Assembly (NCBI RefSeq): GCF_900104815.1
Contig: NZ_FNTD01000004.1
Span: 2,868,501 to 2,932,500, forward strand
Source of the DNA: Streptomyces misionensis
GTDB lineage: Bacteria; Actinomycetota; Actinomycetes; Streptomycetales; Streptomycetaceae
Length of the DNA stretch: 64,000 bases
Direction: 5' to 3'
Shown here piece by piece: positions 1 to 64,000 of this stretch. Under the pieces are notes generated by a model. The model ran no database searches, was not told where the DNA came from, and was given only the letters and a program-made list of their open reading frames with translations. The stretch's first letter is position 1, and every line of letters begins with the position of its first letter. Both the position numbers and the translations under genes were made by a program.

Positions 1-89
1 ACCTGACCGCCGAAGCGCTTCACGCCGAGCCGCTGGGCGTTGGAGTCGCGACCGTTCCGGGTGGACGATGCGCCCTTCTTGTGTGCCAT
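1..89 (-). CDS. rpmA: 50S ribosomal protein L27 (partial, 3' end outside window)
   Basis: The first 29 codons are visible and read [20 protein letters not shown] and onward to RFGGQV, the canonical start of bacterial L27. L27 sits at the peptidyl transferase centre of the large ribosomal subunit, where its N-terminus reaches the tRNA acceptor ends. The ATG starts 14 bp downstream of the rplU stop codon and has an AGGAG-type ribosome site, so it is cotranscribed with rplU. The C-terminal part lies beyond base 1. Confidence 0.95.
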
Positions 90-103
90 GTCTCCTCAGT
101 CCC

Positions 104-424
104 TTACTTCGCAGCTGCGGGGATCGACGTGACCTTGATCGCCGTGTACTGCTGGCGGTGGCCCTGCCGACGGCGGTAGCCGGTCTTGTTCTTGTAGCGC
201 AGAATGTCGATCTTCTGGCCCTTGTGGTGGTCCACGACCTCGGCCTGGACCTTGATGCCGGCCAGCACCCACGGGTCGCTGGTCACGGAGTCGCCGTCGA
301 CGACGAGCAGGGTCGAGAGCTCGACCGTGTCGCCCACCTTGGCAGTGGAAATCTTGTCAACCTCAACGATGTCGCCGACAGCAACCTTGTGCTGGCGACC
401 ACCGCTGCGCACGATGGCGTACAC
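104..424 (-). CDS. rplU: 50S ribosomal protein L21
   Basis: This 106-residue protein begins [18 protein letters not shown] and contains the L21 signature around [20 protein letters not shown] (C-terminal third). L21 is a large-subunit protein that binds 23S rRNA. Its length is normal for the family. The gene lies upstream of rpmA and downstream of the RNase E gene, the usual Streptomyces order. A perfect hairpin (612-648) separates it from rne, so rplU-rpmA probably has its own promoter in the 425-611 gap. I could not assign convincing -35 and -10 boxes there. Confidence 0.97.
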
Positions 425-611
425 GCGGATCTCTCTTTCGCTCGAAGAAACGGCACCCCCGCAGGCCAGCCGCCCGGTAACAACACGAGCGACCTCTCCC
501 GGTCGGCCGTGCGTCCGGGAGGAAGAGGTTTACGGGGATGTGGCGTGCTCAGTGACACGCCGACGGTCAAGGTTACGGGGCCATGGCCGACAAAATCAAA
601 CCGGGCCCCGC

Positions 612-648
612 GGGTGTGCGGCCGGTCACGTGGACCGGCCGCACACCC
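612..648 (-). terminator. Hairpin terminator after rne
   Basis: A perfect 16-bp inverted repeat (612-627 pairing with 633-648) flanks a 5-nt loop, ACGTG. It starts 7 bp beyond the rne stop codon. On the minus strand it is followed by GC-rich sequence and then a short T-rich stretch near 585-600, so it probably ends rne transcripts before rplU. Confidence 0.75.
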
Positions 649-654
649 CGGGCG

Positions 655-3600
655 TCAGCCCTCGTCGCCGGCGGAGACCGTGGTGGTCTTCTTCGCCGTC
701 GACTTCTTCGCGGCGGCCGTCTTGGCGGTCTTGGCCGCCTTCTTGGCCGTCGTCTTCTTGGCGGCGGTCTTCTTGGCCGCCGTCTTCTTGGTGGCCGCCT
801 TCTTCGCCGTGGCCTTCTTGGCCGTCTTGCGGGCGGTCTTCTTGGCCGGCGCCGGGGCTTCCTCGGCGGGGGCCTCGACGGGCGCCTCGGCCGTCTCCGA
901 CGCGGCCGACGGGACGACCACGACGGCCGCCTCCTCGGGCGCGGTCGGCGCGGCGGCCTGCCGCACGGCACGGCGGCGCGGACGGGCCGGGGCGGCGCTC
1001 TCGGCGGGCGCCGGCGCCTCCTCGACCGGGGCCGCGGGCTCCGGGGCCGCGGGAGCGGTCTCGGCGACGGTCACCACGGCAGCGGCGGCCTCGGCACCCG
1101 CGGGGGAACCGGCCGGCGCGGACACCTTCCGGGTCGCCCGACGGCGCGTGCGCCCCTTCGGCGCGGCCTCGTCGGCGGCCGGGGCGGCCTCGGCCTGCGG
1201 CGCCGGGACCACCTGGTCCTCGGCGGCCACCGGCTCGGCCAGGGCCTGCTCGGCAGGCTCGGGCCGCACCGGGCGCGCCGCCGCCTCCTCGGCGGTGACG
1301 TCCTGGGCGGTCGGCGCCACGGCCCGCTCGGCCTCGGCGGCCCTCGCGGCCTTCGCGGGAGCCTTCTCGGCCTTCGGCGCACCCGCCGGGGCCGACGCGC
1401 GGCGGCTCGCCCGGCGGCGGGTACGGCCGCGGCCGGCCGCCGCCTCCGCCTCGGCGACGCTGCTGTACAGCTCCTCGTCCGGCGCGAACTCGGGCGCCGG
1501 GAGGGCGACCGGCTCGGCGGCCTCGGCGGCCACCTCGGCGGCCGTCTCGATCTCCGGCTCGACGGCCTCGCCGCTCTCCACGACGACCGCGGCGGTCTCG
1601 TGCACGTGCGGCTCGGGCGCCTCGCCGCCCTTGCCGCGCTTCTTGCGCTTGCCGCCGCCACCGCCGGAGCCGGGCTGCTCCAGGTGGACGATGACACCAC
1701 GGCCGTTGCAGTGGACACAGGTCTCGGAGAAGGACTCCAGCAGGCCCTGGCCGACCCGCTTGCGGGTCATCTGCACCAGGCCCAGCGAGGTCACCTCGGC
1801 CACCTGGTGCTTCGTGCGGTCGCGGCCCAGGCACTCCAGCAGGCGGCGCAGCACCAGGTCGCGGTTGGACTCCAGGACCATGTCGATGAAGTCGATCACG
1901 ATGATGCCGCCGAGGTCGCGCAGCCGCAGCTGGCGCACGATCTCCTCGGCCGCCTCCAGGTTGTTCCTGGTGACCGTCTCCTCCAGGTTGCCGCCCTGGC
2001 CGGTGAACTTGCCGGTGTTGACGTCGATGACGACCATCGCCTCGGTCCGGTCGATCACCAGCGAACCGCCGCTGGGCAGCCAGACCTTGCGGTCCAGGGC
2101 CTTGGCGAGCTGCTCGTCGATCCGGTAGGTGGCGAAGACGTCGACCTCGGAGGTCCACTTGGACAGCCGGCCCGCCAGGTCCGGCGCGACGTGCGAGACG
2201 TACCCGTGGATCGTCGACCAGGCCTCGTCACCGCTGACGATGACCTTGGAGAAGTCCTCGTTGAAGATGTCGCGCACGACCCGGACGGTCATGTCCGGCT
2301 CGCCGTACAGCAGCGTCGGCGCGTTGCCGCTCTTGGCCTTCTTCTGGATCTCCTCCCACTGCGCCTGGAGCCGCTCGACGTCCCGGCGCAGCTCGTCCTC
2401 GCTCGCGCCCTCGGCGGCGGTGCGCACGATGACGCCCGCGTCCTCGGGGACGATCTTCTTGAGGATGGTCTTCAGCCGGGCCCGCTCGGTGTCGGGCAGC
2501 TTGCGGCTGATGCCGGTCATGGAACCCTCGGGCACGTACACGAGGTAGCGGCCCGGCAGGGAGACCTGGCTGGTCAGACGCGCGCCCTTGTGCCCGATCG
2601 GGTCCTTGGTGACCTGGACGAGCACGGACTGCCCGGACTTGAGGGCGGACTCGATGCGCCGCGGGCCGCCCCCCATGCCCAGCGCCTCGAAGTTGACCTC
2701 ACCGGCGTACAGCACCGCGTTGCGGCCCTTGCCGATGTCGATGAAGGCGGCCTCCATCGACGGCAGCACGTTCTGCACCTTGCCGAGGTAGACGTTGCCG
2801 ACGTACGAGGTCGACTGCTCCTTGTTGACGTAGTGCTCCACGAGCACGTTGTCCTCGAGGACGCCGATCTGGGTGCGCTCGCCGTGCTGGCGCACGACCA
2901 TCACCCGCTCGACGGCCTCGCGGCGGGCCAGGAACTCGGCCTCCGTGATGATCGGGACGCGGCGGCGGCCCTGCTCGCGGCCCTCGCGGCGGCGCTGCTT
3001 CTTCGCCTCCAGCCGGGTCGAGCCCTTGATGGACTGCACCTCGTCGGACGGCTCGCTCTGCTTGCGCGGCTCGCGGACCTTGACGACCGTGCGCTCCGGG
3101 TCGTCGGCGGACGGCTCGGCGTCGACGGCGGAGTCACCGGCGCGGCGGCGACGACGACGGCGACGGCGGCTGCCGGCGCTGGAGCCGCCGGAGTCCTCGC
3201 CACGCAGTTCCTCGACGTCCTCTTCCTCCTGCTCGGCGGTGTCCTCGGCGTCCTGCGCGGCCTGCTCGGCGGCCAGTTCCTCGTCCTCGCCGTCGGCACC
3301 CTCGCCCTCGGCGGCGTCCCCGCGGCGACGGCGACGGCCGCCCCGGCGGCGACGACGGCGCGAGGAGGACTCCTCGAAGCCCTCGGCGCCCTCGGTGTCC
3401 TCGTCCTCGGCGCCCTCCGCCTCCTCGGCGTCCTCGTCCTCGGCGGCCTCGGCGACCGGGGCCTCCTCAAGGCGCTCGGCACGGCGGCGACGGCGACGGC
3501 GCGAACCGGCCTCCGCGCGCTCCTCGGGGCGCTCCTCGACCTGCTCCTCGACCTGCTGCTCGGCGTGCTCCTCGGGCTCCTCCGCCCCGGCGGCCTCCGC

Positions 3601-5088
3601 GGCGGCCTCGGCCGCGGCGCGCTCCGGGGTCTGGAAGCGCGGCTCGGCGAACACCGGCGGCTGGAAGACGGCGACGGCGGGACCGGCGGGCCGGCGCGGG
3701 CCGTCCGCCTCGTTCTCGGCGGCCTTCCGGGCGGGCGCGGAGAAGCCGGACGCGGGGCGCACGGCCCGGCGCCGGGCGCGGCGCGGCGCGGCGCTCTCGG
3801 CGGACTGCGTGGCCTCGGCGGCGGCCGGGACGGCCTCGGCGGCCGGGGCGGGCGCGGTGGTGTGCGTGGTGACGGGAACCTCCGGGGTCTGCGCGGCCTC
3901 GGCAGCGGGGGTGCTCTCGGGCGCGGAGACCCGGCGGGTGGCGCGGCGACGGGTGCGGCGCGGCGCGGCGTCCTCGGCGGACTCGTCCTCGGCGGACGCC
4001 TCGGCGACGGCGGGGACCTCCGCCGCGGCGGGGGCCTCCGGCACGGCGCCCTCGGCGGCCTTCGGCGCACCGGCGGGGGCGGAGGCGCGGCGGGTGGCGC
4101 GACGACGGGCACGGGGGGCGGGGGCCGCCTCCTCCGTCTCCTCGACGGCCTGCTCCTGAGCGTCCTCGGCGGGCGCGTCCTCGACCGTGACCCGGACCAC
4201 CGTCTCGGTGGCCTCGGTGGCCTCGGCGGTCTCGGCGGGCGCACCGGCGGGCGCGGAGGCCCGACGGGTGGCCCGGCGACGCGGGCGGGCGGTGGGAGCG
4301 GCCTCGGCCGTCTCCGGCTCCTGCGCCGTCTCCCGGGCCTCCTCGGCGGCGGCCGGCACGACGGTCTCGACGACCTCGGCCGCGGCGGGCGCCCCGGTGG
4401 GGGCGGACGCGCGGCGCGACGCGCGGCGGCGCGGCCGGGCGGCGGGCGCCTCGGCCTCCTCCGTCTGCCGGGCGGGGGCCTCGGCGACGGCCGGCGCCGC
4501 GGTCTCGGCGGCCTCGGTCACGGCGGGCGCCTCGGCGGCCGCGGAGGCCCGGCGGGTGGCCCGGCGACGCGGCCGGGCGGCGGGCGCCTCGGTCTCGGCG
4601 GGGGTCTCGGTCTCGGTCTCGGCGGGGGTCGCGGTGTCGGCTTCCCCGGCCGCGGCGGTGGGCGTGGCGACACTGCGCGTGGCCCGGCGGCGGGTGCGGC
4701 GCGGTGCGGCCTCCTCGCCGACGACGACCTCGCCGCCCTCGGCGACGGCCGCGGACGCGGCCGGCGCGACGGTCTCGGCGGCCGGTGCCTCCTCGCCGGA
4801 CGCGGGCGCCCCGGCGGGCGCGGACGCACGGCGGGTGGCGCGACGGCGCGGACGCGCGGCCGGTGCCTCCTCGGCCGGGGCGGCGGCCTCGGCGGCGGTC
4901 TCCTCGGCCTCGGCCGGTTCGTCCGTCTCGGCGGCCGGTATGGCCGGGACGGTGACCTCCGCGGGCGCCTCCGCCGCGACGGGCGGACCCGCCGGGCGGG
5001 AGGCGGCACGGCGACGCCTGCGCGGCGGCAGGGTGTCGCTCGGAGTGTTCGGTTCGGAACCCTCGTTGGGTTCGGTCGGTTCGAGCAT
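655..5088 (-). CDS. rne: Ribonuclease E/G family endoribonuclease, very large
   Basis: RNase E/G cleaves single-stranded AU-rich RNA and drives mRNA decay and rRNA/tRNA maturation. The catalytic core lies at about residues 700-1150: an S1 RNA-binding region near 735-830, the DNase-I-like aspartates in VVIDVNTG (about 1019) and IIVIDFIDM (about 1064), and the Zn-link CVHCNGRG (about 1125). About 700 disordered residues precede it. They carry repeated arginine-rich blocks of the type RPRRRATRRASAPAGAP, set in acidic Glu/Ala spacers. Three similar blocks follow the core. The last roughly 65 residues are a Lys/Ala/Thr tail resembling histone H1. At 1477 residues it is larger than E. coli RNase E (1061). 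The layout, with the core near the middle and C-terminal third, matches Streptomyces RNase ES. The start is MLEPTEPNEG; the 260 bp upstream should hold the promoter and 5' UTR. Confidence 0.95.
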   Translation of the reverse strand: MLEPTEPNEGSEPNTPSDTLPPRRRRRAASRPAGPPVAAEAPAEVTVPAIPAAETDEPAEAEETAAEAAAPAEEAPAARPRRRATRRASAPAGAPASGEEAPAAETVAPAASAAVAEGGEVVVGEEAAPRRTRRRATRSVATPTAAAGEADTATPAETETETPAETEAPAARPRRRATRRASAAAEAPAVTEAAETAAPAVAEAPARQTEEAEAPAARPRRRASRRASAPTGAPAAAEVVETVVPAAAEEARETAQEPETAEAAPTARPRRRATRRASAPAGAPAETAEATEATETVVRVTVEDAPAEDAQEQAVEETEEAAPAPRARRRATRRASAPAGAPKAAEGAVPEAPAAAEVPAVAEASAEDESAEDAAPRRTRRRATRRVSAPESTPAAEAAQTPEVPVTTHTTAPAPAAEAVPAAAEATQSAESAAPRRARRRAVRPASGFSAPARKAAENEADGPRRPAGPAVAVFQPPVFAEPRFQTPERAAAEAAAEAAGAEEPEEHAEQQVEEQVEERPEERAEAGSRRRRRRRAERLEEAPVAEAAEDEDAEEAEGAEDEDTEGAEGFEESSSRRRRRRGGRRRRRGDAAEGEGADGEDEELAAEQAAQDAEDTAEQEEEDVEELRGEDSGGSSAGSRRRRRRRRRAGDSAVDAEPSADDPERTVVKVREPRKQSEPSDEVQSIKGSTRLEAKKQRRREGREQGRRRVPIITEAEFLARREAVERVMVVRQHGERTQIGVLEDNVLVEHYVNKEQSTSYVGNVYLGKVQNVLPSMEAAFIDIGKGRNAVLYAGEVNFEALGMGGGPRRIESALKSGQSVLVQVTKDPIGHKGARLTSQVSLPGRYLVYVPEGSMTGISRKLPDTERARLKTILKKIVPEDAGVIVRTAAEGASEDELRRDVERLQAQWEEIQKKAKSGNAPTLLYGEPDMTVRVVRDIFNEDFSKVIVSGDEAWSTIHGYVSHVAPDLAGRLSKWTSEVDVFATYRIDEQLAKALDRKVWLPSGGSLVIDRTEAMVVIDVNTGKFTGQGGNLEETVTRNNLEAAEEIVRQLRLRDLGGIIVIDFIDMVLESNRDLVLRRLLECLGRDRTKHQVAEVTSLGLVQMTRKRVGQGLLESFSETCVHCNGRGVIVHLEQPGSGGGGGKRKKRGKGGEAPEPHVHETAAVVVESGEAVEPEIETAAEVAAEAAEPVALPAPEFAPDEELYSSVAEAEAAAGRGRTRRRASRRASAPAGAPKAEKAPAKAARAAEAERAVAPTAQDVTAEEAAARPVRPEPAEQALAEPVAAEDQVVPAPQAEAAPAADEAAPKGRTRRRATRKVSAPAGSPAGAEAAAAVVTVAETAPAAPEPAAPVEEAPAPAESAAPARPRRRAVRQAAAPTAPEEAAVVVVPSAASETAEAPVEAPAEEAPAPAKKTARKTAKKATAKKAATKKTAAKKTAAKKTTAKKAAKTAKTAAAKKSTAKKTTTVSAGDEG

Positions 5089-5348
5089 GCGGGCGTTTCT
5101 CCCGTCAGGCTCCCGGGCGCCGCACCCGGTCCGGCATCGGCCTCAGGGGCCGTCCGCCGTTGACGTCCGCGGCCCGCGCGATGCGCGATGGCCGCCGTCC
5201 GGGGCGCGGGCGCCGCACGGGAGCACTCTGTGTCCTGTCTCGCCGGTTCCGTACGCCTTGTCGGTACGGCCTGGCGAAAGTCTTCTGGTCGGTGCGCTGC
5301 CCGACCCAGGTGGCTCCCGAGTACGAGGGCGGCGCTACGACGTCCGTC

Positions 5349-6125
5349 CTACGCGGGACCTTCCGGCACCGGCGCCGTCGCGGCGGCAGCCGGTGCGGCC
5401 GTCAGGGCCGTGGCTGCCTCGCGGTCGGGCGCGAGCGGGTCGGTCACCGTGCCGGTCTCTTCATCGAACAGCCCCTGCGCCAGCCTGGTCACCGCTGCGG
5501 GGACCGGCGGCGCCAGGTCGGCCACGGCGCGGAGACCGGACAGGACGTCGTCGGGTCGTACGGCAGGCGTCACGTGCCGAACAACCAGCCGCAGTATCGC
5601 ACAGGGCTGGTCGATCGGCCCATCAGCCGGTGCGCCGTGCGCCTGAAGGCTCACCACGGCCGGGCGGGCGTCGAAGGTGCGCACACCGTTCTTGGTCATG
5701 CGCTGCACCTCGACGGTCTCGGCTCCGTTGAAGGCCTCGACCGCGCGCTCGGCGTCGGCCGGATCGACTCCGGCCAGCGTGAGCTCCCAGACGGAGGCCG
5801 TCAGCCGGTCCGCGAGACCCGAGGTGTGCGCCTCCACCGCGTCGACGACGTCGAGCCCGGCGGGCAGCGACTCGTCGAGGAGGACGCGCAGTTTCTCGGG
5901 ATCGCGCGGCGCGGTGAGCGCGATTTCCAGGTACTCCGCCTCACTGCCCGTGCCGGTGGGTGCGGCATTGGCATACGACACCTTCGGGTGCGGCGTGAAC
6001 CCGGCCGAGTAGGCCATGGGCACCTCGGCGCGGCGCAGCGCACGCTCGAAGGCGCGCTGGAAGTCTCGGTGGCTGGTGAACCTCAGGCGGCCGCGCTTGG
6101 TGTAGCGCAGTCGGATGCGCTGCAC
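5349..6125 (-). CDS. TIGR03936-type (DUF2344) radical-SAM-associated protein
   Basis: The protein has the DUF2344 signature near its N-terminus (IRLRYTKRGRLRFTSHRDF, then AGFTPHPKVSYANAAPTGTG). In many bacteria this family lies beside, or is fused to, the TIGR03960 radical-SAM protein and RNase E/G, and its chemistry is not settled. Both partners are present here: rne directly downstream and the radical-SAM gene at 7660-9621. I prefer the GTG at 6125 (VQRIRLRY), where family homology begins. An upstream TTG at 6206 would add 27 Pro/Arg-rich residues, and neither start has a clear ribosome site. A plus-strand insertion (YihY gene and flavohemoprotein scrap) separates it from its radical-SAM partner. 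Confidence 0.85.
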   Translation of the reverse strand: MQRIRLRYTKRGRLRFTSHRDFQRAFERALRRAEVPMAYSAGFTPHPKVSYANAAPTGTGSEAEYLEIALTAPRDPEKLRVLLDESLPAGLDVVDAVEAHTSGLADRLTASVWELTLAGVDPADAERAVEAFNGAETVEVQRMTKNGVRTFDARPAVVSLQAHGAPADGPIDQPCAILRLVVRHVTPAVRPDDVLSGLRAVADLAPPVPAAVTRLAQGLFDEETGTVTDPLAPDREAATALTAAPAAAATAPVPEGPA

Positions 6126-6239
6126 CGCGGGTGCGGGCGGCGGGCCTTCGGGCTGTCGCTTGCCCAGTGTCCTAGTCCTTCGTGAGAGCGGTCGTACTCC
6201 TACCAAGAGTACGTGCCGTCACGCCCGGAGGTTCCCGCC

Positions 6240-7268
6240 GTGTCGGCCACGGGTGGGACGGGACGGCCGGATACCCTTCACAGCCTGCCCTTTTCGAGCA
6301 ATTCACCCCCTTCCGACCAATCTCCGGAGGGCACGATCGCGGAGCACGGCGGCCGTCGTCTGCTCAGGACCCTCACCTTCTGGCTGCGTCCTGCCTTCGT
6401 GCTGCGGGTGCTGGCCCGCTTCCAGCGGGTCGCGGGCTTCGACCGGTCCATGGCGCTCGCCTCCAGCGCCCTGACCGCGCTGGTCCCGCTGGCGATCCTG
6501 GGCGCCACGCTGCTGACCAGCATCGGCTCCCACGACATCGCCCGGCAGCTGATCACGCGCTACGGCCTGACCGGCGAGGGGGCCGCGGCGGTGGACGCCC
6601 TCTTCGCGCCCGGACAGGGACAGCCCGACGTGAGCGTCGTCGGCGCGGTGTTCCTCGCGGTCTCCGCGCTGAGCTTCACCCGCGCCCTGCAACGCCTCTT
6701 CGAGCAGACCTGGGAACTGCGCTCCCTCAGCGTCCGCAACACCCGCGGCGGCCTGGCCTGGCTCCTGCTGGGCGCCTGCTACATGGTGGTCAGCGCCCTG
6801 GTCCAGGCCCTGCCGGGGGAAAGCCGCGCGCACCTGGTCAGCGCGGCCGGCGAACTGCCGGTCACCGCCGTCTTCCTGGTCTGGAGCGGCGTCCTGCTGT
6901 CCGCGCACCGCGTCGCCTGGCGGGACCTGGTCCCGTTCGGCGTCACCGGCGCCGTGGCCATCGCGGTCTACTCGGTGGGCGCGTCCCTCTACCTCCCCCT
7001 CCTGTTCAACACCTCCGCCCAGCGCTACGGCGTCGTCGGCGCCGTCTTCGCGATGATCTCCGCGCTGTTCGCGGTGATGCTGTGCATCGTCGGCTCCGCC
7101 GTGGCGGGCCGCGAGATCCGCGACGAACTCACCCGCATCGGCCACGGCGAGCGCACCCCCGACGACGAGGTGCGCCGCCAGTGGGACGCCATGGTCGGCC
7201 AGGCGCGTTCGCGCTGGCGCACGGCCCGCCGCACCCTGCGGCGCCCCGGCCCCCCGGCGGACGACTGA
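6240..7268 (+). CDS. YihY/BrkB-family membrane protein
   Basis: This integral membrane protein of about 342 residues has around six hydrophobic segments. It carries family features such as FDRSMALASSALTALVPLAIL and WLLLGACYMVVSALV. The family was once misnamed RNase BN and has no firmly established function; a transporter or cell-envelope role is possible. I chose the GTG at 6240 because GGAGG lies 8 nt upstream (6227-6231). An in-frame GTG at 6213 lacks such a site. It is divergent from the DUF2344 gene with almost no space between them, and a decayed reading frame follows it. Confidence 0.85.
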   Translation: MSATGGTGRPDTLHSLPFSSNSPPSDQSPEGTIAEHGGRRLLRTLTFWLRPAFVLRVLARFQRVAGFDRSMALASSALTALVPLAILGATLLTSIGSHDIARQLITRYGLTGEGAAAVDALFAPGQGQPDVSVVGAVFLAVSALSFTRALQRLFEQTWELRSLSVRNTRGGLAWLLLGACYMVVSALVQALPGESRAHLVSAAGELPVTAVFLVWSGVLLSAHRVAWRDLVPFGVTGAVAIAVYSVGASLYLPLLFNTSAQRYGVVGAVFAMISALFAVMLCIVGSAVAGREIRDELTRIGHGERTPDDEVRRQWDAMVGQARSRWRTARRTLRRPGPPADD

Positions 7269-7329
7269 GGCCGCCGCGCCCCGACACCGCGCGGGCGTCC
7301 CGGGGCGGACGTGCCGGGTGGGGCCGCCA

Positions 7330-7613
7330 TGGGTACCAGGGGCGGCGCAGCTTGCTCCACGACTCCGTGGGGGTGGGCGACACGGTGTCGCTGTCCCTGC
7401 CGTACGGCGACGTCGTGCTCGACGACGCCGGGTGCCCGGTGGTCTTCGCCGGCGCGGGCATCGGCGTCTCCCCCTGGCGGGGATGCTGTCCCACCTGGCG
7501 GCGGCCGAGTCCGGACTGTCGATCACGGTGCTGCACGCCGATCTCGAGGAGAGCCGGTTCCCGCTTCTCCGGCAGGCGGCCCCGACCTGTGGCAGGCCGA
7601 CCTGGACTGACCC
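7330..7613 (+). pseudogene. Flavohemoprotein (NO dioxygenase) reductase-domain fragment, frameshifted
   Basis: In one frame the sequence reads LLHDSVGVGDTVSLSLPYGD and then VVFAGAGIGVSP, which resembles the FAD/NAD-binding region of flavohemoglobin. Near 7474 the homology moves to another frame (LAGMLSHLAAAESGLSITVLHAD), consistent with loss of one base in the expected P-x-AGML motif. A second shift near 7580 leads to GPDLWQADLD and a stop. The globin domain, the start and most of the C-terminus are missing. It is a dead remnant of about 95 codons between YihY and the radical-SAM gene. Confidence 0.75.
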
Positions 7614-7624
7614 GCACACTCCGA

Positions 7625-7650
7625 AGGGCGGGGCCGAGCGGCCCCGCCCT
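7625..7650 (-). terminator. Hairpin terminator after the radical-SAM gene
   Basis: A perfect 11-bp stem (7625-7635 with 7640-7650) closes a 4-nt loop 9 bp beyond the stop codon of the minus-strand gene. There is no U-tract, which is common in Streptomyces. Confidence 0.65.
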
Positions 7651-7659
7651 CACCGGTCG

Positions 7660-9621
7660 TCAGTGCGCGTGCCCGCTCGAAGCCGGCGCCGGGCCCGCGT
7701 TCTTCACGGTCAGGGGCAGCAGCTTCCTGCCCGTCGGGCCGATCTGGATGTGGGTGTCCATCTGCGGGCAGACGCCGCAGTCGAAGCACGGGGTCCAGCG
7801 GCAGTCCTCGACCTCGGTCTCGTCGAGGGCGTCCTGCCAGTCCTCCCAGAGCCAGTCCTTGTCCAGGCCGGAGTCGAGATGGTCCCAGGGCAGGACCTCC
7901 TCGTAGGTGCGCTCGCGGGTGGTGTACCAGTCGACGTCCACGCCGTGATCGGCCAGGGCCTTGTCGGCGCAGGCCATCCAGCGGTCGTAGGAGAAGTGCT
8001 CGCGCCAGCCGTCGAAGCGGCCGCCGTCCTCGTAGACGGCGCGGATGACGTCGCCCACCCGGCGGTCGCCGCGGGACAGCAGGCCCTCGACGATGCCCGG
8101 CTTGCCGTCGTGGTAGCGGAAGCCGATGGAGCGGCCGTACTTCTTGTCGCCGCGGATCTTGTCGCGCAGCTTCTCCAGGCGCGCGTCCGTCTCCTCCGCC
8201 GACAGCTGCGGGGCCCACTGGAAGGGCGTGTGCGGCTTGGGCACGAAGCCGCCGATGGAGACCGTGCAGCGGATGTCGTTGGAGCCCGAGACCTCGCGGC
8301 CCTTCTGGATGACGTGCGTCGCCATGTCGGCGATCTGCAGGACGTCCTCGTCGGTCTCCGTGGGCAGGCCGCACATGAAGTACAGCTTCACCTGGCGCCA
8401 GCCGTTGCCGTAGGCCGTCGCCACGGTGCGGATGAGGTCGTCCTCCGAGACCATCTTGTTGATGACCTTGCGCATGCGCTCGGAGCCGCCCTCGGGGGCG
8501 AACGTCAGACCGGAGCGGCGGCCGTTGCGGGTCAGCTCGTTGGCCAGGTCGACGTTGAAGGCGTCCACGCGGGTGGACGGCAGCGACAGGCCGATCTTGT
8601 CGTCCGTGTAGCGGTCCGCCAGGCCCTTGGCGATGTCGCCGATCTCCGAGTGGTCCGCGGAGGACAGCGAGAGCAGGCCGACCTCTTCGAAGCCGGTGGC
8701 CTTCAGGCCCTTGTCGACCATGTCGCCGATGCCGGTGATGGAGCGCTCGCGCACCGGGCGGGTGATCATGCCCGCCTGGCAGAAGCGGCAGCCGCGGGTG
8801 CAGCCGCGGAAGATCTCCACCGACATCCGCTCGTGGACCGTCTCGGCCAGCGGGACCAGCGGCTGCTTCGGGTACGGCCACTCGTCCAGGTCCATGACGG
8901 TGTGCTTGGACACCCGCCACGGCACGCCCGACTTGTTGGGGACGACGCGGGCGATACGGCCGTCGGGCAGGTACTCGACGTCGTAGAACGCCGGGACGTA
9001 GACCCCGCCGGTCTTCGCCAGCCGGAAGAGGACCTCCTCGCGGCCGCCGGGGCGGCCCTCGGCCTTCCACTCGCGGATGATCCGGGTCATGTCCAGGACG
9101 GCCTGTTCGCCGTCGCCGATGACCGCCGCGTCGATGAAGTCGGCGATCGGCTCCGGGTTGAACGCGGCGTGGCCGCCGGCCAGGACGATCGGGTCCTCGT
9201 CGGTGCGGTCCCGGGACTCCAGCGGAATGCCGGCCAGGTCCAGCGCGGCGAGCATGTTGGTGTAGCCCAGCTCCGTGGAGAAGCTCAGCCCGAACACGTC
9301 GAAGGCCTTCACCGGTCGGTGGCTGTCGACCGTGAACTGCGGGACGCGATGCTCGCGCATCAGCGCCTCCAGGTCCGGCCAGACGCTGTAGGTGCGCTCG
9401 GCGAGCACGCCCTCCTGCTCGTTGAGCACCTCGTAGAGGATCATGACGCCCTGGTTGGGCAGGCCGACCTCGTAAGCGTCCGGGTACATGAGCGCCCAGC
9501 GGACGTCGCACTCGTCCCAGTTCTTGACGGTGGAGTTGAGTTCTCCACCCACGTACTGGATGGGCTTCTGCACGTGCGGGAGCAGAGCTTCGAGCTGCGG
9601 GAAAACCGACTCGACAGGCAT
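7660..9621 (-). CDS. TIGR03960-family B12-binding-type radical SAM protein
   Basis: The predicted protein has 653 residues. An N-terminal region of about 200 residues looks like a cobalamin-binding fold (YPDAYEVGLPNQGVMILYEVL). The radical-SAM cysteines follow in CTRGCRFCQAG at about residues 270-280 (CxxxCxxC). The family's substrate is unknown; its neighbourhood with RNase E/G and DUF2344 suggests RNA modification. I chose ATG 9621 (MPVESVFPQ), which has a GAAGG site 8-10 nt upstream. Longer versions would run into the CYTH-CHAD gene, which ends at 9692. The C-terminal Cys pair in FDCGVCPQMD may bind another cluster or metal. Confidence 0.9.
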   Translation of the reverse strand: MPVESVFPQLEALLPHVQKPIQYVGGELNSTVKNWDECDVRWALMYPDAYEVGLPNQGVMILYEVLNEQEGVLAERTYSVWPDLEALMREHRVPQFTVDSHRPVKAFDVFGLSFSTELGYTNMLAALDLAGIPLESRDRTDEDPIVLAGGHAAFNPEPIADFIDAAVIGDGEQAVLDMTRIIREWKAEGRPGGREEVLFRLAKTGGVYVPAFYDVEYLPDGRIARVVPNKSGVPWRVSKHTVMDLDEWPYPKQPLVPLAETVHERMSVEIFRGCTRGCRFCQAGMITRPVRERSITGIGDMVDKGLKATGFEEVGLLSLSSADHSEIGDIAKGLADRYTDDKIGLSLPSTRVDAFNVDLANELTRNGRRSGLTFAPEGGSERMRKVINKMVSEDDLIRTVATAYGNGWRQVKLYFMCGLPTETDEDVLQIADMATHVIQKGREVSGSNDIRCTVSIGGFVPKPHTPFQWAPQLSAEETDARLEKLRDKIRGDKKYGRSIGFRYHDGKPGIVEGLLSRGDRRVGDVIRAVYEDGGRFDGWREHFSYDRWMACADKALADHGVDVDWYTTRERTYEEVLPWDHLDSGLDKDWLWEDWQDALDETEVEDCRWTPCFDCGVCPQMDTHIQIGPTGRKLLPLTVKNAGPAPASSGHAH

Positions 9622-9691
9622 CTCGCGAACCTTCATGAGCTGACAGGGGTGACCATCCAGCGTAACCCGCCCGAGGGGTTCCTCCGAACGG

Positions 9692-11188
9692 TCAGCGGGG
9701 GAAGCGGGCACCGGCCGCCCGCCAGCGGCCGGGCAGCTCGGCCTCCGCGGCCGCCGCACGGGCCTCCTCCAGGCCGTGGAGCACCCCGTACGGGAACGCG
9801 CTCTCCCCCGCCGCGTGGGCCACCGCGGCCAGCTCGCGCAGGGTCCTGCGGGCCATCACGCTGTCCTGGTGCTCGCCGAGCAGGGTGGTCAGGGTCTTCA
9901 TGGCGGCGGTGAGCTCGGCGGCCGGGGTGCCGAGGGCGGGGGTGGCGGCCTCGGCGGCGTAGCGGGCGCGCTTGGCCTTCTTGCGGGCCTCGTGCAGGGC
10001 AAGGTCGCGCTCCTCGCCCGGGGGCAGGCGCAGCGCCCGCTCGACGCGCGTGGTGAGCCGTGCCAGGTCCTTGCGCACGGCCTTGCCGAGCACCTTGCGG
10101 GGTTTGCGCGCGGCGGCCTCGCGCAGCGGCGGGTCGGCGAGGAGGGCGTCGAGGGAGTTCAGCAGGGCGAGGTGGCGCGGGGAGTCGAGGACGCCGGTGA
10201 GATGGCCGTGGGCGCCGCTCCGCCGGGTCTGCGCCCAGGCCGTGACGCGGTCGTGGGCCGGGCCGGTGGCCAGGGCGGCCGGGAGGGCGTCCAGGGCGGT
10301 GGTGAGGCGGTCGGCCAGCACCTCCTGGTCGCGGTCGACGCCCAGTTCGCCCGCGAGCCATTTCAGTTCGGCGGCGACCGGGTCGGTGGCGGCGCGGTCG
10401 AGGACGCGGCGGAAGGTGCGCAGGGTGCCGCGGGCGCGGCGGGTGGCGACGCGCATCCGGTGCACGGCGTCGGGGGTGTCCAGGCGGACGGCGGGGTCGA
10501 GCGCGACCAGCTCGTCCCGCTGGGCGCGGAGGTAGGCGAGGACGTGGTCGCCCGCGGTGACCGGCTCGGCGGGTACGGCGGGTTTGCGGCGGGCTCCGGT
10601 CCGGGCCAGCGCGCGGGCGAGCTTGGACGGTGCGGCGGAGGGCCGCACGCCCGCCTTGACCAGCCGCTTCTCCAGCCGGTCGAGGATTTTCGGGTCTCCC
10701 CCGTCGGCCAGTTCCAGCTCGATCTCGGTCCATTCGGCGGTGCCGCCCCCGGCGGTGAGCCGCTCGGCGGTCACGGCGTCGACGCTCGCCTCGGCCAGCA
10801 GGGCGCCGTCCGCGTCCACCAGGTGGCGGACGGCGCGGGCGGTGCGCAGCCGGACCAGCGGGACCAGTTCGGCGCCGCGGACCCGGGAGCGGACCAGGAC
10901 GGCGAGTTCGGCGGGGAGGGTGTCGGCCAGCGGGGCCCGGATCTCGTCGCGGACGTCCGGGGCGACCGGGAGCTTGAGGTGCCAGCCTGCGTCCGCGCCC
11001 CCGGTGCGGCGGCGCAGGGTGATCGAGGCGGCGGCGAGGCGCTGGTCGGCGGTGTCGTAGTAGGTGGCGTCCAGCTCCGTCAGGCCCTGGTCGAGGACGG
11101 CCGCCACCCCGGCGACGCCGGTCAGGTCGGGCAGCCCGCCGTCCTCGGCTTCGTACTTGCGCTCGATCTCGCGTTGCGACTGCGCCAT
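9692..11188 (-). CDS. CYTH-CHAD domain protein
   Basis: The 498-residue protein starts with the CYTH signature EIERKYE (ExExK). The CYTH triphosphate tunnel domain spans about residues 5-200. A helical CHAD domain follows (about 215-495), rich in conserved His/Arg/Lys (AVHRMRVATRRARGTLRTFR; LHEARKKAKRARYAAE). CYTH domains hydrolyse or bind inorganic triphosphate and other triphosphorylated compounds, and CHAD domains bind polyphosphate. A cytoplasmic role in polyphosphate or triphosphate metabolism is therefore likely. It lies between rodA and the radical-SAM gene on the same strand, with gaps of 41 and 70 bp. Confidence 0.92.
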   Translation of the reverse strand: MAQSQREIERKYEAEDGGLPDLTGVAGVAAVLDQGLTELDATYYDTADQRLAAASITLRRRTGGADAGWHLKLPVAPDVRDEIRAPLADTLPAELAVLVRSRVRGAELVPLVRLRTARAVRHLVDADGALLAEASVDAVTAERLTAGGGTAEWTEIELELADGGDPKILDRLEKRLVKAGVRPSAAPSKLARALARTGARRKPAVPAEPVTAGDHVLAYLRAQRDELVALDPAVRLDTPDAVHRMRVATRRARGTLRTFRRVLDRAATDPVAAELKWLAGELGVDRDQEVLADRLTTALDALPAALATGPAHDRVTAWAQTRRSGAHGHLTGVLDSPRHLALLNSLDALLADPPLREAAARKPRKVLGKAVRKDLARLTTRVERALRLPPGEERDLALHEARKKAKRARYAAEAATPALGTPAAELTAAMKTLTTLLGEHQDSVMARRTLRELAAVAHAAGESAFPYGVLHGLEEARAAAAEAELPGRWRAAGARFPR

Positions 11189-11229
11189 GAACCGAATCTA
11201 GTGGGCTTCCGCCCGGGACGGCAGCTTTC

Positions 11230-12426
11230 TCACGCCGACATGGGCCGTTGCACCTTGATCGACTGCAACAGGCCGACCGCCACCCAGACCGCGAACATCG
11301 AGGAGCCTCCGTACGAGACGAACGGCAGTGGCAGACCGGTGACCGGCATGATGCCGAGGGTCATGCCGATGTTCTCGAACGCCTGGAAGGCGAACCAGGC
11401 CACGATGCCCGCGGCGACGATCGTCCCGTACAGCTCCGTCGAGTCCCGGGCGATCCGGCAGGCCCGCCACAGGATGACGCCGATCAGGAAGATGATGAAC
11501 CCGGCGCCGAGGAAGCCCAGTTCCTCGCCCGCGACCGTGAACACGAAGTCGGTCTGCTGTTCGGGCACGAACTGGCCGGTGGTCTGCGAGCCGTGGAAGA
11601 GCCCGGCGCCGGTCAGCCCGCCGGAGCCGATGGCGATCCGGGCCTGGTTGGTGTTGTAGCCGACGCCGGCCGGGTCCAGGTCGGGGTTGGCGAAGGCCGC
11701 GAAGCGGTTGATCTGGTACTGGTCCAGGATGTGCAGCTGCCAGATGGCGACGCAGCCGATCACACCGGTGGCGAGCAGGCCGAAGACCCAGCGGTTGGAG
11801 GCGCCCGAGGCGAGCAGTACGCCCAGGATGATGGCCACCATCGCCAGCACCGAGCCGAGGTCGGGCATCAGCAGCAGGATCATGCACGGTACGGCCGCGA
11901 GGCCGAGGGACTGCGCCACCGTGCGGTGGTCGGGGAACGGCTTGTCGCCCGCGTCCACCCGCGCGGACAGCAGCATCGCCATGCCGAGGATGATCGCGAT
12001 CTTGAGGAACTCGGCGGGCTGGACGGAGAAGCCGCCGATCACGATCCAGTTGCGCTGGCCGTTGATGGTGGCGCCGAGCGGGGTGAGCACCACCAGGGCG
12101 AGCATGACGGAGGCGCCGTAGAGGATCGGCACCGCGTTGCGCAGGGCGCGGTGGCCCAGCCAGAGGGTGCCGATCATCAGGGCGACGCCGATGCCCAGGT
12201 TGATCAGGTGGCGTTCCAGGAAGAAGTACGGGTCTCCCTGGTTGATCTCGGTGCGGTTGCGGGTCGCCGAGAAGACCAGCAGCGAGCCCAGCAGCGACAG
12301 CGCGAGGGCGGCCAGCATCATGGGCCAGTCGAGGCGGCGGGTCACGGAGTCGCGGGCGAAGATCCTCGTCCAGCCGGCGCGCTCGGGGCCGTACCCGGAG
12401 ACGGAGAAGCTGTTCACGCCGGTCAT
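11230..12426 (-). CDS. rodA: Rod-shape-determining SEDS protein RodA
   Basis: This 398-residue polytopic membrane protein belongs to the SEDS family. It has about ten hydrophobic segments and the motifs NGQRNWI, PAEFLKIAIIL, PEQQTDFVFTVAGEELG and PLPFVSYGGSS. SEDS proteins polymerise lipid II glycan strands together with a class B PBP. The start ATG overlaps the stop of mrdA by 4 nt (ATGA), so the two are translationally coupled. The gene ends the mre cluster. In Streptomyces the homologue (sfr) has been linked to spore-wall synthesis. Confidence 0.95.
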   Translation of the reverse strand: MTGVNSFSVSGYGPERAGWTRIFARDSVTRRLDWPMMLAALALSLLGSLLVFSATRNRTEINQGDPYFFLERHLINLGIGVALMIGTLWLGHRALRNAVPILYGASVMLALVVLTPLGATINGQRNWIVIGGFSVQPAEFLKIAIILGMAMLLSARVDAGDKPFPDHRTVAQSLGLAAVPCMILLLMPDLGSVLAMVAIILGVLLASGASNRWVFGLLATGVIGCVAIWQLHILDQYQINRFAAFANPDLDPAGVGYNTNQARIAIGSGGLTGAGLFHGSQTTGQFVPEQQTDFVFTVAGEELGFLGAGFIIFLIGVILWRACRIARDSTELYGTIVAAGIVAWFAFQAFENIGMTLGIMPVTGLPLPFVSYGGSSMFAVWVAVGLLQSIKVQRPMSA

Positions 12427-14675
12427 GAGGGCATCCTCCGGCTCCCCCGCTTCCGGCGTGGCCGCCTTCGGGTGTTGCGGTTGGCGTTGTCGGTCGGGGC
12501 GGTGGTGGCGGGCTGCTGGTCGCCGCCGTTGCTCGGGTTGTTCTTCTGGGCGGCCTCGGTGTCCTTCGCCGCGTCCTTCGGGACCGGCGGGGCGACGATG
12601 GTGCCGTCCGTGCGGACCTTGGGCAGGCTCGCCTGCGGCTGGGGCAGCAGCGCCTTCTTGTTGTCGATGGAGCCGTCGCCCTGGACGCCGTAGAGCGCGC
12701 TGTAGATGTTGCGCACGGCCTCACCGGAGGCGCCGGAACCGGTACCGGCCTGGGCGATCGTCATGATCACCGTGTAGTCCTTGGAGTAGGTGGCCATCCA
12801 GGAGGTGGTCTGCTTGCCGTAGACCTCCGCGGTACCGGTCTTGCCGTGCAGCGGGATCTTGTCCTGGGGCCAGCCGCTGAACTTCCAGGCCGCGGTACCG
12901 CGGGTGATGACGCCCGCGAAGGCGTCGTCCATGCCCTTGAGGGTGGCCTGGGTGACCGGCAGCTTGCGCTGCACCTTGGGCTTGATCTCCTGCACGGTCT
13001 TGCCGTCGGGGCTGACGATCGCCTTGCCGATGGTCGGGACGTACTCGGTGCCGCCGTTGGCGACGGCACCGTAGATCATGGCCTCCTGGATCGGCGTGAC
13101 GAGGGTGTCGCCCTGGCCGATGGAGTAGTTGATCTCGTCACCCTCGCGCATCTTGTTGCCTTCGAGGCAGTTCTCGTAGGCGATCTTCTCGACGTAGCTG
13201 CCGTCCTTCTTGCCGGTCTTGCACCAGGAGTCCTTGTTGGCCTCCCAGTAGTCCTGCTTCCACTGGCGGTCGGGGACGCGGCCGCCCAGCTCGTTGGGCA
13301 GGTCGACGCCGGTCGGCTTGCCGAGGCCGAACTGGTGGGCGGTCTTGAAGAAGTAGTCCTTCGGCTGCCCCTTCTTGGGGTTGATGCCGCCGTCCTTCTT
13401 CCACTCCCGGTCGGCGAGCCCGTAGAAGACGGTGTCGCAGGAGACCTCCAGGGCGCGGCCCAGCGAGATGTCGCCGAAGTTCTCGCCCTCGAAGTTCTTG
13501 AAGACCTGGTTGCCCACCCGGTAGTCGCTGGTGCACGGGTAGCCGCCGTCCCACGCGTAGCCCGCCTGGACCGCGGCGGCCGTGGAGATCACCTTGAAGG
13601 TCGAGCCGGGCGCCGCCTGACCCTGTATGGCCCGGTTGAGCAGCGGGTAGTCGGAGTTCTTGCCGGTGAGGGCCTTGTAGTCCTTGGCGGAGATGCCGCC
13701 CACCCAGACGTTCGGGTCGTAGGTGGGGGCCGAGGCCATGGCGACGACGCGGCCGGTCTTGGCCTCCATCACCACGACGGCACCGGAGTCGGCCTTGTAG
13801 TTCTCGCCGGTGATGGAGTCGTACTGCTGGCGGGCGGCCTTCATCGCCTTGTCCAGTTCGTACTCCGCGACGCGCTGGACGCGGGAGTCGATGCTGGTCA
13901 CCAGGTTCGAACCGGGCTGGGCGGCGTCCGCCTTGGCCTTGCCGATGACCCGGCCGAGGTTGTCCACCTCGTAGCGGGTCACGCCGGCCTTGCCGCGCAG
14001 TTCCTTGTCGTACTCCCGCTCCAGGCCGGAGCGGCCGACCATGTCCGAGCGCAGATAGGGCGAGCTGGTGTTCTTGGCCTTCTGGATCTCGTCGTCGGTG
14101 ACCGGCGAGAGGTAGCCGAGGACCTGGGCGGTGTTGGACTTGCCGGGGCCCGGGTAGCGGCGCACGGCCTCGGGCTCGGCGGTGATGCCGGGGAAGTCCT
14201 CGGAGCGCTCGCGGATCTGGAGGGCCTGCCGGGGCGTGGCCTCGTCGGTGATCGGGATCGGCTGGTAGGGCGAGCCGTTCCAGCACGGCTGGGGGGTCTT
14301 GGCGTCGCAGAGGCGGACCTTCTGCATGACGTCCTCGGGGCTCATGCCGAGGACCCCGGCCAGCTTGGTCAGGACCGCCTTGCCGTCGTCCTTCTGCTTG
14401 AGCAGGTCGGTGCGGGAGGCGGAGACCACCAGACGCGTCTCGTTGTCCGCGAGGGGGACGCCGCGGGCGTCCAGGATCTCGCCGCGCACGGCGGGCTGGA
14501 CGACCTGCTGGACGTGGTTGCCGGAGGCCTCCTTCTGGTACTGGGCGCCCTCCCGGATCTGGAGGTACCACAGTCGGCCGCCGAGCGTGCCGAGGAGGGA
14601 GAGGACGAGGATCTGGATCACGACGAGCCGGATCTGGACCCGTGGGGTCCGACCGGTCTCGGGGATGTTGGTCAC
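12423..14675 (-). CDS. mrdA: Penicillin-binding protein 2 (class B transpeptidase)
   Basis: The 750-residue protein has an N-terminal membrane anchor (about residues 15-38, VIQILVLSLLGTLGG) followed by a PBP dimerisation domain. The transpeptidase domain carries STFK (serine near 357), SCD (near 411) and KTG in LHGKTGTAE (near 611). It cross-links peptidoglycan for lateral or spore wall growth with RodA. The C-terminal 80 residues are disordered and basic, ending RRRPRRKRGSRR. The start is GTG with GGGGGAG upstream. It is the fourth gene of mreB-mreC-mreD-mrdA-rodA. Confidence 0.96.
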   Translation of the reverse strand: MTNIPETGRTPRVQIRLVVIQILVLSLLGTLGGRLWYLQIREGAQYQKEASGNHVQQVVQPAVRGEILDARGVPLADNETRLVVSASRTDLLKQKDDGKAVLTKLAGVLGMSPEDVMQKVRLCDAKTPQPCWNGSPYQPIPITDEATPRQALQIRERSEDFPGITAEPEAVRRYPGPGKSNTAQVLGYLSPVTDDEIQKAKNTSSPYLRSDMVGRSGLEREYDKELRGKAGVTRYEVDNLGRVIGKAKADAAQPGSNLVTSIDSRVQRVAEYELDKAMKAARQQYDSITGENYKADSGAVVVMEAKTGRVVAMASAPTYDPNVWVGGISAKDYKALTGKNSDYPLLNRAIQGQAAPGSTFKVISTAAAVQAGYAWDGGYPCTSDYRVGNQVFKNFEGENFGDISLGRALEVSCDTVFYGLADREWKKDGGINPKKGQPKDYFFKTAHQFGLGKPTGVDLPNELGGRVPDRQWKQDYWEANKDSWCKTGKKDGSYVEKIAYENCLEGNKMREGDEINYSIGQGDTLVTPIQEAMIYGAVANGGTEYVPTIGKAIVSPDGKTVQEIKPKVQRKLPVTQATLKGMDDAFAGVITRGTAAWKFSGWPQDKIPLHGKTGTAEVYGKQTTSWMATYSKDYTVIMTIAQAGTGSGASGEAVRNIYSALYGVQGDGSIDNKKALLPQPQASLPKVRTDGTIVAPPVPKDAAKDTEAAQKNNPSNGGDQQPATTAPTDNANRNTRRRPRRKRGSRRMPS

Positions 14676-14842
14676 TGCGGCTGTCTCCCCCTCTCAGTGC
14701 GCGGACGGCCGGGTGCGCGGCGCGTTTGTGCGAACGGCCTGCGCGCGTACGAATGATGAACGATCAGCCTGTGAGCCCGCGTTCCGGGAAAGCCGACCCG
14801 TTCGAGTGAATCGCCCCGGACCGCCGGGGGCCTGACATTCGC

Positions 14843-15520
14843 TCACAGGCGCTTGACCCCCTTGATGCGGCCGACCCGCGCGGAACGGGTGCGGGCCTTG
14901 GCCTTCAGGGCGCCGAGGGCGCCGCGCTGGCTGCCGATGTGCAGGCCGGTGCCGGAGGACAGCCAGCCCGAGGAGATGTCGGCCGCCTTGCCGGTGGCGC
15001 CGGTCTCGGCCAGCGGGTCGTTGTCGCAGCGGCGGGCCAGCCACATCACCCCGGGGACCACGAACGGGGCGAGCAGCAGGTCGTACAGGGCGGCCGAGAC
15101 CAGCAGTCCGGGCAGGCCCACATGGCGGGCGGCGGTGTCGCCGACCAGGGCGCCCACCCCGGCGTACAGCAGGGTGGAGCCGATCGCGGCGGCGACCACC
15201 ACGGCCATCGGGCCGGTCGCCGACCTCAGTTTGCCGTTCTCCGGCTTGATCAGTCCGGCGAAGTAGCCGGTCACACAGAGGACGAGGGCGTAGCGGCCGG
15301 CCGCGTGGTCGGCGGGCGGGGCGACGTCGGCCAGCAGGCCGGCGGCGAACCCGACGAGGGCGCCGCCGACATGGCCGTACACCATGGCGAGGCCCAGGAC
15401 GGTGAGGAGCAGCAGGTCGGGGACGGCGCCCGGCAGATGGAGGCGGGCGAGGACGCTCACCTGGATCACCAGCGCGACCACGACCAGCGGTACGGAGAGC
15501 AGGATCCGGTTGACACGCAT
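14843..15520 (-). CDS. mreD: Rod shape-determining protein MreD
   Basis: MreD is a small membrane protein of the elongasome that links MreC and the wall synthases. This 225-residue copy has about five transmembrane segments in residues 1-165 (starting RILLSVPLVVVALVIQVSVL). A positively charged cytoplasmic tail follows (LKAKARTRSARVGRIKGVKR). It begins 13 bp after the mreC stop. The gap to mrdA (14676-14842) is longer than others in the operon. Confidence 0.92.
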   Translation of the reverse strand: MRVNRILLSVPLVVVALVIQVSVLARLHLPGAVPDLLLLTVLGLAMVYGHVGGALVGFAAGLLADVAPPADHAAGRYALVLCVTGYFAGLIKPENGKLRSATGPMAVVVAAAIGSTLLYAGVGALVGDTAARHVGLPGLLVSAALYDLLLAPFVVPGVMWLARRCDNDPLAETGATGKAADISSGWLSSGTGLHIGSQRGALGALKAKARTRSARVGRIKGVKRL

Positions 15521-15533
15521 GGGGATTCAGCTC

Positions 15534-16550
15534 CTACGGCTGCTGGTCGTTCTGCGATGAGTCGTTCTGTGAAGAGTTCTGCGACGAGTCGTTCCGCGAC
15601 CGGTCTCCGGAGCCGGAGTTGCCGCCGTTCCCGTTCGCGTCCGCCGACGGGGTGACGGTGACGGTCACCGTGGGCGTCGGCACCGGCTTGGGCTTGGCGG
15701 GCAGCACCTCGTCGCGCGGGTCCTTCTTCGGGCCCTGGACGACCACGCCGACGACGTCCAGCTTGGTGAAGCCGACGTACGGCGTGACGTACAGGGTGCG
15801 GGTCAGACCGCCGCCGGAGGGATCGACGCGGGAGACCACGCCGACCGGCACGCCCGGCACGAACGGCTTGTCGGACTCCGAGCCGAAGGTGACCAGCCGG
15901 TCGCCCTTCTTCACCTCCGCCTTGCCGTTGAGGAGTTCCACGCGCAGCGGGCGGTCGCCCTGCCCGGAGGCGAAGCCGAGTTCGTCGCTGCCCTCCAGGC
16001 GGGTGCCGACGGTGAAGTCCGGGTCGTTGGCGAGCAGCACGGTCGAGGTGTCGGGGCCGACCGTGGTGACCCGGCCGACCAGGCCGTCGCCGTTGAGGAC
16101 GGTCATGTCCCGCTTGATGCCGTCGTTCGCGCCGACGTCGATGGTGATGGTCCAGGAGAAGCCCTGCGCCGACCCTATGGCGATGACCTGGGCGCCCTTG
16201 ATGCCGTACTGGCCCTCGCCGGCGAGCTTCAGCATCCGGTCGAGCTGGCCGAGCCGGCTGCGGGTCCGGTCGTCGCTGCCGAGCTTCGCCTTGAGGGCCG
16301 CGTTCTCCTTCTCCAGCTCGGCGAGCCTGCTGTGCCGGTTGCCCGAGTCGCGGACCGCGGAGATGGCGTTGCCGACCGGGTCGACCGCCGAGGAAAGTCC
16401 GTCCTCCACCGGGCCGAAGACGGCGGCCGCGGCCTGCCGGGCGCCGTCGACCGGGGAGTTCCGGCCCCCTCGGATATCCACGGTGATCAACGCGAACGCG
16501 ATGGCGATCAGCAGGACCAGGAGCAGCCGGCTCTCTTTGGTGTCCCTCAC
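15534..16550 (-). CDS. mreC: Rod shape-determining protein MreC
   Basis: The 338-residue protein has one N-terminal membrane segment (LLLVLLIAIAFALITVD) and a coiled-coil stretch around residues 70-110 (SRLAELEKENAALKAKLGSD). A C-terminal beta-rich MreC domain follows (DVGANDGIKRDMTVLNGDGLVGRV). The last roughly 40 residues are low complexity, Ser/Asn/Asp/Gln repeats (SSQNDSSQND). MreC scaffolds the wall synthesis complex on the outer face of the membrane. The start codon is GTG; mreB lies 168 bp upstream. Confidence 0.94.
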   Translation of the reverse strand: MRDTKESRLLLVLLIAIAFALITVDIRGGRNSPVDGARQAAAAVFGPVEDGLSSAVDPVGNAISAVRDSGNRHSRLAELEKENAALKAKLGSDDRTRSRLGQLDRMLKLAGEGQYGIKGAQVIAIGSAQGFSWTITIDVGANDGIKRDMTVLNGDGLVGRVTTVGPDTSTVLLANDPDFTVGTRLEGSDELGFASGQGDRPLRVELLNGKAEVKKGDRLVTFGSESDKPFVPGVPVGVVSRVDPSGGGLTRTLYVTPYVGFTKLDVVGVVVQGPKKDPRDEVLPAKPKPVPTPTVTVTVTPSADANGNGGNSGSGDRSRNDSSQNSSQNDSSQNDQQP

Positions 16551-16718
16551 GTGCGGCGGCCGTGCCCTTCCTCAAGTAGGAATTCGTCGGGCCCTTGGAA
16601 AAGACGCCAATGGCAAGGCGCAAATCCAAGAGGCCCGTTGGGGGGAGCTTATGCCTCTATATCAACGATCCGCCGCACGAGAGGAGAACGTCTCGTACGG
16701 CGGAATCGAAGTGCCGCG

Positions 16719-17750
16719 TCATCGGCGCGGCTGGGCGTCCAGAACCTGCTGGAGCGCCTCGAACTCCTCGACGCACTTTCCGGATCCGAGCGCGACGCTG
16801 TCCAGCGGGTCCTCGGCGATATGGATCGGCATTCCGGTCTCCCGGCGCAGCCGCTCGTCCAGACCGCGCAGCAGGGCGCCGCCACCGGTCAGCACGATGC
16901 CCCGGTCCATGATGTCGCCGGACAGCTCCGGCGGGCACTTGTCGAGGGTCGTCTTGACCGCGTCCACGATCGCGTTGACCGGCTCCTCGATCGCCTTGCG
17001 GACCTCGGCGGCCGAGATGACGACGGTCTTGGGCAGCCCGGACACCAGGTCCCGGCCGCGGACTTCGGTGTGCTCGTCCTCTTCGAGTTCGTACGCCGAA
17101 CCGATGGTGATCTTGATCTGCTCGGCGGTGCGCTCACCCAGCAGGAGGCTGTACTCCTTCTTGATGTACTGGATGATCGCGTTGTCCAGCTCGTCGCCCG
17201 CGACGCGGATGGACTGGGCGGTGACGATGCCGCCGAGGGAGATGACCGCGACCTCCGTGGTGCCGCCGCCGATGTCCACCACCATGTTGCCCGTGGCCTC
17301 GTGGACCGGCAGGCCGGAGCCGATGGCCGCGGCCATGGGCTCCTCGATGATGTGCACCTGGCGGGCGCCCGCCTGGGTGGAGGCTTCGATCACCGCGCGG
17401 CGCTCGACGCCCGTGATGCCCGAGGGCACACAGACGACGACCCGCGGACGCGCCAGGTACCGCCGCTTGTGGATCTTCAGAATGAAGTAGCGGAGCATCC
17501 GCTCGGTGATCTCGAAGTCGGCGATCACGCCGTCCTTCAGCGGCCGGACCGCCACGATGTTCCCCGGCGTCCGGCCGATCATCTTCTTCGCTTCGGCGCC
17601 GACCGCCAGGATGCCACCGGTGTTGGTGTTGATCGCGACGACGGACGGCTCGTTCAGTACGATTCCGCGACCCCTGACGTACACCAGCGTGTTGGCGGTC
17701 CCGAGGTCGACAGCCATGTCACGGCCGATGAACGACATTGAGTTCCCCAT
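16719..17750 (-). CDS. mreB: Rod shape-determining protein MreB (bacterial actin)
   Basis: The 343-residue actin-like ATPase shows phosphate-binding loops [15 protein letters not shown] and [19 protein letters not shown] and an adenosine motif [16 protein letters not shown]. In Streptomyces MreB acts mainly in sporulation septa and spore-wall integrity rather than vegetative tip growth. It is the first gene of the mre cluster. The gap to ndk (17751-17945) should contain its promoter. Confidence 0.97.
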
Positions 17751-17945
17751 CCGGATTCATCTGGCCTTCCCGAGCTTTTGAGGGCATGTCAGGCAGGCGA
17801 GGCGGGTGCTGTGACGTGAAGGCTTCCATCGTAAACGCGCCTGCACGAACACTGCGCGAGGGTCTCCGTCATTGTCACCAGATGGCGGGCCGCCTCGCTT
17901 GTGGAGACGGGCGTTCGGGGGCGCTCGTTCCCTCGATCGCCGGTA

Positions 17946-18359
17946 TCAGGCGCGGCCGGGGAAGAAAATCTTCACCTCGCGCTCGGCGGACTCCTCGGAG
18001 TCGGAGGCGTGGATCAGGTTCTCCCGGACGATCACACCGTAGTCGCCGCGGATGGAGCCCGGCGCGGCGGCGATCGGGTCGGTCGGACCGGCGAGCGCGC
18101 GCACGCCCTCGATGACCCGCTCACCCTCGACGATCATGGCGACGACCGGACCGGAGGCCATGAACGCGACCAGCGGCTCGTAGAAGGGCTTGCCCTTGTG
18201 CTCGCCGTAGTGCTGCTCCAGGGTCTCCTGGTCCAGGGTGCGCAGCTCCAGCGCGGTGATCTGCCAGCCGGCCTTGCGCTCGATACGGCTGATGATCTCG
18301 CCGGTCAGGCCGCGACGGACGGCGTCGGGCTTGAGGAGGACGAGGGTGCGCTGGCTCAC
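17946..18359 (-). CDS. ndk: Nucleoside diphosphate kinase
   Basis: The 137-residue protein transfers the gamma phosphate from ATP to nucleoside diphosphates through a phosphohistidine. The family start (TLVLLKPDAVRRGL) and the C-terminal motif NLIHASDSEESAEREVKIFF are present. The expected active-site NxxHGSD is instead N-L-I-H-A-S-D, with the histidine retained, as is usual in actinobacteria. The GTG start is preceded by AGGAG. It lies 68 bp downstream of the DUF4233 gene. Confidence 0.97.
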   Translation of the reverse strand: MSQRTLVLLKPDAVRRGLTGEIISRIERKAGWQITALELRTLDQETLEQHYGEHKGKPFYEPLVAFMASGPVVAMIVEGERVIEGVRALAGPTDPIAAAPGSIRGDYGVIVRENLIHASDSEESAEREVKIFFPGRA

Positions 18360-18427
18360 GAGGGGACTCCTTACGCGTGAAACGTGTGTGCGGTGGGACG
18401 AGGTTACAGGGCGTGTCCGGGCGCCCG

Positions 18428-18784
18428 TTACACAGCGTCAGGCGTGGAGGAGCCGCTCTGCGCGGCGAACCGGGCCTTGGCCTCGTCGATCTTCCGGCCG
18501 AAGTGCACCGAGGCCCACCACAGGGCCGCGAACAGCGCGCCCATGAAGTACATGGTCGGCACGAAGACGCCGGAGGCGATCAGGGCGATCTGCAGGGCCC
18601 AGCCGAGGGCGACCCCGCCGGGCCGGGTCACCACGCCGCACAGCAGCACGCACAGCACCATGGCGATGCCGCTGACCAGCCAGACGGTGGACACCGACAG
18701 GCCCGGGTCCTTCATGGCGACCAGCCCGGCGAAGCCGATGATGAAGAACTCGCCGATCAGAGTGGATGAACAGAGCGTACGCAC
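18428..18784 (-). CDS. DUF4233 small membrane protein
   Basis: This 118-residue protein has about four hydrophobic helices (EFFIIGFAGLVAM; TVWLVSGIAMVLCVLLCGVV; WALQIALIASGVFVPTMYFM) and a basic C-terminal tail. DUF4233 proteins are almost always encoded directly after folC in actinobacteria, as here (10-bp gap), but their function is unknown. The GTG start is at 18784. Confidence 0.85.
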   Translation of the reverse strand: MRTLCSSTLIGEFFIIGFAGLVAMKDPGLSVSTVWLVSGIAMVLCVLLCGVVTRPGGVALGWALQIALIASGVFVPTMYFMGALFAALWWASVHFGRKIDEAKARFAAQSGSSTPDAV

Positions 18785-18794
18785 GTCGGACTCC

Positions 18795-20312
18795 TCAGCC
18801 CTTGCCCAGCAGCAGCCGGGCCTCGCCGACCGTGATGACGGAACCGGTGACCAGCACCCCGCCGCCCGCGAACTCGCCCTCCTCCTCGGCCAGCGTGATC
18901 GCGGCCTCCAGGGCGTCGGGCAGCCGCGGCTCGACCTGGACCCGCTCGTCGCCGAAGACCTCGACGGCGATGGCGGCCAGTTCGTCCGCGTCCATGGCGC
19001 GGTGGCTGGAGTTCTGGGTGACGACGATCTCCGCGAAGATCGGCTCGAAGGCCTCCAGCAGCCCCCGTACGTCCTTGTCGCCGCTCGCGCCGACCACGCC
19101 GATCAGCCGGCTGAAGTCGAACGCCTCGCGCACCGCCTCGGCGGTGACCTCGGCTCCGGCCGGGTTGTGCGCCGCGTCCAGGACGACGGTGGGGGAACGC
19201 CGTACGACCTCCATGCGGCCCGGGGAGGAGACGGCGGCGAACGCCTTGCGGACGGTGTCGATGTCCAGCGGCTCGGCGCGCTGGGCGCCGACGCCGAAGA
19301 ACGCCTCCACCGCGGCGAGCGCCACGGCCGCGTTGTGCGCCTGGTGGGCGCCGTGCAGCGGGAGGTACACCTCGTGGTACTCGCCGCCGAGGCCGCGCAG
19401 GGTGAGCAGCTGCCCGCCGACGGCCACCTGGCGGGCGACGACGCCGAACTCCAGGCCCTCGCGGGCCACGGTGGCGTTGACCTCCACGGCCTTCTTCAGC
19501 AGCACCTGGGCGGCGTCCACCGGCTGCTGGGCCAGGATGACGGTCGCGTCCTGCTTGATGATCCCGGCCTTCTCGCCGGCGATCTCCGCGGGGGTCTCGC
19601 CGAGGCGGTCGGTGTGGTCCAGGGCGATCGGGGTGACGACCGCGACATCGGCGTCGATCACGTTCGTGGCGTCCCAGGAGCCGCCCATGCCGACCTCGAC
19701 GACGGCGACGTCGACCGGGGCGTCCGCGAAGGCGGCGTACGCCATGCCGGTGAGCACCTCGAAGAAGGACAGCCGGTACTCCTGGGCGGCGTCCACCATC
19801 TCGACGTACGGCTTGATGTCCCGGTAGGTCTCGACGAACCGCTCGGCGCTCATCGGGGCGCCGTCCAGGCTGATCCGCTCGGTGATCGACTGGACGTGCG
19901 GGCTGGTGTAGCGGCCGGTGCGCAGTTCGAAGGCGCCGAGGAGGGCCTCGATCATGCGGGCGGTGGAGGTCTTGCCGTTGGTGCCCGTGATGTGGATCGA
20001 GGGGTACGAGCGCTGCGGCTCGCCCAGCACGTCCATCAGCGCGGCGATCCTGCCGACCGAGGGCTCCAGCTTGGTCTCGCCCCAGCGGGTGGCCAGCTCG
20101 GCCTCGACCTCGCGCAGCGCCTTGTCGACCTCGGGGTCCTCGGGGCGCGCGGGCACGTCGGCCGTCGGCGCTCCCCCTTGCGTCCGGAGGGTACGGCTGC
20201 CGGCCTCGATCACGGCGAGGTCGGGGTCGCGGGTGGTCTCGGCCTCGATGATCTCCTCGAAGGAGTCGAGGGGGTCGGGCCGGCCGTTGTCGTCGTGCGG
20301 GAGGTCGCTCAC
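18795..20312 (-). CDS. folC: Bifunctional folylpolyglutamate/dihydrofolate synthase
   Basis: FolC ligates glutamate to dihydropteroate and folates, an ATP-dependent step in folate synthesis and retention. The Mur-ligase-type P-loop ITGTNGKTSTARM is present, with YTSPHVQSITERIS and the ATP-binding DHTDRLGETPAEIAGEKAGI further on. An N-terminal extension of about 75 residues (PHDDNGRPDPLDSFEEII onward) precedes the catalytic fold, as is common in Streptomyces. I chose the GTG at 20312 (VSDLPHDD). An upstream GTG at 20336 would add eight residues. It lies downstream of valS with a terminator hairpin between. Confidence 0.94.
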   Translation of the reverse strand: MSDLPHDDNGRPDPLDSFEEIIEAETTRDPDLAVIEAGSRTLRTQGGAPTADVPARPEDPEVDKALREVEAELATRWGETKLEPSVGRIAALMDVLGEPQRSYPSIHITGTNGKTSTARMIEALLGAFELRTGRYTSPHVQSITERISLDGAPMSAERFVETYRDIKPYVEMVDAAQEYRLSFFEVLTGMAYAAFADAPVDVAVVEVGMGGSWDATNVIDADVAVVTPIALDHTDRLGETPAEIAGEKAGIIKQDATVILAQQPVDAAQVLLKKAVEVNATVAREGLEFGVVARQVAVGGQLLTLRGLGGEYHEVYLPLHGAHQAHNAAVALAAVEAFFGVGAQRAEPLDIDTVRKAFAAVSSPGRMEVVRRSPTVVLDAAHNPAGAEVTAEAVREAFDFSRLIGVVGASGDKDVRGLLEAFEPIFAEIVVTQNSSHRAMDADELAAIAVEVFGDERVQVEPRLPDALEAAITLAEEEGEFAGGGVLVTGSVITVGEARLLLGKG

Positions 20313-20349
20313 GGGTCCCAGTCTACGGAGCCGCACGGACAGGGATGGG

Positions 20350-20386
20350 CGAAGGCCCCGGTGCCTTCGCGGGACCGGGGCCTTCG
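20350..20386 (-). terminator. Hairpin terminator after valS
   Basis: A 13-bp perfect stem (20350-20362 with 20374-20386) closes an 11-nt loop between the valS stop and the folC start. It would limit readthrough from valS into folC. Confidence 0.65.
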
Positions 20387-20401
20387 GCGTCGTGGTGACG
20401 G

Positions 20402-23026
20402 CTACGCCTGCGGCAGCTTCTCCAGCTGGGCCTGGATGCGGGCGATGTCCTCGTCGGCCTTGGAGAGGCGGGTGCGGATCTTGTCCACCACGTTCTCCGG
20501 GGCCTTGGCGAGGAAGGCCTCGTTGCCGAGCTTGGCCGTGGCCTGGGCCTTCTCCTTCTCGGCGGCGGCGAGGTCCTTGGCCAGCCGCTTGCGCTCGGCG
20601 GCGACGTCGATCGTGCCGGAGAGGTCCAGCGCGACCTCCGCCCCGGCGATCGGCAGGGTGGCCGTCGCCGTGAAGGAGTCGCCCTCGGGCTGGAGGCGCA
20701 GCAGCTGGCGGATGGCCGCCTCGTGCGGGGCGAGCGCCGTGCCGTCCAGGGACAGCCGGGCCGGAACCCGCTGACCCGGCTGGAGGCCCTGGTCGGCGCG
20801 GAAGCGGCGGACCTCGGTGATGACCGACTGGAGCGCGGAGATCTCCTGCTCGGCGGCCGCGTCACGGAAGCCGCTGTCGGCCGGCCACTCGGCGATGACG
20901 ACGGACTCGCCGCCCGTCAGCGTCGTCCACAGGGTCTCCGTGACGAACGGGACCACCGGGTGCAGCAGCTTCAGGGTGACGTCCAGGACCTCGCCCAGGA
21001 CCCGCTTGGAGACCTCGGCCGGCTCGCCGCCCGCCTGGAAGACGGTCTTGGACAGCTCGACGTACCAGTCGAAGACCTCGTCCCACGCGAAGTGGAAGAG
21101 GGTGTCGGAGAGCTTCGCGAACTGGAAGTCCTCGTAGTAGGCGTCGACTTCGGCGACCACCGAGTTGAGGCGGGACAGGATCCAGCGGTCCGTCGCCGAC
21201 ATGGCCGACGGCTCCGGCAGCGGGCCCTGGACCGTCGCGCCGTTCATCAGCGCGAAGCGGGTCGCGTTCCAGATCTTGTTGGCGAAGTTGCGCGAGCCCT
21301 GGACCCAGTCCTCGCCGATCGGCACGTCCACGCCCGGGTTGGCGCCGCGGGCCAGGGTGAAGCGCAGCGCGTCGCTGCCGTACTTGTCCATCCAGTCCAG
21401 CGGGTTGACCGCGTTGCCGAAGGACTTCGACATCTTCTTGCCGAACTGGTCGCGGACCATGCCGTGCAGGGCGATGGTGTGGAACGGCGGGGTGCCGTCC
21501 ATCGCGTACAGGCCGAACATCATCATCCGGGCGACCCAGAAGAAGAGGATGTCGTAGCCGGTGACCAGGACCGAGTTCGGGTAGAACTTCGCGAGCGACT
21601 CGGTCTGCTCGGGCCAGCCCAGGGTGGAGAAGGGCCACAGGCCGGAGGAGAACCAGGTGTCGAGGACGTCGGTGTCCTGGTGCCAGCCCTCGCCGGCGGG
21701 CGGCTCCTCGCCGGGGCCGACGCAGACGACTTCGCCGTCGGGGCCGTACCACACCGGGATCCGGTGGCCCCACCACAGCTGGCGCGAGATGCACCAGTCG
21801 TGGAGGTTGTCGACCCAGTCGAAGTACCGCTTCTCCATCTCCTGCGGATGGATCTTGACCTTGCCGTCGCGGACCGCGTCGCCCGCGGCCTTGGCGAGCG
21901 GGCCGACCTTGACCCACCACTGCATGGACAGGCGCGGCTCGATGGTGGTCTTGCAGCGCGAGCAGTGGCCGACGGAGTGGACGTAGGGGCGCTTCTCGGC
22001 GACGATCCGGCCCTCGGCGCGCAGCGCGGCGACGATGGCGGAGCGGGCCTCCAGGCGGTCCATGCCCTGGAAGGGGCCGTGCACGGTGATGACGGCGTGC
22101 TCGTCCATCACGGTGATGGACGGCAGGTCGTGGCGCTGGCCGATCTCGAAGTCGTTCGGGTCGTGCGCCGGGGTCACCTTGACGGCGCCGGTGCCGAACT
22201 CCGGGTCGACGTGGGCGTCGGCGACGACCGGGATGGAGCGGTCGGTCAGCGGCAGCTTGATGAGCTTGCCGACCAGGTGCTTGTAGCGCTCGTCCTCGGG
22301 GTGGACGGCGACGGCGGTGTCGCCGAGCATCGTCTCGGCGCGGGTGGTGGCGACGACGATGGTGTCGTCCCCGTCGCCGTACTTCATGGAGACGAGTTCG
22401 CCGTCGTCGTCCTGGTACTCGACCTCGATGTCCGAGATGGCCGTCAGACAGCGCGGGCACCAGTTGATGATGCGCTCGGCGCGGTAGATCAGCTCGTCGT
22501 CGTACAGGCGCTTGAAGATGGTCTGGACGGCCTGGGAGAGGCCCTCGTCCATGGTGAAGCGCTCGCGGGACCAGGCGACGCCGTCGCCGAGGCGGCGCAT
22601 CTGGCCGGAGATCTGGCCGCCGGACTCGCCCTTCCACTTCCAGACGCGCTCCACGAAGGCCTCGCGGCCCAGGTCGTGGCGGGACTTGCCCTCCTTGCCG
22701 AGCTCGCGCTCGACCACGTTCTGGGTGGCGATGCCGGCGTGGTCCATGCCGGGCTGCCACAGCGTCTCGTGGCCCTGCATCCGCTTGCGGCGGGTCAGGG
22801 CGTCGATGAGGGTGTGCTCGAAGGCGTGGCCCAGGTGGAGCGAGCCGGTGACGTTGGGCGGCGGGATGACGACGGTGTACGGCGGCTTGTCGCTCTTCGC
22901 GTCCGCCTCGAAGTAGCCCCGCTCTACCCAGCGCTCGTACAGCGGCCCCTCTACATCGGCCGGCGCGTACTGGGTCGGCAGTTCGGTGTCGGGCGCGGGT
23001 GGCTGCTGCTGAGCGTTGTCGGTCAC
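20402..23026 (-). CDS. valS: Valyl-tRNA synthetase
   Basis: This class I aminoacyl-tRNA synthetase charges tRNA-Val. It has the HIGH-type motif HLGH (about residue 63, in [17 protein letters not shown]), the KMSKS loop (about 530), a CP1 editing domain and a C-terminal tRNA-binding coiled coil ([18 protein letters not shown]). The likely start is GTG 23026 ([10 protein letters not shown]), giving 874 residues. The reading frame stays open 37 codons further upstream, but that part does not look like ValRS. The DNA at 23027-23163 separates it from a divergent gene. Confidence 0.96.
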
Positions 23027-23163
23027 GGGGGTCAGTTTAGAGGGGTCACGGGCCGGTCCCGAAACGCGTTTGTTCTGTAACGGTGCGGCCCCCGGTGGCC
23101 TGCGTCCCCGGGCGCTGGTCCAGGATGTCAGGAACACATAAGAGTCCTAGGGGGATCCCAGAA

Positions 23164-24219
23164 ATGAGCAGCAACCAGCCGGGCCCGTACGGCCAGCCAC
23201 CCCAGCAGCCGGGTCCGTACGGCCAGCCGGGGCAGCCCGGCCCGTACGGACAGCCGGGGCAGCCGAACCCGTACGGCCAGCCGCCGCAGCCCGGCCCGTA
23301 CGGCCAGCCCCCGCAGGCTCCGCAGCAGCCCGGCCCGTACGGCCAGCCCCCGCAGGCCCCGCAGCAGCCCGGCTACGGCTACCCCCCGCAGGCCCCGCCG
23401 CAGCAGCCGGGGTACGGCTACCCGCAGCAGCCCGGGGTGCCCCCGCAGCAGAACCCGTACGGCCAGCAGCCGAACCCCTACGGCCAGCAGCCCTACGGCA
23501 TGCCCCAGGCCCCCCAGCCGGCCGGCGGCAAGAAGAAGACGGGCCTGATCATCGGCGCGGTCGCCGTGGTGGCGGCGGTCGCGGTGGGCGCGTACTTCGC
23601 GCTCAGCGGCGGAAGCAGCCCGAGCATCGCGGACGACGGCCCGCACAAGCTGATCACCCCCGGCTCGGTGATCAACGGGACGTACACCAAGGAGTCCGGC
23701 TCCGACGACTCCTCGGACGGCCTCAGCGACTCCGACAAGTCGGACTTCGAGAAGTGGGGGGTCAAGAACCCCACCCAGGTGAGCAGCGGCTACGAGAACG
23801 GCACCGGCCTGACCAAGAAGGGCCTCTCCTTCAGCGGCGTCTACGGCTCGATCGACGACCCGGAGGCGGTGGTGGACGCCATGTTCGCCAAGGCCAAGTC
23901 GGAGTCGGAGAAGGACCAGAGCGGCTCGGACACCAAGGGCAAGCTCATCGGCAGCCCGCAGACCGTCCACCCGGCCGGCCTCTCCCACGGCATCATGAAG
24001 TGCCAGGTGGCGCAGATCGACAGCACCGGCTCGTCGTCCGAGGACGCGGGCATGCCGAAGACCATCAAGATGCCGATGTGCATCTGGGGCGACCACAGCA
24101 CCGTCGCCCTGGTGACGTCGTTCAGCGTCGCCTCCCTCGCCTCGGGCGAGAGCGGCTCCCTGGACGACACGGCGGAACTGGCGGCGAAGCTGCGCAACGA
24201 CGTGCGGGTGAAGGCCTGA
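23164..24219 (+). CDS. Pro/Gln/Tyr-rich single-pass membrane protein
   Basis: The 351-residue protein has three parts. Residues 1-118 are a low-complexity cytoplasmic region built from PYGQPPQ/QQPG repeats (about ten copies of PYGQ). One transmembrane helix follows at about 122-145 (GLIIGAVAVVAAVAVGAYFAL). The last 200 residues form an extracytoplasmic domain with a conserved Cys pair (MKCQVAQID; MCIWGDHST). Such PYGQ-type membrane proteins are common in Streptomyces and have no established function. I chose ATG 23164 because AGGGGG lies upstream; the frame before it does not look coding. Confidence 0.8.
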   Translation: MSSNQPGPYGQPPQQPGPYGQPGQPGPYGQPGQPNPYGQPPQPGPYGQPPQAPQQPGPYGQPPQAPQQPGYGYPPQAPPQQPGYGYPQQPGVPPQQNPYGQQPNPYGQQPYGMPQAPQPAGGKKKTGLIIGAVAVVAAVAVGAYFALSGGSSPSIADDGPHKLITPGSVINGTYTKESGSDDSSDGLSDSDKSDFEKWGVKNPTQVSSGYENGTGLTKKGLSFSGVYGSIDDPEAVVDAMFAKAKSESEKDQSGSDTKGKLIGSPQTVHPAGLSHGIMKCQVAQIDSTGSSSEDAGMPKTIKMPMCIWGDHSTVALVTSFSVASLASGESGSLDDTAELAAKLRNDVRVKA

Positions 24220-24241
24220 CGCGGCAGCCCTCAGGGCATGC

Positions 24242-24275
24242 GAAGGGGCCCCGGTCGGACGACCGGGGCCCCTTC
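24242..24275. terminator. Bidirectional hairpin terminator
   Basis: A perfect 15-bp inverted repeat (24242-24256 with 24261-24275) with a GGAC loop sits between the convergent PYGQ-repeat membrane protein gene and clpX. It can end transcripts from both sides. Confidence 0.75.
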
Positions 24276-24290
24276 CGCCGTACGGGCTCG

Positions 24291-25577
24291 TTACGCCGTC
24301 TTCTGCTCCCCCGAGCCCCGGCCGCGCGCGTCGCGCGGGATCAGGGTCGGGTTGACGTTGGAGAGGACGACGTCGGCGGTGATGACGACGCGGGCGACGT
24401 CCTTGCGGGAGGGGACCTCGTACATGACGCCCTGGAGGACTTCCTCCATGATGGCGCGCAGGCCGCGGGCGCCGGTCTGGCGCAGGATGGCCTGGTCGGC
24501 GATGGCCTCCAGGGCCTCGCGCTCGAAGTCCAGCTCCACGCCGTCGAGTTCGAACAGGCGCTGGTACTGCTTGACGAGGGCGTTGCGCGGCTCCACCAGG
24601 ATCTTCAGCAGCGCCTCGCGGTCGAGGTTGTGCACCGAGGTGATCACCGGCAGCCGGCCGATGAACTCGGGGATCATGCCGAACTTGACCAGGTCCTCCG
24701 GCATGACGTCCTCGAAGACGTCCTTGGCCTCCAGCTCGCGCTTGGACAGGATCGTCGCGCCGAAACCGATGCCCTTGGCGCCCGCCCGGGCCTCGATGAT
24801 CTTCTCCAGACCGGCGAAGGCACCGCCCACGATGAACAGCACGTTCGTCGTGTCGATCTGGATGAACTCCTGGTGCGGGTGCTTGCGGCCGCCCTGCGGC
24901 GGCACCGAGGCCGTGGTGCCCTCCAGGATCTTCAGCAGGGCCTGCTGGACGCCCTCGCCGGAGACGTCGCGGGTGATCGACGGGTTCTCGCTCTTGCGGG
25001 CCACCTTGTCGATCTCGTCGATGTAGATGATCCCGGTCTCGGCCTTCTTGACGTCGTAGTCGGCGGCCTGGATCAGCTTCAGGAGGATGTTCTCGACGTC
25101 CTCGCCGACGTAGCCCGCCTCGGTCAGCGCGGTGGCGTCGGCGATGGCGAACGGGACGTTCAGCATCCGCGCCAGGGTCTGCGCGAGGAGGGTCTTGCCG
25201 GAGCCCGTGGGGCCCAGCAGGAGGATGTTGGACTTCGCCAGCTCGATGGCGTCGTCCCGGCCGCTCGCGCCGCCGTTCTCGCCCGCCTGGACCCGCTTGT
25301 AGTGGTTGTACACCGCGACCGACAGGGCCTTCTTGGCGGCCTCCTGGCCGACCACGTAGCCCTCGAGGAACTCGTAGATCTCGCGGGGCTTGGGCAGCTC
25401 CTCCCAGCGCACCTCGCTGGTCTCCGCGAGCTCCTCCTCGATGATCTCGTTGCAGAGATCGATGCACTCGTCGCAGATGTACACACCGGGCCCTGCGATG
25501 AGCTTCTTGACCTGCTTCTGGCTCTTGCCGCAGAACGAGCACTTGAGCAGATCGCCGCCGTCACCGATGCGTGCCAC
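24291..25577 (-). CDS. clpX: ATP-dependent Clp protease ATPase subunit ClpX
   Basis: This 428-residue AAA+ unfoldase feeds substrates into ClpP. It has the N-terminal zinc-binding domain ([11 protein letters not shown] and ICDECIDLC), Walker A GPTGSGKT and Walker B IIYIDEID. Sensor and pore-loop regions are typical; the pore GYVGED is visible. It is downstream of clpP2 with a 169-bp gap, which may contain an extra promoter. It is probably also transcribed from the clpP1 promoter. Confidence 0.97.
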
Positions 25578-25746
25578 GGTGTGCTTCCCCTTCGCCTGGG
25601 AGCCGCCTGGACACTGCGGTCCAGTGGCTCCTGGTGCTGCCTTATGTCCGACGGTACCTTGCCGGGCCCGATGTTCGGGCCCCCCTTGGCAGGGTTCACT
25701 TTGCCGTGAGCCCTGCCGAGGGGGGCTGAGAGCGTGCCGCTCCGCG

Positions 25747-26412
25747 TCAGCGGACCGAGCTGTTGTTCAGCTTGCGGGTGGAGATGATCTGGTCGACGAG
25801 GCCGTACTCCAGCGCCTCCTCGGCCGTGAGGATCTTGTCGCGCTCGATGTCCTCGCGGATCTTCTCGATCGGCTGGTTCGAGTGCTTGGCCAGCATGTTC
25901 TCCAGCTGCTCGCGCATCCGGGTGAACTCGTTGGCGATGATCTCCAGGTCGGAGAGCTGGCCGCGGCCGGTGGAGCCGGCCGGCTGGTGGATCAGCACCC
26001 GGGAGTTGGGCAGCGCCATGCGCTTGCCCGGGGTGCCGGCCGCGAGCAGGATGGCCGCGGCGGAGGCCGCCTGGCCCATGCAGACCGTCTGGATGTCGGG
26101 CTTCACGAACTGCATCGTGTCGTAGATCGCCGTCAGGGCGGTCATGTCCCCGCCGGGGCTGTTGATGTAGATCGAGATGTCCCGGTCGGGGTCCATCGAC
26201 TCCAGGCACAGCAGCTGCGCCATGACGTCGTTGGCGGAGGCGTCGTCGATCTGGACGCCCAGGAAGATCACGCGCTCCTCGAAGAGCTTCGCGTACGGGT
26301 CGTACTCGCGGATGCCCTGGGAGGTGCGCTCGACGAAGCGCGGGATGACGTAGCGGGCGTCGGGCCGGGGCCCTTCGTACATGCCGCTGGCGGTGCCGGG
26401 GAAGTTGCTCAT
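25747..26412 (-). CDS. clpP2: ATP-dependent Clp protease proteolytic subunit ClpP2
   Basis: The 221-residue serine peptidase shows the catalytic Ser in GQAASAAA, His in LIHQPAG and the Asp region [15 protein letters not shown]. It forms a mixed tetradecamer with ClpP1 and is the second gene of the clpP1-clpP2 operon, 69 bp after clpP1. In Streptomyces the ClpP1P2 protease controls development and degrades regulators such as ClgR and PopR. Confidence 0.96.
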
Positions 26413-26481
26413 GGGATGTTCACCGTCCTGGTGGCGTTCTGGGGGCGTGGGTGGTGGCGGTGCGTGGCGCGGCCGGGCCGG

Positions 26482-27099
26482 TCAGGCACCGGTGCCGCCG
26501 CCTCCCGGAACACCCGAGGCGCTCGAGATGATCTCGTCAATCAGACCGTACTCCTTGGCCTCTTCCGGGGTGAACCAGCGGTCGCGGTCGGCGTCCCGGG
26601 TGATCGTCTCGAAGGTCTGGCCGGAGTGCCGCGCGGTCAGTTCCGCCATGCGGCGCTTGGTGCGCAGCAGGTACTCGGCCTGGATCTTGATGTCCGTGAC
26701 CGAACCGCCGAGGCCCGCGGAGCCCTGGTGCATCATGATGTCCGCGTGCGGCAGGGCGAAGCGCTTGCCGGCGGCACCGCCGGTGAGCAGGAACTGGCCC
26801 ATGGAGGCCGCCATGCCCATCGCGATGGTGACCACGTCGTTCGGGATGTACTGCATGGTGTCGTAGATCGCCATGCCGGCCGTCACCGAGCCGCCGGGGC
26901 TGTTGATGTAGAGGTAGATGTCCTTGTCCGGTTCGGCGGCAAGGAGCAGCATCTGCGCGGTGATCTTGTTGGCGATGTCATCGTCGACCTGCTGGCCGAG
27001 GAAGATGATCCGCTCGCCGAGCAGCCGGTTGTAGACCTGGTCGCCGAGGCCGCCACCGATGGAGGGCTCGCCGGCGGCGGAGGGCATCAGATTCGTCAC
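26482..27099 (-). CDS. clpP1: ATP-dependent Clp protease proteolytic subunit ClpP1
   Basis: Predicted 205 residues. The catalytic Ser is in GMAASMGQF, the His in IMMHQGSAG and the Asp in the [17 protein letters not shown] region. I chose GTG 27099 ([13 protein letters not shown]) because AGGTGG lies 5 nt upstream; ATG 27087 is possible. The frame is open much further upstream, but that part is Arg/Pro-rich and unlike ClpP. A candidate ClgR operator lies about 145 bp upstream. Confidence 0.95.
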
Positions 27100-27241
27100 G
27101 TATCCACCTGCTCGTCTCACGACGGCGCCGGGCCGTCTCACGTCGTCCTGCCGGGGGCTTGGGGTTTCAGGAGACTCCCCTGCCCCCGTACTCATGGACC
27201 CTAACGCTCGGGCCCGTTCGGGGAATCCCGGAGATAGGAGT

Positions 27242-27258
27242 GTTCGCCGGGGGCGTAG
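27242..27258. promoter_or_regulatory. Candidate ClgR operator upstream of clpP1
   Basis: The sequence has the form GTTCGCC followed by four bases and GCG. CGC (27245-27247), five bases and GCG (27253-27255) fit the ClgR consensus CGCYNANRGCG as I recall it, with one deviation (the A position). ClgR is the known activator of the Streptomyces clpP1 operon, and the position about 145 bp before clpP1 fits an activator site. Confidence 0.55.
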
Positions 27259-27363
27259 CGCCATCGGGACGCGGCGCGCCCCCGGGTGCGGGTGCCAGGC
27301 CGCCTGAGCGGCCCGCGGCACGGCCGTGCGCGGGGCACGGCCCGGCCGTCCCCGGGTAGGCGA

Positions 27364-27396
27364 ACGGGCCCCGGGGAACAAGTCCCCAGGGCCCGT
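27364..27396 (-). terminator. Hairpin terminator after tig
   Basis: An 8-bp outer stem (27364-27371 with 27389-27396), one mismatch and a 5-bp inner stem form a strong hairpin just beyond the tig stop codon, before the clpP1 upstream region. Confidence 0.65.
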
Positions 27397-27428
27397 CCAG
27401 GCGTCCTTCAGAGGCGCCGCGGGGCGGT

Positions 27429-28784
27429 TCAGCCCTCGGTGGTCTCCTCGGCCGCGGCCTCGGTCTCCTCGTCCTCGTCGCTGAGGTCGACCGTCTCGCC
27501 GTTGGTGTCCTTCACCGAGGCGGCCTCGACCACGACGGCCAGGGCCTTGCCGCGGGCCACCTCGCCGACCAGGAGCGGCACCTGGCCACCCTCGACGACG
27601 GCCTGGGCGAACTGGTCGGGGGACATGCCGGAGGAGGCCGCACGCCGCATGAGGTGCTCGGTGAGCTCCTCCTGGTTGACGTTCAGGTTCTCCTTCTTCA
27701 CCAGCTCGTCCAGGACGAACTGGGTCTTGATGCCCTTGACCGCGGCCTCGCGGGTCTCGGCCTCGAACTCCTCGGCGGACTTGCCCTGGATCTCCAGGTA
27801 CTTGTCGAGGGTCAGACCCATCTGCGCGAGCTGGTGGTGCTCCAGGTTGTGCTTGCGGGTGTTGATCTCGTCCTCGAGCAGCTTCTCGGGGACCGGGACC
27901 TCGACCAGCTCCAGGAGCTTCTCCAGGACGCGCTCCTGCGCCTGGGTGGCCTGGTCGAACTGCTTCATGTTCGCGAGGCGCTTGCGGCTGTCGGCCTTGA
28001 GCTCGTCCAGGGTGTCGAACTCGGAGGCGAGCTGCGCGAACTCGTCGTCCAGCTCGGGCAGTTCACGCTTGGCGACCTCGGTGACCTTGACGGTGACCTC
28101 GGCCTCCTTGCCCGCGGCGGAGCCGCCCTTCAGCTCGGAGGTGAAGGTCGCCTCCTCGCCGGCGGACAGGCCCTTGACGGCCTCGTCGACACCGTCGAGC
28201 AGCTCGCCGGAGCCGATGGTGTAGGAGACGCCGTTGGCGATGCCGTCCTCCAGCACCTCGCCGTCGACCTTGGCCTCCAGGTCGATGGTGACGACGTCGC
28301 CGTCCTCGGCGGCGCGCTCCACCGGGGAGGTGGACGCGAAGCGCTCACGCAGCTGCTCGACCGACTTCTCCACGTCCTCGTCGGTCACCTCGACGGCGTC
28401 GACCTCGACCTCGATGCCGGAGTAGTCCGGGATCTCCAGGGCCGGGCGCACGTCCACCTCGGCGGTGAAGTTCAGCGTCTCGCCGTCCTTCAGCTCGGTG
28501 ATGTCGACGTCGGGCTGGCCCAGCGGGCTCAGCTCGGCCTCGTTGACCGCCTCGGTGTAGAACTTCGGGAGCGCGTCGTTGACCGCCTCCTCCAGGACCG
28601 CACCGCGGCCGAACCGCTGGTCGATGACGCGGGCCGGGATCTTGCCCTTGCGGAAGCCCTTCACCGTGACCTGCTGGTTGATCTTCTTGTACGCCGCGTC
28701 GAGGCTGTCCTTGAGCTCCTCGAAGGGCACCTCGACAGTGAGCCGAACCCGGGTCGGGTTCAGGGTCTCCACGGCGCTCTTCAC
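27429..28784 (-). CDS. tig: Trigger factor, ribosome-associated chaperone/PPIase
   Basis: The 451-residue protein has the N-terminal ribosome-binding domain with the signature [12 protein letters not shown] (about residues 43-54). The central FKBP-like prolyl isomerase domain spans about 150-245 and a long helical C-terminal chaperone domain follows. The C-terminus is acidic ([16 protein letters not shown]). It folds nascent chains at the ribosome exit. The gene lies upstream of clpP1-clpP2-clpX, the common arrangement in bacteria. Confidence 0.97.
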
Positions 28785-28972
28785 GGTTCGGTCTCCTTGT
28801 GGCTGACTGCTTGGGTTCTGCCGAGCCAGACAGGTCCGGCGGATTCGCCGCCCGGAGGAGTACGTAGGCCGTGGGGGCCGGGGTCACACGGGCGCGCAGC
28901 TTGCATAGTAACCGCAGGCGGTCGGCGCCCCAAAAGGCGACCATCACGACGCGCGGGCCGCTGGTCGGCTGG

Positions 28973-29049
28973 TGGTCGGGGTGGCGGGATTTGAACCCAC
29001 GGCCTTCCGCTCCCAAAGCGGACGCGCTACCAAGCTGCGCCACACCCCG
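28973..29049 (-). tRNA. tRNA-Pro (anticodon UGG)
   Basis: On the minus strand the 77-nt sequence folds as a cloverleaf. The acceptor stem is CGGGGTG pairing with CACCCCG, the anticodon loop TTTGGGA gives anticodon TGG, the T-loop is TTCAAAT, and the CCA end is encoded (28973-28975). Confidence 0.95.
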
Positions 29050-29208
29050 TCTGGTGCGAGACGTAGGGTACATGGCCGGGCGGTTCGCGTCGGCCGCATT
29101 CTTCGAGGCGGGGCGCGTGGTACGCGTGATCCGAACGCGTTGGCCCAATGGACGGGCGACCCGCTACGATGCCTTCGTGCCGCGGTCACCGAGCTGCGGC
29201 GCAGCGCT

Positions 29209-29279
29209 GCGGGCGTAGCTCAATGGTAGAGCCCTAGTCTTCCAAACTAGCTACGCGGGTTCGATTCCCGTCGCCCGCT
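29209..29279 (+). tRNA. tRNA-Gly (anticodon UCC)
   Basis: The 71-nt sequence has the acceptor stem GCGGGCG pairing with CGCCCGC, the anticodon loop CTTCCAA with anticodon TCC, and the T-loop TTCGATT. The CCA end is not encoded (CCG follows). It is transcribed on the strand opposite to tRNA-Pro. Confidence 0.95.
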
Positions 29280-29286
29280 CCGGATG

Positions 29287-29328
29287 CCGAAGGCCCAGGT
29301 GAGGTTGTCTCCTCGCCTGGGCCTTCGG
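29287..29328 (+). terminator. Hairpin terminator after tRNA-Gly
   Basis: An 18-bp stem with one T-G wobble (29287-29304 with 29311-29328) begins 8 bp after tRNA-Gly and is followed by TCGTTT. It is a convincing terminator for the tRNA transcript. Confidence 0.75.
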
Positions 29329-29346
29329 TCGTTTCCGGGCCGCCTC

Positions 29347-29390
29347 TTGATGTGCGGCCGCGGCGTCGATACGATCCGTACCGGTACGGA
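29347..29390 (+). promoter_or_regulatory. Promoter with overlapping palindromic operator for the VOC-TetR pair
   Basis: A TTGATG -35 (29347-29352), a 17-bp spacer and a TACGAT -10 (29370-29375) form a good housekeeping promoter. A perfect 16-bp palindrome, TCCGTACCGGTACGGA (29375-29390), covers the expected transcription start. This is the classic layout for repression by the TetR protein encoded at 29826-30464. Confidence 0.65.
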
Positions 29391-29442
29391 ACATAACTCG
29401 GACGCGAGCGGAACGGCTCGGCCGGTACAAGGGGGAAAGATC

Positions 29443-29829
29443 ATGCGGGTCAAGGACTTCGATCACCTGGTGCTCAACGTCGCGGACGTCGAGCGGGCGC
29501 TGGGCTTCTACACCGGGCCGCTGGGGCTCGCGGGCGAGCGGGTCGAGGAGTGGCGGGCCGGGAAGGTGCCGTTCCCCTCGGTGCGGATCAGCGGGACCAC
29601 GGTCATCGACCTGGTCGAGCGGCCCCGCGGCGAGTCCAACGTCGACCACATCTGCCTGGTGGTGGATCCGCTGGACTGGCAGGAGGTCGTCGCCTCCGGC
29701 ACGTTCGACGTCGTCGAGGGGCCCGTGCCGCGCTGGGGCGCCCGGGGTTCGGCCGAGTCCGTCTACGTGCGCGACCCCGACGGCAACACCGTGGAGCTGC
29801 GCTGGTACCCCCAGGACGCCGCCGCATGA
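29443..29829 (+). CDS. VOC (glyoxalase/dioxygenase superfamily) protein
   Basis: The 128-residue protein is a single vicinal-oxygen-chelate domain built of two beta-alpha-beta-beta-beta units. Metal-ligand candidates are His8 (DHLVLNV), the His in NVDHICLVV and the Glu in GNTVELRWYP. The exact reaction is unknown; members include glyoxalases, dioxygenases and antibiotic-binding resistance proteins. ATG 29443 has GGGGGAAAG upstream. Its stop overlaps the TetR start by 4 nt (ATGA), so the regulator and VOC protein are co-expressed and probably act on the same stress compound. Confidence 0.88.
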   Translation: MRVKDFDHLVLNVADVERALGFYTGPLGLAGERVEEWRAGKVPFPSVRISGTTVIDLVERPRGESNVDHICLVVDPLDWQEVVASGTFDVVEGPVPRWGARGSAESVYVRDPDGNTVELRWYPQDAAA

Positions 29830-30464
29830 GCCCGGCGGCCGGCGGCCGGCCCCGGGATCCGGCGATCGACGCCGCGGTGCTGGCGGCCACCGTGCGGCTG
29901 CTGGGCGAGGACGGTTACGGCGGTTTCGCGCTGGAGAGGGTGGCCGCGCTCGCGGGCACCAGCAAGGCCGCCATCCGCCGCCGCTGGCCCCGGCGGCAGC
30001 GGCTGGTGATCGACGCGCTCGCCTCGGTCCTCGTCGTGCCGCCCGCCCCGGACAACGGCTGCACCCGCTGCGATCTGCACCAGAGCGTGCGGCTGCTCGC
30101 CGAGGTGCTGCACGAGCGGCTGCCGGCCGGGGTGCTCGCGCCGCTGATCGCCGACTGCGCCGACGACCCCGAGTTGCACGAGCACCTGCTGCACAGCCTC
30201 GTACAGCCGGGCCGGGCGGCCGCCGCGGTCGCGGTGCGGCGGGCCGTCGAGCGCGGGGACCTGCTGCCGGACGTGGACCCCGAGCTGTTCGTCGACCTGC
30301 TCGCCTCGGTGGTGTACCGGCGGGCGCTGTTCGGCGAGGCTCCGGTCGACGCGTCGTCGGCGCGCGCGCTGGTCGACCTGCTGCTGCGCGGGGTGGCCGT
30401 CGACTTCGACCGGCTGGTGTTCATCAGCCGGCAGCCGGCCGAGCGGCGGCACCTTTACCACTAG
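29826..30464 (+). CDS. TetR/AcrR-family transcriptional regulator
   Basis: The 212-residue protein has an N-terminal helix-turn-helix (GYGGFALERVAALAGTSKAAIRRRWPRR, about residues 32-60). A C-terminal ligand domain typical of TetR_C families follows (CDDPELHEHLL; DPELFVDLLASVVYRRALFG). It is translationally coupled to the VOC gene. The palindrome at 29375-29390 in their shared promoter is its likely operator, so autorepression released by a small molecule is the simplest model. Confidence 0.88.
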   Translation: MSPAAGGRPRDPAIDAAVLAATVRLLGEDGYGGFALERVAALAGTSKAAIRRRWPRRQRLVIDALASVLVVPPAPDNGCTRCDLHQSVRLLAEVLHERLPAGVLAPLIADCADDPELHEHLLHSLVQPGRAAAAVAVRRAVERGDLLPDVDPELFVDLLASVVYRRALFGEAPVDASSARALVDLLLRGVAVDFDRLVFISRQPAERRHLYH

Positions 30465-30505
30465 GGCCGGCACCGGGGCACCGGCCGTGGCGGGACCGCG
30501 GCCGG

Positions 30506-30700
30506 TCAGAACTTGATCGCGGAGATCGAGTCCGCTATCGAGTTCAGGAACCGGTTGATGGACGGCGCCATGCCGCTGGAGGCCAGGAAGAAGCCGAAGA
30601 GCATGGCCACGATGGCCGGTCCGGGCTTGAGGTTCTTCCCCCTGATGAGCACCACCAGGATGACCGCCAACAGCAGCACCACAGACAGTGAAATGGCCAC
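30506..30700 (-). CDS. Small conserved membrane protein, 64 aa
   Basis: The protein starts with a transmembrane helix (SLSVVLLLAVILVVLI). A second hydrophobic stretch (GPAIVAMLFGFFLASSG) and an amphipathic tail (SINRFLNSIADSISAIKF) follow. No domain or function is recognised. It ends 41 bp before the convergent TetR gene, and 439 bp of non-coding sequence lies upstream. A holin-like or membrane-organising role cannot be excluded from size alone. Confidence 0.7.
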   Translation of the reverse strand: MAISLSVVLLLAVILVVLIRGKNLKPGPAIVAMLFGFFLASSGMAPSINRFLNSIADSISAIKF

Positions 30701-31139
30701 AACTGATCACACCCTCGGTCGGTCCCTCTCCCGGCCCGGGGGCACGGCCCGCACCCCCGCCAGAACCATCGTGCCACCAACGGGCCTGGTCCATGCGGCT
30801 CCTGACATGATGTCGGACACGCCGTCCCGGCCCGGGCGACACCCCGCACAGGAATTCGACGGGCACCCGATCGCGACTGCGGCAGGAATTACGCGACTTC
30901 GTTTCCAGCTCCACACAACTTGCGCGCAGGTAATTCAAATTGATCGCACAGAGACGCCGTATGCCCCACTTGGTGGGGACGAATCCCGACATCATGGGTG
31001 AACGGCGGGCTTTTCTGTGGGCACCGTCACGTGATTACGGACCGCAAGTCCTTTGAATTCGCGGGCAGTCGCAGGGAATAACCGGAAATGACTGCACGGG
31101 GTTTTACGGAATCCCGCACACGACGCTAGGGTGCCTGAG
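30701..31139. other. Non-coding intergenic region, AT-richer than neighbours
   Basis: No convincing reading frame is present on either strand. The part from about 30880 to 31100 is visibly richer in A/T than its surroundings. It contains a small hairpin, CCCCACTTGGTGGGG (about 30963-30977). The last 12 bp hold a promoter for the acyltransferase gene. The rest should contain the promoter of the minus-strand 64-residue protein. Confidence 0.5.
31128..31133 (+). promoter_or_regulatory. -10 element TAGGGT for a leaderless acyltransferase mRNA
   Basis: TAGGGT is followed by exactly 6 nt (GCCTGA) and then ATG at 31140. That spacing puts the transcription start at the start codon. There is no ribosome site upstream of this ATG or of the GTG at 31131. 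A weak -35 (TTTACG) lies 18 bp upstream. Confidence 0.5.
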
Positions 31140-32324
31140 ATGTTCGACGCCGCCTCCTCCCCCGGCCAGACCCCGCAGCCGCTCCCCCCGGCCCAGCCGC
31201 CGGCGCCGGGAGTGCCCGGTCCGCGTACCCCGGTGAGTACGCAGGAACGGCCGGGGCAGACGGCGAGACCCGGCGGCAAACAGCGCGACGCGTTCTTCGA
31301 CAACGCCAAGTACCTGGCGATCGTGCTCGTCGCGATGGGTCACTCGTGGGAGCCGCTGAAGGGCGACAGCCGCATCCTGGAGGGCCTGTACACGGTCGTG
31401 TACAGCTTCCACATGCCGGCGTTCATCATCATTTCCGGCTTCTTCTCGCGTCATTTCGACATGCGCCCGGACCGGCTCAAGCGGCTGGTCACCGGGGTCC
31501 TCGTCCCCTATGTCGTCTTCGAGACGGCATACCCCCTGTTCAACAACCTCGTCACGGGCTCCCACCAGGAGATCAGTCTGCTCGATCCCTGGTTCCTGAC
31601 CTGGTTCCTGTGCGCCCTGTTCGTCTGGCGGCTGACCACGCCGATCTGGAAGCTGGTGCGCCATCCGCTGCCGGTGGCCCTCGTCGTCGCCATGCTGGCC
31701 TCCGTCACCCCGAACATCGGCGACGACCTCGACCTCCAGCGCGTGCTCCAGTTCCTGCCGTACTTCGTACTCGGCCTGAACATGAAGCCGGAGCACTTCC
31801 AGCTGGTGCGCCGCCGCGCGGTGCGGATCGCCGCGGTGCCGGTGTTCGCCGCGGCGCTGCTGGTCGGCTGGTGGGCGGTGCCGCGCATGAACACCGCGTG
31901 GTTCTACCACCGCGACTCGGCGCAGGAGCTGGGCGCGCCCTGGTGGTGCGGGCCGGTGATGACGCTCGCGATGATGGCCTGTTCGCTGCTGCTGACGGCC
32001 TGCTTCTTCGCCTGGGTGCCGGGCCGCAGGACCTGGTTCACCACGCTGGGCGCGGGCACCATCTGCGGCTATCTGCTGCACGGCTTCCTGGTGAAGTTCG
32101 CCGACTACCGGGGCTGGTTCGACCACGCCTGGCTGCACCGGCCGCTCGGCGAGATCCTGGTGACCCTGCTCGCGGGCGCCGCCGTCACCCTGCTGTGCAC
32201 CGCGCCGGTGCGGCGGGTCTTCCGGTTCGCGATGGAGCCGAAGATGGAGTGGGCGTTCAAGCAGGACGCCGCCCGGCTGGCCCGGGAGCGGGGGCAGCAG
32301 GCGCACGAAAAGGCCGCGACCTGA
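31140..32324 (+). CDS. Acyltransferase-3 family membrane protein
   Basis: Predicted 394 residues. A Pro-rich cytoplasmic N-terminus of about 45 residues precedes the first helix (FFDNAKYLAIVLVAMGHSW). About ten membrane helices follow, with the conserved His in VAMGHSW and YSFHMPAFIIISGFF. It resembles fucose 4-O-acetylase (NolL-type) members, which move acetyl groups from acetyl-CoA to sugars across the membrane. The start ATG 31140 looks leaderless; a GTG at 31131 is the alternative. Its target may be a cell-wall or surface glycan, but the neighbours give no clue. Confidence 0.85.
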   Translation: MFDAASSPGQTPQPLPPAQPPAPGVPGPRTPVSTQERPGQTARPGGKQRDAFFDNAKYLAIVLVAMGHSWEPLKGDSRILEGLYTVVYSFHMPAFIIISGFFSRHFDMRPDRLKRLVTGVLVPYVVFETAYPLFNNLVTGSHQEISLLDPWFLTWFLCALFVWRLTTPIWKLVRHPLPVALVVAMLASVTPNIGDDLDLQRVLQFLPYFVLGLNMKPEHFQLVRRRAVRIAAVPVFAAALLVGWWAVPRMNTAWFYHRDSAQELGAPWWCGPVMTLAMMACSLLLTACFFAWVPGRRTWFTTLGAGTICGYLLHGFLVKFADYRGWFDHAWLHRPLGEILVTLLAGAAVTLLCTAPVRRVFRFAMEPKMEWAFKQDAARLARERGQQAHEKAAT

Positions 32325-32360
32325 CCGGTTTTACTGCTCTTCGTCCCGATCCGGGGCCCT

Positions 32361-32834
32361 TCAGCTCTGACGCAGACCGAGGAGCGCGCGCATGTGCGCG
32401 TACTTCTCGGTCAGTCGTTTCCGGGTCGGTTCGTCCAGGACGGCCAGCCGCTCCGGGTCGGCGTTGTGCGCCAGGTCCGCCTCCTTCACCAGCAGGGCGC
32501 CCGGGGTGTCGAGGACGCGCCGGGCGTACGCCGCCGGGTCCTCCCCCGGCCGCTTGGTGACGGCGTCCACGATGGCCTTGGTGCGCGGGGTGAGGGCGGC
32601 CCCGGCCAGCCAGGCGCGGCTGAGCGCGGCGTCCTCCACGGAGTCGTGCAGCCAGGCCGCCGCGATCTGCTCGGCGTCGCCCCCGCGGGCGCGCACGCCG
32701 TTCGCCACGGCGGCGAGGTGCTCGGCGTACGGCCGTCCCGCCTTGTCGGTCTGTCCCTCGTGCGCGGTCCGGGCCGTGGCCTCGACCTCGGCGAGGGTGA
32801 GGAGTCCGGGTGCCGCGGGCGGTGTCTCGGTCAT
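32361..32834 (-). CDS. HD-domain phosphohydrolase, RelA/SpoT-hydrolase-like
   Basis: The 157-residue protein carries a compact HD fold. The metal ligands are His in TAHEGQTDKAG, the HD pair in AAAWLHDSVEDA and Asp in VKEADLAHNAD. This pattern is that of small (p)ppGpp-hydrolase-like proteins, so alarmone hydrolysis is possible; other nucleotide substrates are not excluded. It is 13 bp downstream of the PP2C phosphatase gene, probably one transcript, and convergent with the acyltransferase gene. Confidence 0.8.
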   Translation of the reverse strand: MTETPPAAPGLLTLAEVEATARTAHEGQTDKAGRPYAEHLAAVANGVRARGGDAEQIAAAWLHDSVEDAALSRAWLAGAALTPRTKAIVDAVTKRPGEDPAAYARRVLDTPGALLVKEADLAHNADPERLAVLDEPTRKRLTEKYAHMRALLGLRQS

Positions 32835-32846
32835 GCGCCCAGTGTG

Positions 32847-34019
32847 TCAGCGGGCGTGGGCCGAGGCCTCGCGGCAGATCAGGAGCAGGGCGCGGTCGTC
32901 GTTGACGTCCTTGGCGACGGCCTCGATGAGGTGCCAGGCGGCGCCGTGGAAGCCGCCGGCGACATAGCGGTCGGCCTCGCCGGTGAGCCGGTCGATGCCC
33001 TCGACGATGTCCCGGTCGGAGGTCTCCACCAGGCCGTCGGTGAACAGCATCAGCACGTCGCCGGGGCGCAGCGAGCCCTTCACGGAGTCGAACTGGGCGC
33101 CGTCGTACACCCCCAGCAGCGGTCCCTCGGCCGACTTCTCCTCCCAGCGGCCGGTGCCCGCGCTGAGCTGGAGCCCCGGCGGGTGGCCCGCGGAGTACAG
33201 CTCGTAGTCCCCGGAGTCGAGGTCCAGGACGAGGTGGATGGAGGTGGCGAAGCCCTCCTCCCAGTCCTGGCGCAGCAGGTAGCCGTTGGCGGCCGGGAGG
33301 AAGGCGTGCGGGGGCAGGGAGCCCAGCAGCCCGCCGAACGCGCCGGACAGCAGCAGGGCGCGCGAGCCGGCGTCCATGCCCTTGCCGGAGACGTCGGTGA
33401 GGACGACCTCCAGGGTGCGGCCGCCGTTGGTGCGGGCGGCCACCACGAAGTCGCCGGAGAAGGACTGGCCGCCGGCCGGGCGCAGCGCCATCTCGTGGTG
33501 CCAGCCCTGCGGCAGCTTGGGCAGCTTGCTCTGCACCCGGATCCGTTCGCGCAGGTCGAACAGCATGGTGCCGCCGCGCCGCCAGGGCACGCCGACGCGG
33601 CTGCGGAACTGGGCGGTGAGCAGGCCGAAGAAGCCGCAGGCGGCCACCACCAGGACCACGCCCGGGGTGACCCGCGAGGGGCCCTCGGTGTACGGGCCCA
33701 GCCGCACCGACTCCACGATCAGCGCGGTGGCCGCCGCCGCGTACAGACCGAGCAGGCTCGCCGGGCGCAGCAGCAGCCCGCCGGCGACGATCGGCAGCAC
33801 CAGCATGGCCGGGGAGCACCACACGGAGTCGAACAGGGTGAGGGCCGCGAGGACGGGGACGGTGAGCAGCAGCCCGGCGAAGGCGATCCAGTCGGAGCCG
33901 TCGCCGCGGAAGTAGTCGACGGCGCTTTTGCGCAGGCCGACGCGGGCCCGGTGCCACTGCATCCTCCACCGGGCCGTGAACGTCTCGGCCTTCGCGCGCG
34001 TCTCTCGTCCTGCTGCCAT
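32847..34019 (-). CDS. PP2C/SpoIIE-type serine phosphatase with membrane domain
   Basis: The 390-residue protein has about four N-terminal membrane helices (residues 45-140) and a cytoplasmic SpoIIE/RsbU phosphatase domain. Metal-binding aspartates are seen in SFSGDFVVA, LTDVSGKGMDAG and LFTDGLVE. Relatives dephosphorylate anti-anti-sigma factors, and Streptomyces has dozens, usually unassigned. The membrane part suggests sensing of an envelope signal. The start ATG 34019 faces the divergent acetyltransferase gene across 174 bp. Confidence 0.88.
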   Translation of the reverse strand: MAAGRETRAKAETFTARWRMQWHRARVGLRKSAVDYFRGDGSDWIAFAGLLLTVPVLAALTLFDSVWCSPAMLVLPIVAGGLLLRPASLLGLYAAAATALIVESVRLGPYTEGPSRVTPGVVLVVAACGFFGLLTAQFRSRVGVPWRRGGTMLFDLRERIRVQSKLPKLPQGWHHEMALRPAGGQSFSGDFVVAARTNGGRTLEVVLTDVSGKGMDAGSRALLLSGAFGGLLGSLPPHAFLPAANGYLLRQDWEEGFATSIHLVLDLDSGDYELYSAGHPPGLQLSAGTGRWEEKSAEGPLLGVYDGAQFDSVKGSLRPGDVLMLFTDGLVETSDRDIVEGIDRLTGEADRYVAGGFHGAAWHLIEAVAKDVNDDRALLLICREASAHAR

Positions 34020-34193
34020 TAGTTCGGGACCCTATCCATCGCACCGGCCGCTTGGCACGGGAGGTCCCACTTGTCCCCCGTGCGGGCTGCGTTTCACAGG
34101 TTCGTCCCTCAGTGAACGCCACCCGGCGCCCGCGCGTCCCCGTCCCGGCGAAATTCGCTGGCCCGCCCCGCGACGTCTTGCTAGGCATGGCGC

Positions 34194-35435
34194 ATGGAGA
34201 CTGACCGGGGAACCGAGTTGAGGGTGCTGCGTGAGGCCGACTGGGACGAGTGGTACGGCTCCCTGTACCGCGCGTTCGGCTGGCCGGCGGAGCAGCCCGA
34301 GGACCGCGAACTGCACCGGTCCCTGCTGGACCCGGACCGGGGTCTGGCCGCCTGGGACGGGGACCGGATCGTCGGTACGGCGGGGTCGTTCGCCTTCCGG
34401 ATGACCGTGCCGGGCGGGGCGGCGGTCCCGGCGGCGGGCGTCACCATGGTGAGCGTGGCGGCCACGCACCGGCGGCGCGGGGTGCTGACGTCGATGATGC
34501 GCCGGCAGCTGGACGACGTCCGGGCGCTGGGCGAACCGCTGGCGGTGCTGACCGCGTCCGAGCCGGCGATCTACGGCCGCTTCGGCTACGGCGTCGCGAC
34601 GTACCGGTTGTCCGCGGAGATCGACACCAGCCGGGTCACCCTCGATCCGCCGGCCGGCACCGACGAGGTACGGCTGCGGTACGCGGCGCCGGCGGACGTC
34701 CTCGACGCGTGCGAGGCGGTGTACGCGGCGCTGGTGCCGCGCCGGCCCGGGATGCTGGTCCGCCGGCCCGGCTGGGAGCGGGCCGGACTGCTGGACACCG
34801 AGATGGCGCGCGGCGGGGCGTCGGCGCTCCAGTGCGTGGTCGCGGAGCGGGACGGGCAGGTCACCGGGTACGCGCGGTTCCGCACCCGGGCCGAGTGGAA
34901 CGCGGGCGGCGCCGACGGCACGGTGCGGCCGGCGGACCTCGCCGCGCTCGATCCCGCGACGGAGGGCGCGCTGTGGCGCTTCCTGTGCGGCATCGACCTG
35001 ATGACGACCGTGTCGGTGGACGCGCGGCCGGTGGACGACGGCTGGCAGCACATGGTCTCCGACGTCCGCCGTTGCCGGCCGCGGGTGCGGGACGAGGGCT
35101 TCGTACGGCTGGTCGACGTCGGTACGGCGCTGGCCGCGCGGACGTACCAGGCGCCGGTGGACGTCGTCCTGGAGGTGGCGGACGCCTTCTGTCCCTGGAA
35201 CGCGGGGCGTTGGCGGCTGACCGGGGACGCCAAGGGGGCGTCCTGCGAGCGTACGACGGAGCCTGCGGAACTCGCGCTTTCGGTACGGGAGTTGGGGGCG
35301 GCGTACCTGGGCGGGGTGTCGCTGGCCGCGCTGGCGGCGGCCGGGCGGGTGCGGGAGCTGCGCGGCGGGGCGCTGGCGGAGGCGTCGGTGGGGTTCGGGT
35401 CCGCTGTGGCCCCGTGGCTGCCGCACAGTTTCTAG
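34194..35435 (+). CDS. Eis-like GNAT N-acetyltransferase
   Basis: The 413-residue protein has the three-part Eis layout: two GNAT domains (acetyl-CoA loop in VAATHRRRGVLTSMM) and a C-terminal SCP-like domain. The active-site Tyr lies in IYGRFGYGVATY, and the C-terminal Phe (HSF end), whose carboxylate is catalytic in Eis, is kept. Eis proteins acetylate amines, including aminoglycosides, at several positions. The start may be leaderless: TAGGCA at 34182-34187 is 6 nt before ATG. Confidence 0.88.
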   Translation: METDRGTELRVLREADWDEWYGSLYRAFGWPAEQPEDRELHRSLLDPDRGLAAWDGDRIVGTAGSFAFRMTVPGGAAVPAAGVTMVSVAATHRRRGVLTSMMRRQLDDVRALGEPLAVLTASEPAIYGRFGYGVATYRLSAEIDTSRVTLDPPAGTDEVRLRYAAPADVLDACEAVYAALVPRRPGMLVRRPGWERAGLLDTEMARGGASALQCVVAERDGQVTGYARFRTRAEWNAGGADGTVRPADLAALDPATEGALWRFLCGIDLMTTVSVDARPVDDGWQHMVSDVRRCRPRVRDEGFVRLVDVGTALAARTYQAPVDVVLEVADAFCPWNAGRWRLTGDAKGASCERTTEPAELALSVRELGAAYLGGVSLAALAAAGRVRELRGGALAEASVGFGSAVAPWLPHSF

Positions 35436-35448
35436 CTCTTCGCCCGGG

Positions 35449-36258
35449 TCAGCGTTTCTGGCAGGTGGGGCACCAGAAGAGGTTGCGGGCGGCGAGGCCG
35501 GCGGTGCGGATCTCGTCGCCGCAGATGTGGCAGGGCTGGGTGGCGCGGCGGTAGACGTACACCTCGCCGCCGTGGTCGTCGACGCGGGGCGGGCGGCCCA
35601 TGGCCTCGGGGGTGTGCTCGGGCCGTACGGTGTCGATCCGGTTGTCGCGCACGCCCTGGCGCATCAGCGCGACCAGGTCGGACCAGATCGCGTCCCATTC
35701 GGCCGGGGTGATGTCGCGGCCCGCGCGGTAGGGGTCGATGCCGTGCCGGAACAGGACCTCGGCGCGGTAGACGTTGCCGACGCCGGCCACGGTCTTCTGG
35801 TCCATCAGCAGGGCGGCGACGGTCGTGCGGCTGCGGGAGATCTTCCGGTACGCGGCCTCGGGGTCGGCGTCCTCGCGGAGCGGGTCGGGGCCGAGGCGGT
35901 CGTGGACGGCCCGCTTCTCCGCGTCGGTGATCAGGGCGCAGGTGGTGGGCCCGCGGAGGTCGACGTACGCCGTGTCGGTGGCGAGGCGGAGGCGGACGGT
36001 GTCGGTGGGCGGGGGCGCCGGGGCGTCGCCGAAGCCGACCTTGCCGAAGAGGCCGAGGTGGATGTGGACCCAGTCGGTGTCGCGGAACCGGAGGAACAGG
36101 TGCTTGCCGTGGGCCTCGGTGGCGGTCAGCTCGGCGCGGTCCAGGAGGGCGGCGGCGTCGGAGAACTTGCCCTGGGGGCTGGTGACGCGGGGGGCCGTGT
36201 GCAGGAAGCGCTCGGCGTAGTCCCGGGCCAGCCGGTGGATGGTGTGCCCTTCGGGCAA
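35449..36258 (-). CDS. Fpg/Nei-family DNA glycosylase
   Basis: This 269-residue base-excision enzyme begins PEGH after the initiator, giving catalytic Pro2 and Glu3 (MPEGHTIHRLARDY). This fixes the TTG start at 36258. A helix-two-turn-helix lies in DQKTVAGVGNVYRAEVLF. The C-terminal zinc finger is CHICGDEIRTAG and FWCPTCQKR (four Cys). The His in PEGH indicates the Nei (endonuclease VIII) side of the family rather than MutM. It removes oxidised pyrimidines and nicks the abasic site. Confidence 0.92.
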   Translation of the reverse strand: MPEGHTIHRLARDYAERFLHTAPRVTSPQGKFSDAAALLDRAELTATEAHGKHLFLRFRDTDWVHIHLGLFGKVGFGDAPAPPPTDTVRLRLATDTAYVDLRGPTTCALITDAEKRAVHDRLGPDPLREDADPEAAYRKISRSRTTVAALLMDQKTVAGVGNVYRAEVLFRHGIDPYRAGRDITPAEWDAIWSDLVALMRQGVRDNRIDTVRPEHTPEAMGRPPRVDDHGGEVYVYRRATQPCHICGDEIRTAGLAARNLFWCPTCQKR

Positions 36259-36439
36259 GGCGGGGCCGTCCTTTCCTCTTGGTCACCGGGGGCGGGCCCC
36301 GCGGTGCACTCACCCAGCGTACGGAACCGCCGCCGGCGACCCCGGGGGACGGGGCGCCCATGACGCCCGCCCTCCGGCCCGTCGAGTCGGGCCGGAGGGC
36401 GGGTGGGGAAAGCGGGCCGGACGCCGGTCCGGGCGGGGC

Positions 36440-36925
36440 TTACGCCTGGGGGTGGTGCGCCGGGATCGGGGGGAGGTCGCCCGTGGTCTCGTAGTCGGAG
36501 AGCATGTCGATGCGGCGGATGTGGCGCTCGTCACCCGAGAACGGGGTGGCGAGGAACACCTCGACGAACTTCGTGGCCTCCTCCGTGGTGTGCATGCGCG
36601 CACCCACGGCGACCACGTTGGCGTTGTTGTGCTGACGCCCGAGGGACGCCGTCTCCTCGCTCCAGGCCAGCGCCGCGCGCACGCCCTTCACCTTGTTCGC
36701 GGCGATCTGCTCGCCGTTGCCGGAGCCGCCGATCACGATGCCGAGGGCGTCGGCGTCCGCGGCCGTACGCTCGGCCGCCCGCAGGCAGAAGGGCGGGTAG
36801 TCGTCCTGGGCGTCGTAGATGTGCGGCCCGCAGTCGACGGGCTCGTGGCCCGCCTCCTTGAGCCACTCGACGAGGTGGTTCTTGAGTTCGTAGCCGGCAT
36901 GGTCCGAGCCGAGGTACACGCGCAT
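36440..36925 (-). CDS. rpiB: Ribose-5-phosphate isomerase B
   Basis: The 161-residue RpiB/LacAB-type isomerase interconverts ribose-5-phosphate and ribulose-5-phosphate in the pentose phosphate pathway. Visible motifs are MRVYLGSDHAGYELK, VDCGPHIYDAQDDYP and IGGSGNGEQIAANK, the mycobacterial-type active-site loop. I chose ATG 36925 because family homology begins there. The frame is open for 63 more codons upstream, but those are non-coding in character. Confidence 0.95.
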   Translation of the reverse strand: MRVYLGSDHAGYELKNHLVEWLKEAGHEPVDCGPHIYDAQDDYPPFCLRAAERTAADADALGIVIGGSGNGEQIAANKVKGVRAALAWSEETASLGRQHNNANVVAVGARMHTTEEATKFVEVFLATPFSGDERHIRRIDMLSDYETTGDLPPIPAHHPQA

Positions 36926-37046
36926 GCCACGAGTGTGACACGACGGATACGGGGCAGCAGCCCCGGGTCGGCGGCGCCCGGACGGCGAAGGAGGGGAACG
37001 CGGCGGCGCTACGAATTCCGTAGCTCGAATGTGAGCGGGACCATAG

Positions 37047-37066
37047 AACCTCAAGGGAACCTCAAG
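37047..37066 (+). repeat. 11-nt-period direct repeat AACCTCAAG upstream of permease
   Basis: AACCTCAAG occurs at 37047-37055 and 37058-37066, one helical turn apart, in the 295-bp gap between the divergent rpiB and permease genes. It is followed by GTAACAATCC. Tandem 11-nt units are typical of OmpR-type response-regulator sites, but this sequence does not match a consensus I know well. Confidence 0.4.
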
Positions 37067-37220
37067 TAACAATCCGGATTCAGAGGTTCCCGAATTCGTT
37101 CGCCTCGGATTCACTGGACCGACTCGTACACCGCTCGTACGAATCCCGTACCGGACCCCTCAACGGCACCTCCGTTCCCGTACGAGAACCCCCGCTCAAC
37201 AGGCGCAAAGGAATCCGTCC

Positions 37221-38642
37221 ATGACCCCTCCTGGTTCCGGACTTCAAGCAGGCCTCAAGAACCGCCACCTGACGATGATCGCGATCGGCGGTGTGATCGG
37301 CGCCGGCCTCTTCGTCGGCTCCAGCTCCGGCATCGCCGCGGCGGGCCCCGGCATCCTGCTGTCCTACGCCCTCGTCGGCACCCTCGTCGTCCTCGTGATG
37401 CGAATGCTGGGCGAGATGTCCGCCGCCAACCCGACCTCCGGCTCCTTCTCCGAGCACGCCGACCGCGCGCTCGGCCGCTGGGCCGGTTTCTCCATCGGGT
37501 GGCTCTACTGGTTCTTCTGGGTCGTCGTGCTCGCCGTGGAGGGGACCGCGGGTGCCAAGATCCTGTCGGGCTGGGTCCCGGCGGTGCCGCAGTGGGGCTG
37601 GGCCCTCATCGTGATGCTGGTGCTGACCGCGTCGAACCTCTTCTCCGTCGGTTCCTACGGCGAGTTCGAGTTCTGGTTCGCCGGCATCAAGGTCGTGGCG
37701 ATCGCCGCGTTCATCATCGTCGGCCTGCTCGCCATCTTCGGTGTGCTGCCGGGGGCCCACACGGACCAGGCGTCCTTCGCCAACCTCACCAACCACGGCG
37801 GATTCCTGCCACACGGTCCGGGCGCGATCCTCACGGGTGTCCTGCTGGTCGTCTTCTCCTTCATGGGTAGCGAGATCGCCACCCTGGCGGCCGGGGAGTC
37901 GGAGGACCCGCAGCGGGCGGTCACCAAGGCCACCAACAGCATCATCTGGCGCATCGGCGTCTTCTACCTGGGCTCGATCCTCGTCGTGGTCGCGCTGCTG
38001 CCGTGGAACTCCCCGTCGCTGGAGAAGGACGGCTCGTACGTCGCCGCGCTGAACTCCCTCGGCATCGCGCACGCCGGCCAGATCATGAACGTCATCGTGC
38101 TGACGGCGGTGCTGTCCTGTCTCAACTCCGGTCTGTACACGGCCTCCCGGATGGCCTTCTCGCTCGGCCAGCGCGGTGACGCCCCGAAGGCGTTCGCCCG
38201 CACCAACTCGCGCGGTGTCCCGATGGCGGCGATCCTGGCGTCGGTCGTCTTCGGCTTCGTCGCGGTCTTCTTCAACTACGAGTTCCCCGACACCGTCTTC
38301 CTCTTCCTGGTCAACTCCAGCGGCGCGGTCGCCCTGTTCGTGTGGCTGGTCATCTGCTTCTCGCAGCTGCGGATGCGCCGCATCATCCAGCGCGAGGCGC
38401 CGGAGAAGCTCATCGTGCGGATGTGGCTGTACCCGTACCTGACCTGGGCGGCGGCCGCGGTGATCGTGGCGGTCCTGGTCTACATGCTGTTCGACACCGA
38501 ACACGACGGCCGGGAGACGGTCCTGCTGTCGCTGCTGGTCGCGGCGATCGTGGTCGCCATCTCCCTGATCAAGCAGAAGGTCGCGGGCGACCGGCCGGCC
38601 CCGGCCGCCGACGCCTCGGCCGACAAGGTCTCCATCGGCTGA
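37221..38642 (+). CDS. APC-family amino acid permease (GABA/aromatic permease type)
   Basis: The 473-residue protein has 12 predicted helices and the APC signature near the N-terminus (MIAIGGVIGAGLFVGSSSGI, then LMRMLGEMSA-type motif). The mid-protein motif AAGESEDPQRAV is typical of the GabP/AroP/asparagine permease branch. It should import an amino acid or GABA by proton symport; the substrate cannot be fixed from sequence. A paralogue with the same motifs is encoded at 46185-47567. A very long perfect hairpin follows the gene. Confidence 0.92.
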   Translation: MTPPGSGLQAGLKNRHLTMIAIGGVIGAGLFVGSSSGIAAAGPGILLSYALVGTLVVLVMRMLGEMSAANPTSGSFSEHADRALGRWAGFSIGWLYWFFWVVVLAVEGTAGAKILSGWVPAVPQWGWALIVMLVLTASNLFSVGSYGEFEFWFAGIKVVAIAAFIIVGLLAIFGVLPGAHTDQASFANLTNHGGFLPHGPGAILTGVLLVVFSFMGSEIATLAAGESEDPQRAVTKATNSIIWRIGVFYLGSILVVVALLPWNSPSLEKDGSYVAALNSLGIAHAGQIMNVIVLTAVLSCLNSGLYTASRMAFSLGQRGDAPKAFARTNSRGVPMAAILASVVFGFVAVFFNYEFPDTVFLFLVNSSGAVALFVWLVICFSQLRMRRIIQREAPEKLIVRMWLYPYLTWAAAAVIVAVLVYMLFDTEHDGRETVLLSLLVAAIVVAISLIKQKVAGDRPAPAADASADKVSIG

Positions 38643-38658
38643 CCCCTCCTGACGCGCA

Positions 38659-38703
38659 GACGGCCGCGGGGCCCGACGAACTTCGTCGGGCCCCGCGGCC
38701 GTC
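38659..38703. terminator. 22-bp perfect bidirectional terminator hairpin
   Basis: Bases 38659-38680 are the exact reverse complement of 38682-38703, with a single base between. The stem folds with a small loop of GAACTTC type. It sits between the convergent permease and bioY genes, ending 16 bp before the bioY stop codon. It is among the strongest hairpins in the window. Confidence 0.85.
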
Positions 38704-38719
38704 GTACCGTGCCGGCGGA

Positions 38720-39301
38720 TCAGCGCTTGCCGGCGAACTTCCACGCGGTGGGCAGCAGACCCATCGCGAGCGCGGCCTTGAGGGCGTCGCCGATCAGGAA
38801 GGGGACGAGGCCGACCGCCGCCGCCTGGGCGAGGGAGTAGTGGGCGGCCAGGGCCAGGTACGGGACGCCGACCGCGTAGATGACGGCCGAGCCGAGGACC
38901 ATCGTGCCCGCCATGCGCAGCGGGGAGCGGTCGGCGCCGCGGCGGGCCAGGGCGCCCACGACGGCGGAGGCCAGCAGCATGCCGAGGACGTAGCCGAAGG
39001 AGACGGAACCGGAACCGGAGTCGCCGCCCGCGAACCACGGCACACCGGCCACGCCGGCCAGCGCGTACAGGGCGAGGGAGAGGAAGCCGCGGCGGGCGCC
39101 GAGCGCGGTGCCGACCAGCAGCGCGGCGAAGGTCTGACCGGTCACCGGCACCGGGGAGCCGGGCACGGGCACCGACAGCTGGGCCGCGAGGCCGGTGAGC
39201 GCGGCGCCGCCGAGCACGAGGGCGGCGTCGCGGACGCGGGACGCGGGCAGCAGATCGGCGAGGACGGCACCCGGGCGGGTGGAGACGGTGGCGGTGCTCA
39301 T
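38720..39301 (-). CDS. bioY: Biotin transporter S-component BioY
   Basis: The 193-residue membrane protein has six helices and the BioY motifs VPVPGSPVPVTGQTFAALLVG, GVAGVPWFAGG and GYVLGMLLA. BioY binds biotin and works with ECF ATPase and T components. No bioM or bioN is adjacent, so it either works alone or uses a shared ECF module encoded elsewhere. I chose ATG 39301 (MSTATVSTRP), with GGAG upstream. Confidence 0.92.
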   Translation of the reverse strand: MSTATVSTRPGAVLADLLPASRVRDAALVLGGAALTGLAAQLSVPVPGSPVPVTGQTFAALLVGTALGARRGFLSLALYALAGVAGVPWFAGGDSGSGSVSFGYVLGMLLASAVVGALARRGADRSPLRMAGTMVLGSAVIYAVGVPYLALAAHYSLAQAAAVGLVPFLIGDALKAALAMGLLPTAWKFAGKR

Positions 39302-39587
39302 GGGGACTCCGCGGGATGAAGGGGACAGGTGGGAACACCGCGACGCTATACCGGCGCCCCGAATCCGATCACCGTCAGCGCCCGACAAAGGGGTGATCGC
39401 CGACTTGGTGGGCTCCGCACAAAGTGCGCGCCTTACATCGGGCGCGGCGTGATTACGGTCACTGAGGTGGCGTGGTCCGGCAGACGCGGGCCGCATACGG
39501 CGCGTCTGTAGGTTTCCCCCAAAGGTCCGCGACCGCCCGGACGACGGCCCCTGGGCGGCGCGGGGGCCGTTTGCTAGCTTCGGGCAC

Positions 39588-39674
39588 ATGGTTGCCCAGG
39601 CCCGGTACTTCACGTCGCGTCGCTATGTCGATCTGCGGCGTCAGGGCGCGGCCACCTGTCGCCGTCCGGGATAG
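39588..39674 (+). CDS. Cysteine-containing leader peptide upstream of the ROK gene
   Basis: A 28-codon frame reads MVAQARYFTSRRYVDL, then RRQGAATCRRPG and stop. It matches the Streptomyces 'putative leader peptide' pattern (R-R-x-V-D-L-x-R followed by a late Cys) found before sulfur-metabolism genes. A -10 box TAGCTT (39575-39580) lies 7 nt before the ATG, so the message is leaderless. After the stop, GGGCGG (39674-39679) can pair with CCGCCC (39691-39696). Ribosome stalling at the Cys codon near the end could control the genes downstream. Confidence 0.7.
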   Translation: MVAQARYFTSRRYVDLRRQGAATCRRPG

Positions 39675-39748
39675 GGCGGGCCCGCTCGGTCCGCCCCGTC
39701 CCTCCCGGTTCCCGATGTGTCGGCTCCGGTCCCCGAGGACGGTCTTCC

Positions 39749-40951
39749 ATGCCCCGCAGTGCGGCCCCCACCCTCGTCTCCCCCGTTCCGCGTGCCGCCG
39801 ACCGCGACCGGCGGCGCACCAGTGCCAGCGTCGTCCTGCGGTCCGTGCTGGAGCACGGACCGGTGGCGCGCAGCACCGTGGCGCGGCTGACCGGGCTGTC
39901 GCCCGCCTCGGTGACCGAGCACTGCGCCCGGCTCGCGGCCCTCGGGCTGATCCGGGAGTCGGCCGCCCCGCGCCGCTCGGGCGGGGTGGGGCGGCCGCAT
40001 GTGCCGGTGGAGCTGGACGACGCGCGGTTCGTGGTGGGCGGGGTGCACGTGGCGGTGCCGTACACCACGGTGGCGCTGCTGGATCTGCGCGGCCGGGTGC
40101 TGGTCCGGCGGGAGTTGACGCACCGGCGGACCGAGCCGCACGGGGTGCTGGCGCGGGCCGCGGAAGGGCTCGCGGCGCTGTTCGCGCAGGTGCCGGACCG
40201 GCGGCCGCTGGGGGTCGGGGTGGCCGTCGGCGGCTGGGTGGACCGGGCGGCGGGCACCGTGGTCGCACACGAGCTGCTGGGCTGGCGGGAGGTGCCGGTA
40301 CGGGAGCTGCTCGCCGCCCGCACCGGGCTGCCCGTGCACGTCGACGGGCACGCGCGGGCACTGGTGAACGCGGAGCGGCTGTTCGGGCGGGCCCGGGGCG
40401 GCGGGAGCGTGCTGCACCTGTTCATGGGCAATGTGGTGGACGCGGCGTTCGCCACCGGCGACGAGGTGCACCACGGGCCCCGGTCCGCGGCCGGTGCCAT
40501 CGCCCATCTGCCGGTGCCGGGCGGCAGCGAGCCGTGCCCGTGCGGGCGTACCGGCTGCCTCCAGGCGGAGCTGGGCGAGCGGACGTTGTGCCGCCGGGCC
40601 CGGGAGGCCGGGATCGTGGACGCGGCCGCCCGTCCGATGCGGGTGGTGGCCGCGGCGGCGGCCGGGGACGCGGTGGCCCGGCGGCTGCTGGTGGAGCGGG
40701 CGCGGGCGACGGGACGGGCGGCCGGGCTGCTGCTCGACGTGCTCAATCCGGAGACGGTCGTGGTCACCGAGGTGGGGATCATGCACGTCCCGGAGTGCCT
40801 GGACGCGCTCCGGGACGCGGTCGGGAATTCCCGCTCCGCCTCCGTGCTGCCGACGAGTTTCATCGATTCGGTGCTGGCCGTGGCGGGTGGTTCGGTGATG
40901 CTCGACGAGCTGTTCCGCGATCCTTTGAGCGCCTCACCTGAGGGTATTTAA
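39749..40951 (+). CDS. ROK-family transcriptional regulator
   Basis: The 400-residue protein has an N-terminal winged helix (about 25-80; ARSTVARLTGLSPASVTEHC) and a ROK sugar-kinase-like domain with the zinc motif CPCGRTGCLQAE. The glycine-rich ATP-site loop looks degenerate (GVGVAVGGWVDRAAG, no clear kinase DxGxT). ROK regulators normally sense sugars or sugar phosphates. Here it stands between two Cys leader peptides and precedes a sulfonate-type ABC operon, so it may respond to an organosulfur compound, perhaps a sulfo-sugar. ATG 39749 has GAGGACGG upstream. Confidence 0.88.
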   Translation: MPRSAAPTLVSPVPRAADRDRRRTSASVVLRSVLEHGPVARSTVARLTGLSPASVTEHCARLAALGLIRESAAPRRSGGVGRPHVPVELDDARFVVGGVHVAVPYTTVALLDLRGRVLVRRELTHRRTEPHGVLARAAEGLAALFAQVPDRRPLGVGVAVGGWVDRAAGTVVAHELLGWREVPVRELLAARTGLPVHVDGHARALVNAERLFGRARGGGSVLHLFMGNVVDAAFATGDEVHHGPRSAAGAIAHLPVPGGSEPCPCGRTGCLQAELGERTLCRRAREAGIVDAAARPMRVVAAAAAGDAVARRLLVERARATGRAAGLLLDVLNPETVVVTEVGIMHVPECLDALRDAVGNSRSASVLPTSFIDSVLAVAGGSVMLDELFRDPLSASPEGI

Positions 40952-40968
40952 TTCAGAAACTCGGAATG

Positions 40969-40998
40969 TTGACACCGGTCGCCCGGCACCGGGAACAT
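40969..40998 (+). promoter_or_regulatory. Promoter of the sulfonate operon
   Basis: A consensus TTGACA -35 (40969-40974), an 18-bp spacer and GAACAT (40993-40998) as -10 lead to ATG 41006 after 7 nt. The spacing predicts a leaderless transcript starting at the second leader peptide. Confidence 0.55.
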
Positions 40999-41005
40999 GC
41001 TGGTC

Positions 41006-41056
41006 ATGAGCCCTCTCACGAGCTGTCGGACCGGCTGTCGCGCCCTCTGTTGCTGA
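41006..41056 (+). CDS. Cys-rich leader peptide MSPLTSCRTGCRALCC
   Basis: A 16-codon frame has four Cys codons, ending Cys-Cys-stop. An in-frame ATG at 40997 would add three residues. The region lies between the ROK gene and the ABC transporter gene, on the operon strand, directly after a consensus promoter. The density of Cys codons is that of an amino-acid attenuator: with low Cys-tRNA the ribosome stalls and the RNA downstream refolds. A 6-bp hairpin begins 9 nt after the stop. I do not recognise this exact peptide as a known family. Confidence 0.6.
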   Translation: MSPLTSCRTGCRALCC

Positions 41057-41064
41057 CATGTTGC

Positions 41065-41081
41065 CGCGCATGAAGTGCGCG
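41065..41081 (+). promoter_or_regulatory. Hairpin just after the Cys-rich leader
   Basis: CGCGCA (41065-41070) pairs exactly with TGCGCG (41076-41081) across a TGAAG loop. Its place right after the leader peptide stop suits an attenuator or anti-terminator element. Confidence 0.4.
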
Positions 41082-41176
41082 TTTCCGTGAATTTCGCAGG
41101 GTTTCTCAGATGCTTCTCGGTGTTTCCCCGGGTTTCTCTGCGTGCTCTCCCTGTTTCCGTTGACCGGCTCTTTTCC
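41081..41176 (+). repeat. Helically phased TTTC tracts in the operon 5' UTR
   Basis: GTTTC(C/T)-like hexamers start at 41081, 41091, 41101, 41112 (GCTTCT), 41122, 41132, 41144 (degenerate GCTCTC), 41153 and 41171 (TTTTCC). Spacings are close to 10-11 bp, one DNA turn, with one place empty. The 10-nt steps break the codon frame, so this is not a protein repeat. It may be a binding array for a regulator, curved DNA, or an unstructured pyrimidine-rich RNA segment. It ends just before the transporter gene's ribosome site. Confidence 0.6.
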
Positions 41177-41188
41177 GGGAGACCTCCC

Positions 41189-42232
41189 ATGCACCGTCGC
41201 CTCTTTCTCACCTCACTGCTGGGCGCGTCCGCCGCCACCCTGGGCGTCGCCGGCTGCGCCAAGGGCGAGGCCGCCGCCGACACCGGGGGCGCCGCCACCC
41301 GGCCGCTGTCGGCCCGGGTGCCGTCCGGCACCAGCCTGAAGATCACCTCGTACCAGGGGGTGGAGCAACTCCAGTTCAGACTGGGGAAGTTCCCGCCGTT
41401 GCCGTTCACCGTGTCCGAGTGGGTGAACCTCGCCGCCGGACCCGATGTCATCAACGCCTTCCGCGCGAGGTCCCTGGACCTCGCCAACAACGCGGGCATC
41501 CCGCCGATCCAGGCGCGGTTCCAGGGCCTCGCCGCGAAGATCGTGGCGGTCGAGCTGACCCGCAAGCCGAACTACCTCTTCGCGACCCGGCCCGGCAGCG
41601 ACATCCGCTCCGTCGCCGACTTCAAGGGCAGGCGGCTCGCCTTCTCGCAGGGGCAGGCGCAGGGCGTGGTCCTGCTGCGCGCCCTGAAGCAGGCGGGCCT
41701 GGCGTACGGCCAGGTCACGCTGGTGCCGCTGACCAGCAACCAGTTCCTGACCGCCCTGCAGTCCGGGCAGGTCGACGTGGCCCCCCTCGCCAACAGCCAG
41801 GCGCCCGCCTACCTCCAGCAGTACGCGGCTAAGGGCGCCCGCACCGTCACCACCGACGTGGTCGACCTGCTCAATCTGCTGTGGGCGCCGCAGGCCGTGC
41901 TGAACGACCCCGCCAAGGCCGCCGCCATCGCCGCCTACATCCCGCGGTGGGCCCGGGGCCAGGTGTGGCAGTACGAGCACCCGGCCGAGTGGAACGAGGA
42001 GTTCTACGTCAAGACGCAGAACCTGAGCCCCGACCAGGCCCGGTCCGTCACCGCGCTCGCCGGCAAACCGCTGTTCCCGCCCAGTTGGGACGAGGCCGTC
42101 CGCTGGGAGCAGGAGACCGCCGATCTGCTCGCGGCGGGCGGCTTCGTCCGGCACACGGACGTGACCACGCTGTTCGACCGCCGCTTCGAGGCGATCGCCG
42201 CGCGGGCCGTACCCGAGGAGTACCGGAGGTGA
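41189..42232 (+). CDS. ABC transporter substrate-binding lipoprotein, sulfonate/nitrate/taurine type
   Basis: The 347-residue exported protein has a lipoprotein signal with lipobox VAGC (Cys about residue 22). The mature part resembles SsuA/TauA (PDVINAFRARSLDLANNAGI; RRLAFSQGQAQGVVLLRALKQAG; LQSGQVDVAPLANSQA). It should capture an alkanesulfonate or similar organosulfur compound outside the cell. ATG 41189 has GGGAG upstream. The frame is open further upstream, but that is the TTTC-tract region. Confidence 0.9.
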   Translation: MHRRLFLTSLLGASAATLGVAGCAKGEAAADTGGAATRPLSARVPSGTSLKITSYQGVEQLQFRLGKFPPLPFTVSEWVNLAAGPDVINAFRARSLDLANNAGIPPIQARFQGLAAKIVAVELTRKPNYLFATRPGSDIRSVADFKGRRLAFSQGQAQGVVLLRALKQAGLAYGQVTLVPLTSNQFLTALQSGQVDVAPLANSQAPAYLQQYAAKGARTVTTDVVDLLNLLWAPQAVLNDPAKAAAIAAYIPRWARGQVWQYEHPAEWNEEFYVKTQNLSPDQARSVTALAGKPLFPPSWDEAVRWEQETADLLAAGGFVRHTDVTTLFDRRFEAIAARAVPEEYRR

Positions 42233-42237
42233 CCGCC

Positions 42238-43074
42238 GTGACCACGACGACCGCCGCGCCCGCCACCGAGGCGGGCGCGCTGCCCCCGGTCCGCCGCCGG
42301 CGCCGGCTCGCCCCCGGCCGCCGGTGGCCCGCCGCCCGGCTGGCCGGTCCCCTGCTGGTGCTCGGCGCCTGGGCCGCCGCGTCGGCCGCGGGTCAGCTCG
42401 ATCCGGCCGCGATACCGGCGCCCTGGACGGTGCTGCGCACCCTCGGCCGGCTGTGGACCGACGGCACGCTGCCCACCGATGTGCTGACCTCGCTGCGGCG
42501 GGCCGGGTACGGCTTCGCGATCGGGCTGGCCGCCGGGGTGCTGCTCGCGCTGGTCGCCGGGCTCAGCCGGATAGGCGAGGCGCTGGTCGACGGCACGGTG
42601 CAGCTCAACCGGGCGATCCCCACCCTCGGTCTGATCCCGCTGTTCATCCTCTGGCTGGGCATCGGGGAGACGTTCAAGGTCGCCATCATCGCGATCGTCG
42701 TCTACATCCCGGTCTATCTGAACACGCATGCCGCGCTGGCCGGCATCGACAGCCGGTACGTCGAACTCGCCGAGGTGCAGGGCCTGTCGAAGCTCGCGTT
42801 CGTGCGCCGGGTGGTGATCCCGGGGGCGCTGCCCGGGTTCTTCGTGGGGCTGCGGCTCGGGGTGACCGGCTCCTGGCTGGGCCTGGTGGTGCTGGAGCAG
42901 ATCAACGCCACCAGCGGCCTCGGCTATCTGATGTTCCAGGCGCAGAACTACGGCCGTACCGACATCATCCTCGTCGGCCTGCTGATCTACGGCGTGCTCG
43001 GCCTGGTCTCCGACAGCGCGGTCCGTCTCGTCGAACGGAGGGTGCTGTCATGGCGCCGCACACTGAGCAGCTGA
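42238..43074 (+). CDS. ABC transporter permease, sulfonate type
   Basis: The 278-residue SsuC-like permease has six helices and the BPD_transp EAA loop (YVELAEVQGLSKLAFVRRVV). I chose GTG 42238 because GGAGGT at 42225-42230 is spaced 7 nt from it. GTG 42229, which overlaps the upstream stop codon, would place the site too close. It ends 25 bp inside the ATPase gene, consistent with tight coupling. Confidence 0.92.
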   Translation: MTTTTAAPATEAGALPPVRRRRRLAPGRRWPAARLAGPLLVLGAWAAASAAGQLDPAAIPAPWTVLRTLGRLWTDGTLPTDVLTSLRRAGYGFAIGLAAGVLLALVAGLSRIGEALVDGTVQLNRAIPTLGLIPLFILWLGIGETFKVAIIAIVVYIPVYLNTHAALAGIDSRYVELAEVQGLSKLAFVRRVVIPGALPGFFVGLRLGVTGSWLGLVVLEQINATSGLGYLMFQAQNYGRTDIILVGLLIYGVLGLVSDSAVRLVERRVLSWRRTLSS

Positions 43075-43784
43075 CCCGGCCCGCCGTCCGGCTGCGGGAC
43101 CTGAAGCGGTCGTTCGGGGGCCGTACGGTCCTCGACGGCATCGATCTGGAGCTGCCCGCCGGACAGTTCACGGCCCTGCTGGGGCGCTCCGGTTCTGGCA
43201 AGTCCACCCTGCTGCGGGCGGTCGCCGGACTCGACCACGGGGTGACCGGGACCGGGCACGTCGCGGCGCCGCGGCGGGTGTCGGTGGCCTTCCAGGACTC
43301 CCGGCTGCTGCCCTGGCGCCGGGTGCTGGACAACGTCGTGCTGGGCCTGGACGGAAAGGGCGCGGTGGAGCGCGGCCGGGCGGCCCTCGCGGAGGTCGGG
43401 CTGGCGGGCCGGGAGCGGGCCTGGCCGGGCGAGCTGTCCGGCGGCGAGGCGCAGCGGGCCGCGCTGGCCCGTGCCCTGGTCCGGGAGCCCGAACTGCTGC
43501 TGGCCGACGAGCCGTTCGGCGCCCTGGACGCGCTGACCCGGATCCGGATGCACCATCTGCTGCGCGAGCTGTGGGAGCGCCATCGGCCCTCCGTGCTGCT
43601 GGTCACCCATGACGTGGACGAGGCGATCGTGCTCGCCGACCGGGTCCTCGTCCTGGACCGCGGCCGCATCGGACTCGATCTGGCCGTCGACCGCCCCCAC
43701 CCGCGCTCCTACCGGGAGCCGCTGCTGGGCGAGTACCGGGAGCGGCTGCTGGCCGCCCTCGGCGTCACGGAGGACCACCGGTGA
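43050..43784 (+). CDS. ABC transporter ATP-binding protein, sulfonate type
   Basis: The 244-residue SsuB-like ATPase shows Walker A GRSGSGKST (about residues 45-53), Q-loop VAFQDSRLLPW, signature LSGGEAQR (about 129-136), Walker B LLLADEPFGALD and the H-loop LVTHDVDEA. It powers the transporter with the preceding permease. ATG 43050 overlaps the permease gene. Its stop overlaps the next start (GTGA). Confidence 0.94.
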   Translation: MAPHTEQLTRPAVRLRDLKRSFGGRTVLDGIDLELPAGQFTALLGRSGSGKSTLLRAVAGLDHGVTGTGHVAAPRRVSVAFQDSRLLPWRRVLDNVVLGLDGKGAVERGRAALAEVGLAGRERAWPGELSGGEAQRAALARALVREPELLLADEPFGALDALTRIRMHHLLRELWERHRPSVLLVTHDVDEAIVLADRVLVLDRGRIGLDLAVDRPHPRSYREPLLGEYRERLLAALGVTEDHR

Positions 43785-45121
43785 CCGCGGCACGGCGACT
43801 GCACCTGAACGCGTTCCTCATGAACACCGGCCACCACGAGGCCTCCTGGCGGCTGCCGGAGAGCGACCCGTACGCGCACGTCGACCCGCGGCACTACGTA
43901 CGGCTCGCGCGGATCGCCGAGCGCGGCACCTTCGACAGCGTGTTCCTGGCCGACAGCCCGCAGTTGTGGAGCGACATCGGGCAGCGTCCGGCGGGTGCCC
44001 TGGAGCCGCTGACCCTGCTGACCGCGCTGGCGACGGCCACCGAGCACATCGGCCTGATCGCCACCGCCTCCACCTCCTACAACTCGCCCTACGACCTGGC
44101 CCGCCGGCTCGCCTCGCTGGACATCGTCAGCGGCGGCCGGGCCGGCTGGAACATCGTCACCACCGCCGGCGCGGAGGCGGCGCGCAACTTCGGTCTGGAG
44201 CAGGAGCCGCCGCACGCCGAGCGGTACGCGCGCGCCGCCGACTTCCTGGACGTGGCGCTGAAGCTGTGGGACAGCTGGGAGGACGACGCGATCGTCGCCG
44301 ACAAGGCCGCCGGTGTCTGGGGCGACGACCGCAAGATCCATCCGCCCCGGCACGAGGGACCGTACTTCCGGGTCGCGGGCGCGCTCAACGTGCCGCGCTC
44401 CCCGCAGGCGCGTCCGCTGCTGGTGCAGGCGGGCTCCTCGGCGGACGGCAAGGCGTTCGCGGCGCGGTACGCGGAGGCGGTGTTCACCGCGCAGCAGACC
44501 CTCGCCGACGCGCAGGTCTTCTACGCGGACCTCAAGTACCGCACCCGGCGGGCCGGACGGAACCCCGAGCACCTCAAGGTGCTGCCCGGGATCGTGCCGG
44601 TCATCGGGTCCACGGAGGCCGAGGCGCGGGCGGCCGAGCGGGTCCTGGAGGACCACATCGTGCCCGAGCACGGGCTCAGGCGCCTGGAACGGCTGCTCCA
44701 GCTCGCGCCCGACTCGCTGGAGCTGGACCGGCGGCTGCCCGGGGACCTGCCGCCCGAGTCCGCCGTCGAGGGCGCCAGGAGCCGCTACACCCTCGTGGTG
44801 TCGCTGGCCCGGCGCGAGCAGCTCACCGTGCGGCAGCTGATCGGCCGGCTCGGCGGCGGGCGCGGGCACCAGACCTTCGCCGGGACGCCCGAGCAGATCG
44901 CGGACCGGATCGAGACCTGGTTCACGCAAGGAGCGGCCGACGGCTTCAACGTCATGCCGCCCGTGCTGCCCTCGGGCCTGGACGCCTTCGTGGAGCACGT
45001 CGTACCGGTCCTGCGCGCCCGGGGGCTGTTCCGCGAGGGGTACGGCCCGCACCGGACCCTGCGCGAGCGCTACGGCCTGCCCCGCCCCGCCAACCGGTAC
45101 CCGACCCCTTCCCACAGCTGA
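43781..45121 (+). CDS. LLM-class flavin-dependent monooxygenase (NtaA/SnaA/DmoA type)
   Basis: The 446-residue luciferase-like enzyme has the family pattern LHLNAFLMNTGHH, GTFDSVFLADS, IGLIATASTSYNSPYDLARRLA and GRAGWNIVTT. These long LLM enzymes use FMNH2 from a separate reductase to cleave sulfonates, sulfones, aminopolycarboxylates or dimethyl sulfide. No flavin reductase gene is adjacent. Its place in a sulfonate operon suggests C-S bond oxidation releasing sulfite. The GTG start overlaps the ATPase stop by 4 nt. Confidence 0.9.
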   Translation: MTAARRLHLNAFLMNTGHHEASWRLPESDPYAHVDPRHYVRLARIAERGTFDSVFLADSPQLWSDIGQRPAGALEPLTLLTALATATEHIGLIATASTSYNSPYDLARRLASLDIVSGGRAGWNIVTTAGAEAARNFGLEQEPPHAERYARAADFLDVALKLWDSWEDDAIVADKAAGVWGDDRKIHPPRHEGPYFRVAGALNVPRSPQARPLLVQAGSSADGKAFAARYAEAVFTAQQTLADAQVFYADLKYRTRRAGRNPEHLKVLPGIVPVIGSTEAEARAAERVLEDHIVPEHGLRRLERLLQLAPDSLELDRRLPGDLPPESAVEGARSRYTLVVSLARREQLTVRQLIGRLGGGRGHQTFAGTPEQIADRIETWFTQGAADGFNVMPPVLPSGLDAFVEHVVPVLRARGLFREGYGPHRTLRERYGLPRPANRYPTPSHS

Positions 45122-45160
45122 CCCCGACGCCTTCCGCGACCCCTCCCGAAAGGAACCCCC

Positions 45161-46063
45161 ATGTCACTGGAGATCACCAAGGTCACCGCGCGCATCGGCG
45201 CCCGCGTCCGGGGTGTCGACCTCACCCGGCCGCTCACCGAGGCGGAGGTGACCGGCATCCGCGAGGCCCTCAACGTCCACAAGGCGCTGGTCTTCGCCGC
45301 CGAGGGCCTGGACGACGCGGGCCAGCAGGCCTTCGCCCGGCACTTCGGCGAGCTGACCACCGCCCATCCGACCGTCGAGGCCGTCGAGGGCGCCCCGAAC
45401 GTGCTCCCCGTGGACAGCGAGCGGGGCATCGCCAACCACTGGCACACGGACGTCACCTTCGTCCTCAATCCGCCGCAGGCCAGCACCCTGCGCTCGATCA
45501 CCGTCCCGCCGTACGGCGGCGAGACCCTGATCGCGAACGCGGCGGCCGCCTACCGGGACCTGCCCGAGCCGCTGCGCCGCTTCGCGGACACCCTGTGGGC
45601 CGAGCACACCAACGACTACGACTACGCCGTACCGGACGAGGAGATCGACGCGGAGCTGGCCGAGCGCCGCGCCCGGTTCACCTCGATCAGGTACCGCACC
45701 GCCCACCCGGTGGTCCGCGTGCACCCGCTGACCGGGGAACGCGGGCTGTTCATCGGCGGGTTCGCGCAGCGGATCACTGGCCTGTCGGTGGGCGAGTCGC
45801 GCAAGGTGCTCGACCTGCTCCAGTCCTACGTCACCCGCCCGGAGAACATCCTGCGCCACCGCTGGGCGGAGGGCGAGCTGGTGCTGTTCGACAACCGGAT
45901 CACCCAGCACTACGCCATCGACAACTACGACGGGCTGCCGCGCCGGCTGCACCGGGTGACCGTCGCCGGTGACGTCCCGGTCGGCGTCGAGGGCAAGGAG
46001 AGTTACTCCATCGAGGGCGACGCCTCGCACTACACGCCCGTCGGGGACCCCGTGGCGGTGTAA
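45161..46063 (+). CDS. TauD/TfdA-family Fe(II)/2-oxoglutarate dioxygenase
   Basis: The 300-residue enzyme carries the 2-His-1-Asp iron site (His and Asp in HWHTDVTF at about 93-98, distal His in RRLHRVTV near 268). The 2-oxoglutarate Arg is probably the one in the same C-terminal block. The start resembles taurine dioxygenase or alkyl-sulfatase AtsK (TARIGARVRGVDLTRPL). It hydroxylates the carbon next to sulfur, releasing sulfite or sulfate. It follows the LLM gene by 39 bp with its own AAAGGA site and probably ends the operon. Confidence 0.92.
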   Translation: MSLEITKVTARIGARVRGVDLTRPLTEAEVTGIREALNVHKALVFAAEGLDDAGQQAFARHFGELTTAHPTVEAVEGAPNVLPVDSERGIANHWHTDVTFVLNPPQASTLRSITVPPYGGETLIANAAAAYRDLPEPLRRFADTLWAEHTNDYDYAVPDEEIDAELAERRARFTSIRYRTAHPVVRVHPLTGERGLFIGGFAQRITGLSVGESRKVLDLLQSYVTRPENILRHRWAEGELVLFDNRITQHYAIDNYDGLPRRLHRVTVAGDVPVGVEGKESYSIEGDASHYTPVGDPVAV

Positions 46064-46184
46064 CCGGAATCTCACTCTCCGCGCGCCGGGTGTCCGGATA
46101 CTGGGCGGCTCCTTCGCACAAGCGGACGGGCCGCCCAGACTTAGGGAGTTTTTACCCCCCACACCGCACGGGAGAGCCGCGCCC

Positions 46185-47567
46185 ATGCCCAGCAGCACCC
46201 GCACCGAGACACCACCGCAGACGGAGGGTGCCTCACTCGCCCACGGCCTCAAACAGCGCCACCTGTCGATGATCGCCCTCGGCGGCGTGATCGGCGCGGG
46301 CCTGTTCGTGGGTTCGGGGGCGGGCATCGCCGCGGCCGGCCCGTCCATCGTGATCGCCTACGCCCTGTCCGGGCTGCTGGTGATGCTCGTGATGCGGATG
46401 CTCGGCGAGATGTCGGCCGCCTACCCGTCGTCCGGCTCCTTCTCGGCCCATGCCGAGCGGGCGATCGGCCCCTGGGCCGGGTTCGCGGCCGGCTGGTCCT
46501 TCTGGGTGCTGCTGTGCACCGCCGTGGGCCTGGAGGGCATCGGCGCGGCCAAGATCGTCCAGGGCTGGGTGCCGGGCAGCCCGCAGTGGATCTGGGTCGC
46601 GCTGTTCATGCTGGTCTTCCTCGGCACCAACCTGGCCGCGGTGAAGAACTTCGGCGAGTTCGAGTTCTGGTTCGCCGCGCTCAAGGTCGGCGCGATCTCG
46701 CTGTTCCTGGTGCTGGGCGTGCTCGCCATCACGGGCGTGCTGCCGGGCACGGACGCGCCCGGCACCTCCCATCTGTCCCACTTCCTGCCGCACGGCGGCC
46801 AGGGCCTGGTCATCGGCCTGCTCGCCTCGGTCTTCGCCTACGGCGGCCTGGAGACGGTCACCATCGCGGCGGCGGAGTCGGAGGACCCGGTGCGGGGCGT
46901 GGCGCGCGCGGTGCGCACCGCGATGTGGCGCATCGCCGTGTTCTACATCGGCTCCATGGCCGTCGTCGTCACCCTGGTGCCCTGGGACTCCCCGGAGGTC
47001 GTGGCGCGCGGCCCCTACGTCGCGACCCTGGACCACCTCGGCATCCCGGGCGCGGCCCGGCTGATGGACGTGGTGGTGTTCGTGGCGCTGCTGTCCGCGA
47101 TGAACGCCAACATCTACGGCTCCTCGCGCATCGCCTTCTCCCTGGTCGAGCGCGGCCAGGGCCCGAAGGCGCTGGCGAAGCTGTCCGGCGGGGTGCCCCG
47201 GATCGGCGTGCTCACCTCCTGCGTCGTCGGCTTCTTCTGCGTGCTGCTGAGCTACTGGCGGCCCGACGACGTCTTCCCGTGGCTGCTGAACATGATCGGC
47301 GCGGTGATCCTGGTCGTCTGGATCTTCATCGCGGTCTCCCAGCTGCTGCTGCGCCGCCGGATCGAGCGGGAGGCGCCGGAGAAGCTGGTGGTGCGGATGT
47401 GGGCGTTCCCGTACCTCACCTGGGTGGCGCTGGCCGGGATGGCCGCGGTCTTCGTGCTGATGGCGCGGCAGCCGGACACCCGGGTCCAGCTGTACTCGTC
47501 GGGCGCGATGACCGTGGTGCTCGCGGCGGTGGGATACGTCTGGCAGCGGGCGCGCGCCCGGCGCTGA
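46185..47567 (+). CDS. APC-family amino acid permease, paralogue of 37221-38642
   Basis: The 460-residue, 12-helix permease shares the motifs SMIALGGVIGAGLFVGSGAGI and AAAESEDPVRGV with the permease at 37221-38642. It is most like GabP/AroP transporters. ATG 46185 has GGGAG upstream; the frame before it is non-coding. The 120-bp gap to the TauD gene may hold a separate promoter, so its membership of the sulfur operon is uncertain. Confidence 0.9.
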   Translation: MPSSTRTETPPQTEGASLAHGLKQRHLSMIALGGVIGAGLFVGSGAGIAAAGPSIVIAYALSGLLVMLVMRMLGEMSAAYPSSGSFSAHAERAIGPWAGFAAGWSFWVLLCTAVGLEGIGAAKIVQGWVPGSPQWIWVALFMLVFLGTNLAAVKNFGEFEFWFAALKVGAISLFLVLGVLAITGVLPGTDAPGTSHLSHFLPHGGQGLVIGLLASVFAYGGLETVTIAAAESEDPVRGVARAVRTAMWRIAVFYIGSMAVVVTLVPWDSPEVVARGPYVATLDHLGIPGAARLMDVVVFVALLSAMNANIYGSSRIAFSLVERGQGPKALAKLSGGVPRIGVLTSCVVGFFCVLLSYWRPDDVFPWLLNMIGAVILVVWIFIAVSQLLLRRRIEREAPEKLVVRMWAFPYLTWVALAGMAAVFVLMARQPDTRVQLYSSGAMTVVLAAVGYVWQRARARR

Positions 47568-47589
47568 CCCCCGCGCCGCAGGCGGACCG

Positions 47590-47620
47590 GGCCCCCACGT
47601 GCGACACGTGGGGGCCTTTC
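47590..47620 (+). terminator. Hairpin terminator after the permease
   Basis: A perfect 12-bp stem (47590-47601 with 47605-47616), a CGA loop and TTTC follow the permease stop codon. It isolates sodF from upstream transcription. Confidence 0.75.
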
Positions 47621-47653
47621 TGTTGCCCGGACACTGTTGTTGCTAGCGTGTAG

Positions 47654-47670
47654 TTGCAAGAGACTTGCAA
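47654..47670. promoter_or_regulatory. Nur (nickel regulator) operator of sodF
   Basis: TTGCAA, five bases (GAGAC), TTGCAA matches the Streptomyces Nur box (TTGCAA-N5-TTGCAA) exactly. It lies just downstream of a TAGCGT -10 box (47644-47649), covering the expected transcription start. Nur with nickel represses sodF in S. coelicolor, so this copy should be shut off by nickel. Confidence 0.85.
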
Positions 47671-47693
47671 TAAGGTTCCGGAGGGGATCACCC

Positions 47694-48341
47694 ATGCCCG
47701 TCTACACGCTGCCCGACCTCCCGTACGACTACTCGGCGCTGGCCCCCGTGATCAGCCCCGAGATCATCAAGCTGCACCACGACAAGCACCACGCCGCCTA
47801 TGTGAAGGGCGCCAACGACACGCTGGAACAGCTGGCGGAGGCGCGGGACAAGGAGTCGTGGGGCTCGGTCAACGGGCTGGAGAAGAACCTGGCCTTCCAT
47901 CTGTCCGGGCACATCCTGCACAGCATCTACTGGCAGAACATGACCGGCCCGAAGGACGGCGGCGGCGAGCCGCTGGCGGCGGACGGCGTGGGCGAACTCG
48001 CCGACGCCGTCAAGGAGTCCTTCGGCTCCTTCGCCGCGTTCAAGAGCCAGCTGTCCAAGGCGGCGGCCACCACCCAGGGCTCCGGCTGGGGCGTGCTCGC
48101 GTACGAGCCGCTGAGCGGACGGCTGATCGTGGAGCAGGTCTACGACCACCAGGGCAACGTCGGCCAGGGCTCGACCCCGATCCTGGTCTTCGACGCCTGG
48201 GAGCACGCCTTCTACCTCCAGTACAAGAACCAGAAGGTCGACTTCATCGAGGCCATGTGGCAGGTGGTCAACTGGCAGGACGTGGCCCGGCGCTACGAGG
48301 CCGCCAAGTCCCGCGCGAACGCGCTGCTGCTCGCGCCGTGA
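47694..48341 (+). CDS. sodF: Iron superoxide dismutase
   Basis: The 215-residue Fe/Mn-type SOD has the metal-ligand regions [19 protein letters not shown] and [12 protein letters not shown], with the second-sphere Gln in [10 protein letters not shown]. It converts superoxide to peroxide and oxygen. Streptomyces makes SodF when nickel is scarce and NiSOD otherwise, and the Nur box in its promoter fits this. I chose ATG 47694 ([16 protein letters not shown]) with GGAGGGG upstream. Confidence 0.96.
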
Positions 48342-48409
48342 GCGCGCGCCCCTGAAGCGTCCCGCCTCGTGATCGTCTTCTCACCCTTCACGGCGGCGGG
48401 CGGATGGAG

Positions 48410-48449
48410 GGAGGCCCTCCGTGAGGACGTGACTCACGGAGGGCCTTCC
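48410..48449. terminator. Hairpin terminator after sodF
   Basis: A stem of about 13 bp plus (48410-48425 with 48433-48449, one bulged T) and a 7-nt loop lie 68 bp after sodF. It also faces the histidine-phosphatase remnant on the other strand. Confidence 0.65.
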
Positions 48450-48460
48450 GTCGTGTGGCC

Positions 48461-48652
48461 GCGCCGCGCCTCGATGCCGAGCACCCGGCAGGCGGGCTCG
48501 GCGGTGGCCACGGCCCGGGTCAGCGGCGAGCACCACACGGCGTCCACGGGCCGCTCCCCCACCCACTTCCCCAGCGCCTCGGCCTGCGCCCGCCCCAGCG
48601 CGGTGAGCCCGATGCCGCTCGCTCCGGCGTACCGGTTCTCCGCGTGCCACCG
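48461..48652 (-). pseudogene. Histidine phosphatase (phosphoglycerate-mutase-like) fragment
   Basis: About 64 codons read RWHAENRYAGASGIGLT, then GRAQAEALG and AVWCSPLTRAVATAEPA, which resemble the region just after the RHG motif of histidine phosphatases. The catalytic RHG at the N-terminus and everything after about residue 75 are absent. A longer frame (48434-48781) exists, but its first 43 codons do not look like the family. It is a remnant. Confidence 0.65.
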
Positions 48653-48891
48653 GATTCCGCGCCTCCTGCCCGTTCGGTCAACTCCCCATGCCCGTATGGG
48701 GGTTCTTCCTGTCTTTCCCGTGCCCGAGGGATTGACGCCCACCGGATGGTCATTACAACCTGTACATCCGAAGCGACCCACCGTGTCGAGCGAGCGATCC
48801 TCTCGCCGGTGCGGTACGAGGCGCGCGCCACCGGTCCCGGGCCGGCCCCGGCCGCCCCTGTCCTGGACGACGAGACGAAAGACGCCCTGTG

Positions 48892-49914
48892 ATGGCCTCC
48901 AGTGTGCGGGTGCTGGTCGCCGGCGACCGCTTCGTGCTGCCCTCGCTGATCACGGCGGCCCTCGCCCGGCAGGCCCACTGTGACGTGCGGGAGCTGACGC
49001 TCGGCTGGCCGCTGGAACCGTTCGGTCCGGTCGCCGAGGTGCGCGAGGCCAGCGACGCGGAGGACGAGCTGATCGCGGCCCTGGCCGGCGCGGACGTCCT
49101 CGTCACCCAGATGGCGCCGGTCACCGAGCGGGTGCTGGCCGCCCGCCCGGAGCTGCGGTTGGTCGCGGTCTGCCGGGGCGGCCCGGTGAACGTCAACCTG
49201 GAGGCGGCCCGGCGGCACGACGTCCGGGTCTGCTTCGCGCCCGGCCGCAGCGCCGCCGCCACCGCCGAGTTCACCGTCGGCCTGCTGATCGCCGCCCTGC
49301 GCCGCATCCCGCAGGCCCACGACCTGCTGGCGGAGCAGGGCAGTTGGGCGGGATCGACGTACTACACGTACGAGCAGAGCGGACTGGAGCTGGAGGACCT
49401 GCCGATCGGGCTGATCGGGCACGGCGCGGTCGGCAGCCGGGTCGCGCGGGCACTGTGCGCGTTCGGCGCACGGGTGATGGTGCACGACCCGTACGCGCGC
49501 GGCGAGGTGCACGGGCTGCGGATGTCCTCGCTGGACGAACTGCTGCGCCGCTCCCGGGTGATCAGTCTGCACGCCCGGCTCACCGAGGAGACCCGGGGAC
49601 TGATCGGCGCCCGGGAGCTGGCGCTGCTGCCGCCGGGCGCGGTCGTGGTCAACGCGGCCCGCGGGGCCCTGCTGGACGAGGCCGCGCTGTGCGACGCGCT
49701 GGAGGACGGCCGGCTCGCCGCGGCGGCGCTGGACACGTACGCCGAGGAGCCGTTGCCGGCCGACTCGCGGCTGCGCACGGTCGGCGGGCGGGTGCTGCTG
49801 ACCCCGCACCTCGGCGGCGCGAGCCGGGCGGTCGCGGAGAAGGCGGCCCGGCTGGCGGCGGCGGAGGTGGGCCGGTGGGTGCGGGGGGAGCCGCTCGCCC
49901 ACTGTCTGACGTGA
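48892..49914 (+). CDS. D-isomer-specific 2-hydroxyacid dehydrogenase (NAD-dependent)
   Basis: The 340-residue protein has the Rossmann motif GLIGHGAVGSRVA, the Arg in VNAARGALLDEAAL, the Glu near DTYAEEPLP and the catalytic His in TPHLGGAS. It reduces or oxidises a 2-keto/2-hydroxy acid; the substrate is unknown. It is the only intact gene in a locus whose neighbours are a phosphatase fragment and a sugar-kinase fragment. It may belong to a former sugar-acid or polyol pathway. ATG 48892 overlaps the stop of a 48-codon frame (48746-48892) in the TGATG style. Confidence 0.88.
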   Translation: MASSVRVLVAGDRFVLPSLITAALARQAHCDVRELTLGWPLEPFGPVAEVREASDAEDELIAALAGADVLVTQMAPVTERVLAARPELRLVAVCRGGPVNVNLEAARRHDVRVCFAPGRSAAATAEFTVGLLIAALRRIPQAHDLLAEQGSWAGSTYYTYEQSGLELEDLPIGLIGHGAVGSRVARALCAFGARVMVHDPYARGEVHGLRMSSLDELLRRSRVISLHARLTEETRGLIGARELALLPPGAVVVNAARGALLDEAALCDALEDGRLAAAALDTYAEEPLPADSRLRTVGGRVLLTPHLGGASRAVAEKAARLAAAEVGRWVRGEPLAHCLT

Positions 49915-49934
49915 GGCGGGCGAGCCGGGCAACG

Positions 49935-50441
49935 GGACTGCCTCGACGGCCGGTTGACGGCCCTCGAGGTCGAACGCGGCGGCCTGGCCTTCCAGCGGCT
50001 GACCGGCGCCGGCCGGGCGGCGGCTGCTCGCGCCGGTCGCCGACCCGGCGGCGGCCGGGCGGGCCCGTCGGGCTTGCCGGCCGGGACGCGGCTGTCGAAC
50101 GGGCCGTACGCCCTGCCCGCGTGCGCGCTCGGTGCCGGGGTCACCGCGCCCGGTGACGGGCTGCTGATCGTCGGCACCTGTCCGGCCGCCCTGGTCGCCA
50201 CCGCCTCCCTCGACCTGGGTGGGGAACCGGCCGGGATGTACGTCTCCACCGACCGGGCGGCCCACCGGCCGCGGGCGATGCCGGCGATGGCGGGCACGGC
50301 GTCCCGCTGGACGTCACCGCCTGGACCCAGCCCGCCCGCACCGTCCACCCGGCCCCGGAACGGGCGGCCTCCCACGCCGGGCACCACGAGGAGCACCCGC
50401 GTCTGCTGACGGCGGCCCGGAGCCGGGCCCGGCGCGGGTGA
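49935..50441 (+). pseudogene. FGGY-type carbohydrate kinase remnant
   Basis: In one frame the sequence reads GLPAGTRLSNGPYALPACAL, then GAGVTAPGDGLLIVGT and LDLGGEPAGMYVSTDR, the central region of FGGY kinases. Just upstream, another frame gives LLAPVADPAA, and after about 50305 a third gives VTAWTQPARTVHPAPERAA, like a kinase C-terminus. The N-terminal ATPase part, the catalytic Asp region and the middle are missing. It is a degraded gene with several frameshifts and deletions. Confidence 0.65.
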
Positions 50442-50507
50442 CCGGGCCGGGTGCTCCCGTTCACGTCACCCCGCACCCCGGCCCCAGAAGCCGGCAAGTG
50501 CCGCGGC

Positions 50508-51170
50508 CTACAGGTTGCTGAAGTCGGGGCCCTGCGTCCGCGTGCGCTTGATCTCGTAGAAGCCCGGGACCGAGGCGACCGCGAGGGTGCCGTCCCACAG
50601 GCGGGCGGCCTGCTCGCCCTTGGGGGCGGGGGTGACGACCGGGCCGAAGAAGGCGATCTGCTGCCCGTCGTCGCCGGGGACCGCGATCACGGGGGTGCCG
50701 ACCTCCTGGCCGACCTTGTCGATGCCCTCCTTGTGGGAGGCGCGCAGCTCGGCGTCGAACTCGAAGTCCTCCTGCTCGGCGTAGTCGATCAGCTCGGCGG
50801 GCAGGCCCACGTCGGCGAGCGCCCCGGCGATGGCCTCCAGGGTGGGGCCCTCGCCGTTGTTGTGGATACGGGTGCCGAGCGCGGTGTACAGCGGGCCCAC
50901 GACCTCCTGGCCGTGCTTCTGCCAGGCGGCGGTGACCACCCGCACGGACTGCCAGGCCTTGGTGCTGAGCATCTCCCGGTACTCGTCGGGCAGCTCGTCC
51001 AGCTTGTCCTCGTTGAGGACGGCGAGGCTCATGACGTGCCAGCGGACCTCGATGTCCCGGAGCTTCTCCACCTCCAGCACCCAGCGGGAGGTCATCCAGG
51101 CCCAGGGGCACAGCGGGTCGAACCAGAAGTCGACGGGGGTCTTGCCGGACGGGGACACGGTCTCGGACAT
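50508..51170 (-). CDS. Mycothiol-dependent nitroreductase Rv2466c-like DsbA-family protein
   Basis: The 220-residue thioredoxin-fold protein has an active site PLCPWAW near residue 20. The resolving Cys of the CPWC motif in Rv2466c is Ala here, so a monothiol mechanism with mycothiol is likely. Relatives reduce nitro compounds or protect against peroxide. I chose ATG 51170 (MSETVSPSGKT), with a near-perfect GAGGAG site. It is divergent from pepN. Confidence 0.85.
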   Translation of the reverse strand: MSETVSPSGKTPVDFWFDPLCPWAWMTSRWVLEVEKLRDIEVRWHVMSLAVLNEDKLDELPDEYREMLSTKAWQSVRVVTAAWQKHGQEVVGPLYTALGTRIHNNGEGPTLEAIAGALADVGLPAELIDYAEQEDFEFDAELRASHKEGIDKVGQEVGTPVIAVPGDDGQQIAFFGPVVTPAPKGEQAARLWDGTLAVASVPGFYEIKRTRTQGPDFSNL

Positions 51171-51309
51171 GGTTCTCCTCAGCGAAAAGGTCGTCTCCAG
51201 CGGCAACGACGTCCCCGCGAGCGGCATTCCCCGCCGAGCCCCGTCAGGAGCACATGGCAGGATCGGTGCTGTTCAGCCATGAATCACGCGATCACAAGGG
51301 AGTGCCGCC

Positions 51310-53886
51310 GTGCCCGGTGAGAATCTTTCCCGCGACGAGGCCCGGGAGCGGGCCGCCCTGCTGTCCGTCGACGGATACGACGTGTCCCTGGACCTCAGGT
51401 CCGCCGTCGGCGACGGGAACGGCGAGCCGCGCACCTTCCGCTCGGTGACCACCCTCCGCTTCCGCTGCAACGAGCCGGGCGCGTCCAGTTTCGCCGACCT
51501 GATCGCGCCGAGCGTGACCGCCGTGTCCCTCAACGGCAAGGACCTGGACCCGAGCGAGGTCTTCGACGGCACCCGGATCGCGCTGGAGGACCTGGCCGCG
51601 GAGAACGAGCTGGTGGTCGACGCCCAGTGCGCCTACTCGCGCACCGGCGAGGGCCTGCACCGCTTCGTGGACCCGGAGGACGGCGAGGTCTACCTCTACA
51701 CGCAGTACGAGCCGGCCGACTCCCGCCGGGTGTTCGCGGGCTTCGAGCAGCCCGACCTCAAGGCGCCGTTCCGCTTCGAGGTGCGGGCGCCCGAGGGCTG
51801 GACCGTGTGGAGCAACGGCGCCGGTGAACTGTCCGACGGCGTCTGGCGGTTCGCGGAGACCAAGCCGATCTCGACGTACATCACCTGCGTGGTGGCGGGC
51901 CCGTACCACTACGTGACGGACACCTACTCCCGTACGTTCGCGGACGGCACCACGCTGGAGATCCCGCTGGGCGCGATGTGCCGCAAGGGGCTCGCCCCGC
52001 ACTTCGACGCCGACGACGTCTTCCTGATCACCAAGCAGGGCCTGGACTTCTTCCACGAGCACTTCGACTACCCGTACCCCTTCGGCAAGTACGACCAGGC
52101 GTTCGTGCCGGAGTACAACCTGGGCGCGATGGAGAACCCGGGCCTGGTGACCTTCCGCGAGGAGTACATCTTCCGCGGGAAGGTGACGCAGGCGTCGTAC
52201 GAGGCCCGCGCCAACGTGATCCTGCACGAGATGGCGCACATGTGGTTCGGCGACCTGGTCACCATGGCCTGGTGGGACGACCTGTGGCTGAAGGAGTCCT
52301 TCGCGGACTTCATGGGCACGTTCGGCAACGTGGGCGCGACCCGCTTCAAGGACGCCTGGATCACCTTCGCCAACCGCCGCAAGGCCTGGGCGTACCGCGC
52401 GGACCAGCTGCCGTCCACGCACCCGATCACGGCGGACATCCGCGACCTCCAGGACGCCAAGCTGAACTTCGACGGCATCACCTACGCCAAGGGCGCCTCC
52501 GTGCTCAAGCAGCTGGTGGCGTACGTCGGGCAGGACGCGTTCCTGGAGGGCGCCCGCCGCTACTTCAAGCGGCACGCGTACGGCAACACGCGCCTGGCCG
52601 ACCTGCTGTCGGTGCTGGGCGAGACCAGCGGCCGGGACATGACGGCGTGGTCGCGGTCCTGGCTGGAGACGGCCGGGGTGAACGCGCTGACCCCGCAGGT
52701 GCTCCTGGCGGACTCGCGCGTCGCGGAGCTGGCGGTGGTGCAGGAGGCCCCCGAGACCCATCCCGAACTGCGACCGCACCGGATCGCGGTGGGCCTGTAC
52801 CGGCTCGCCGAGGGCGGCGCGCTCGAACGGTACGCGCGGGTGGAGACGGACGTGGACGGCCCGCGCACGGTCGTGGCCGGGCTGGCCGGCGCCGAGGCCC
52901 CGGACCTGGTGCTGGTCAACGACGACGACCTGACCTACTGCAAGACCCGCTTCGACGCCGGTTCGCTGGCCACGCTCCAGGAGCACCTGGGCGACCTGAC
53001 CGACCCGCTGGCGCGGGCCCTGTGCTGGTCGGCGCTGTGGAACATGACCCGGGACGCGCTGCTGCCGGCCCGGGACTTCATCGGCCTGGTGCTGCGCTTC
53101 GCGGGCCGCGAGTCGGACATCGGCGTGCTCCAGATGCTGCACGCGTGGGCGCACTCGGCGCTGGAGCGCTACGCGGCCCCCGACTGGCGGGAGACCGGCG
53201 GCGCGCTGCTCGCCGAGGGCGCGCTGCGGGAGCTGCGGGCGGCCGGGCCGGGCAGCGAGCACCAGCTGGCCTGGGCGCGGTTCTTCGCCTCGACGGCGTC
53301 GGCCGAGCCGGACCTGGCGCTGCTGAGGGAGCTGCTGGACGGCACCACGGAGATCGAGGGCCTGGAGGTGGACCAGGAGCTGCGGTGGGCGTTCCTGGAG
53401 CCGCTGGCCGCGCACGGCGTGGCCGACGAGCGGCTGCTCGCCGCCGAACTGGCCCGCGACGACACCGCGTCCGGCAAGCGCCACCAGGTCCGCTGCCTGG
53501 CGGCCCGCCCGTCGGCGGAGGTCAAGGCGCGGGCGTGGGAGCAGGTCGTGGAGTCCGACACGCTGTCCAACGCGCTGGTGGAGGCGACGATCGCGGGCTT
53601 CGACCAGCCCTCCCAGCGGGAGCTGACCGCGCCGTACGCGCAGAAGTACTTCGCGGCCATCGAGCGAGTGTGGCGGGAGCGTTCCATCCAGATCGGCATG
53701 GACGTGGTCAGCGGGCTGTTCCCGGCCCTCCAGGACCGGCCCGAGACGCTGGCGGCGACGGACGCGTGGCTCCAGGCGCACCAGGACGCGGCGCCCGCGC
53801 TGCGGCGGCTGGTGCTGGAGGCGCGGGACGACCTGGCGCGGGCGCTGCGCGGACAGGCGTGCGACGCGGAGGCCGCCGCCCGATAA
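51310..53886 (+). CDS. pepN: Aminopeptidase N (M1 family)
   Basis: The 858-residue zinc aminopeptidase has the exopeptidase motif GAMEN (about residue 273) and HEMAH (HExxH, about 306) with the second Glu in WLKESFADF. The C-terminal ERAP1-like helical domain is complete. It releases N-terminal amino acids from peptides in the cytoplasm and acts on peptides made by proteases such as Clp. The GTG start at 51310 has GGGAG upstream. A second pepN begins beyond the window end and finishes at 63218. Confidence 0.95.
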   Translation: MPGENLSRDEARERAALLSVDGYDVSLDLRSAVGDGNGEPRTFRSVTTLRFRCNEPGASSFADLIAPSVTAVSLNGKDLDPSEVFDGTRIALEDLAAENELVVDAQCAYSRTGEGLHRFVDPEDGEVYLYTQYEPADSRRVFAGFEQPDLKAPFRFEVRAPEGWTVWSNGAGELSDGVWRFAETKPISTYITCVVAGPYHYVTDTYSRTFADGTTLEIPLGAMCRKGLAPHFDADDVFLITKQGLDFFHEHFDYPYPFGKYDQAFVPEYNLGAMENPGLVTFREEYIFRGKVTQASYEARANVILHEMAHMWFGDLVTMAWWDDLWLKESFADFMGTFGNVGATRFKDAWITFANRRKAWAYRADQLPSTHPITADIRDLQDAKLNFDGITYAKGASVLKQLVAYVGQDAFLEGARRYFKRHAYGNTRLADLLSVLGETSGRDMTAWSRSWLETAGVNALTPQVLLADSRVAELAVVQEAPETHPELRPHRIAVGLYRLAEGGALERYARVETDVDGPRTVVAGLAGAEAPDLVLVNDDDLTYCKTRFDAGSLATLQEHLGDLTDPLARALCWSALWNMTRDALLPARDFIGLVLRFAGRESDIGVLQMLHAWAHSALERYAAPDWRETGGALLAEGALRELRAAGPGSEHQLAWARFFASTASAEPDLALLRELLDGTTEIEGLEVDQELRWAFLEPLAAHGVADERLLAAELARDDTASGKRHQVRCLAARPSAEVKARAWEQVVESDTLSNALVEATIAGFDQPSQRELTAPYAQKYFAAIERVWRERSIQIGMDVVSGLFPALQDRPETLAATDAWLQAHQDAAPALRRLVLEARDDLARALRGQACDAEAAAR

Positions 53887-53945
53887 GCCTTGGCCCGAGC
53901 CTCGGCGGTCGGTGACCGTTACCGGATTCGTGCCCCGACGGCCGT

Positions 53946-53980
53946 AACCCCTGGTCCGCACCCCGGCGACCAGGGGTTTC
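53946..53980 (+). terminator. Hairpin terminator after pepN
   Basis: An 11-bp stem (53946-53956 with 53968-53978) with an 11-nt loop and TTTC follow pepN by about 60 bp. Confidence 0.65.
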
Positions 53981-54092
53981 CGGTGCCCGATCGGCATCCG
54001 AACACCTGACCTTTAGTGCCGTCTTGTCCGCATTTCTCGACGACCGTGTAACAGCGGTTAAAGGAGGGACCAGGGGTGGGCATCCCGAGGGC

Positions 54093-55127
54093 ATGACGCA
54101 CAACACCCCCCTCTCCCCCCGCCCCCTCGGCCATCTCCACGACACCCACCACCGCGTGCTGACCACGGCCCAGCTGCGCGCCCACGGGGTGACCGCGGCC
54201 GAGCTGTCCGCACGGACCCGCCCCGGCGGGCCCTGGCGACAACTGCTGCCCCACGTCCACCTGTTGCACCCGGGACCGCCGACGAGCGAGGAGCGGCTGC
54301 GCGGCGCCCTGCTGTACGCGGCCCGCGAGCCCGCGCCGGGCGTCCCCCTCCAGCCGACGGCCCGGCACGCGCACCGCCCGCCGTACCCGGGCGCGATGCT
54401 CACCGGACTGGCGGCGCTCACCCTGTACGGCTTCCGCGCCGCGCCGCCGCTGACCTCCCTGGAGCACGTCGACGTCCTGGTGCCCCGGCAGCGCAGGCTG
54501 CGCTCCACCGGTTACGTCCGGATCGTGCGCGGCGCGGACGTGCCCGCCCCGCGCACGGTGACCGGGCTGCCGGTGGCGCCGGTGCCGAGGGCGCTCGCGG
54601 ACGCGGTGGCCGGGCTGCGGGACGCGGAGCCGGTGCGGCGGCTGCTGACCGAGGCGGTGCGCGGCGGTCACTGCGAACCGGCCGCCGTCGTCCAGGAGTT
54701 GACGCGGGCGAAGCTGCTCGGGCGGCCGCACGTGGCGGGCGCGGTGGACGCGCTGGTCGCGGAGGGCCGGTCGATCGCGGAGGGCCGGCTGTACCGGATG
54801 GTCCGGGAGTACGGCCTGCCGGACCCGCTGTGGAACGTGGACCTGCGGCTGCCCGGCGGCCCCTCGCTCGGCGCCCTGGACGCCTACTGGCCGGACCAGG
54901 CGGTCGCGGTCGAGCTGGACGTCCGGCACGGGGACGGCGAGGACGCCGTCTGGGCGCGGTACGCGGACAAGCGGGAGCGGCTGGAGCGGCTCGGGATCAC
55001 GGTCGTCCATCTGACCCCGGCGAAGCTCAGGGAGTCGATGGCCCAGCAGGCCGCGGTGGTCCGTACGGCCCTGATGGCGGCCGACGACCGGGAGCCGCCC
55101 GCCTACGTCGTCGCCCTGCCCCGGTAG
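54093..55127 (+). CDS. AbiEi-like N-terminal domain plus DUF559-type nuclease-like C-terminus
   Basis: The 344-residue protein starts with a winged-helix-like segment (RVLTTAQLRAHGVTAAELS and WRQLLPHVHLLHPG), as in AbiEi-type antitoxin domains. The C-terminal 100 residues (LDAYWPDQAVAVELDVRHG onward to YADKRERLERLGITVVHLTP) resemble the DUF559/Vsr PD-(D/E)xK fold, with D, E-x-D and downstream K. Such proteins are common in actinobacteria without a known toxin partner. None is adjacent here, so a toxin-antitoxin role is unproven. I chose ATG 54093 (MTHNTPL). Confidence 0.7.
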   Translation: MTHNTPLSPRPLGHLHDTHHRVLTTAQLRAHGVTAAELSARTRPGGPWRQLLPHVHLLHPGPPTSEERLRGALLYAAREPAPGVPLQPTARHAHRPPYPGAMLTGLAALTLYGFRAAPPLTSLEHVDVLVPRQRRLRSTGYVRIVRGADVPAPRTVTGLPVAPVPRALADAVAGLRDAEPVRRLLTEAVRGGHCEPAAVVQELTRAKLLGRPHVAGAVDALVAEGRSIAEGRLYRMVREYGLPDPLWNVDLRLPGGPSLGALDAYWPDQAVAVELDVRHGDGEDAVWARYADKRERLERLGITVVHLTPAKLRESMAQQAAVVRTALMAADDREPPAYVVALPR

Positions 55128-55251
55128 TCCGGGCCCCCGCCACGGCCGCGCGCTTCCCCGGCCCCCCGGGTGCCGGGGCCGCCGCCCGGTGCGCCCCGCC
55201 CGATCCGCCGGGGAACGCCTCGGCGGCGGCCGGGGCGCCCCCGGCGCCCGC

Positions 55252-57981
55252 CTACAGCCGGATGTCCAGCCGCACGTCCGCCCGCGCCGCGTGGATCGTG
55301 ACGGACTGGGCGCGCGGGGGGTGGTCGGCCGCCGCCACCACCAGGGTGTGGGAGCCCGGCCGCAGGCCGAGCCGGTAGCGGCCGGCGTCGGCGTGGGTCT
55401 GGGCGACCCGCTGGCCGCGGGAGTTGATGACGGTGATCCTGACGCCGGGGCAGCCGTCCGGGTGGGCGGCGCAGGACACCGCGCCGGCGAGGTACGCCGC
55501 GGCCGCGCCCTGCGCCTTGACCGCACCGGCGGCGGGATCCGCCGTGCCGGTGCCCACCGCGACGGCGACCTGGGCGGACGGCGTCCGCACGAGGCGCGTT
55601 CCGCCCCGGCCCGCCGCCGGGGCGTCCGCCGCCGGGACGGGCGCGGGCCGCCGGGACGGGCACGGCTGCCCCGCGTCCCGGCCGGTGCCGGGGGCCACGG
55701 GCAGCCCGCTCTTCTCGGCGAACGCGGCCAGTGCCGTGTCCAGTGCCTCCAGTTCGCGCAGGGCGGTCTGCAGCCGCTGGGCGCGCGGGCCGGGCGCGGC
55801 CGGGCGCACCTGGGCCTGCAACTCCCGGACCATGGGGCCGACGGGGCGCCAGGCGCCCTGGGCGGTGTCGTTGACGAGGTGGTGGTCGAGGGCGCGCAGC
55901 GAGTCGGTGAAGGTGCGGGTGACGAGCTGGAGCCGCTCGGACAGCCGCGGGGGGAGGTCGATGTCGATGTCCGCGGCGGACGCCAGCGCCCGGGCGTGTC
56001 CCGTGGCCGTGGTCAGCAGCGCCATCCGGTTGAGCGGCCCGCGTCCGCGCACCCCGATCGGCATGCGCACCAGCGGCCGGGAGACCTCCGCGACCTCGAA
56101 CAGCGCGACGTCGACGGCTCGTGCCGCGCCCCGCAGCCGCACCGGGCTGTCCGGCTCCTCCCAGCGGGCCGAGACCTGGGTGAGCAGGTTCTGCACCGCC
56201 CGGACGTAGCCGTGTTCCGCCTCCCGGGCGATCGACCGGGTGGACAGGGGGAAGATCAGCGCGGCGCAGGCGGCCGCCGCCAGGATGCCGATGCCGTTGT
56301 CCAGGAGGCGTTCGCCGAGCAGGTGGTCCATCCGGCTGTCCGGCGTGGTCAGGCCGTAGAGCTGCACGAGGGCGACGACCAGGCCGGTGGTCCACAGGGC
56401 GTAGGCGCGCTGCATGCCCCAGGAGCCGAGGGCGAGACCGAGGACGATGACGGTGAGCGTCCAGTAGACGTGGTCGCGGCCGACCCAGTGGAGCAGGAGC
56501 ACCCCGATGATCGCGCCGGCGGCGGTGCCGATCATGCGGTGGCCGAACTTGCGCAGCCGTTCGTGCGTGGTGTTGGTGCCGAACAGCGTGATCATCACGC
56601 CGACCAGGCCCCAGTAGAAGCGCCGCGGGTCGATGGCGTCGGCGATGGGACAGGCGATCGCGGCGGCCACTCCCGCGTGCAGCGGGGCCCGCACGAAGGG
56701 CACGACCCGCTGCCAGCCGCTCTGGGTGCGCGCGGTGAGCACGCGCCGCATCGGCGCGGCCGAGCCGGGGATGCGGTTGTTCTCCAGCGCCACGGCCGGT
56801 TCGAAGGGCACCGCGGCGGGGCTGTCGGGTGTGCGCCGGCCCAGGGCCAGCCAGCCGGACAGGGAGTCGGCCAGGGATTCGAGGAGTTCGGCGACGCGGC
56901 GGACGAGGGCCGCGGACTCGGCGTCGTGGGCGGCTGCCCGGGGGTCGTGCAGGATCGCGTCGGCCCGCTCCCGGATGGTCCGCACGGCGGGCCGCAGCCC
57001 GCCGGCCTCGGCGGGCGGGGTGTCGCGGGCCAGCAGCAGGCCCACCGCCAGGCACTGGCGCAGCTCTTCGGGCGGCGACTGCGTGGTGAGCACCTGGACC
57101 GCCTGGCTGATGCCGCGCAGCGCGAGCTCCGCGTCGAACAGATGCCGGTGCAGCAGCTCCGCCACCACGGGGTCGGTGGCGGCCTCGGGCTGGGCGAGGC
57201 GGGCGTCGATGGTGAGGGTGACCAGGTTCAGGCGGCGCAGCGAGCGGTTCATCCGGCGCTCCGCCCGCTTCGGGGAGGCGTCGGGGTCGAGCGCGTCGAC
57301 GGTGATGTCGACCAGCCGGCGGGCCTCCAGGACGAAGGCCCGCTGGGTGCGGAGCAGGTCCTCCCTGGGCATCGGGTAGCACAGCAGGAGCCGGGCGGCC
57401 AGCACCGCCGCGGCGGAGACCAGGGCGATCACGAACGCCTTGCCCACCATGGCGGAGGGGATGCCCGCGATGGTGCCCACCATCAGCCCGTTGAACAGCA
57501 TCATGCCGGTGAGCAGCGCCAGCTGACCGAACCGGGCGAGCAGGAAGGTCACGGCGAGCGCGACGACGTTGAGGCCGAGCTCCAGCGTGCGGTGGCCGCT
57601 CAGGCTCGCGGCCACCCAGAGCACCAGGGTGTAGGGGAACGGCATCCAGAGACTGGACTTCGCTATCTTGTCCCAGCTGTTGCCGGTCACCGCGAAGCCG
57701 TTCATCAGGCCCATCATCCCGCCGACCATCATGCCGATCATCGGGGGAACGGCGAGGGCGTGCGACAGTCCGTAGCCGACCGCCAGCGAGGTGACCATCG
57801 TCACCAGCGTCCGCCAGCCCGCCTGGAGCTGACCCAGTCCAGGGTCCGAGACCAGCACGCGGTCCCACCACCGGTACGGACCGGCCACCCGTCTGGGGGC
57901 CACGCCGATGGGCACGGCTTCGGCCGGTGTCACGGCCGGGGTGGGATCGGCTTCCTGCCGGGCGGTTCCTGGGCGGGTCAA
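55252..57981 (-). CDS. FUSC-family membrane transporter with C-terminal carboxypeptidase-regulatory-like domain
   Basis: Predicted 909 residues. Two blocks of membrane helices (about 50-190 and 420-560) each precede a soluble helical domain, the FUSC/aromatic-acid exporter layout. The last 65 residues (VRITVINSRGQRVAQTHADA onward to VTIHAARADVRLDIRL) read like a carboxypeptidase-regulatory-like beta sandwich, an unusual addition. The start is probably the TTG at 57981, overlapping the MarR stop and with GGAGG close upstream; other starts downstream are possible. It probably exports a toxic aromatic or lipophilic compound sensed by the MarR protein. Confidence 0.8.
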   Translation of the reverse strand: MTRPGTARQEADPTPAVTPAEAVPIGVAPRRVAGPYRWWDRVLVSDPGLGQLQAGWRTLVTMVTSLAVGYGLSHALAVPPMIGMMVGGMMGLMNGFAVTGNSWDKIAKSSLWMPFPYTLVLWVAASLSGHRTLELGLNVVALAVTFLLARFGQLALLTGMMLFNGLMVGTIAGIPSAMVGKAFVIALVSAAAVLAARLLLCYPMPREDLLRTQRAFVLEARRLVDITVDALDPDASPKRAERRMNRSLRRLNLVTLTIDARLAQPEAATDPVVAELLHRHLFDAELALRGISQAVQVLTTQSPPEELRQCLAVGLLLARDTPPAEAGGLRPAVRTIRERADAILHDPRAAAHDAESAALVRRVAELLESLADSLSGWLALGRRTPDSPAAVPFEPAVALENNRIPGSAAPMRRVLTARTQSGWQRVVPFVRAPLHAGVAAAIACPIADAIDPRRFYWGLVGVMITLFGTNTTHERLRKFGHRMIGTAAGAIIGVLLLHWVGRDHVYWTLTVIVLGLALGSWGMQRAYALWTTGLVVALVQLYGLTTPDSRMDHLLGERLLDNGIGILAAAACAALIFPLSTRSIAREAEHGYVRAVQNLLTQVSARWEEPDSPVRLRGAARAVDVALFEVAEVSRPLVRMPIGVRGRGPLNRMALLTTATGHARALASAADIDIDLPPRLSERLQLVTRTFTDSLRALDHHLVNDTAQGAWRPVGPMVRELQAQVRPAAPGPRAQRLQTALRELEALDTALAAFAEKSGLPVAPGTGRDAGQPCPSRRPAPVPAADAPAAGRGGTRLVRTPSAQVAVAVGTGTADPAAGAVKAQGAAAAYLAGAVSCAAHPDGCPGVRITVINSRGQRVAQTHADAGRYRLGLRPGSHTLVVAAADHPPRAQSVTIHAARADVRLDIRL

Positions 57982-58520
57982 GTGGCCTCCGGTTCCATGG
58001 CTTCGGCGAGCGTGGCCACGGCCTGCCGCGCGGCGTACACCGTGCGCTCGCATTCTTCGACGGTGGGGCTGTGCAGCGCGTCCAGCAGGGCGGCGGCCAT
58101 CCGCTGCCGGGCCTGTTCGAGCAGGCGGCGTCCGCCGGGGGTGAGGGTCGTCTCCACCACGCGGCGGTCGGCCGTGGAGCGGCGGCGCTCGACCAGCCCC
58201 TGGTCCTCCAGCTTCTGGAGCAGCACCGTGACCCGGGGCTGCACCAGGCCGGTGCGCGCCGCGAGTTCGGTGACGCGCCGGGGCGTGGTCTCCAGAGCGG
58301 CGAGCAGGGACGCCTCGGTACGGGTCAGGCCGTACTCCCCGGCCCGGAACAGCGCCTGGGTCAGCCTGGCGAGGTCGCGCAGCATGCCCTGGGCGGCGCT
58401 CTGGATACGGCGTTCGGCGGAGGGGTCGCCGTCGTCGGCGGGTTCGCCGAAGCGGTCCGGGAGAAGGAGATCGTCCTGTCCGTCCAGGGGGGCGCCGCCA
58501 CCGCCGGAGGATACGTGCAT
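57978..58520 (-). CDS. MarR-family transcriptional regulator
   Basis: The 180-residue protein has a winged helix (GLTRTEASLLAALETTPRRV; LAARTGLVQPRVTVLLQKLE; DQGLVERRRSTADRRVVE). The ATG at 58520 has no ribosome site, but a TATACT -10 box ends 6 nt upstream, indicating a leaderless mRNA. A 17-bp near-palindrome covers that box. The stop codon overlaps the FUSC start, so the two form an operon in which the regulator probably controls the exporter and itself. Confidence 0.9.
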   Translation of the reverse strand: MHVSSGGGGAPLDGQDDLLLPDRFGEPADDGDPSAERRIQSAAQGMLRDLARLTQALFRAGEYGLTRTEASLLAALETTPRRVTELAARTGLVQPRVTVLLQKLEDQGLVERRRSTADRRVVETTLTPGGRRLLEQARQRMAAALLDALHSPTVEECERTVYAARQAVATLAEAMEPEAT

Positions 58521-58521
58521 A

Positions 58522-58538
58522 TGGAAAGTATATATCCA
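58522..58538. promoter_or_regulatory. Palindromic operator over the MarR promoter
   Basis: TGGAAAGTATATATCCA is an imperfect inverted repeat (TGGA arms, A/T-rich centre) that covers the -10 box TATACT of the minus-strand MarR gene (58527-58532 on the plus strand). It is unusually AT-rich for this genome and is the expected autoregulatory site. Confidence 0.6.
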
Positions 58539-58588
58539 CGTGATACGACCGCACGGCCGCACCCCCGGACCGGACGGTGTCCAGCTGG

Positions 58589-59755
58589 CTAGTCCCCGCA
58601 GAACTCGGCCTCGACCACCGCGTCCGTGTCCCCGGCCCAGTCGCTGTTGAAGTTCAGCGCGAGCACATGGCGGCCGTCGGCGGTGGCCGCCGCGACGGAG
58701 GTGGAGCCGAGGATGTCGCCGGTGTGGGTCCAGACGTGCACGCCGCAGCCGAGCCTGCGGTCCATGAGGCCGAGGCCGTAGCGGACGTCCGGGACGCCGT
58801 CGATCGCGACCGTGGTCCGCATCTCCGCCAGTTGGCGGGCGGGAAGCAGCCGTCCGCCCAGCAGGGCGCCGTAGAAGCGGTCCAGGTCGGCCGAGTCGGA
58901 GATCACCTCGCCCGAGGAGCCGGCGAGGGAGGGGTCGAGGTCGGTGACGTCGTACACCGGTCCCGCCGGGTCGTCGAACGTCGAGTAGGCCCGGCCGCTG
59001 GGACGCGGGAGGGTGACCTGCGTGCCGGGCAGGGACGTGGCCCGCAGGCCCAGCGGCTCGATGACGCGGCGGGTGATCTCGGTGGCGTACGAGTGTCCCG
59101 TCACCTTCTCGACGACCATCCCGGCGACGACGTAGTTGGTGTTGGAGTAGTGCCAGGAGGTGCCGGGCGCGAAGTCCGGCGCGTGCCGCAGGGCGATGGC
59201 CAGCAGCCCGCTCGGGGTGAGGGTGTCGTAGCGGTGCCGCCGGAAGCCGTCCTCGGTGAGGTGCGCGGCGCGGAACTCCTTGTCCTCCGTGTAGTTGGGC
59301 AGGCCGCTGGTGTGGTCGAGGAGCCGGCGCAGGGTGATGCGGCGGCCGTCGTTGCCGTGCCCCCGTACGAGCCCCGGCAGCCACTTGTCCACGGTGTCGT
59401 CCAGGGACAGCCGCCCCTCCGCCTCCAGCTGGAGCAGCACGGTGGCGACGAAGGTCTTGGTCATGCTGCCGATGCGGTACCGGTCCCGCGGCGAGCGCGG
59501 TTCGCCGGTGCGCAGGTCGCCGGTGCCGGCGGTCGCGGACCAGGTCCCGTGGGGGTCGCGCACGGTGACCGTCACACCGGGGACGCCGGCCGCGACGGCG
59601 GCCTCGACGGCCCGGCGGGTGGCGGAGTGCGCGTCGGCGGAGCGTGCTCCGGCGGGGCGGGGGGTGGGGTGGGCGTGGGTGGCGAGGGCCGGGGTGGTGA
59701 GGGCCGCCGTCAGGAGCAGGGCGGTGGCGCCCACCAGGACCGTGCGTGCCGGCAT
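58589..59755 (-). CDS. Exported serine hydrolase (beta-lactamase / D-Ala-D-Ala carboxypeptidase type)
   Basis: The 388-residue protein has a Sec signal peptide (ARTVLVGATALLLTAALTTPALA) and class C beta-lactamase-like motifs SMTK (Ser about 96), WHYSNTNY and THTGD. Relatives include D-alanyl-D-alanine carboxypeptidases and esterases; a true beta-lactamase cannot be assumed. ATG 59755 has GGGGGAAG upstream. It faces the MarR promoter region across 68 bp on the same strand. Confidence 0.88.
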   Translation of the reverse strand: MPARTVLVGATALLLTAALTTPALATHAHPTPRPAGARSADAHSATRRAVEAAVAAGVPGVTVTVRDPHGTWSATAGTGDLRTGEPRSPRDRYRIGSMTKTFVATVLLQLEAEGRLSLDDTVDKWLPGLVRGHGNDGRRITLRRLLDHTSGLPNYTEDKEFRAAHLTEDGFRRHRYDTLTPSGLLAIALRHAPDFAPGTSWHYSNTNYVVAGMVVEKVTGHSYATEITRRVIEPLGLRATSLPGTQVTLPRPSGRAYSTFDDPAGPVYDVTDLDPSLAGSSGEVISDSADLDRFYGALLGGRLLPARQLAEMRTTVAIDGVPDVRYGLGLMDRRLGCGVHVWTHTGDILGSTSVAAATADGRHVLALNFNSDWAGDTDAVVEAEFCGD

Positions 59756-59847
59756 GTCTTCCCCCAACTGGTGATGTGCGCTGTCGGGGGAAGATACCGG
59801 TGCCGGGTGCCCGGGGGTTGCCCGGCACCGCTCCGGACGGCCGCGAT

Positions 59848-61602
59848 TCAGCCCTTTTCCAGCACCAGTTCGGTGTTGCGGTCGGCCGCGGTGCCCGCGA
59901 GGTTCGGGCTCGCCCCGGGGGCGTTGAACGCCAACTCCCGGTAGAGCGCGGCGAGTCCGGTCTGGGAGAGGTCGGCGAAATCGGTGCGGTGCGGGGCCGC
60001 GGACTCGATCAGGGTGGTGAACAGGGAGATCGTGCCGTCCTTGTTGTCGGTCAGCTCGATGATCCGGGCGAGGTGGGGGTGGTCGACGTGCGAGGCGGTG
60101 GAGATCTCCCAGAACGAGCGGCCGCCGCCGGTGCGGTGCGGGGTGACGACGTTGCGGTGGATGTGCCCGTTCACCCAGGCCAGCACGTTGGCGTGGCGGG
60201 ACAGCAGCGTGACCACCTCGGCGCCGCCGTGCCGCTTCTCGCCGGGGCGGTCCGGGTCGGGGCGGGTGTTGTCCATGGACTTGCTGGTGTGGTGGCTGAA
60301 GACGACGGCGTGGGAGTCCCTGTTCTCCCGCAGCGTCCTGTCCAGCCACTTCAGCTGGGCGGTGCCGATCGAGCCCTGGTAGTGGCCGCCGGGGTCGGTG
60401 GTGTCGAGGCTGATGCCGATGACGTCGTCCGAGATCCGGAAGGCGTAGTACTGGGTGCCCGCGTCGAGGTTCGCCGCGGAGTAGCCGTGCCCGGCCGGGC
60501 CGTGGCCCTGGTAGGCGGGGTCCAGATGGGCCTTGAGGTAGTCGGACCGGGTGTAGGGGGCGCGCTTCTCGTCCGCCGTGACCGCCCGCATGCCGCTCGC
60601 GTGGGCCTTGAGGAAGTCGCGGTAGCCGACGGCCGCGGGGTCCGTGCCGTTCTTGATGGCGGCCTGGAGCTTCTTGGCGTCGGCGAGGGCGACGTCGTAC
60701 AGCTTCCGGCCGCCGATCGCGGCCTCGGCGAGGTAGGGGTCGCCGTGGGAGCCGTAGCAGCCGAGCGGGAGGGCGTCGTGGTTGCCGACGGTGGAGTACC
60801 ACGGCACGTCCAGGCCGGGGCTGCGCACCTCGCGGACGGCGGCGGCGAGGAAGCCGTCCAGGTGCGGGAAGCCGAGCGCCTTGTCGCCGTCGCGGACGTC
60901 GGAGTCGGGCTGCCAGAACATCTTCAGGCCGCTGTTCTGCACGCCCTCGTAGTACCGGGGGTCCCCGGTGTTGGGGGTGATCCGGCCGCCGCTCATCACC
61001 TTCATGAACCACTCCAGTTCGGAGTGGGCGTTGTTGTCGGTGTTGTCGCCGGTGGTCATGACGAACCCCAGCGGGGCGCCGGTGACCGGGCCGCCGCGCA
61101 GCGCGTTCACCCGCTCCACCAGCGAGACCGCGCCGGGCACGGTGAGCGCCTCGTGCGGGCGCCAGGAGTGGGTGTCGGTGACGCGCATGTACTCCAGGCG
61201 CAGCGGGTGCTGCACGTCCTGGAGGTGCAGATCGGTGAACTGCACGAACGCGGCGAGCGTCGTGCGGCGTCCCTCCCGCCCGGACTTCGGGGCGGCCAGC
61301 TCGGTGCGCACCACCCGCGGCCAGCCGGGCCCGTCGCCGAGGCGCCGGTAGCCGGAGGCGCCTCGCGGGGTGGCGACCGAGTCGAGGGTGGTGCCCTTGG
61401 TGGAGGGGGCGAGCGGAGCGGCCGGCCCCCGGGACCCGGCGGCGGGCGTCCGGGTGGCGGGGGCGGTGGTGGCGGCCTCGCTGGCCGTGGGGCGCAGGGC
61501 GTAGCCGACGCCCGCGGAGAGCGAGACCGCTCCGGCGGCGGCGAGGACGGAGCGGCGGCTGACCCCCGCGGCGGAGGCGGCGACAGAGCGTGTGCGCGGC
61601 AT
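59848..61602 (-). CDS. Tat-exported metallophosphoesterase, TIGR03767 family
   Basis: The 584-residue protein has a twin-arginine signal (VSRRSVLAAAGAVSLSAGVG) followed by a calcineurin-like phosphoesterase domain. Metal-ligand motifs are FTDLHLQD, TTGDNTDNN, VGNHDALP, VFSHHTSKS and VNGHIHRN. It should act outside the cell on a phosphoester or nucleotide substrate that is not known. Its start faces asd across 482 bp of non-coding DNA. Confidence 0.88.
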   Translation of the reverse strand: MPRTRSVAASAAGVSRRSVLAAAGAVSLSAGVGYALRPTASEAATTAPATRTPAAGSRGPAAPLAPSTKGTTLDSVATPRGASGYRRLGDGPGWPRVVRTELAAPKSGREGRRTTLAAFVQFTDLHLQDVQHPLRLEYMRVTDTHSWRPHEALTVPGAVSLVERVNALRGGPVTGAPLGFVMTTGDNTDNNAHSELEWFMKVMSGGRITPNTGDPRYYEGVQNSGLKMFWQPDSDVRDGDKALGFPHLDGFLAAAVREVRSPGLDVPWYSTVGNHDALPLGCYGSHGDPYLAEAAIGGRKLYDVALADAKKLQAAIKNGTDPAAVGYRDFLKAHASGMRAVTADEKRAPYTRSDYLKAHLDPAYQGHGPAGHGYSAANLDAGTQYYAFRISDDVIGISLDTTDPGGHYQGSIGTAQLKWLDRTLRENRDSHAVVFSHHTSKSMDNTRPDPDRPGEKRHGGAEVVTLLSRHANVLAWVNGHIHRNVVTPHRTGGGRSFWEISTASHVDHPHLARIIELTDNKDGTISLFTTLIESAAPHRTDFADLSQTGLAALYRELAFNAPGASPNLAGTAADRNTELVLEKG

Positions 61603-63101
<1,499 letters not shown>

Positions 63102-63108
63102 CCCGGCA

Positions 63109-63138
63109 GGGCGGCCACGGACGCGTGGCCGCCCTTTT
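63109..63138 (+). terminator. Intrinsic terminator after asd
   Basis: An 11-bp stem (63109-63119 with 63124-63134), a GACG loop and a TTTT run form a textbook terminator. Confidence 0.85.
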
Positions 63139-63170
63139 CCGTGCCCCGGCGCCTTCCCGCCGGACACGAG

Positions 63171-63205
63171 GAAGGGGCGCCCGGCGATCCGCCGGGCGCC
63201 CCTTC
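63171..63205 (-). terminator. Hairpin terminator after the second pepN
   Basis: A perfect 16-bp stem (63171-63186 with 63190-63205) with an ATC loop lies 13 bp beyond the stop codon of the minus-strand aminopeptidase gene. Confidence 0.75.
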
Positions 63206-63217
63206 GGGTACCGCGTG

Positions 63218-64000
63218 CTACTCGGCCGCGTCCGCGGCCTGTGCCTTCAGGGCGCGCTCGATGCCCGCGCGGGACTCGGAGACCAGGCGGCGCAGGGCCG
63301 CGCCCGGCTCGGCCGCCGCCAGCCAGGCGTCCGTCCGGTCCAGGGTCTCCTGGGACACCTGGAGCGACGGGTAGAGGCCGATGGCGATCTGCTGGGCGAT
63401 CTCGTGCGAGCGGGAGTCCCAGGCGTCCTTGACGATCTCGAAGTACCGCTCGGTGTAGGGCGCCAGCAGCTCACGCTGGTCGGTCTGGACGAAGCCGCCG
63501 ATCACGGCCTCCTGCACCGCGTTGGGCAGCTTGTCGGAGTCGACCACCGACGACCAGGCCTCCGCCTTCGCCTCCTCGGTCGGCCGGGCCGCGCGCGCGG
63601 TGGCCGCGTGCCGCTCGCCGGCCGCGGTCTTGTCGCGCTCGTACTCGGCGGCGATCTCCGCCTCGTCGAACCGGCCCACCGCGGCCAGCCGCTCCACGAA
63701 CGCCCAGCGCAGCTCGGTGTCCACGGCCAGGCCCTCGATGCTCTGCGAGCCGTCCAGCAGGGCCTCCAGCAGGTCCAGCTGCTCCGGGGTGCGCGCGGTC
63801 GCCGCGAACGCCCGCGCCCAGGCCAGCTGGTGGTCGCTGCCCGCCTCGGCCGCGCGCAGGTGCGCGAGCGTGGCGTCGGTCCAGCGGGTGAGCAGGGCCT
63901 CGCGGGCGGCCGGGTCGGCGTACAGGTCGATGGCCAGCTTCACCTGGCGGTGCAGCGACTGCACCACGCCGATGTCGGACTCCTTGCCGATGCCGGACAG
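63218..64000 (-). CDS. pepN: Second aminopeptidase N, C-terminal part (start outside window)
   Basis: The 260 visible codons are the C-terminal ERAP1-like helical domain of an M1 aminopeptidase (DHQLAWARAFAATA; DTELRWAFVERLAAVGRFDE; ALLDGSQSIEGL). They align by eye with the last third of the pepN product at 51310-53886 (for example HQLAWARFFAS and LLDGTTEIEGLEVDQELRWAF there). The zinc site lies beyond base 64000. The reading frame stays open through the window edge. Confidence 0.9.
   Translation of the reverse strand: MSGIGKESDIGVVQSLHRQVKLAIDLYADPAAREALLTRWTDATLAHLRAAEAGSDHQLAWARAFAATARTPEQLDLLEALLDGSQSIEGLAVDTELRWAFVERLAAVGRFDEAEIAAEYERDKTAAGERHAATARAARPTEEAKAEAWSSVVDSDKLPNAVQEAVIGGFVQTDQRELLAPYTERYFEIVKDAWDSRSHEIAQQIAIGLYPSLQVSQETLDRTDAWLAAAEPGAALRRLVSESRAGIERALKAQAADAAE

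Follow-up and report, generated by a model that had tools for sequence, protein, structure and literature searches.

The 64,000-nt stretch of DNA from the soil bacterium Streptomyces misionensis analysed here (the window) carries a gene for a ROK-family regulator followed by genes of sulfur-type families, with a short Cys-codon frame ahead of the regulator gene (leader 1) and another ahead of the transporter genes (leader 2). The features of the locus are the following:

39551..39580, plus strand: promoter of leader 1, with a weak -35-like CTGGGC (39551-39556, assigned by eye), 18 nt and the -10 box TAGCTT (39575-39580)
39588..39674, plus strand: leader 1 ORF, with a predicted leaderless start at ATG 39588, the peptide MVAQARYFTSRRYVDLRRQGAATCRRPG and the stop codon TAG (39672-39674)
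39674..39696, plus strand: hairpin after leader 1, GGGCGGGCC/GGTCCGCCC, with 9 pairs and a 5-nt loop, beginning within the stop codon
39749..40951, plus strand: ROK-family regulator with an N-terminal winged-helix-like region (PF00480, 102.4 bits, over the cut-off)
40951..40967, plus strand: dyad of 17 bp, ATTCAGAAACTCGGAAT, a likely operator, 1 nt 5' of the -35 box of leader 2 and overlapping the ROK stop codon
40969..40998, plus strand: promoter of leader 2, with the -35 box TTGACA (40969-40974), a spacer of 18 nt and the -10 box GAACAT (40993-40998)
41006..41056, plus strand: leader 2 ORF, with a predicted leaderless start, the peptide MSPLTSCRTGCRALCC (16 residues, 4 Cys) and the stop codon TGA (41054-41056) followed by C
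41036..41058, plus strand: possible stem 1:2 within the leader 2 ORF, TGTCGCG (41036-41042) with TGCTGACA (41051-41058)
41065..41081, plus strand: hairpin after leader 2, CGCGCA/TGCGCG, then TTT; relatives have related hairpins with little covariation
41189..42232, plus strand: SsuA-like lipoprotein, a substrate-binding protein (PF09084, 49.7 bits, over the cut-off; TIGR01728, 100.5 bits, cut-off 163.5)
42226..43074, plus strand: SsuC-like permease, start approximate (PF00528, over the cut-off; NF008470, 182 bits, cut-off 347)
43071..43784, plus strand: SsuB-like ATPase (PF00005, over the cut-off; NF008420, 254 bits, cut-off 395)
43781..45121, plus strand: FMN-dependent monooxygenase of the NtaA/DmoA family (TIGR03860, 539.9 bits, cut-off 279.7)
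45161..46063, plus strand: TauD-family dioxygenase (PF02668, 196.6 bits, over the cut-off)

The first-pass annotation had spoken of a sulfonate operon. Its gene families are indeed of the sulfur type, and the relatives agree in this, but a sulfonate as substrate is likely only, since the Ssu-named NCBIfam models stayed below their cut-offs (the SsuA-like protein scoring under the SsuA family cut-off of TIGR01728), while TIGR03860, which places the monooxygenase in the NtaA/DmoA family, and the main Pfam domains lie above theirs. MarR_2 reached 23.8 bits in the ROK regulator, below its cut-off.

Leader 1 harbors the motif RRYVDLRR and a sole Cys codon (TGT, 39657-39659), and 7 nt separate its -10 box from the ATG. 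A corresponding frame was found at all 72 ROK loci having enough upstream sequence (35 others were too short upstream to judge), each with NANNNT 6 to 8 nt 5' of the start; the RxVDL motif is likewise present in 72/72, these loci having been searched by that very motif. A leader of the R-R-x-V-D-L...Cys type ahead of the ROK gene, as originally proposed, is thus confirmed for the window and for these loci. As a Cys-codon leader, it fits in part: the Cys codon is present, but it is one codon and not a run, as in 71 of 73 leader-1 frames, so that leader 1 lacks consecutive Cys codons near the stop. Calling this leader type established went too far, because it rests on an NCBIfam model, NF042934, which is titled 'putative leader peptide'; no experiments on the RRxVDL type were found in the literature searched, in which few subscription papers were covered. 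As leader 1 scored 21.7 bits against the cut-off of 27 of that model, we term it a close relative and not a member.

Leader 2 has its Cys codons at 41024, 41036, 41048, and 41051 and ends Cys-Cys-stop. Its -10 box lies 7 nt before ATG 41006, and an in-frame upstream ATG at 40997 overlaps this box, which makes 41006 the likelier start. Among 507 ATG or GTG starts of frames of 7 to 30 residues on both strands of the window, nested starts counted, four combined a Cys-Cys end with at least three Cys; two of these belong to leader 2 and two to one other frame, and of the four only 41006 is preceded by NANNNT at 7 nt. The spacing of 7 nt (TAGCTT for leader 1, GAACAT for leader 2) and a hairpin behind each leader (39674-39696 and 41065-41081) had both been noted at first reading and were found. 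According to the parts of PMC8079986 available, position 2 of the -10 box is A in 94.5% of the leaderless transcripts of S. lividans and position 6 is T in 97.4%, the mean distance from -10 box to start being 6.3 nt over start sites. Both boxes match these figures, so both promoters fit leaderless starts. A simple sigma-70 scan of 39300-41300 called no promoter, as the -10 and/or -35 boxes of both leaders fall below its consensus demand.

To place leader 2 among its relatives, 110 ssuA-like loci were compared, 30 from genomes including the window's own and 80 from Streptomyces contigs (the best 80 of 135); some species are probably represented twice. When TTGAC, the -10 box [AG]ANCAT and, 7 nt on, a start codon were searched for with the peptide left unconstrained, 93 of the 110 loci matched. 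The spacer was 18 nt in every one, and 91 of the 93 peptides ended Cys-Cys-stop. Counting all forms, a Cys-codon leader is present at the ssuA-like promoter in 107/110 loci: 90 belong to a short class with CRTLCC, which includes the leader of the window, eight have the form RVVDL...CC, three from another genus have RVIDL...C, and six have a third form (e.g., MTSRQRNSRNVPQAARSCRAAAPVSDIARRSCCRPCPGNR; end ...SCCRPCPG). The third form was seen in 6 of the 7 loci within the 110 that make up a clade of 55% identity; of the 10 loci of this clade examined in all, 7 have it, and it was not found in L023, L155, and L156. Two loci, L006 and L103, lack both leader 2 and the ROK gene; ahead of ssuA they carry a frame of the leader-1 type. 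Further out, four of five distant loci, these four from Streptomyces (L150-L153), have RR[AS]VDL leaders 7 nt past a -10 box, and no leader was found in the fifth (L157); a locus from another family (L158) has an RRRSIDL frame without a -10 box at the 7-nt distance. The second peptide, sought in other Streptomyces as the annotation had advised, is therefore widespread in its short class, and the Cys codons are conserved in related genomes for leader 2 as well as leader 1. At the level of sequence, the comparison supports the ORFs, their promoter placement, the conserved Cys codons, the dyad described below, and the link with sulfur genes, and the proposal of two Cys-codon leaders governing a sulfur operon is supported by these relatives.

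The short class has 8 residues in 22 loci, 11 in 5, 12 in 62, and 16 in the window alone, where a 12-nt partial repeat supplies the fourth Cys codon; no other member is that long. The S. violaceoruber contig L094, for instance, has MSCRTLCC. RxVDL is absent from the leader 2 of the window and from the 90 peptides of its class. As the CRTLCC class varies little, shared ancestry explains part of its conservation. With their Cys-rich ends and Cys-Cys pairs, the peptides might themselves act in trans, say as Cys peptides with a redox or metal-binding role, but the shortest form comprises 8 residues (22 of the 90), the N-terminal residues vary, other peptides occupy the same promoter, and the choice of codons is constrained, all of which makes such a role very improbable.

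The codons themselves are distinctive. In the ssuA-like genes, Cys is encoded by TGC 108 times and by TGT three times. The Cys codon of leader 1 is TGT in 74 of 75 cases, the window included; in the short class of leader 2, TGT stands at position -6 in 89/90 and at -2 in 90/90, and TGC stands at -1 in 89/90. A slow wobble codon TGT would make a sharper sensor, and RNA pairing could explain some of the codon positions of leader 2, though not the codon at -2. The stop codon is TGA followed by C in all 90 leaders of the class. Taken together with a frame that, in the window, stays open into ssuA, this might point to slow termination or readthrough at UGA-C, and not tRNA-Cys sensing, as the way in which leader 2 operates. 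We give this hardly any weight: the C after TGA is explicable by pairing with the first Cys codon, and among the 90 loci 33 have the leader stop in frame with ssuA and 57 have it out of frame, as chance predicts. Readthrough into ssuA was accordingly rejected, the three frame relations being random (33/29/28).

The RNA of leader 1 was examined in 18 aligned rows, out of 55, of one spacer type, with the similar loci L075 and L095 left out. A structure of 17 pairs was formed in 96.5% of the cells, versus 94.2% after shuffling (0/500 as high), and five cells were changed on both sides, versus 1.1 (0/500 as high); as the structure was drawn from a fold of 14 rows, 13 of which are among the 18, this test leans towards itself. 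The number of pairs with double changes was not exceptional (92/500 shuffles as high). The stem at the stop codon of leader 1 is kept in some relatives with both sides changed (GAGGCG/CGCCTC, GAGTCG/CGACTC, and GAGCCG/CGGCTC), one position being G-C, U-A, or C-G. Automatic consensus folding of these 18 rows gave agreement for the SD hairpin only. With a ribosome masked at the Cys codon, predicted SD accessibility exceeded that of the unmasked RNA in 51 of 72 sequences (P = 0.004); compared with a ribosome at the stop codon, the Cys stall gave more SD release in 39/72 only (P = 0.15). In the leader 1 of the window, every masking reduced predicted SD accessibility, and in its own fold the codons after the Cys codon pair with the SD, a pairing that, judged by eye, relatives do not keep.

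For leader 2, masked folding of 74 sequences yielded about equal medians of SD accessibility for the Cys stall and the stop codon; as the start of many relatives lies upstream of the position taken from the alignment, the SD was wrongly placed in some rows. Over 71 distinct relatives, the mean z was -1.50 for stem 1:2, -1.06 for 3:4, and -0.44 for 2:3; control windows downstream gave -0.04 and -1.09, the latter about equal to hairpin 3:4. Covariation was weak in the 43 of 58 distinct segments used (15 with length changes were dropped), and it is uninformative for stem 1:2, which is nearly invariant in sequence. As for SD sequestration freed by a Cys stall, masked folding gave no stall-specific release for either leader, and folding of the two leaders led to no decision between translational and transcriptional attenuation. 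No clear intrinsic terminator was found in 39300-41300, and neither leader hairpin qualifies as one; a single terminator-like site, distinct from both hairpins, lies at 41116-41132, where 0.9 is expected by chance. For a Rho-type composition, C and G make up 39% and 21% of the spacer in the pool of 90 relatives, but 29% and 25% in the window. Rfam returned two weak matches only, below their gathering scores.

Directly upstream of the -35 box of leader 2, ATTCnGAnnnTCnGAAT is present with at most one mismatch in 96/110 loci, in all 96 exactly 1 nt ahead of TTGAC. Eleven further loci, L052 and L054 included, carry the dyad with 2 to 4 mismatches; in one of them (L023) it does not adjoin TTGAC, and in another (L027, four mismatches) the ROK gene was not found in the short locus. 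L006 and L103, both without a ROK gene, also yielded no dyad-like site. In the window's own genome, the only perfect site is the one described here, and two more have one mismatch. The conservation of the dyad suggests a further layer of control, and the ROK protein probably binds it. In Corynebacterium glutamicum, the ROK-type SsuR and CysR work on sulfur genes and inverted repeats (available passages of PMC2580772).

Conserved as much as the leader, the dyad together with the ROK protein could in principle account for all control, with the leader a passive relic; the probability of this is close to negligible, given two loci in which the leader outlasts its surroundings. G077 retains leader 2, 6 nt from its -10 box, ahead of tauD, although only a ROK fragment is left and the last bases of the dyad are changed. 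In G251 (L163), MSPFTSCRTLCR, with one Cys fewer and without a Cys-Cys end, follows GAGCAT at 7 nt, while no ROK gene and no intact dyad were found in the stretch fetched. G345 resembles G077 in that leader 2 precedes tauD in a collapsed operon: tauD follows about 240 nt on, the ROK gene is present, and ssuABC and the monooxygenase gene are absent from the stretch. These cases came in part from pattern scans. A strict core pattern, which the window misses owing to its 12-nt repeat, had 20 matches in 20 of 121 genomes, against 1 for the reversed pattern used as control; of the 20, 19 are followed by an ssuA-like gene and the remaining one, in G077, by tauD. With a looser pattern, 190 of 295 genomes gave matches, mostly background with other codons; among the matches listed, 36 had the form TGTCGC[AG]C-4-TGTTGCTGA, which was picked after viewing the matches and tallied by eye, and 34 of these stand no more than about 220 nt ahead of an ssuA-like gene. 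The other two are those in G345 and in G283, where the match ends another Cys leader, ...SRRHVDLLRVAGMLCRSESRCRAACC, ahead of an ORF that its sequence marks as monooxygenase-like. A stricter pattern for other Cys-Cys leaders had no match in the window's own genome.

The same genome matches NF042934 at 11 places, six of them above the cut-off. Downstream of these six lie genes for luciferase-like, rhodanese, flavin reductase, sulfite reductase, GST-like, and rhodanese proteins; at the first two, the frame scan found no short leader frame. Leader 1 is among the five weaker matches, as are one at an ABC protein and one at an SDF symporter; neither of the remaining two showed a leader-like frame, and one of them precedes a 2OG-Fe(II) oxygenase. 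Weak matches may be due to chance, as 6 of 14 control genomes had matches, none above the cut-off. The resemblance of the genes beside the strong matches to sulfur genes bears on the idea that the small frames are constitutive upstream ORFs which do not sense cysteine and serve to couple translation or to fix a basal level of expression. In mycobacteria, many upstream ORFs are leaderless (PMC4633059, in the parts available), and folding gave no stall-specific switch. Against this, the Cys codons near the end, and even the rare TGT, are kept through four peptide forms, and we regard a purely constitutive function as unlikely.

We therefore favour, at a probability of roughly 0.8, the reading that both frames are leaderless leader peptides which sense charged tRNA-Cys, leader 1 gating the ROK gene and leader 2 the operon. 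When cysteine is scarce, ribosomes would pause at Cys codons close to the end of the leader, the mRNA downstream would refold, and the following gene would be expressed, with SD sequestration or premature termination as the output step. Leader 1 would thereby control the ROK regulator and leader 2 the sulfur-scavenging operon, while the ROK protein, sitting at the dyad of the leader 2 promoter, would add control of the operon, so that the supply of cysteine would be read twice, at the regulator and at its target. Transcript start at the ATG, stalling, the direction of the response, and ROK binding are steps that we infer from the arrangement of the locus.

The origin of leader 2 can be read from its relatives. 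The RVVDL form runs CCG CTC ACC AAG TGC CGT-(nine codons)-ACA CGT TGT TGC TGA C, and the short form runs CCG CTC ACG AGC TGT CGC ACC CTC TGT TGC TGA C, both flanks being common to the two. Once nine codons are taken out of the RVVDL form, leader 2 can be aligned with it and thus seems to be a reduced relative of the RRxVDL class. RxVDL forms occur in the outgroups, which makes loss of the nine codons the simplest history; leader 2 very probably descends, by shortening, from a leader of the RVVDL type. It had been described as an unfamiliar peptide of 16 residues with four Cys codons and a Cys-Cys-stop end, but it is not unrelated to leaders of that type. In a tree of 103 rows, in which the bootstrap had not settled, seven RVVDL rows fell into one supported group with L018 and L103. 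As the Streptomyces backbone is poorly split, the direction of change rests on the outgroups. L018 (MSCRSFRTLCC), nested in the RVVDL group, may represent a second shortening. Whether leader 2 is a naturally minimised attenuator that arose by loss of the RVVDL block and forms, with leader 1 and the ROK dyad, a two-layer cysteine gate is in our judgment an evenly balanced matter. Such a minimised leader would be a switch of eight to twelve codons with the nearly constant parts TGT-CGC...TGT-TGC-TGA-C, and the RRxVDL block would be dispensable. The four peptides found at one promoter form a natural series in which the Cys codons are kept and the RRxVDL block is lost in two. This series makes the roles of the block and of the rare TGT directly testable and suggests a route for reducing a sensor to about eight codons.

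Several known systems are similar in part. NF042934, a cis_reg_atten model, shares the RRxVDL...C pattern with leader 1, and an RVVDL form occurs at the leader 2 site in relatives, whereas leader 1 stays under its cut-off and leader 2 is without RxVDL. The SsuR/CysR pair of Corynebacterium glutamicum, likened here by family and setting, likewise combines a ROK protein with sulfonate-sulfur genes and an inverted-repeat site by the promoter (PMC2580772, available passages). Amino-acid leader peptides of Streptomyces lividans TK24 are leaderless, as the two leaders here are predicted to be, and from the same genus; the table of eight in the accessible part of PMC8079986 covers Leu, Trp, Ala, Ile, Met, and Thr, and none for Cys. 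The metL leader peptide of that strain holds three Cys (same part of PMC8079986). No Cys leader in Streptomyces was found in the literature searched, in which few subscription papers were covered. The system of PMC1262725 (2005) likewise has a short ORF in which Cys codons lie close to the stop, and lacks an obvious terminator, but its available passages name neither a Streptomyces Cys leader nor a sulfonate-type operon. Closest are the mycobacterial polycysteine leaderless sORFs, for which stalling at Cys codons has been proposed and attenuation in response to cysteine has been put to the test (Canestrari et al. 2020, via the accessible parts of PMC13236596, PMC9094748, and PMC9031893; earlier, PMC4633059). 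As far as these sources extend, the likeness lies in a short ORF with a start that is predicted to be leaderless here, in Cys codons close to its stop, and in sulfur genes behind it; leader 2 also has the consecutive Cys codons near the stop by which such frames are recognised. The differences are that the leader 2 class can be as short as 8 codons with one Cys-Cys pair, that leader 1 has a single Cys, and that regulator and target here each have their own leader. Most probably, the two leaders are attenuators like those of mycobacteria, in which, as those sources describe it, the mechanism is known; the minimal form and the double arrangement appear to be new within the literature searched.

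The promoter of leader 2, the Cys-codon leader ahead of the ssuA-like operon, carries a strongly conserved 17-bp dyad, which is likely the operator of the ROK protein. Leader 1, ahead of the ROK gene, is flanked by a divergent BioY-family gene.

Window 38720-39301, minus strand: BioY-family gene, divergent from leader 1
Window 40951-40967: 17-bp dyad that overlaps the stop codon of the ROK gene and lies 1 base upstream of the -35 box of leader 2's promoter

Immediately 3' of the leader-2 stop, the relatives' loci L073, L074, L081, L086, and L087 have a direct repeat, roughly 20 nt long and including TGTTGCTGACACGT, and TTGACACG occurs in tandem directly 3' of this stop in L018.

In two genomes, tauD is the next gene after leader 2, and ssuABC and the monooxygenase gene are absent from the stretch.

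L148 2567-3749: leader 2, then tauD
L159 2945-4146: leader 2, then tauD; ROK gene reduced to a fragment, dyad altered

Leader 2 of L163 (genome G251), located 394 bases before the reverse-strand end, reads MSPFTSCRTLCR, with one terminal Cys gone, and neither the ROK gene nor the dyad was found in this stretch. This leader is possibly a switch in decay.

A third Cys leader form of 35 to 40 residues was found at the same promoter upstream of the ssuA-like gene in L024, L025, L027, L028, L029, L030, and L154 (TGT TGT present in five of the seven). In L024, a frame judged flavin-reductase-like by sequence lies between this leader and ssuA. Two further elements were identified elsewhere:

Own genome C4:7828380-7828415, minus strand (L146): Cys-rich frame (...QRLHVDLCLCMSAACCV) ahead of an SDF-family symporter
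L149 943-1044 (genome G283): leader with RRHVDL and a CRAACC end, ahead of a monooxygenase-like ORF

The former is a possible further Cys leader. The latter, combining RRHVDL with the CRAACC end, bridges the two leader forms.
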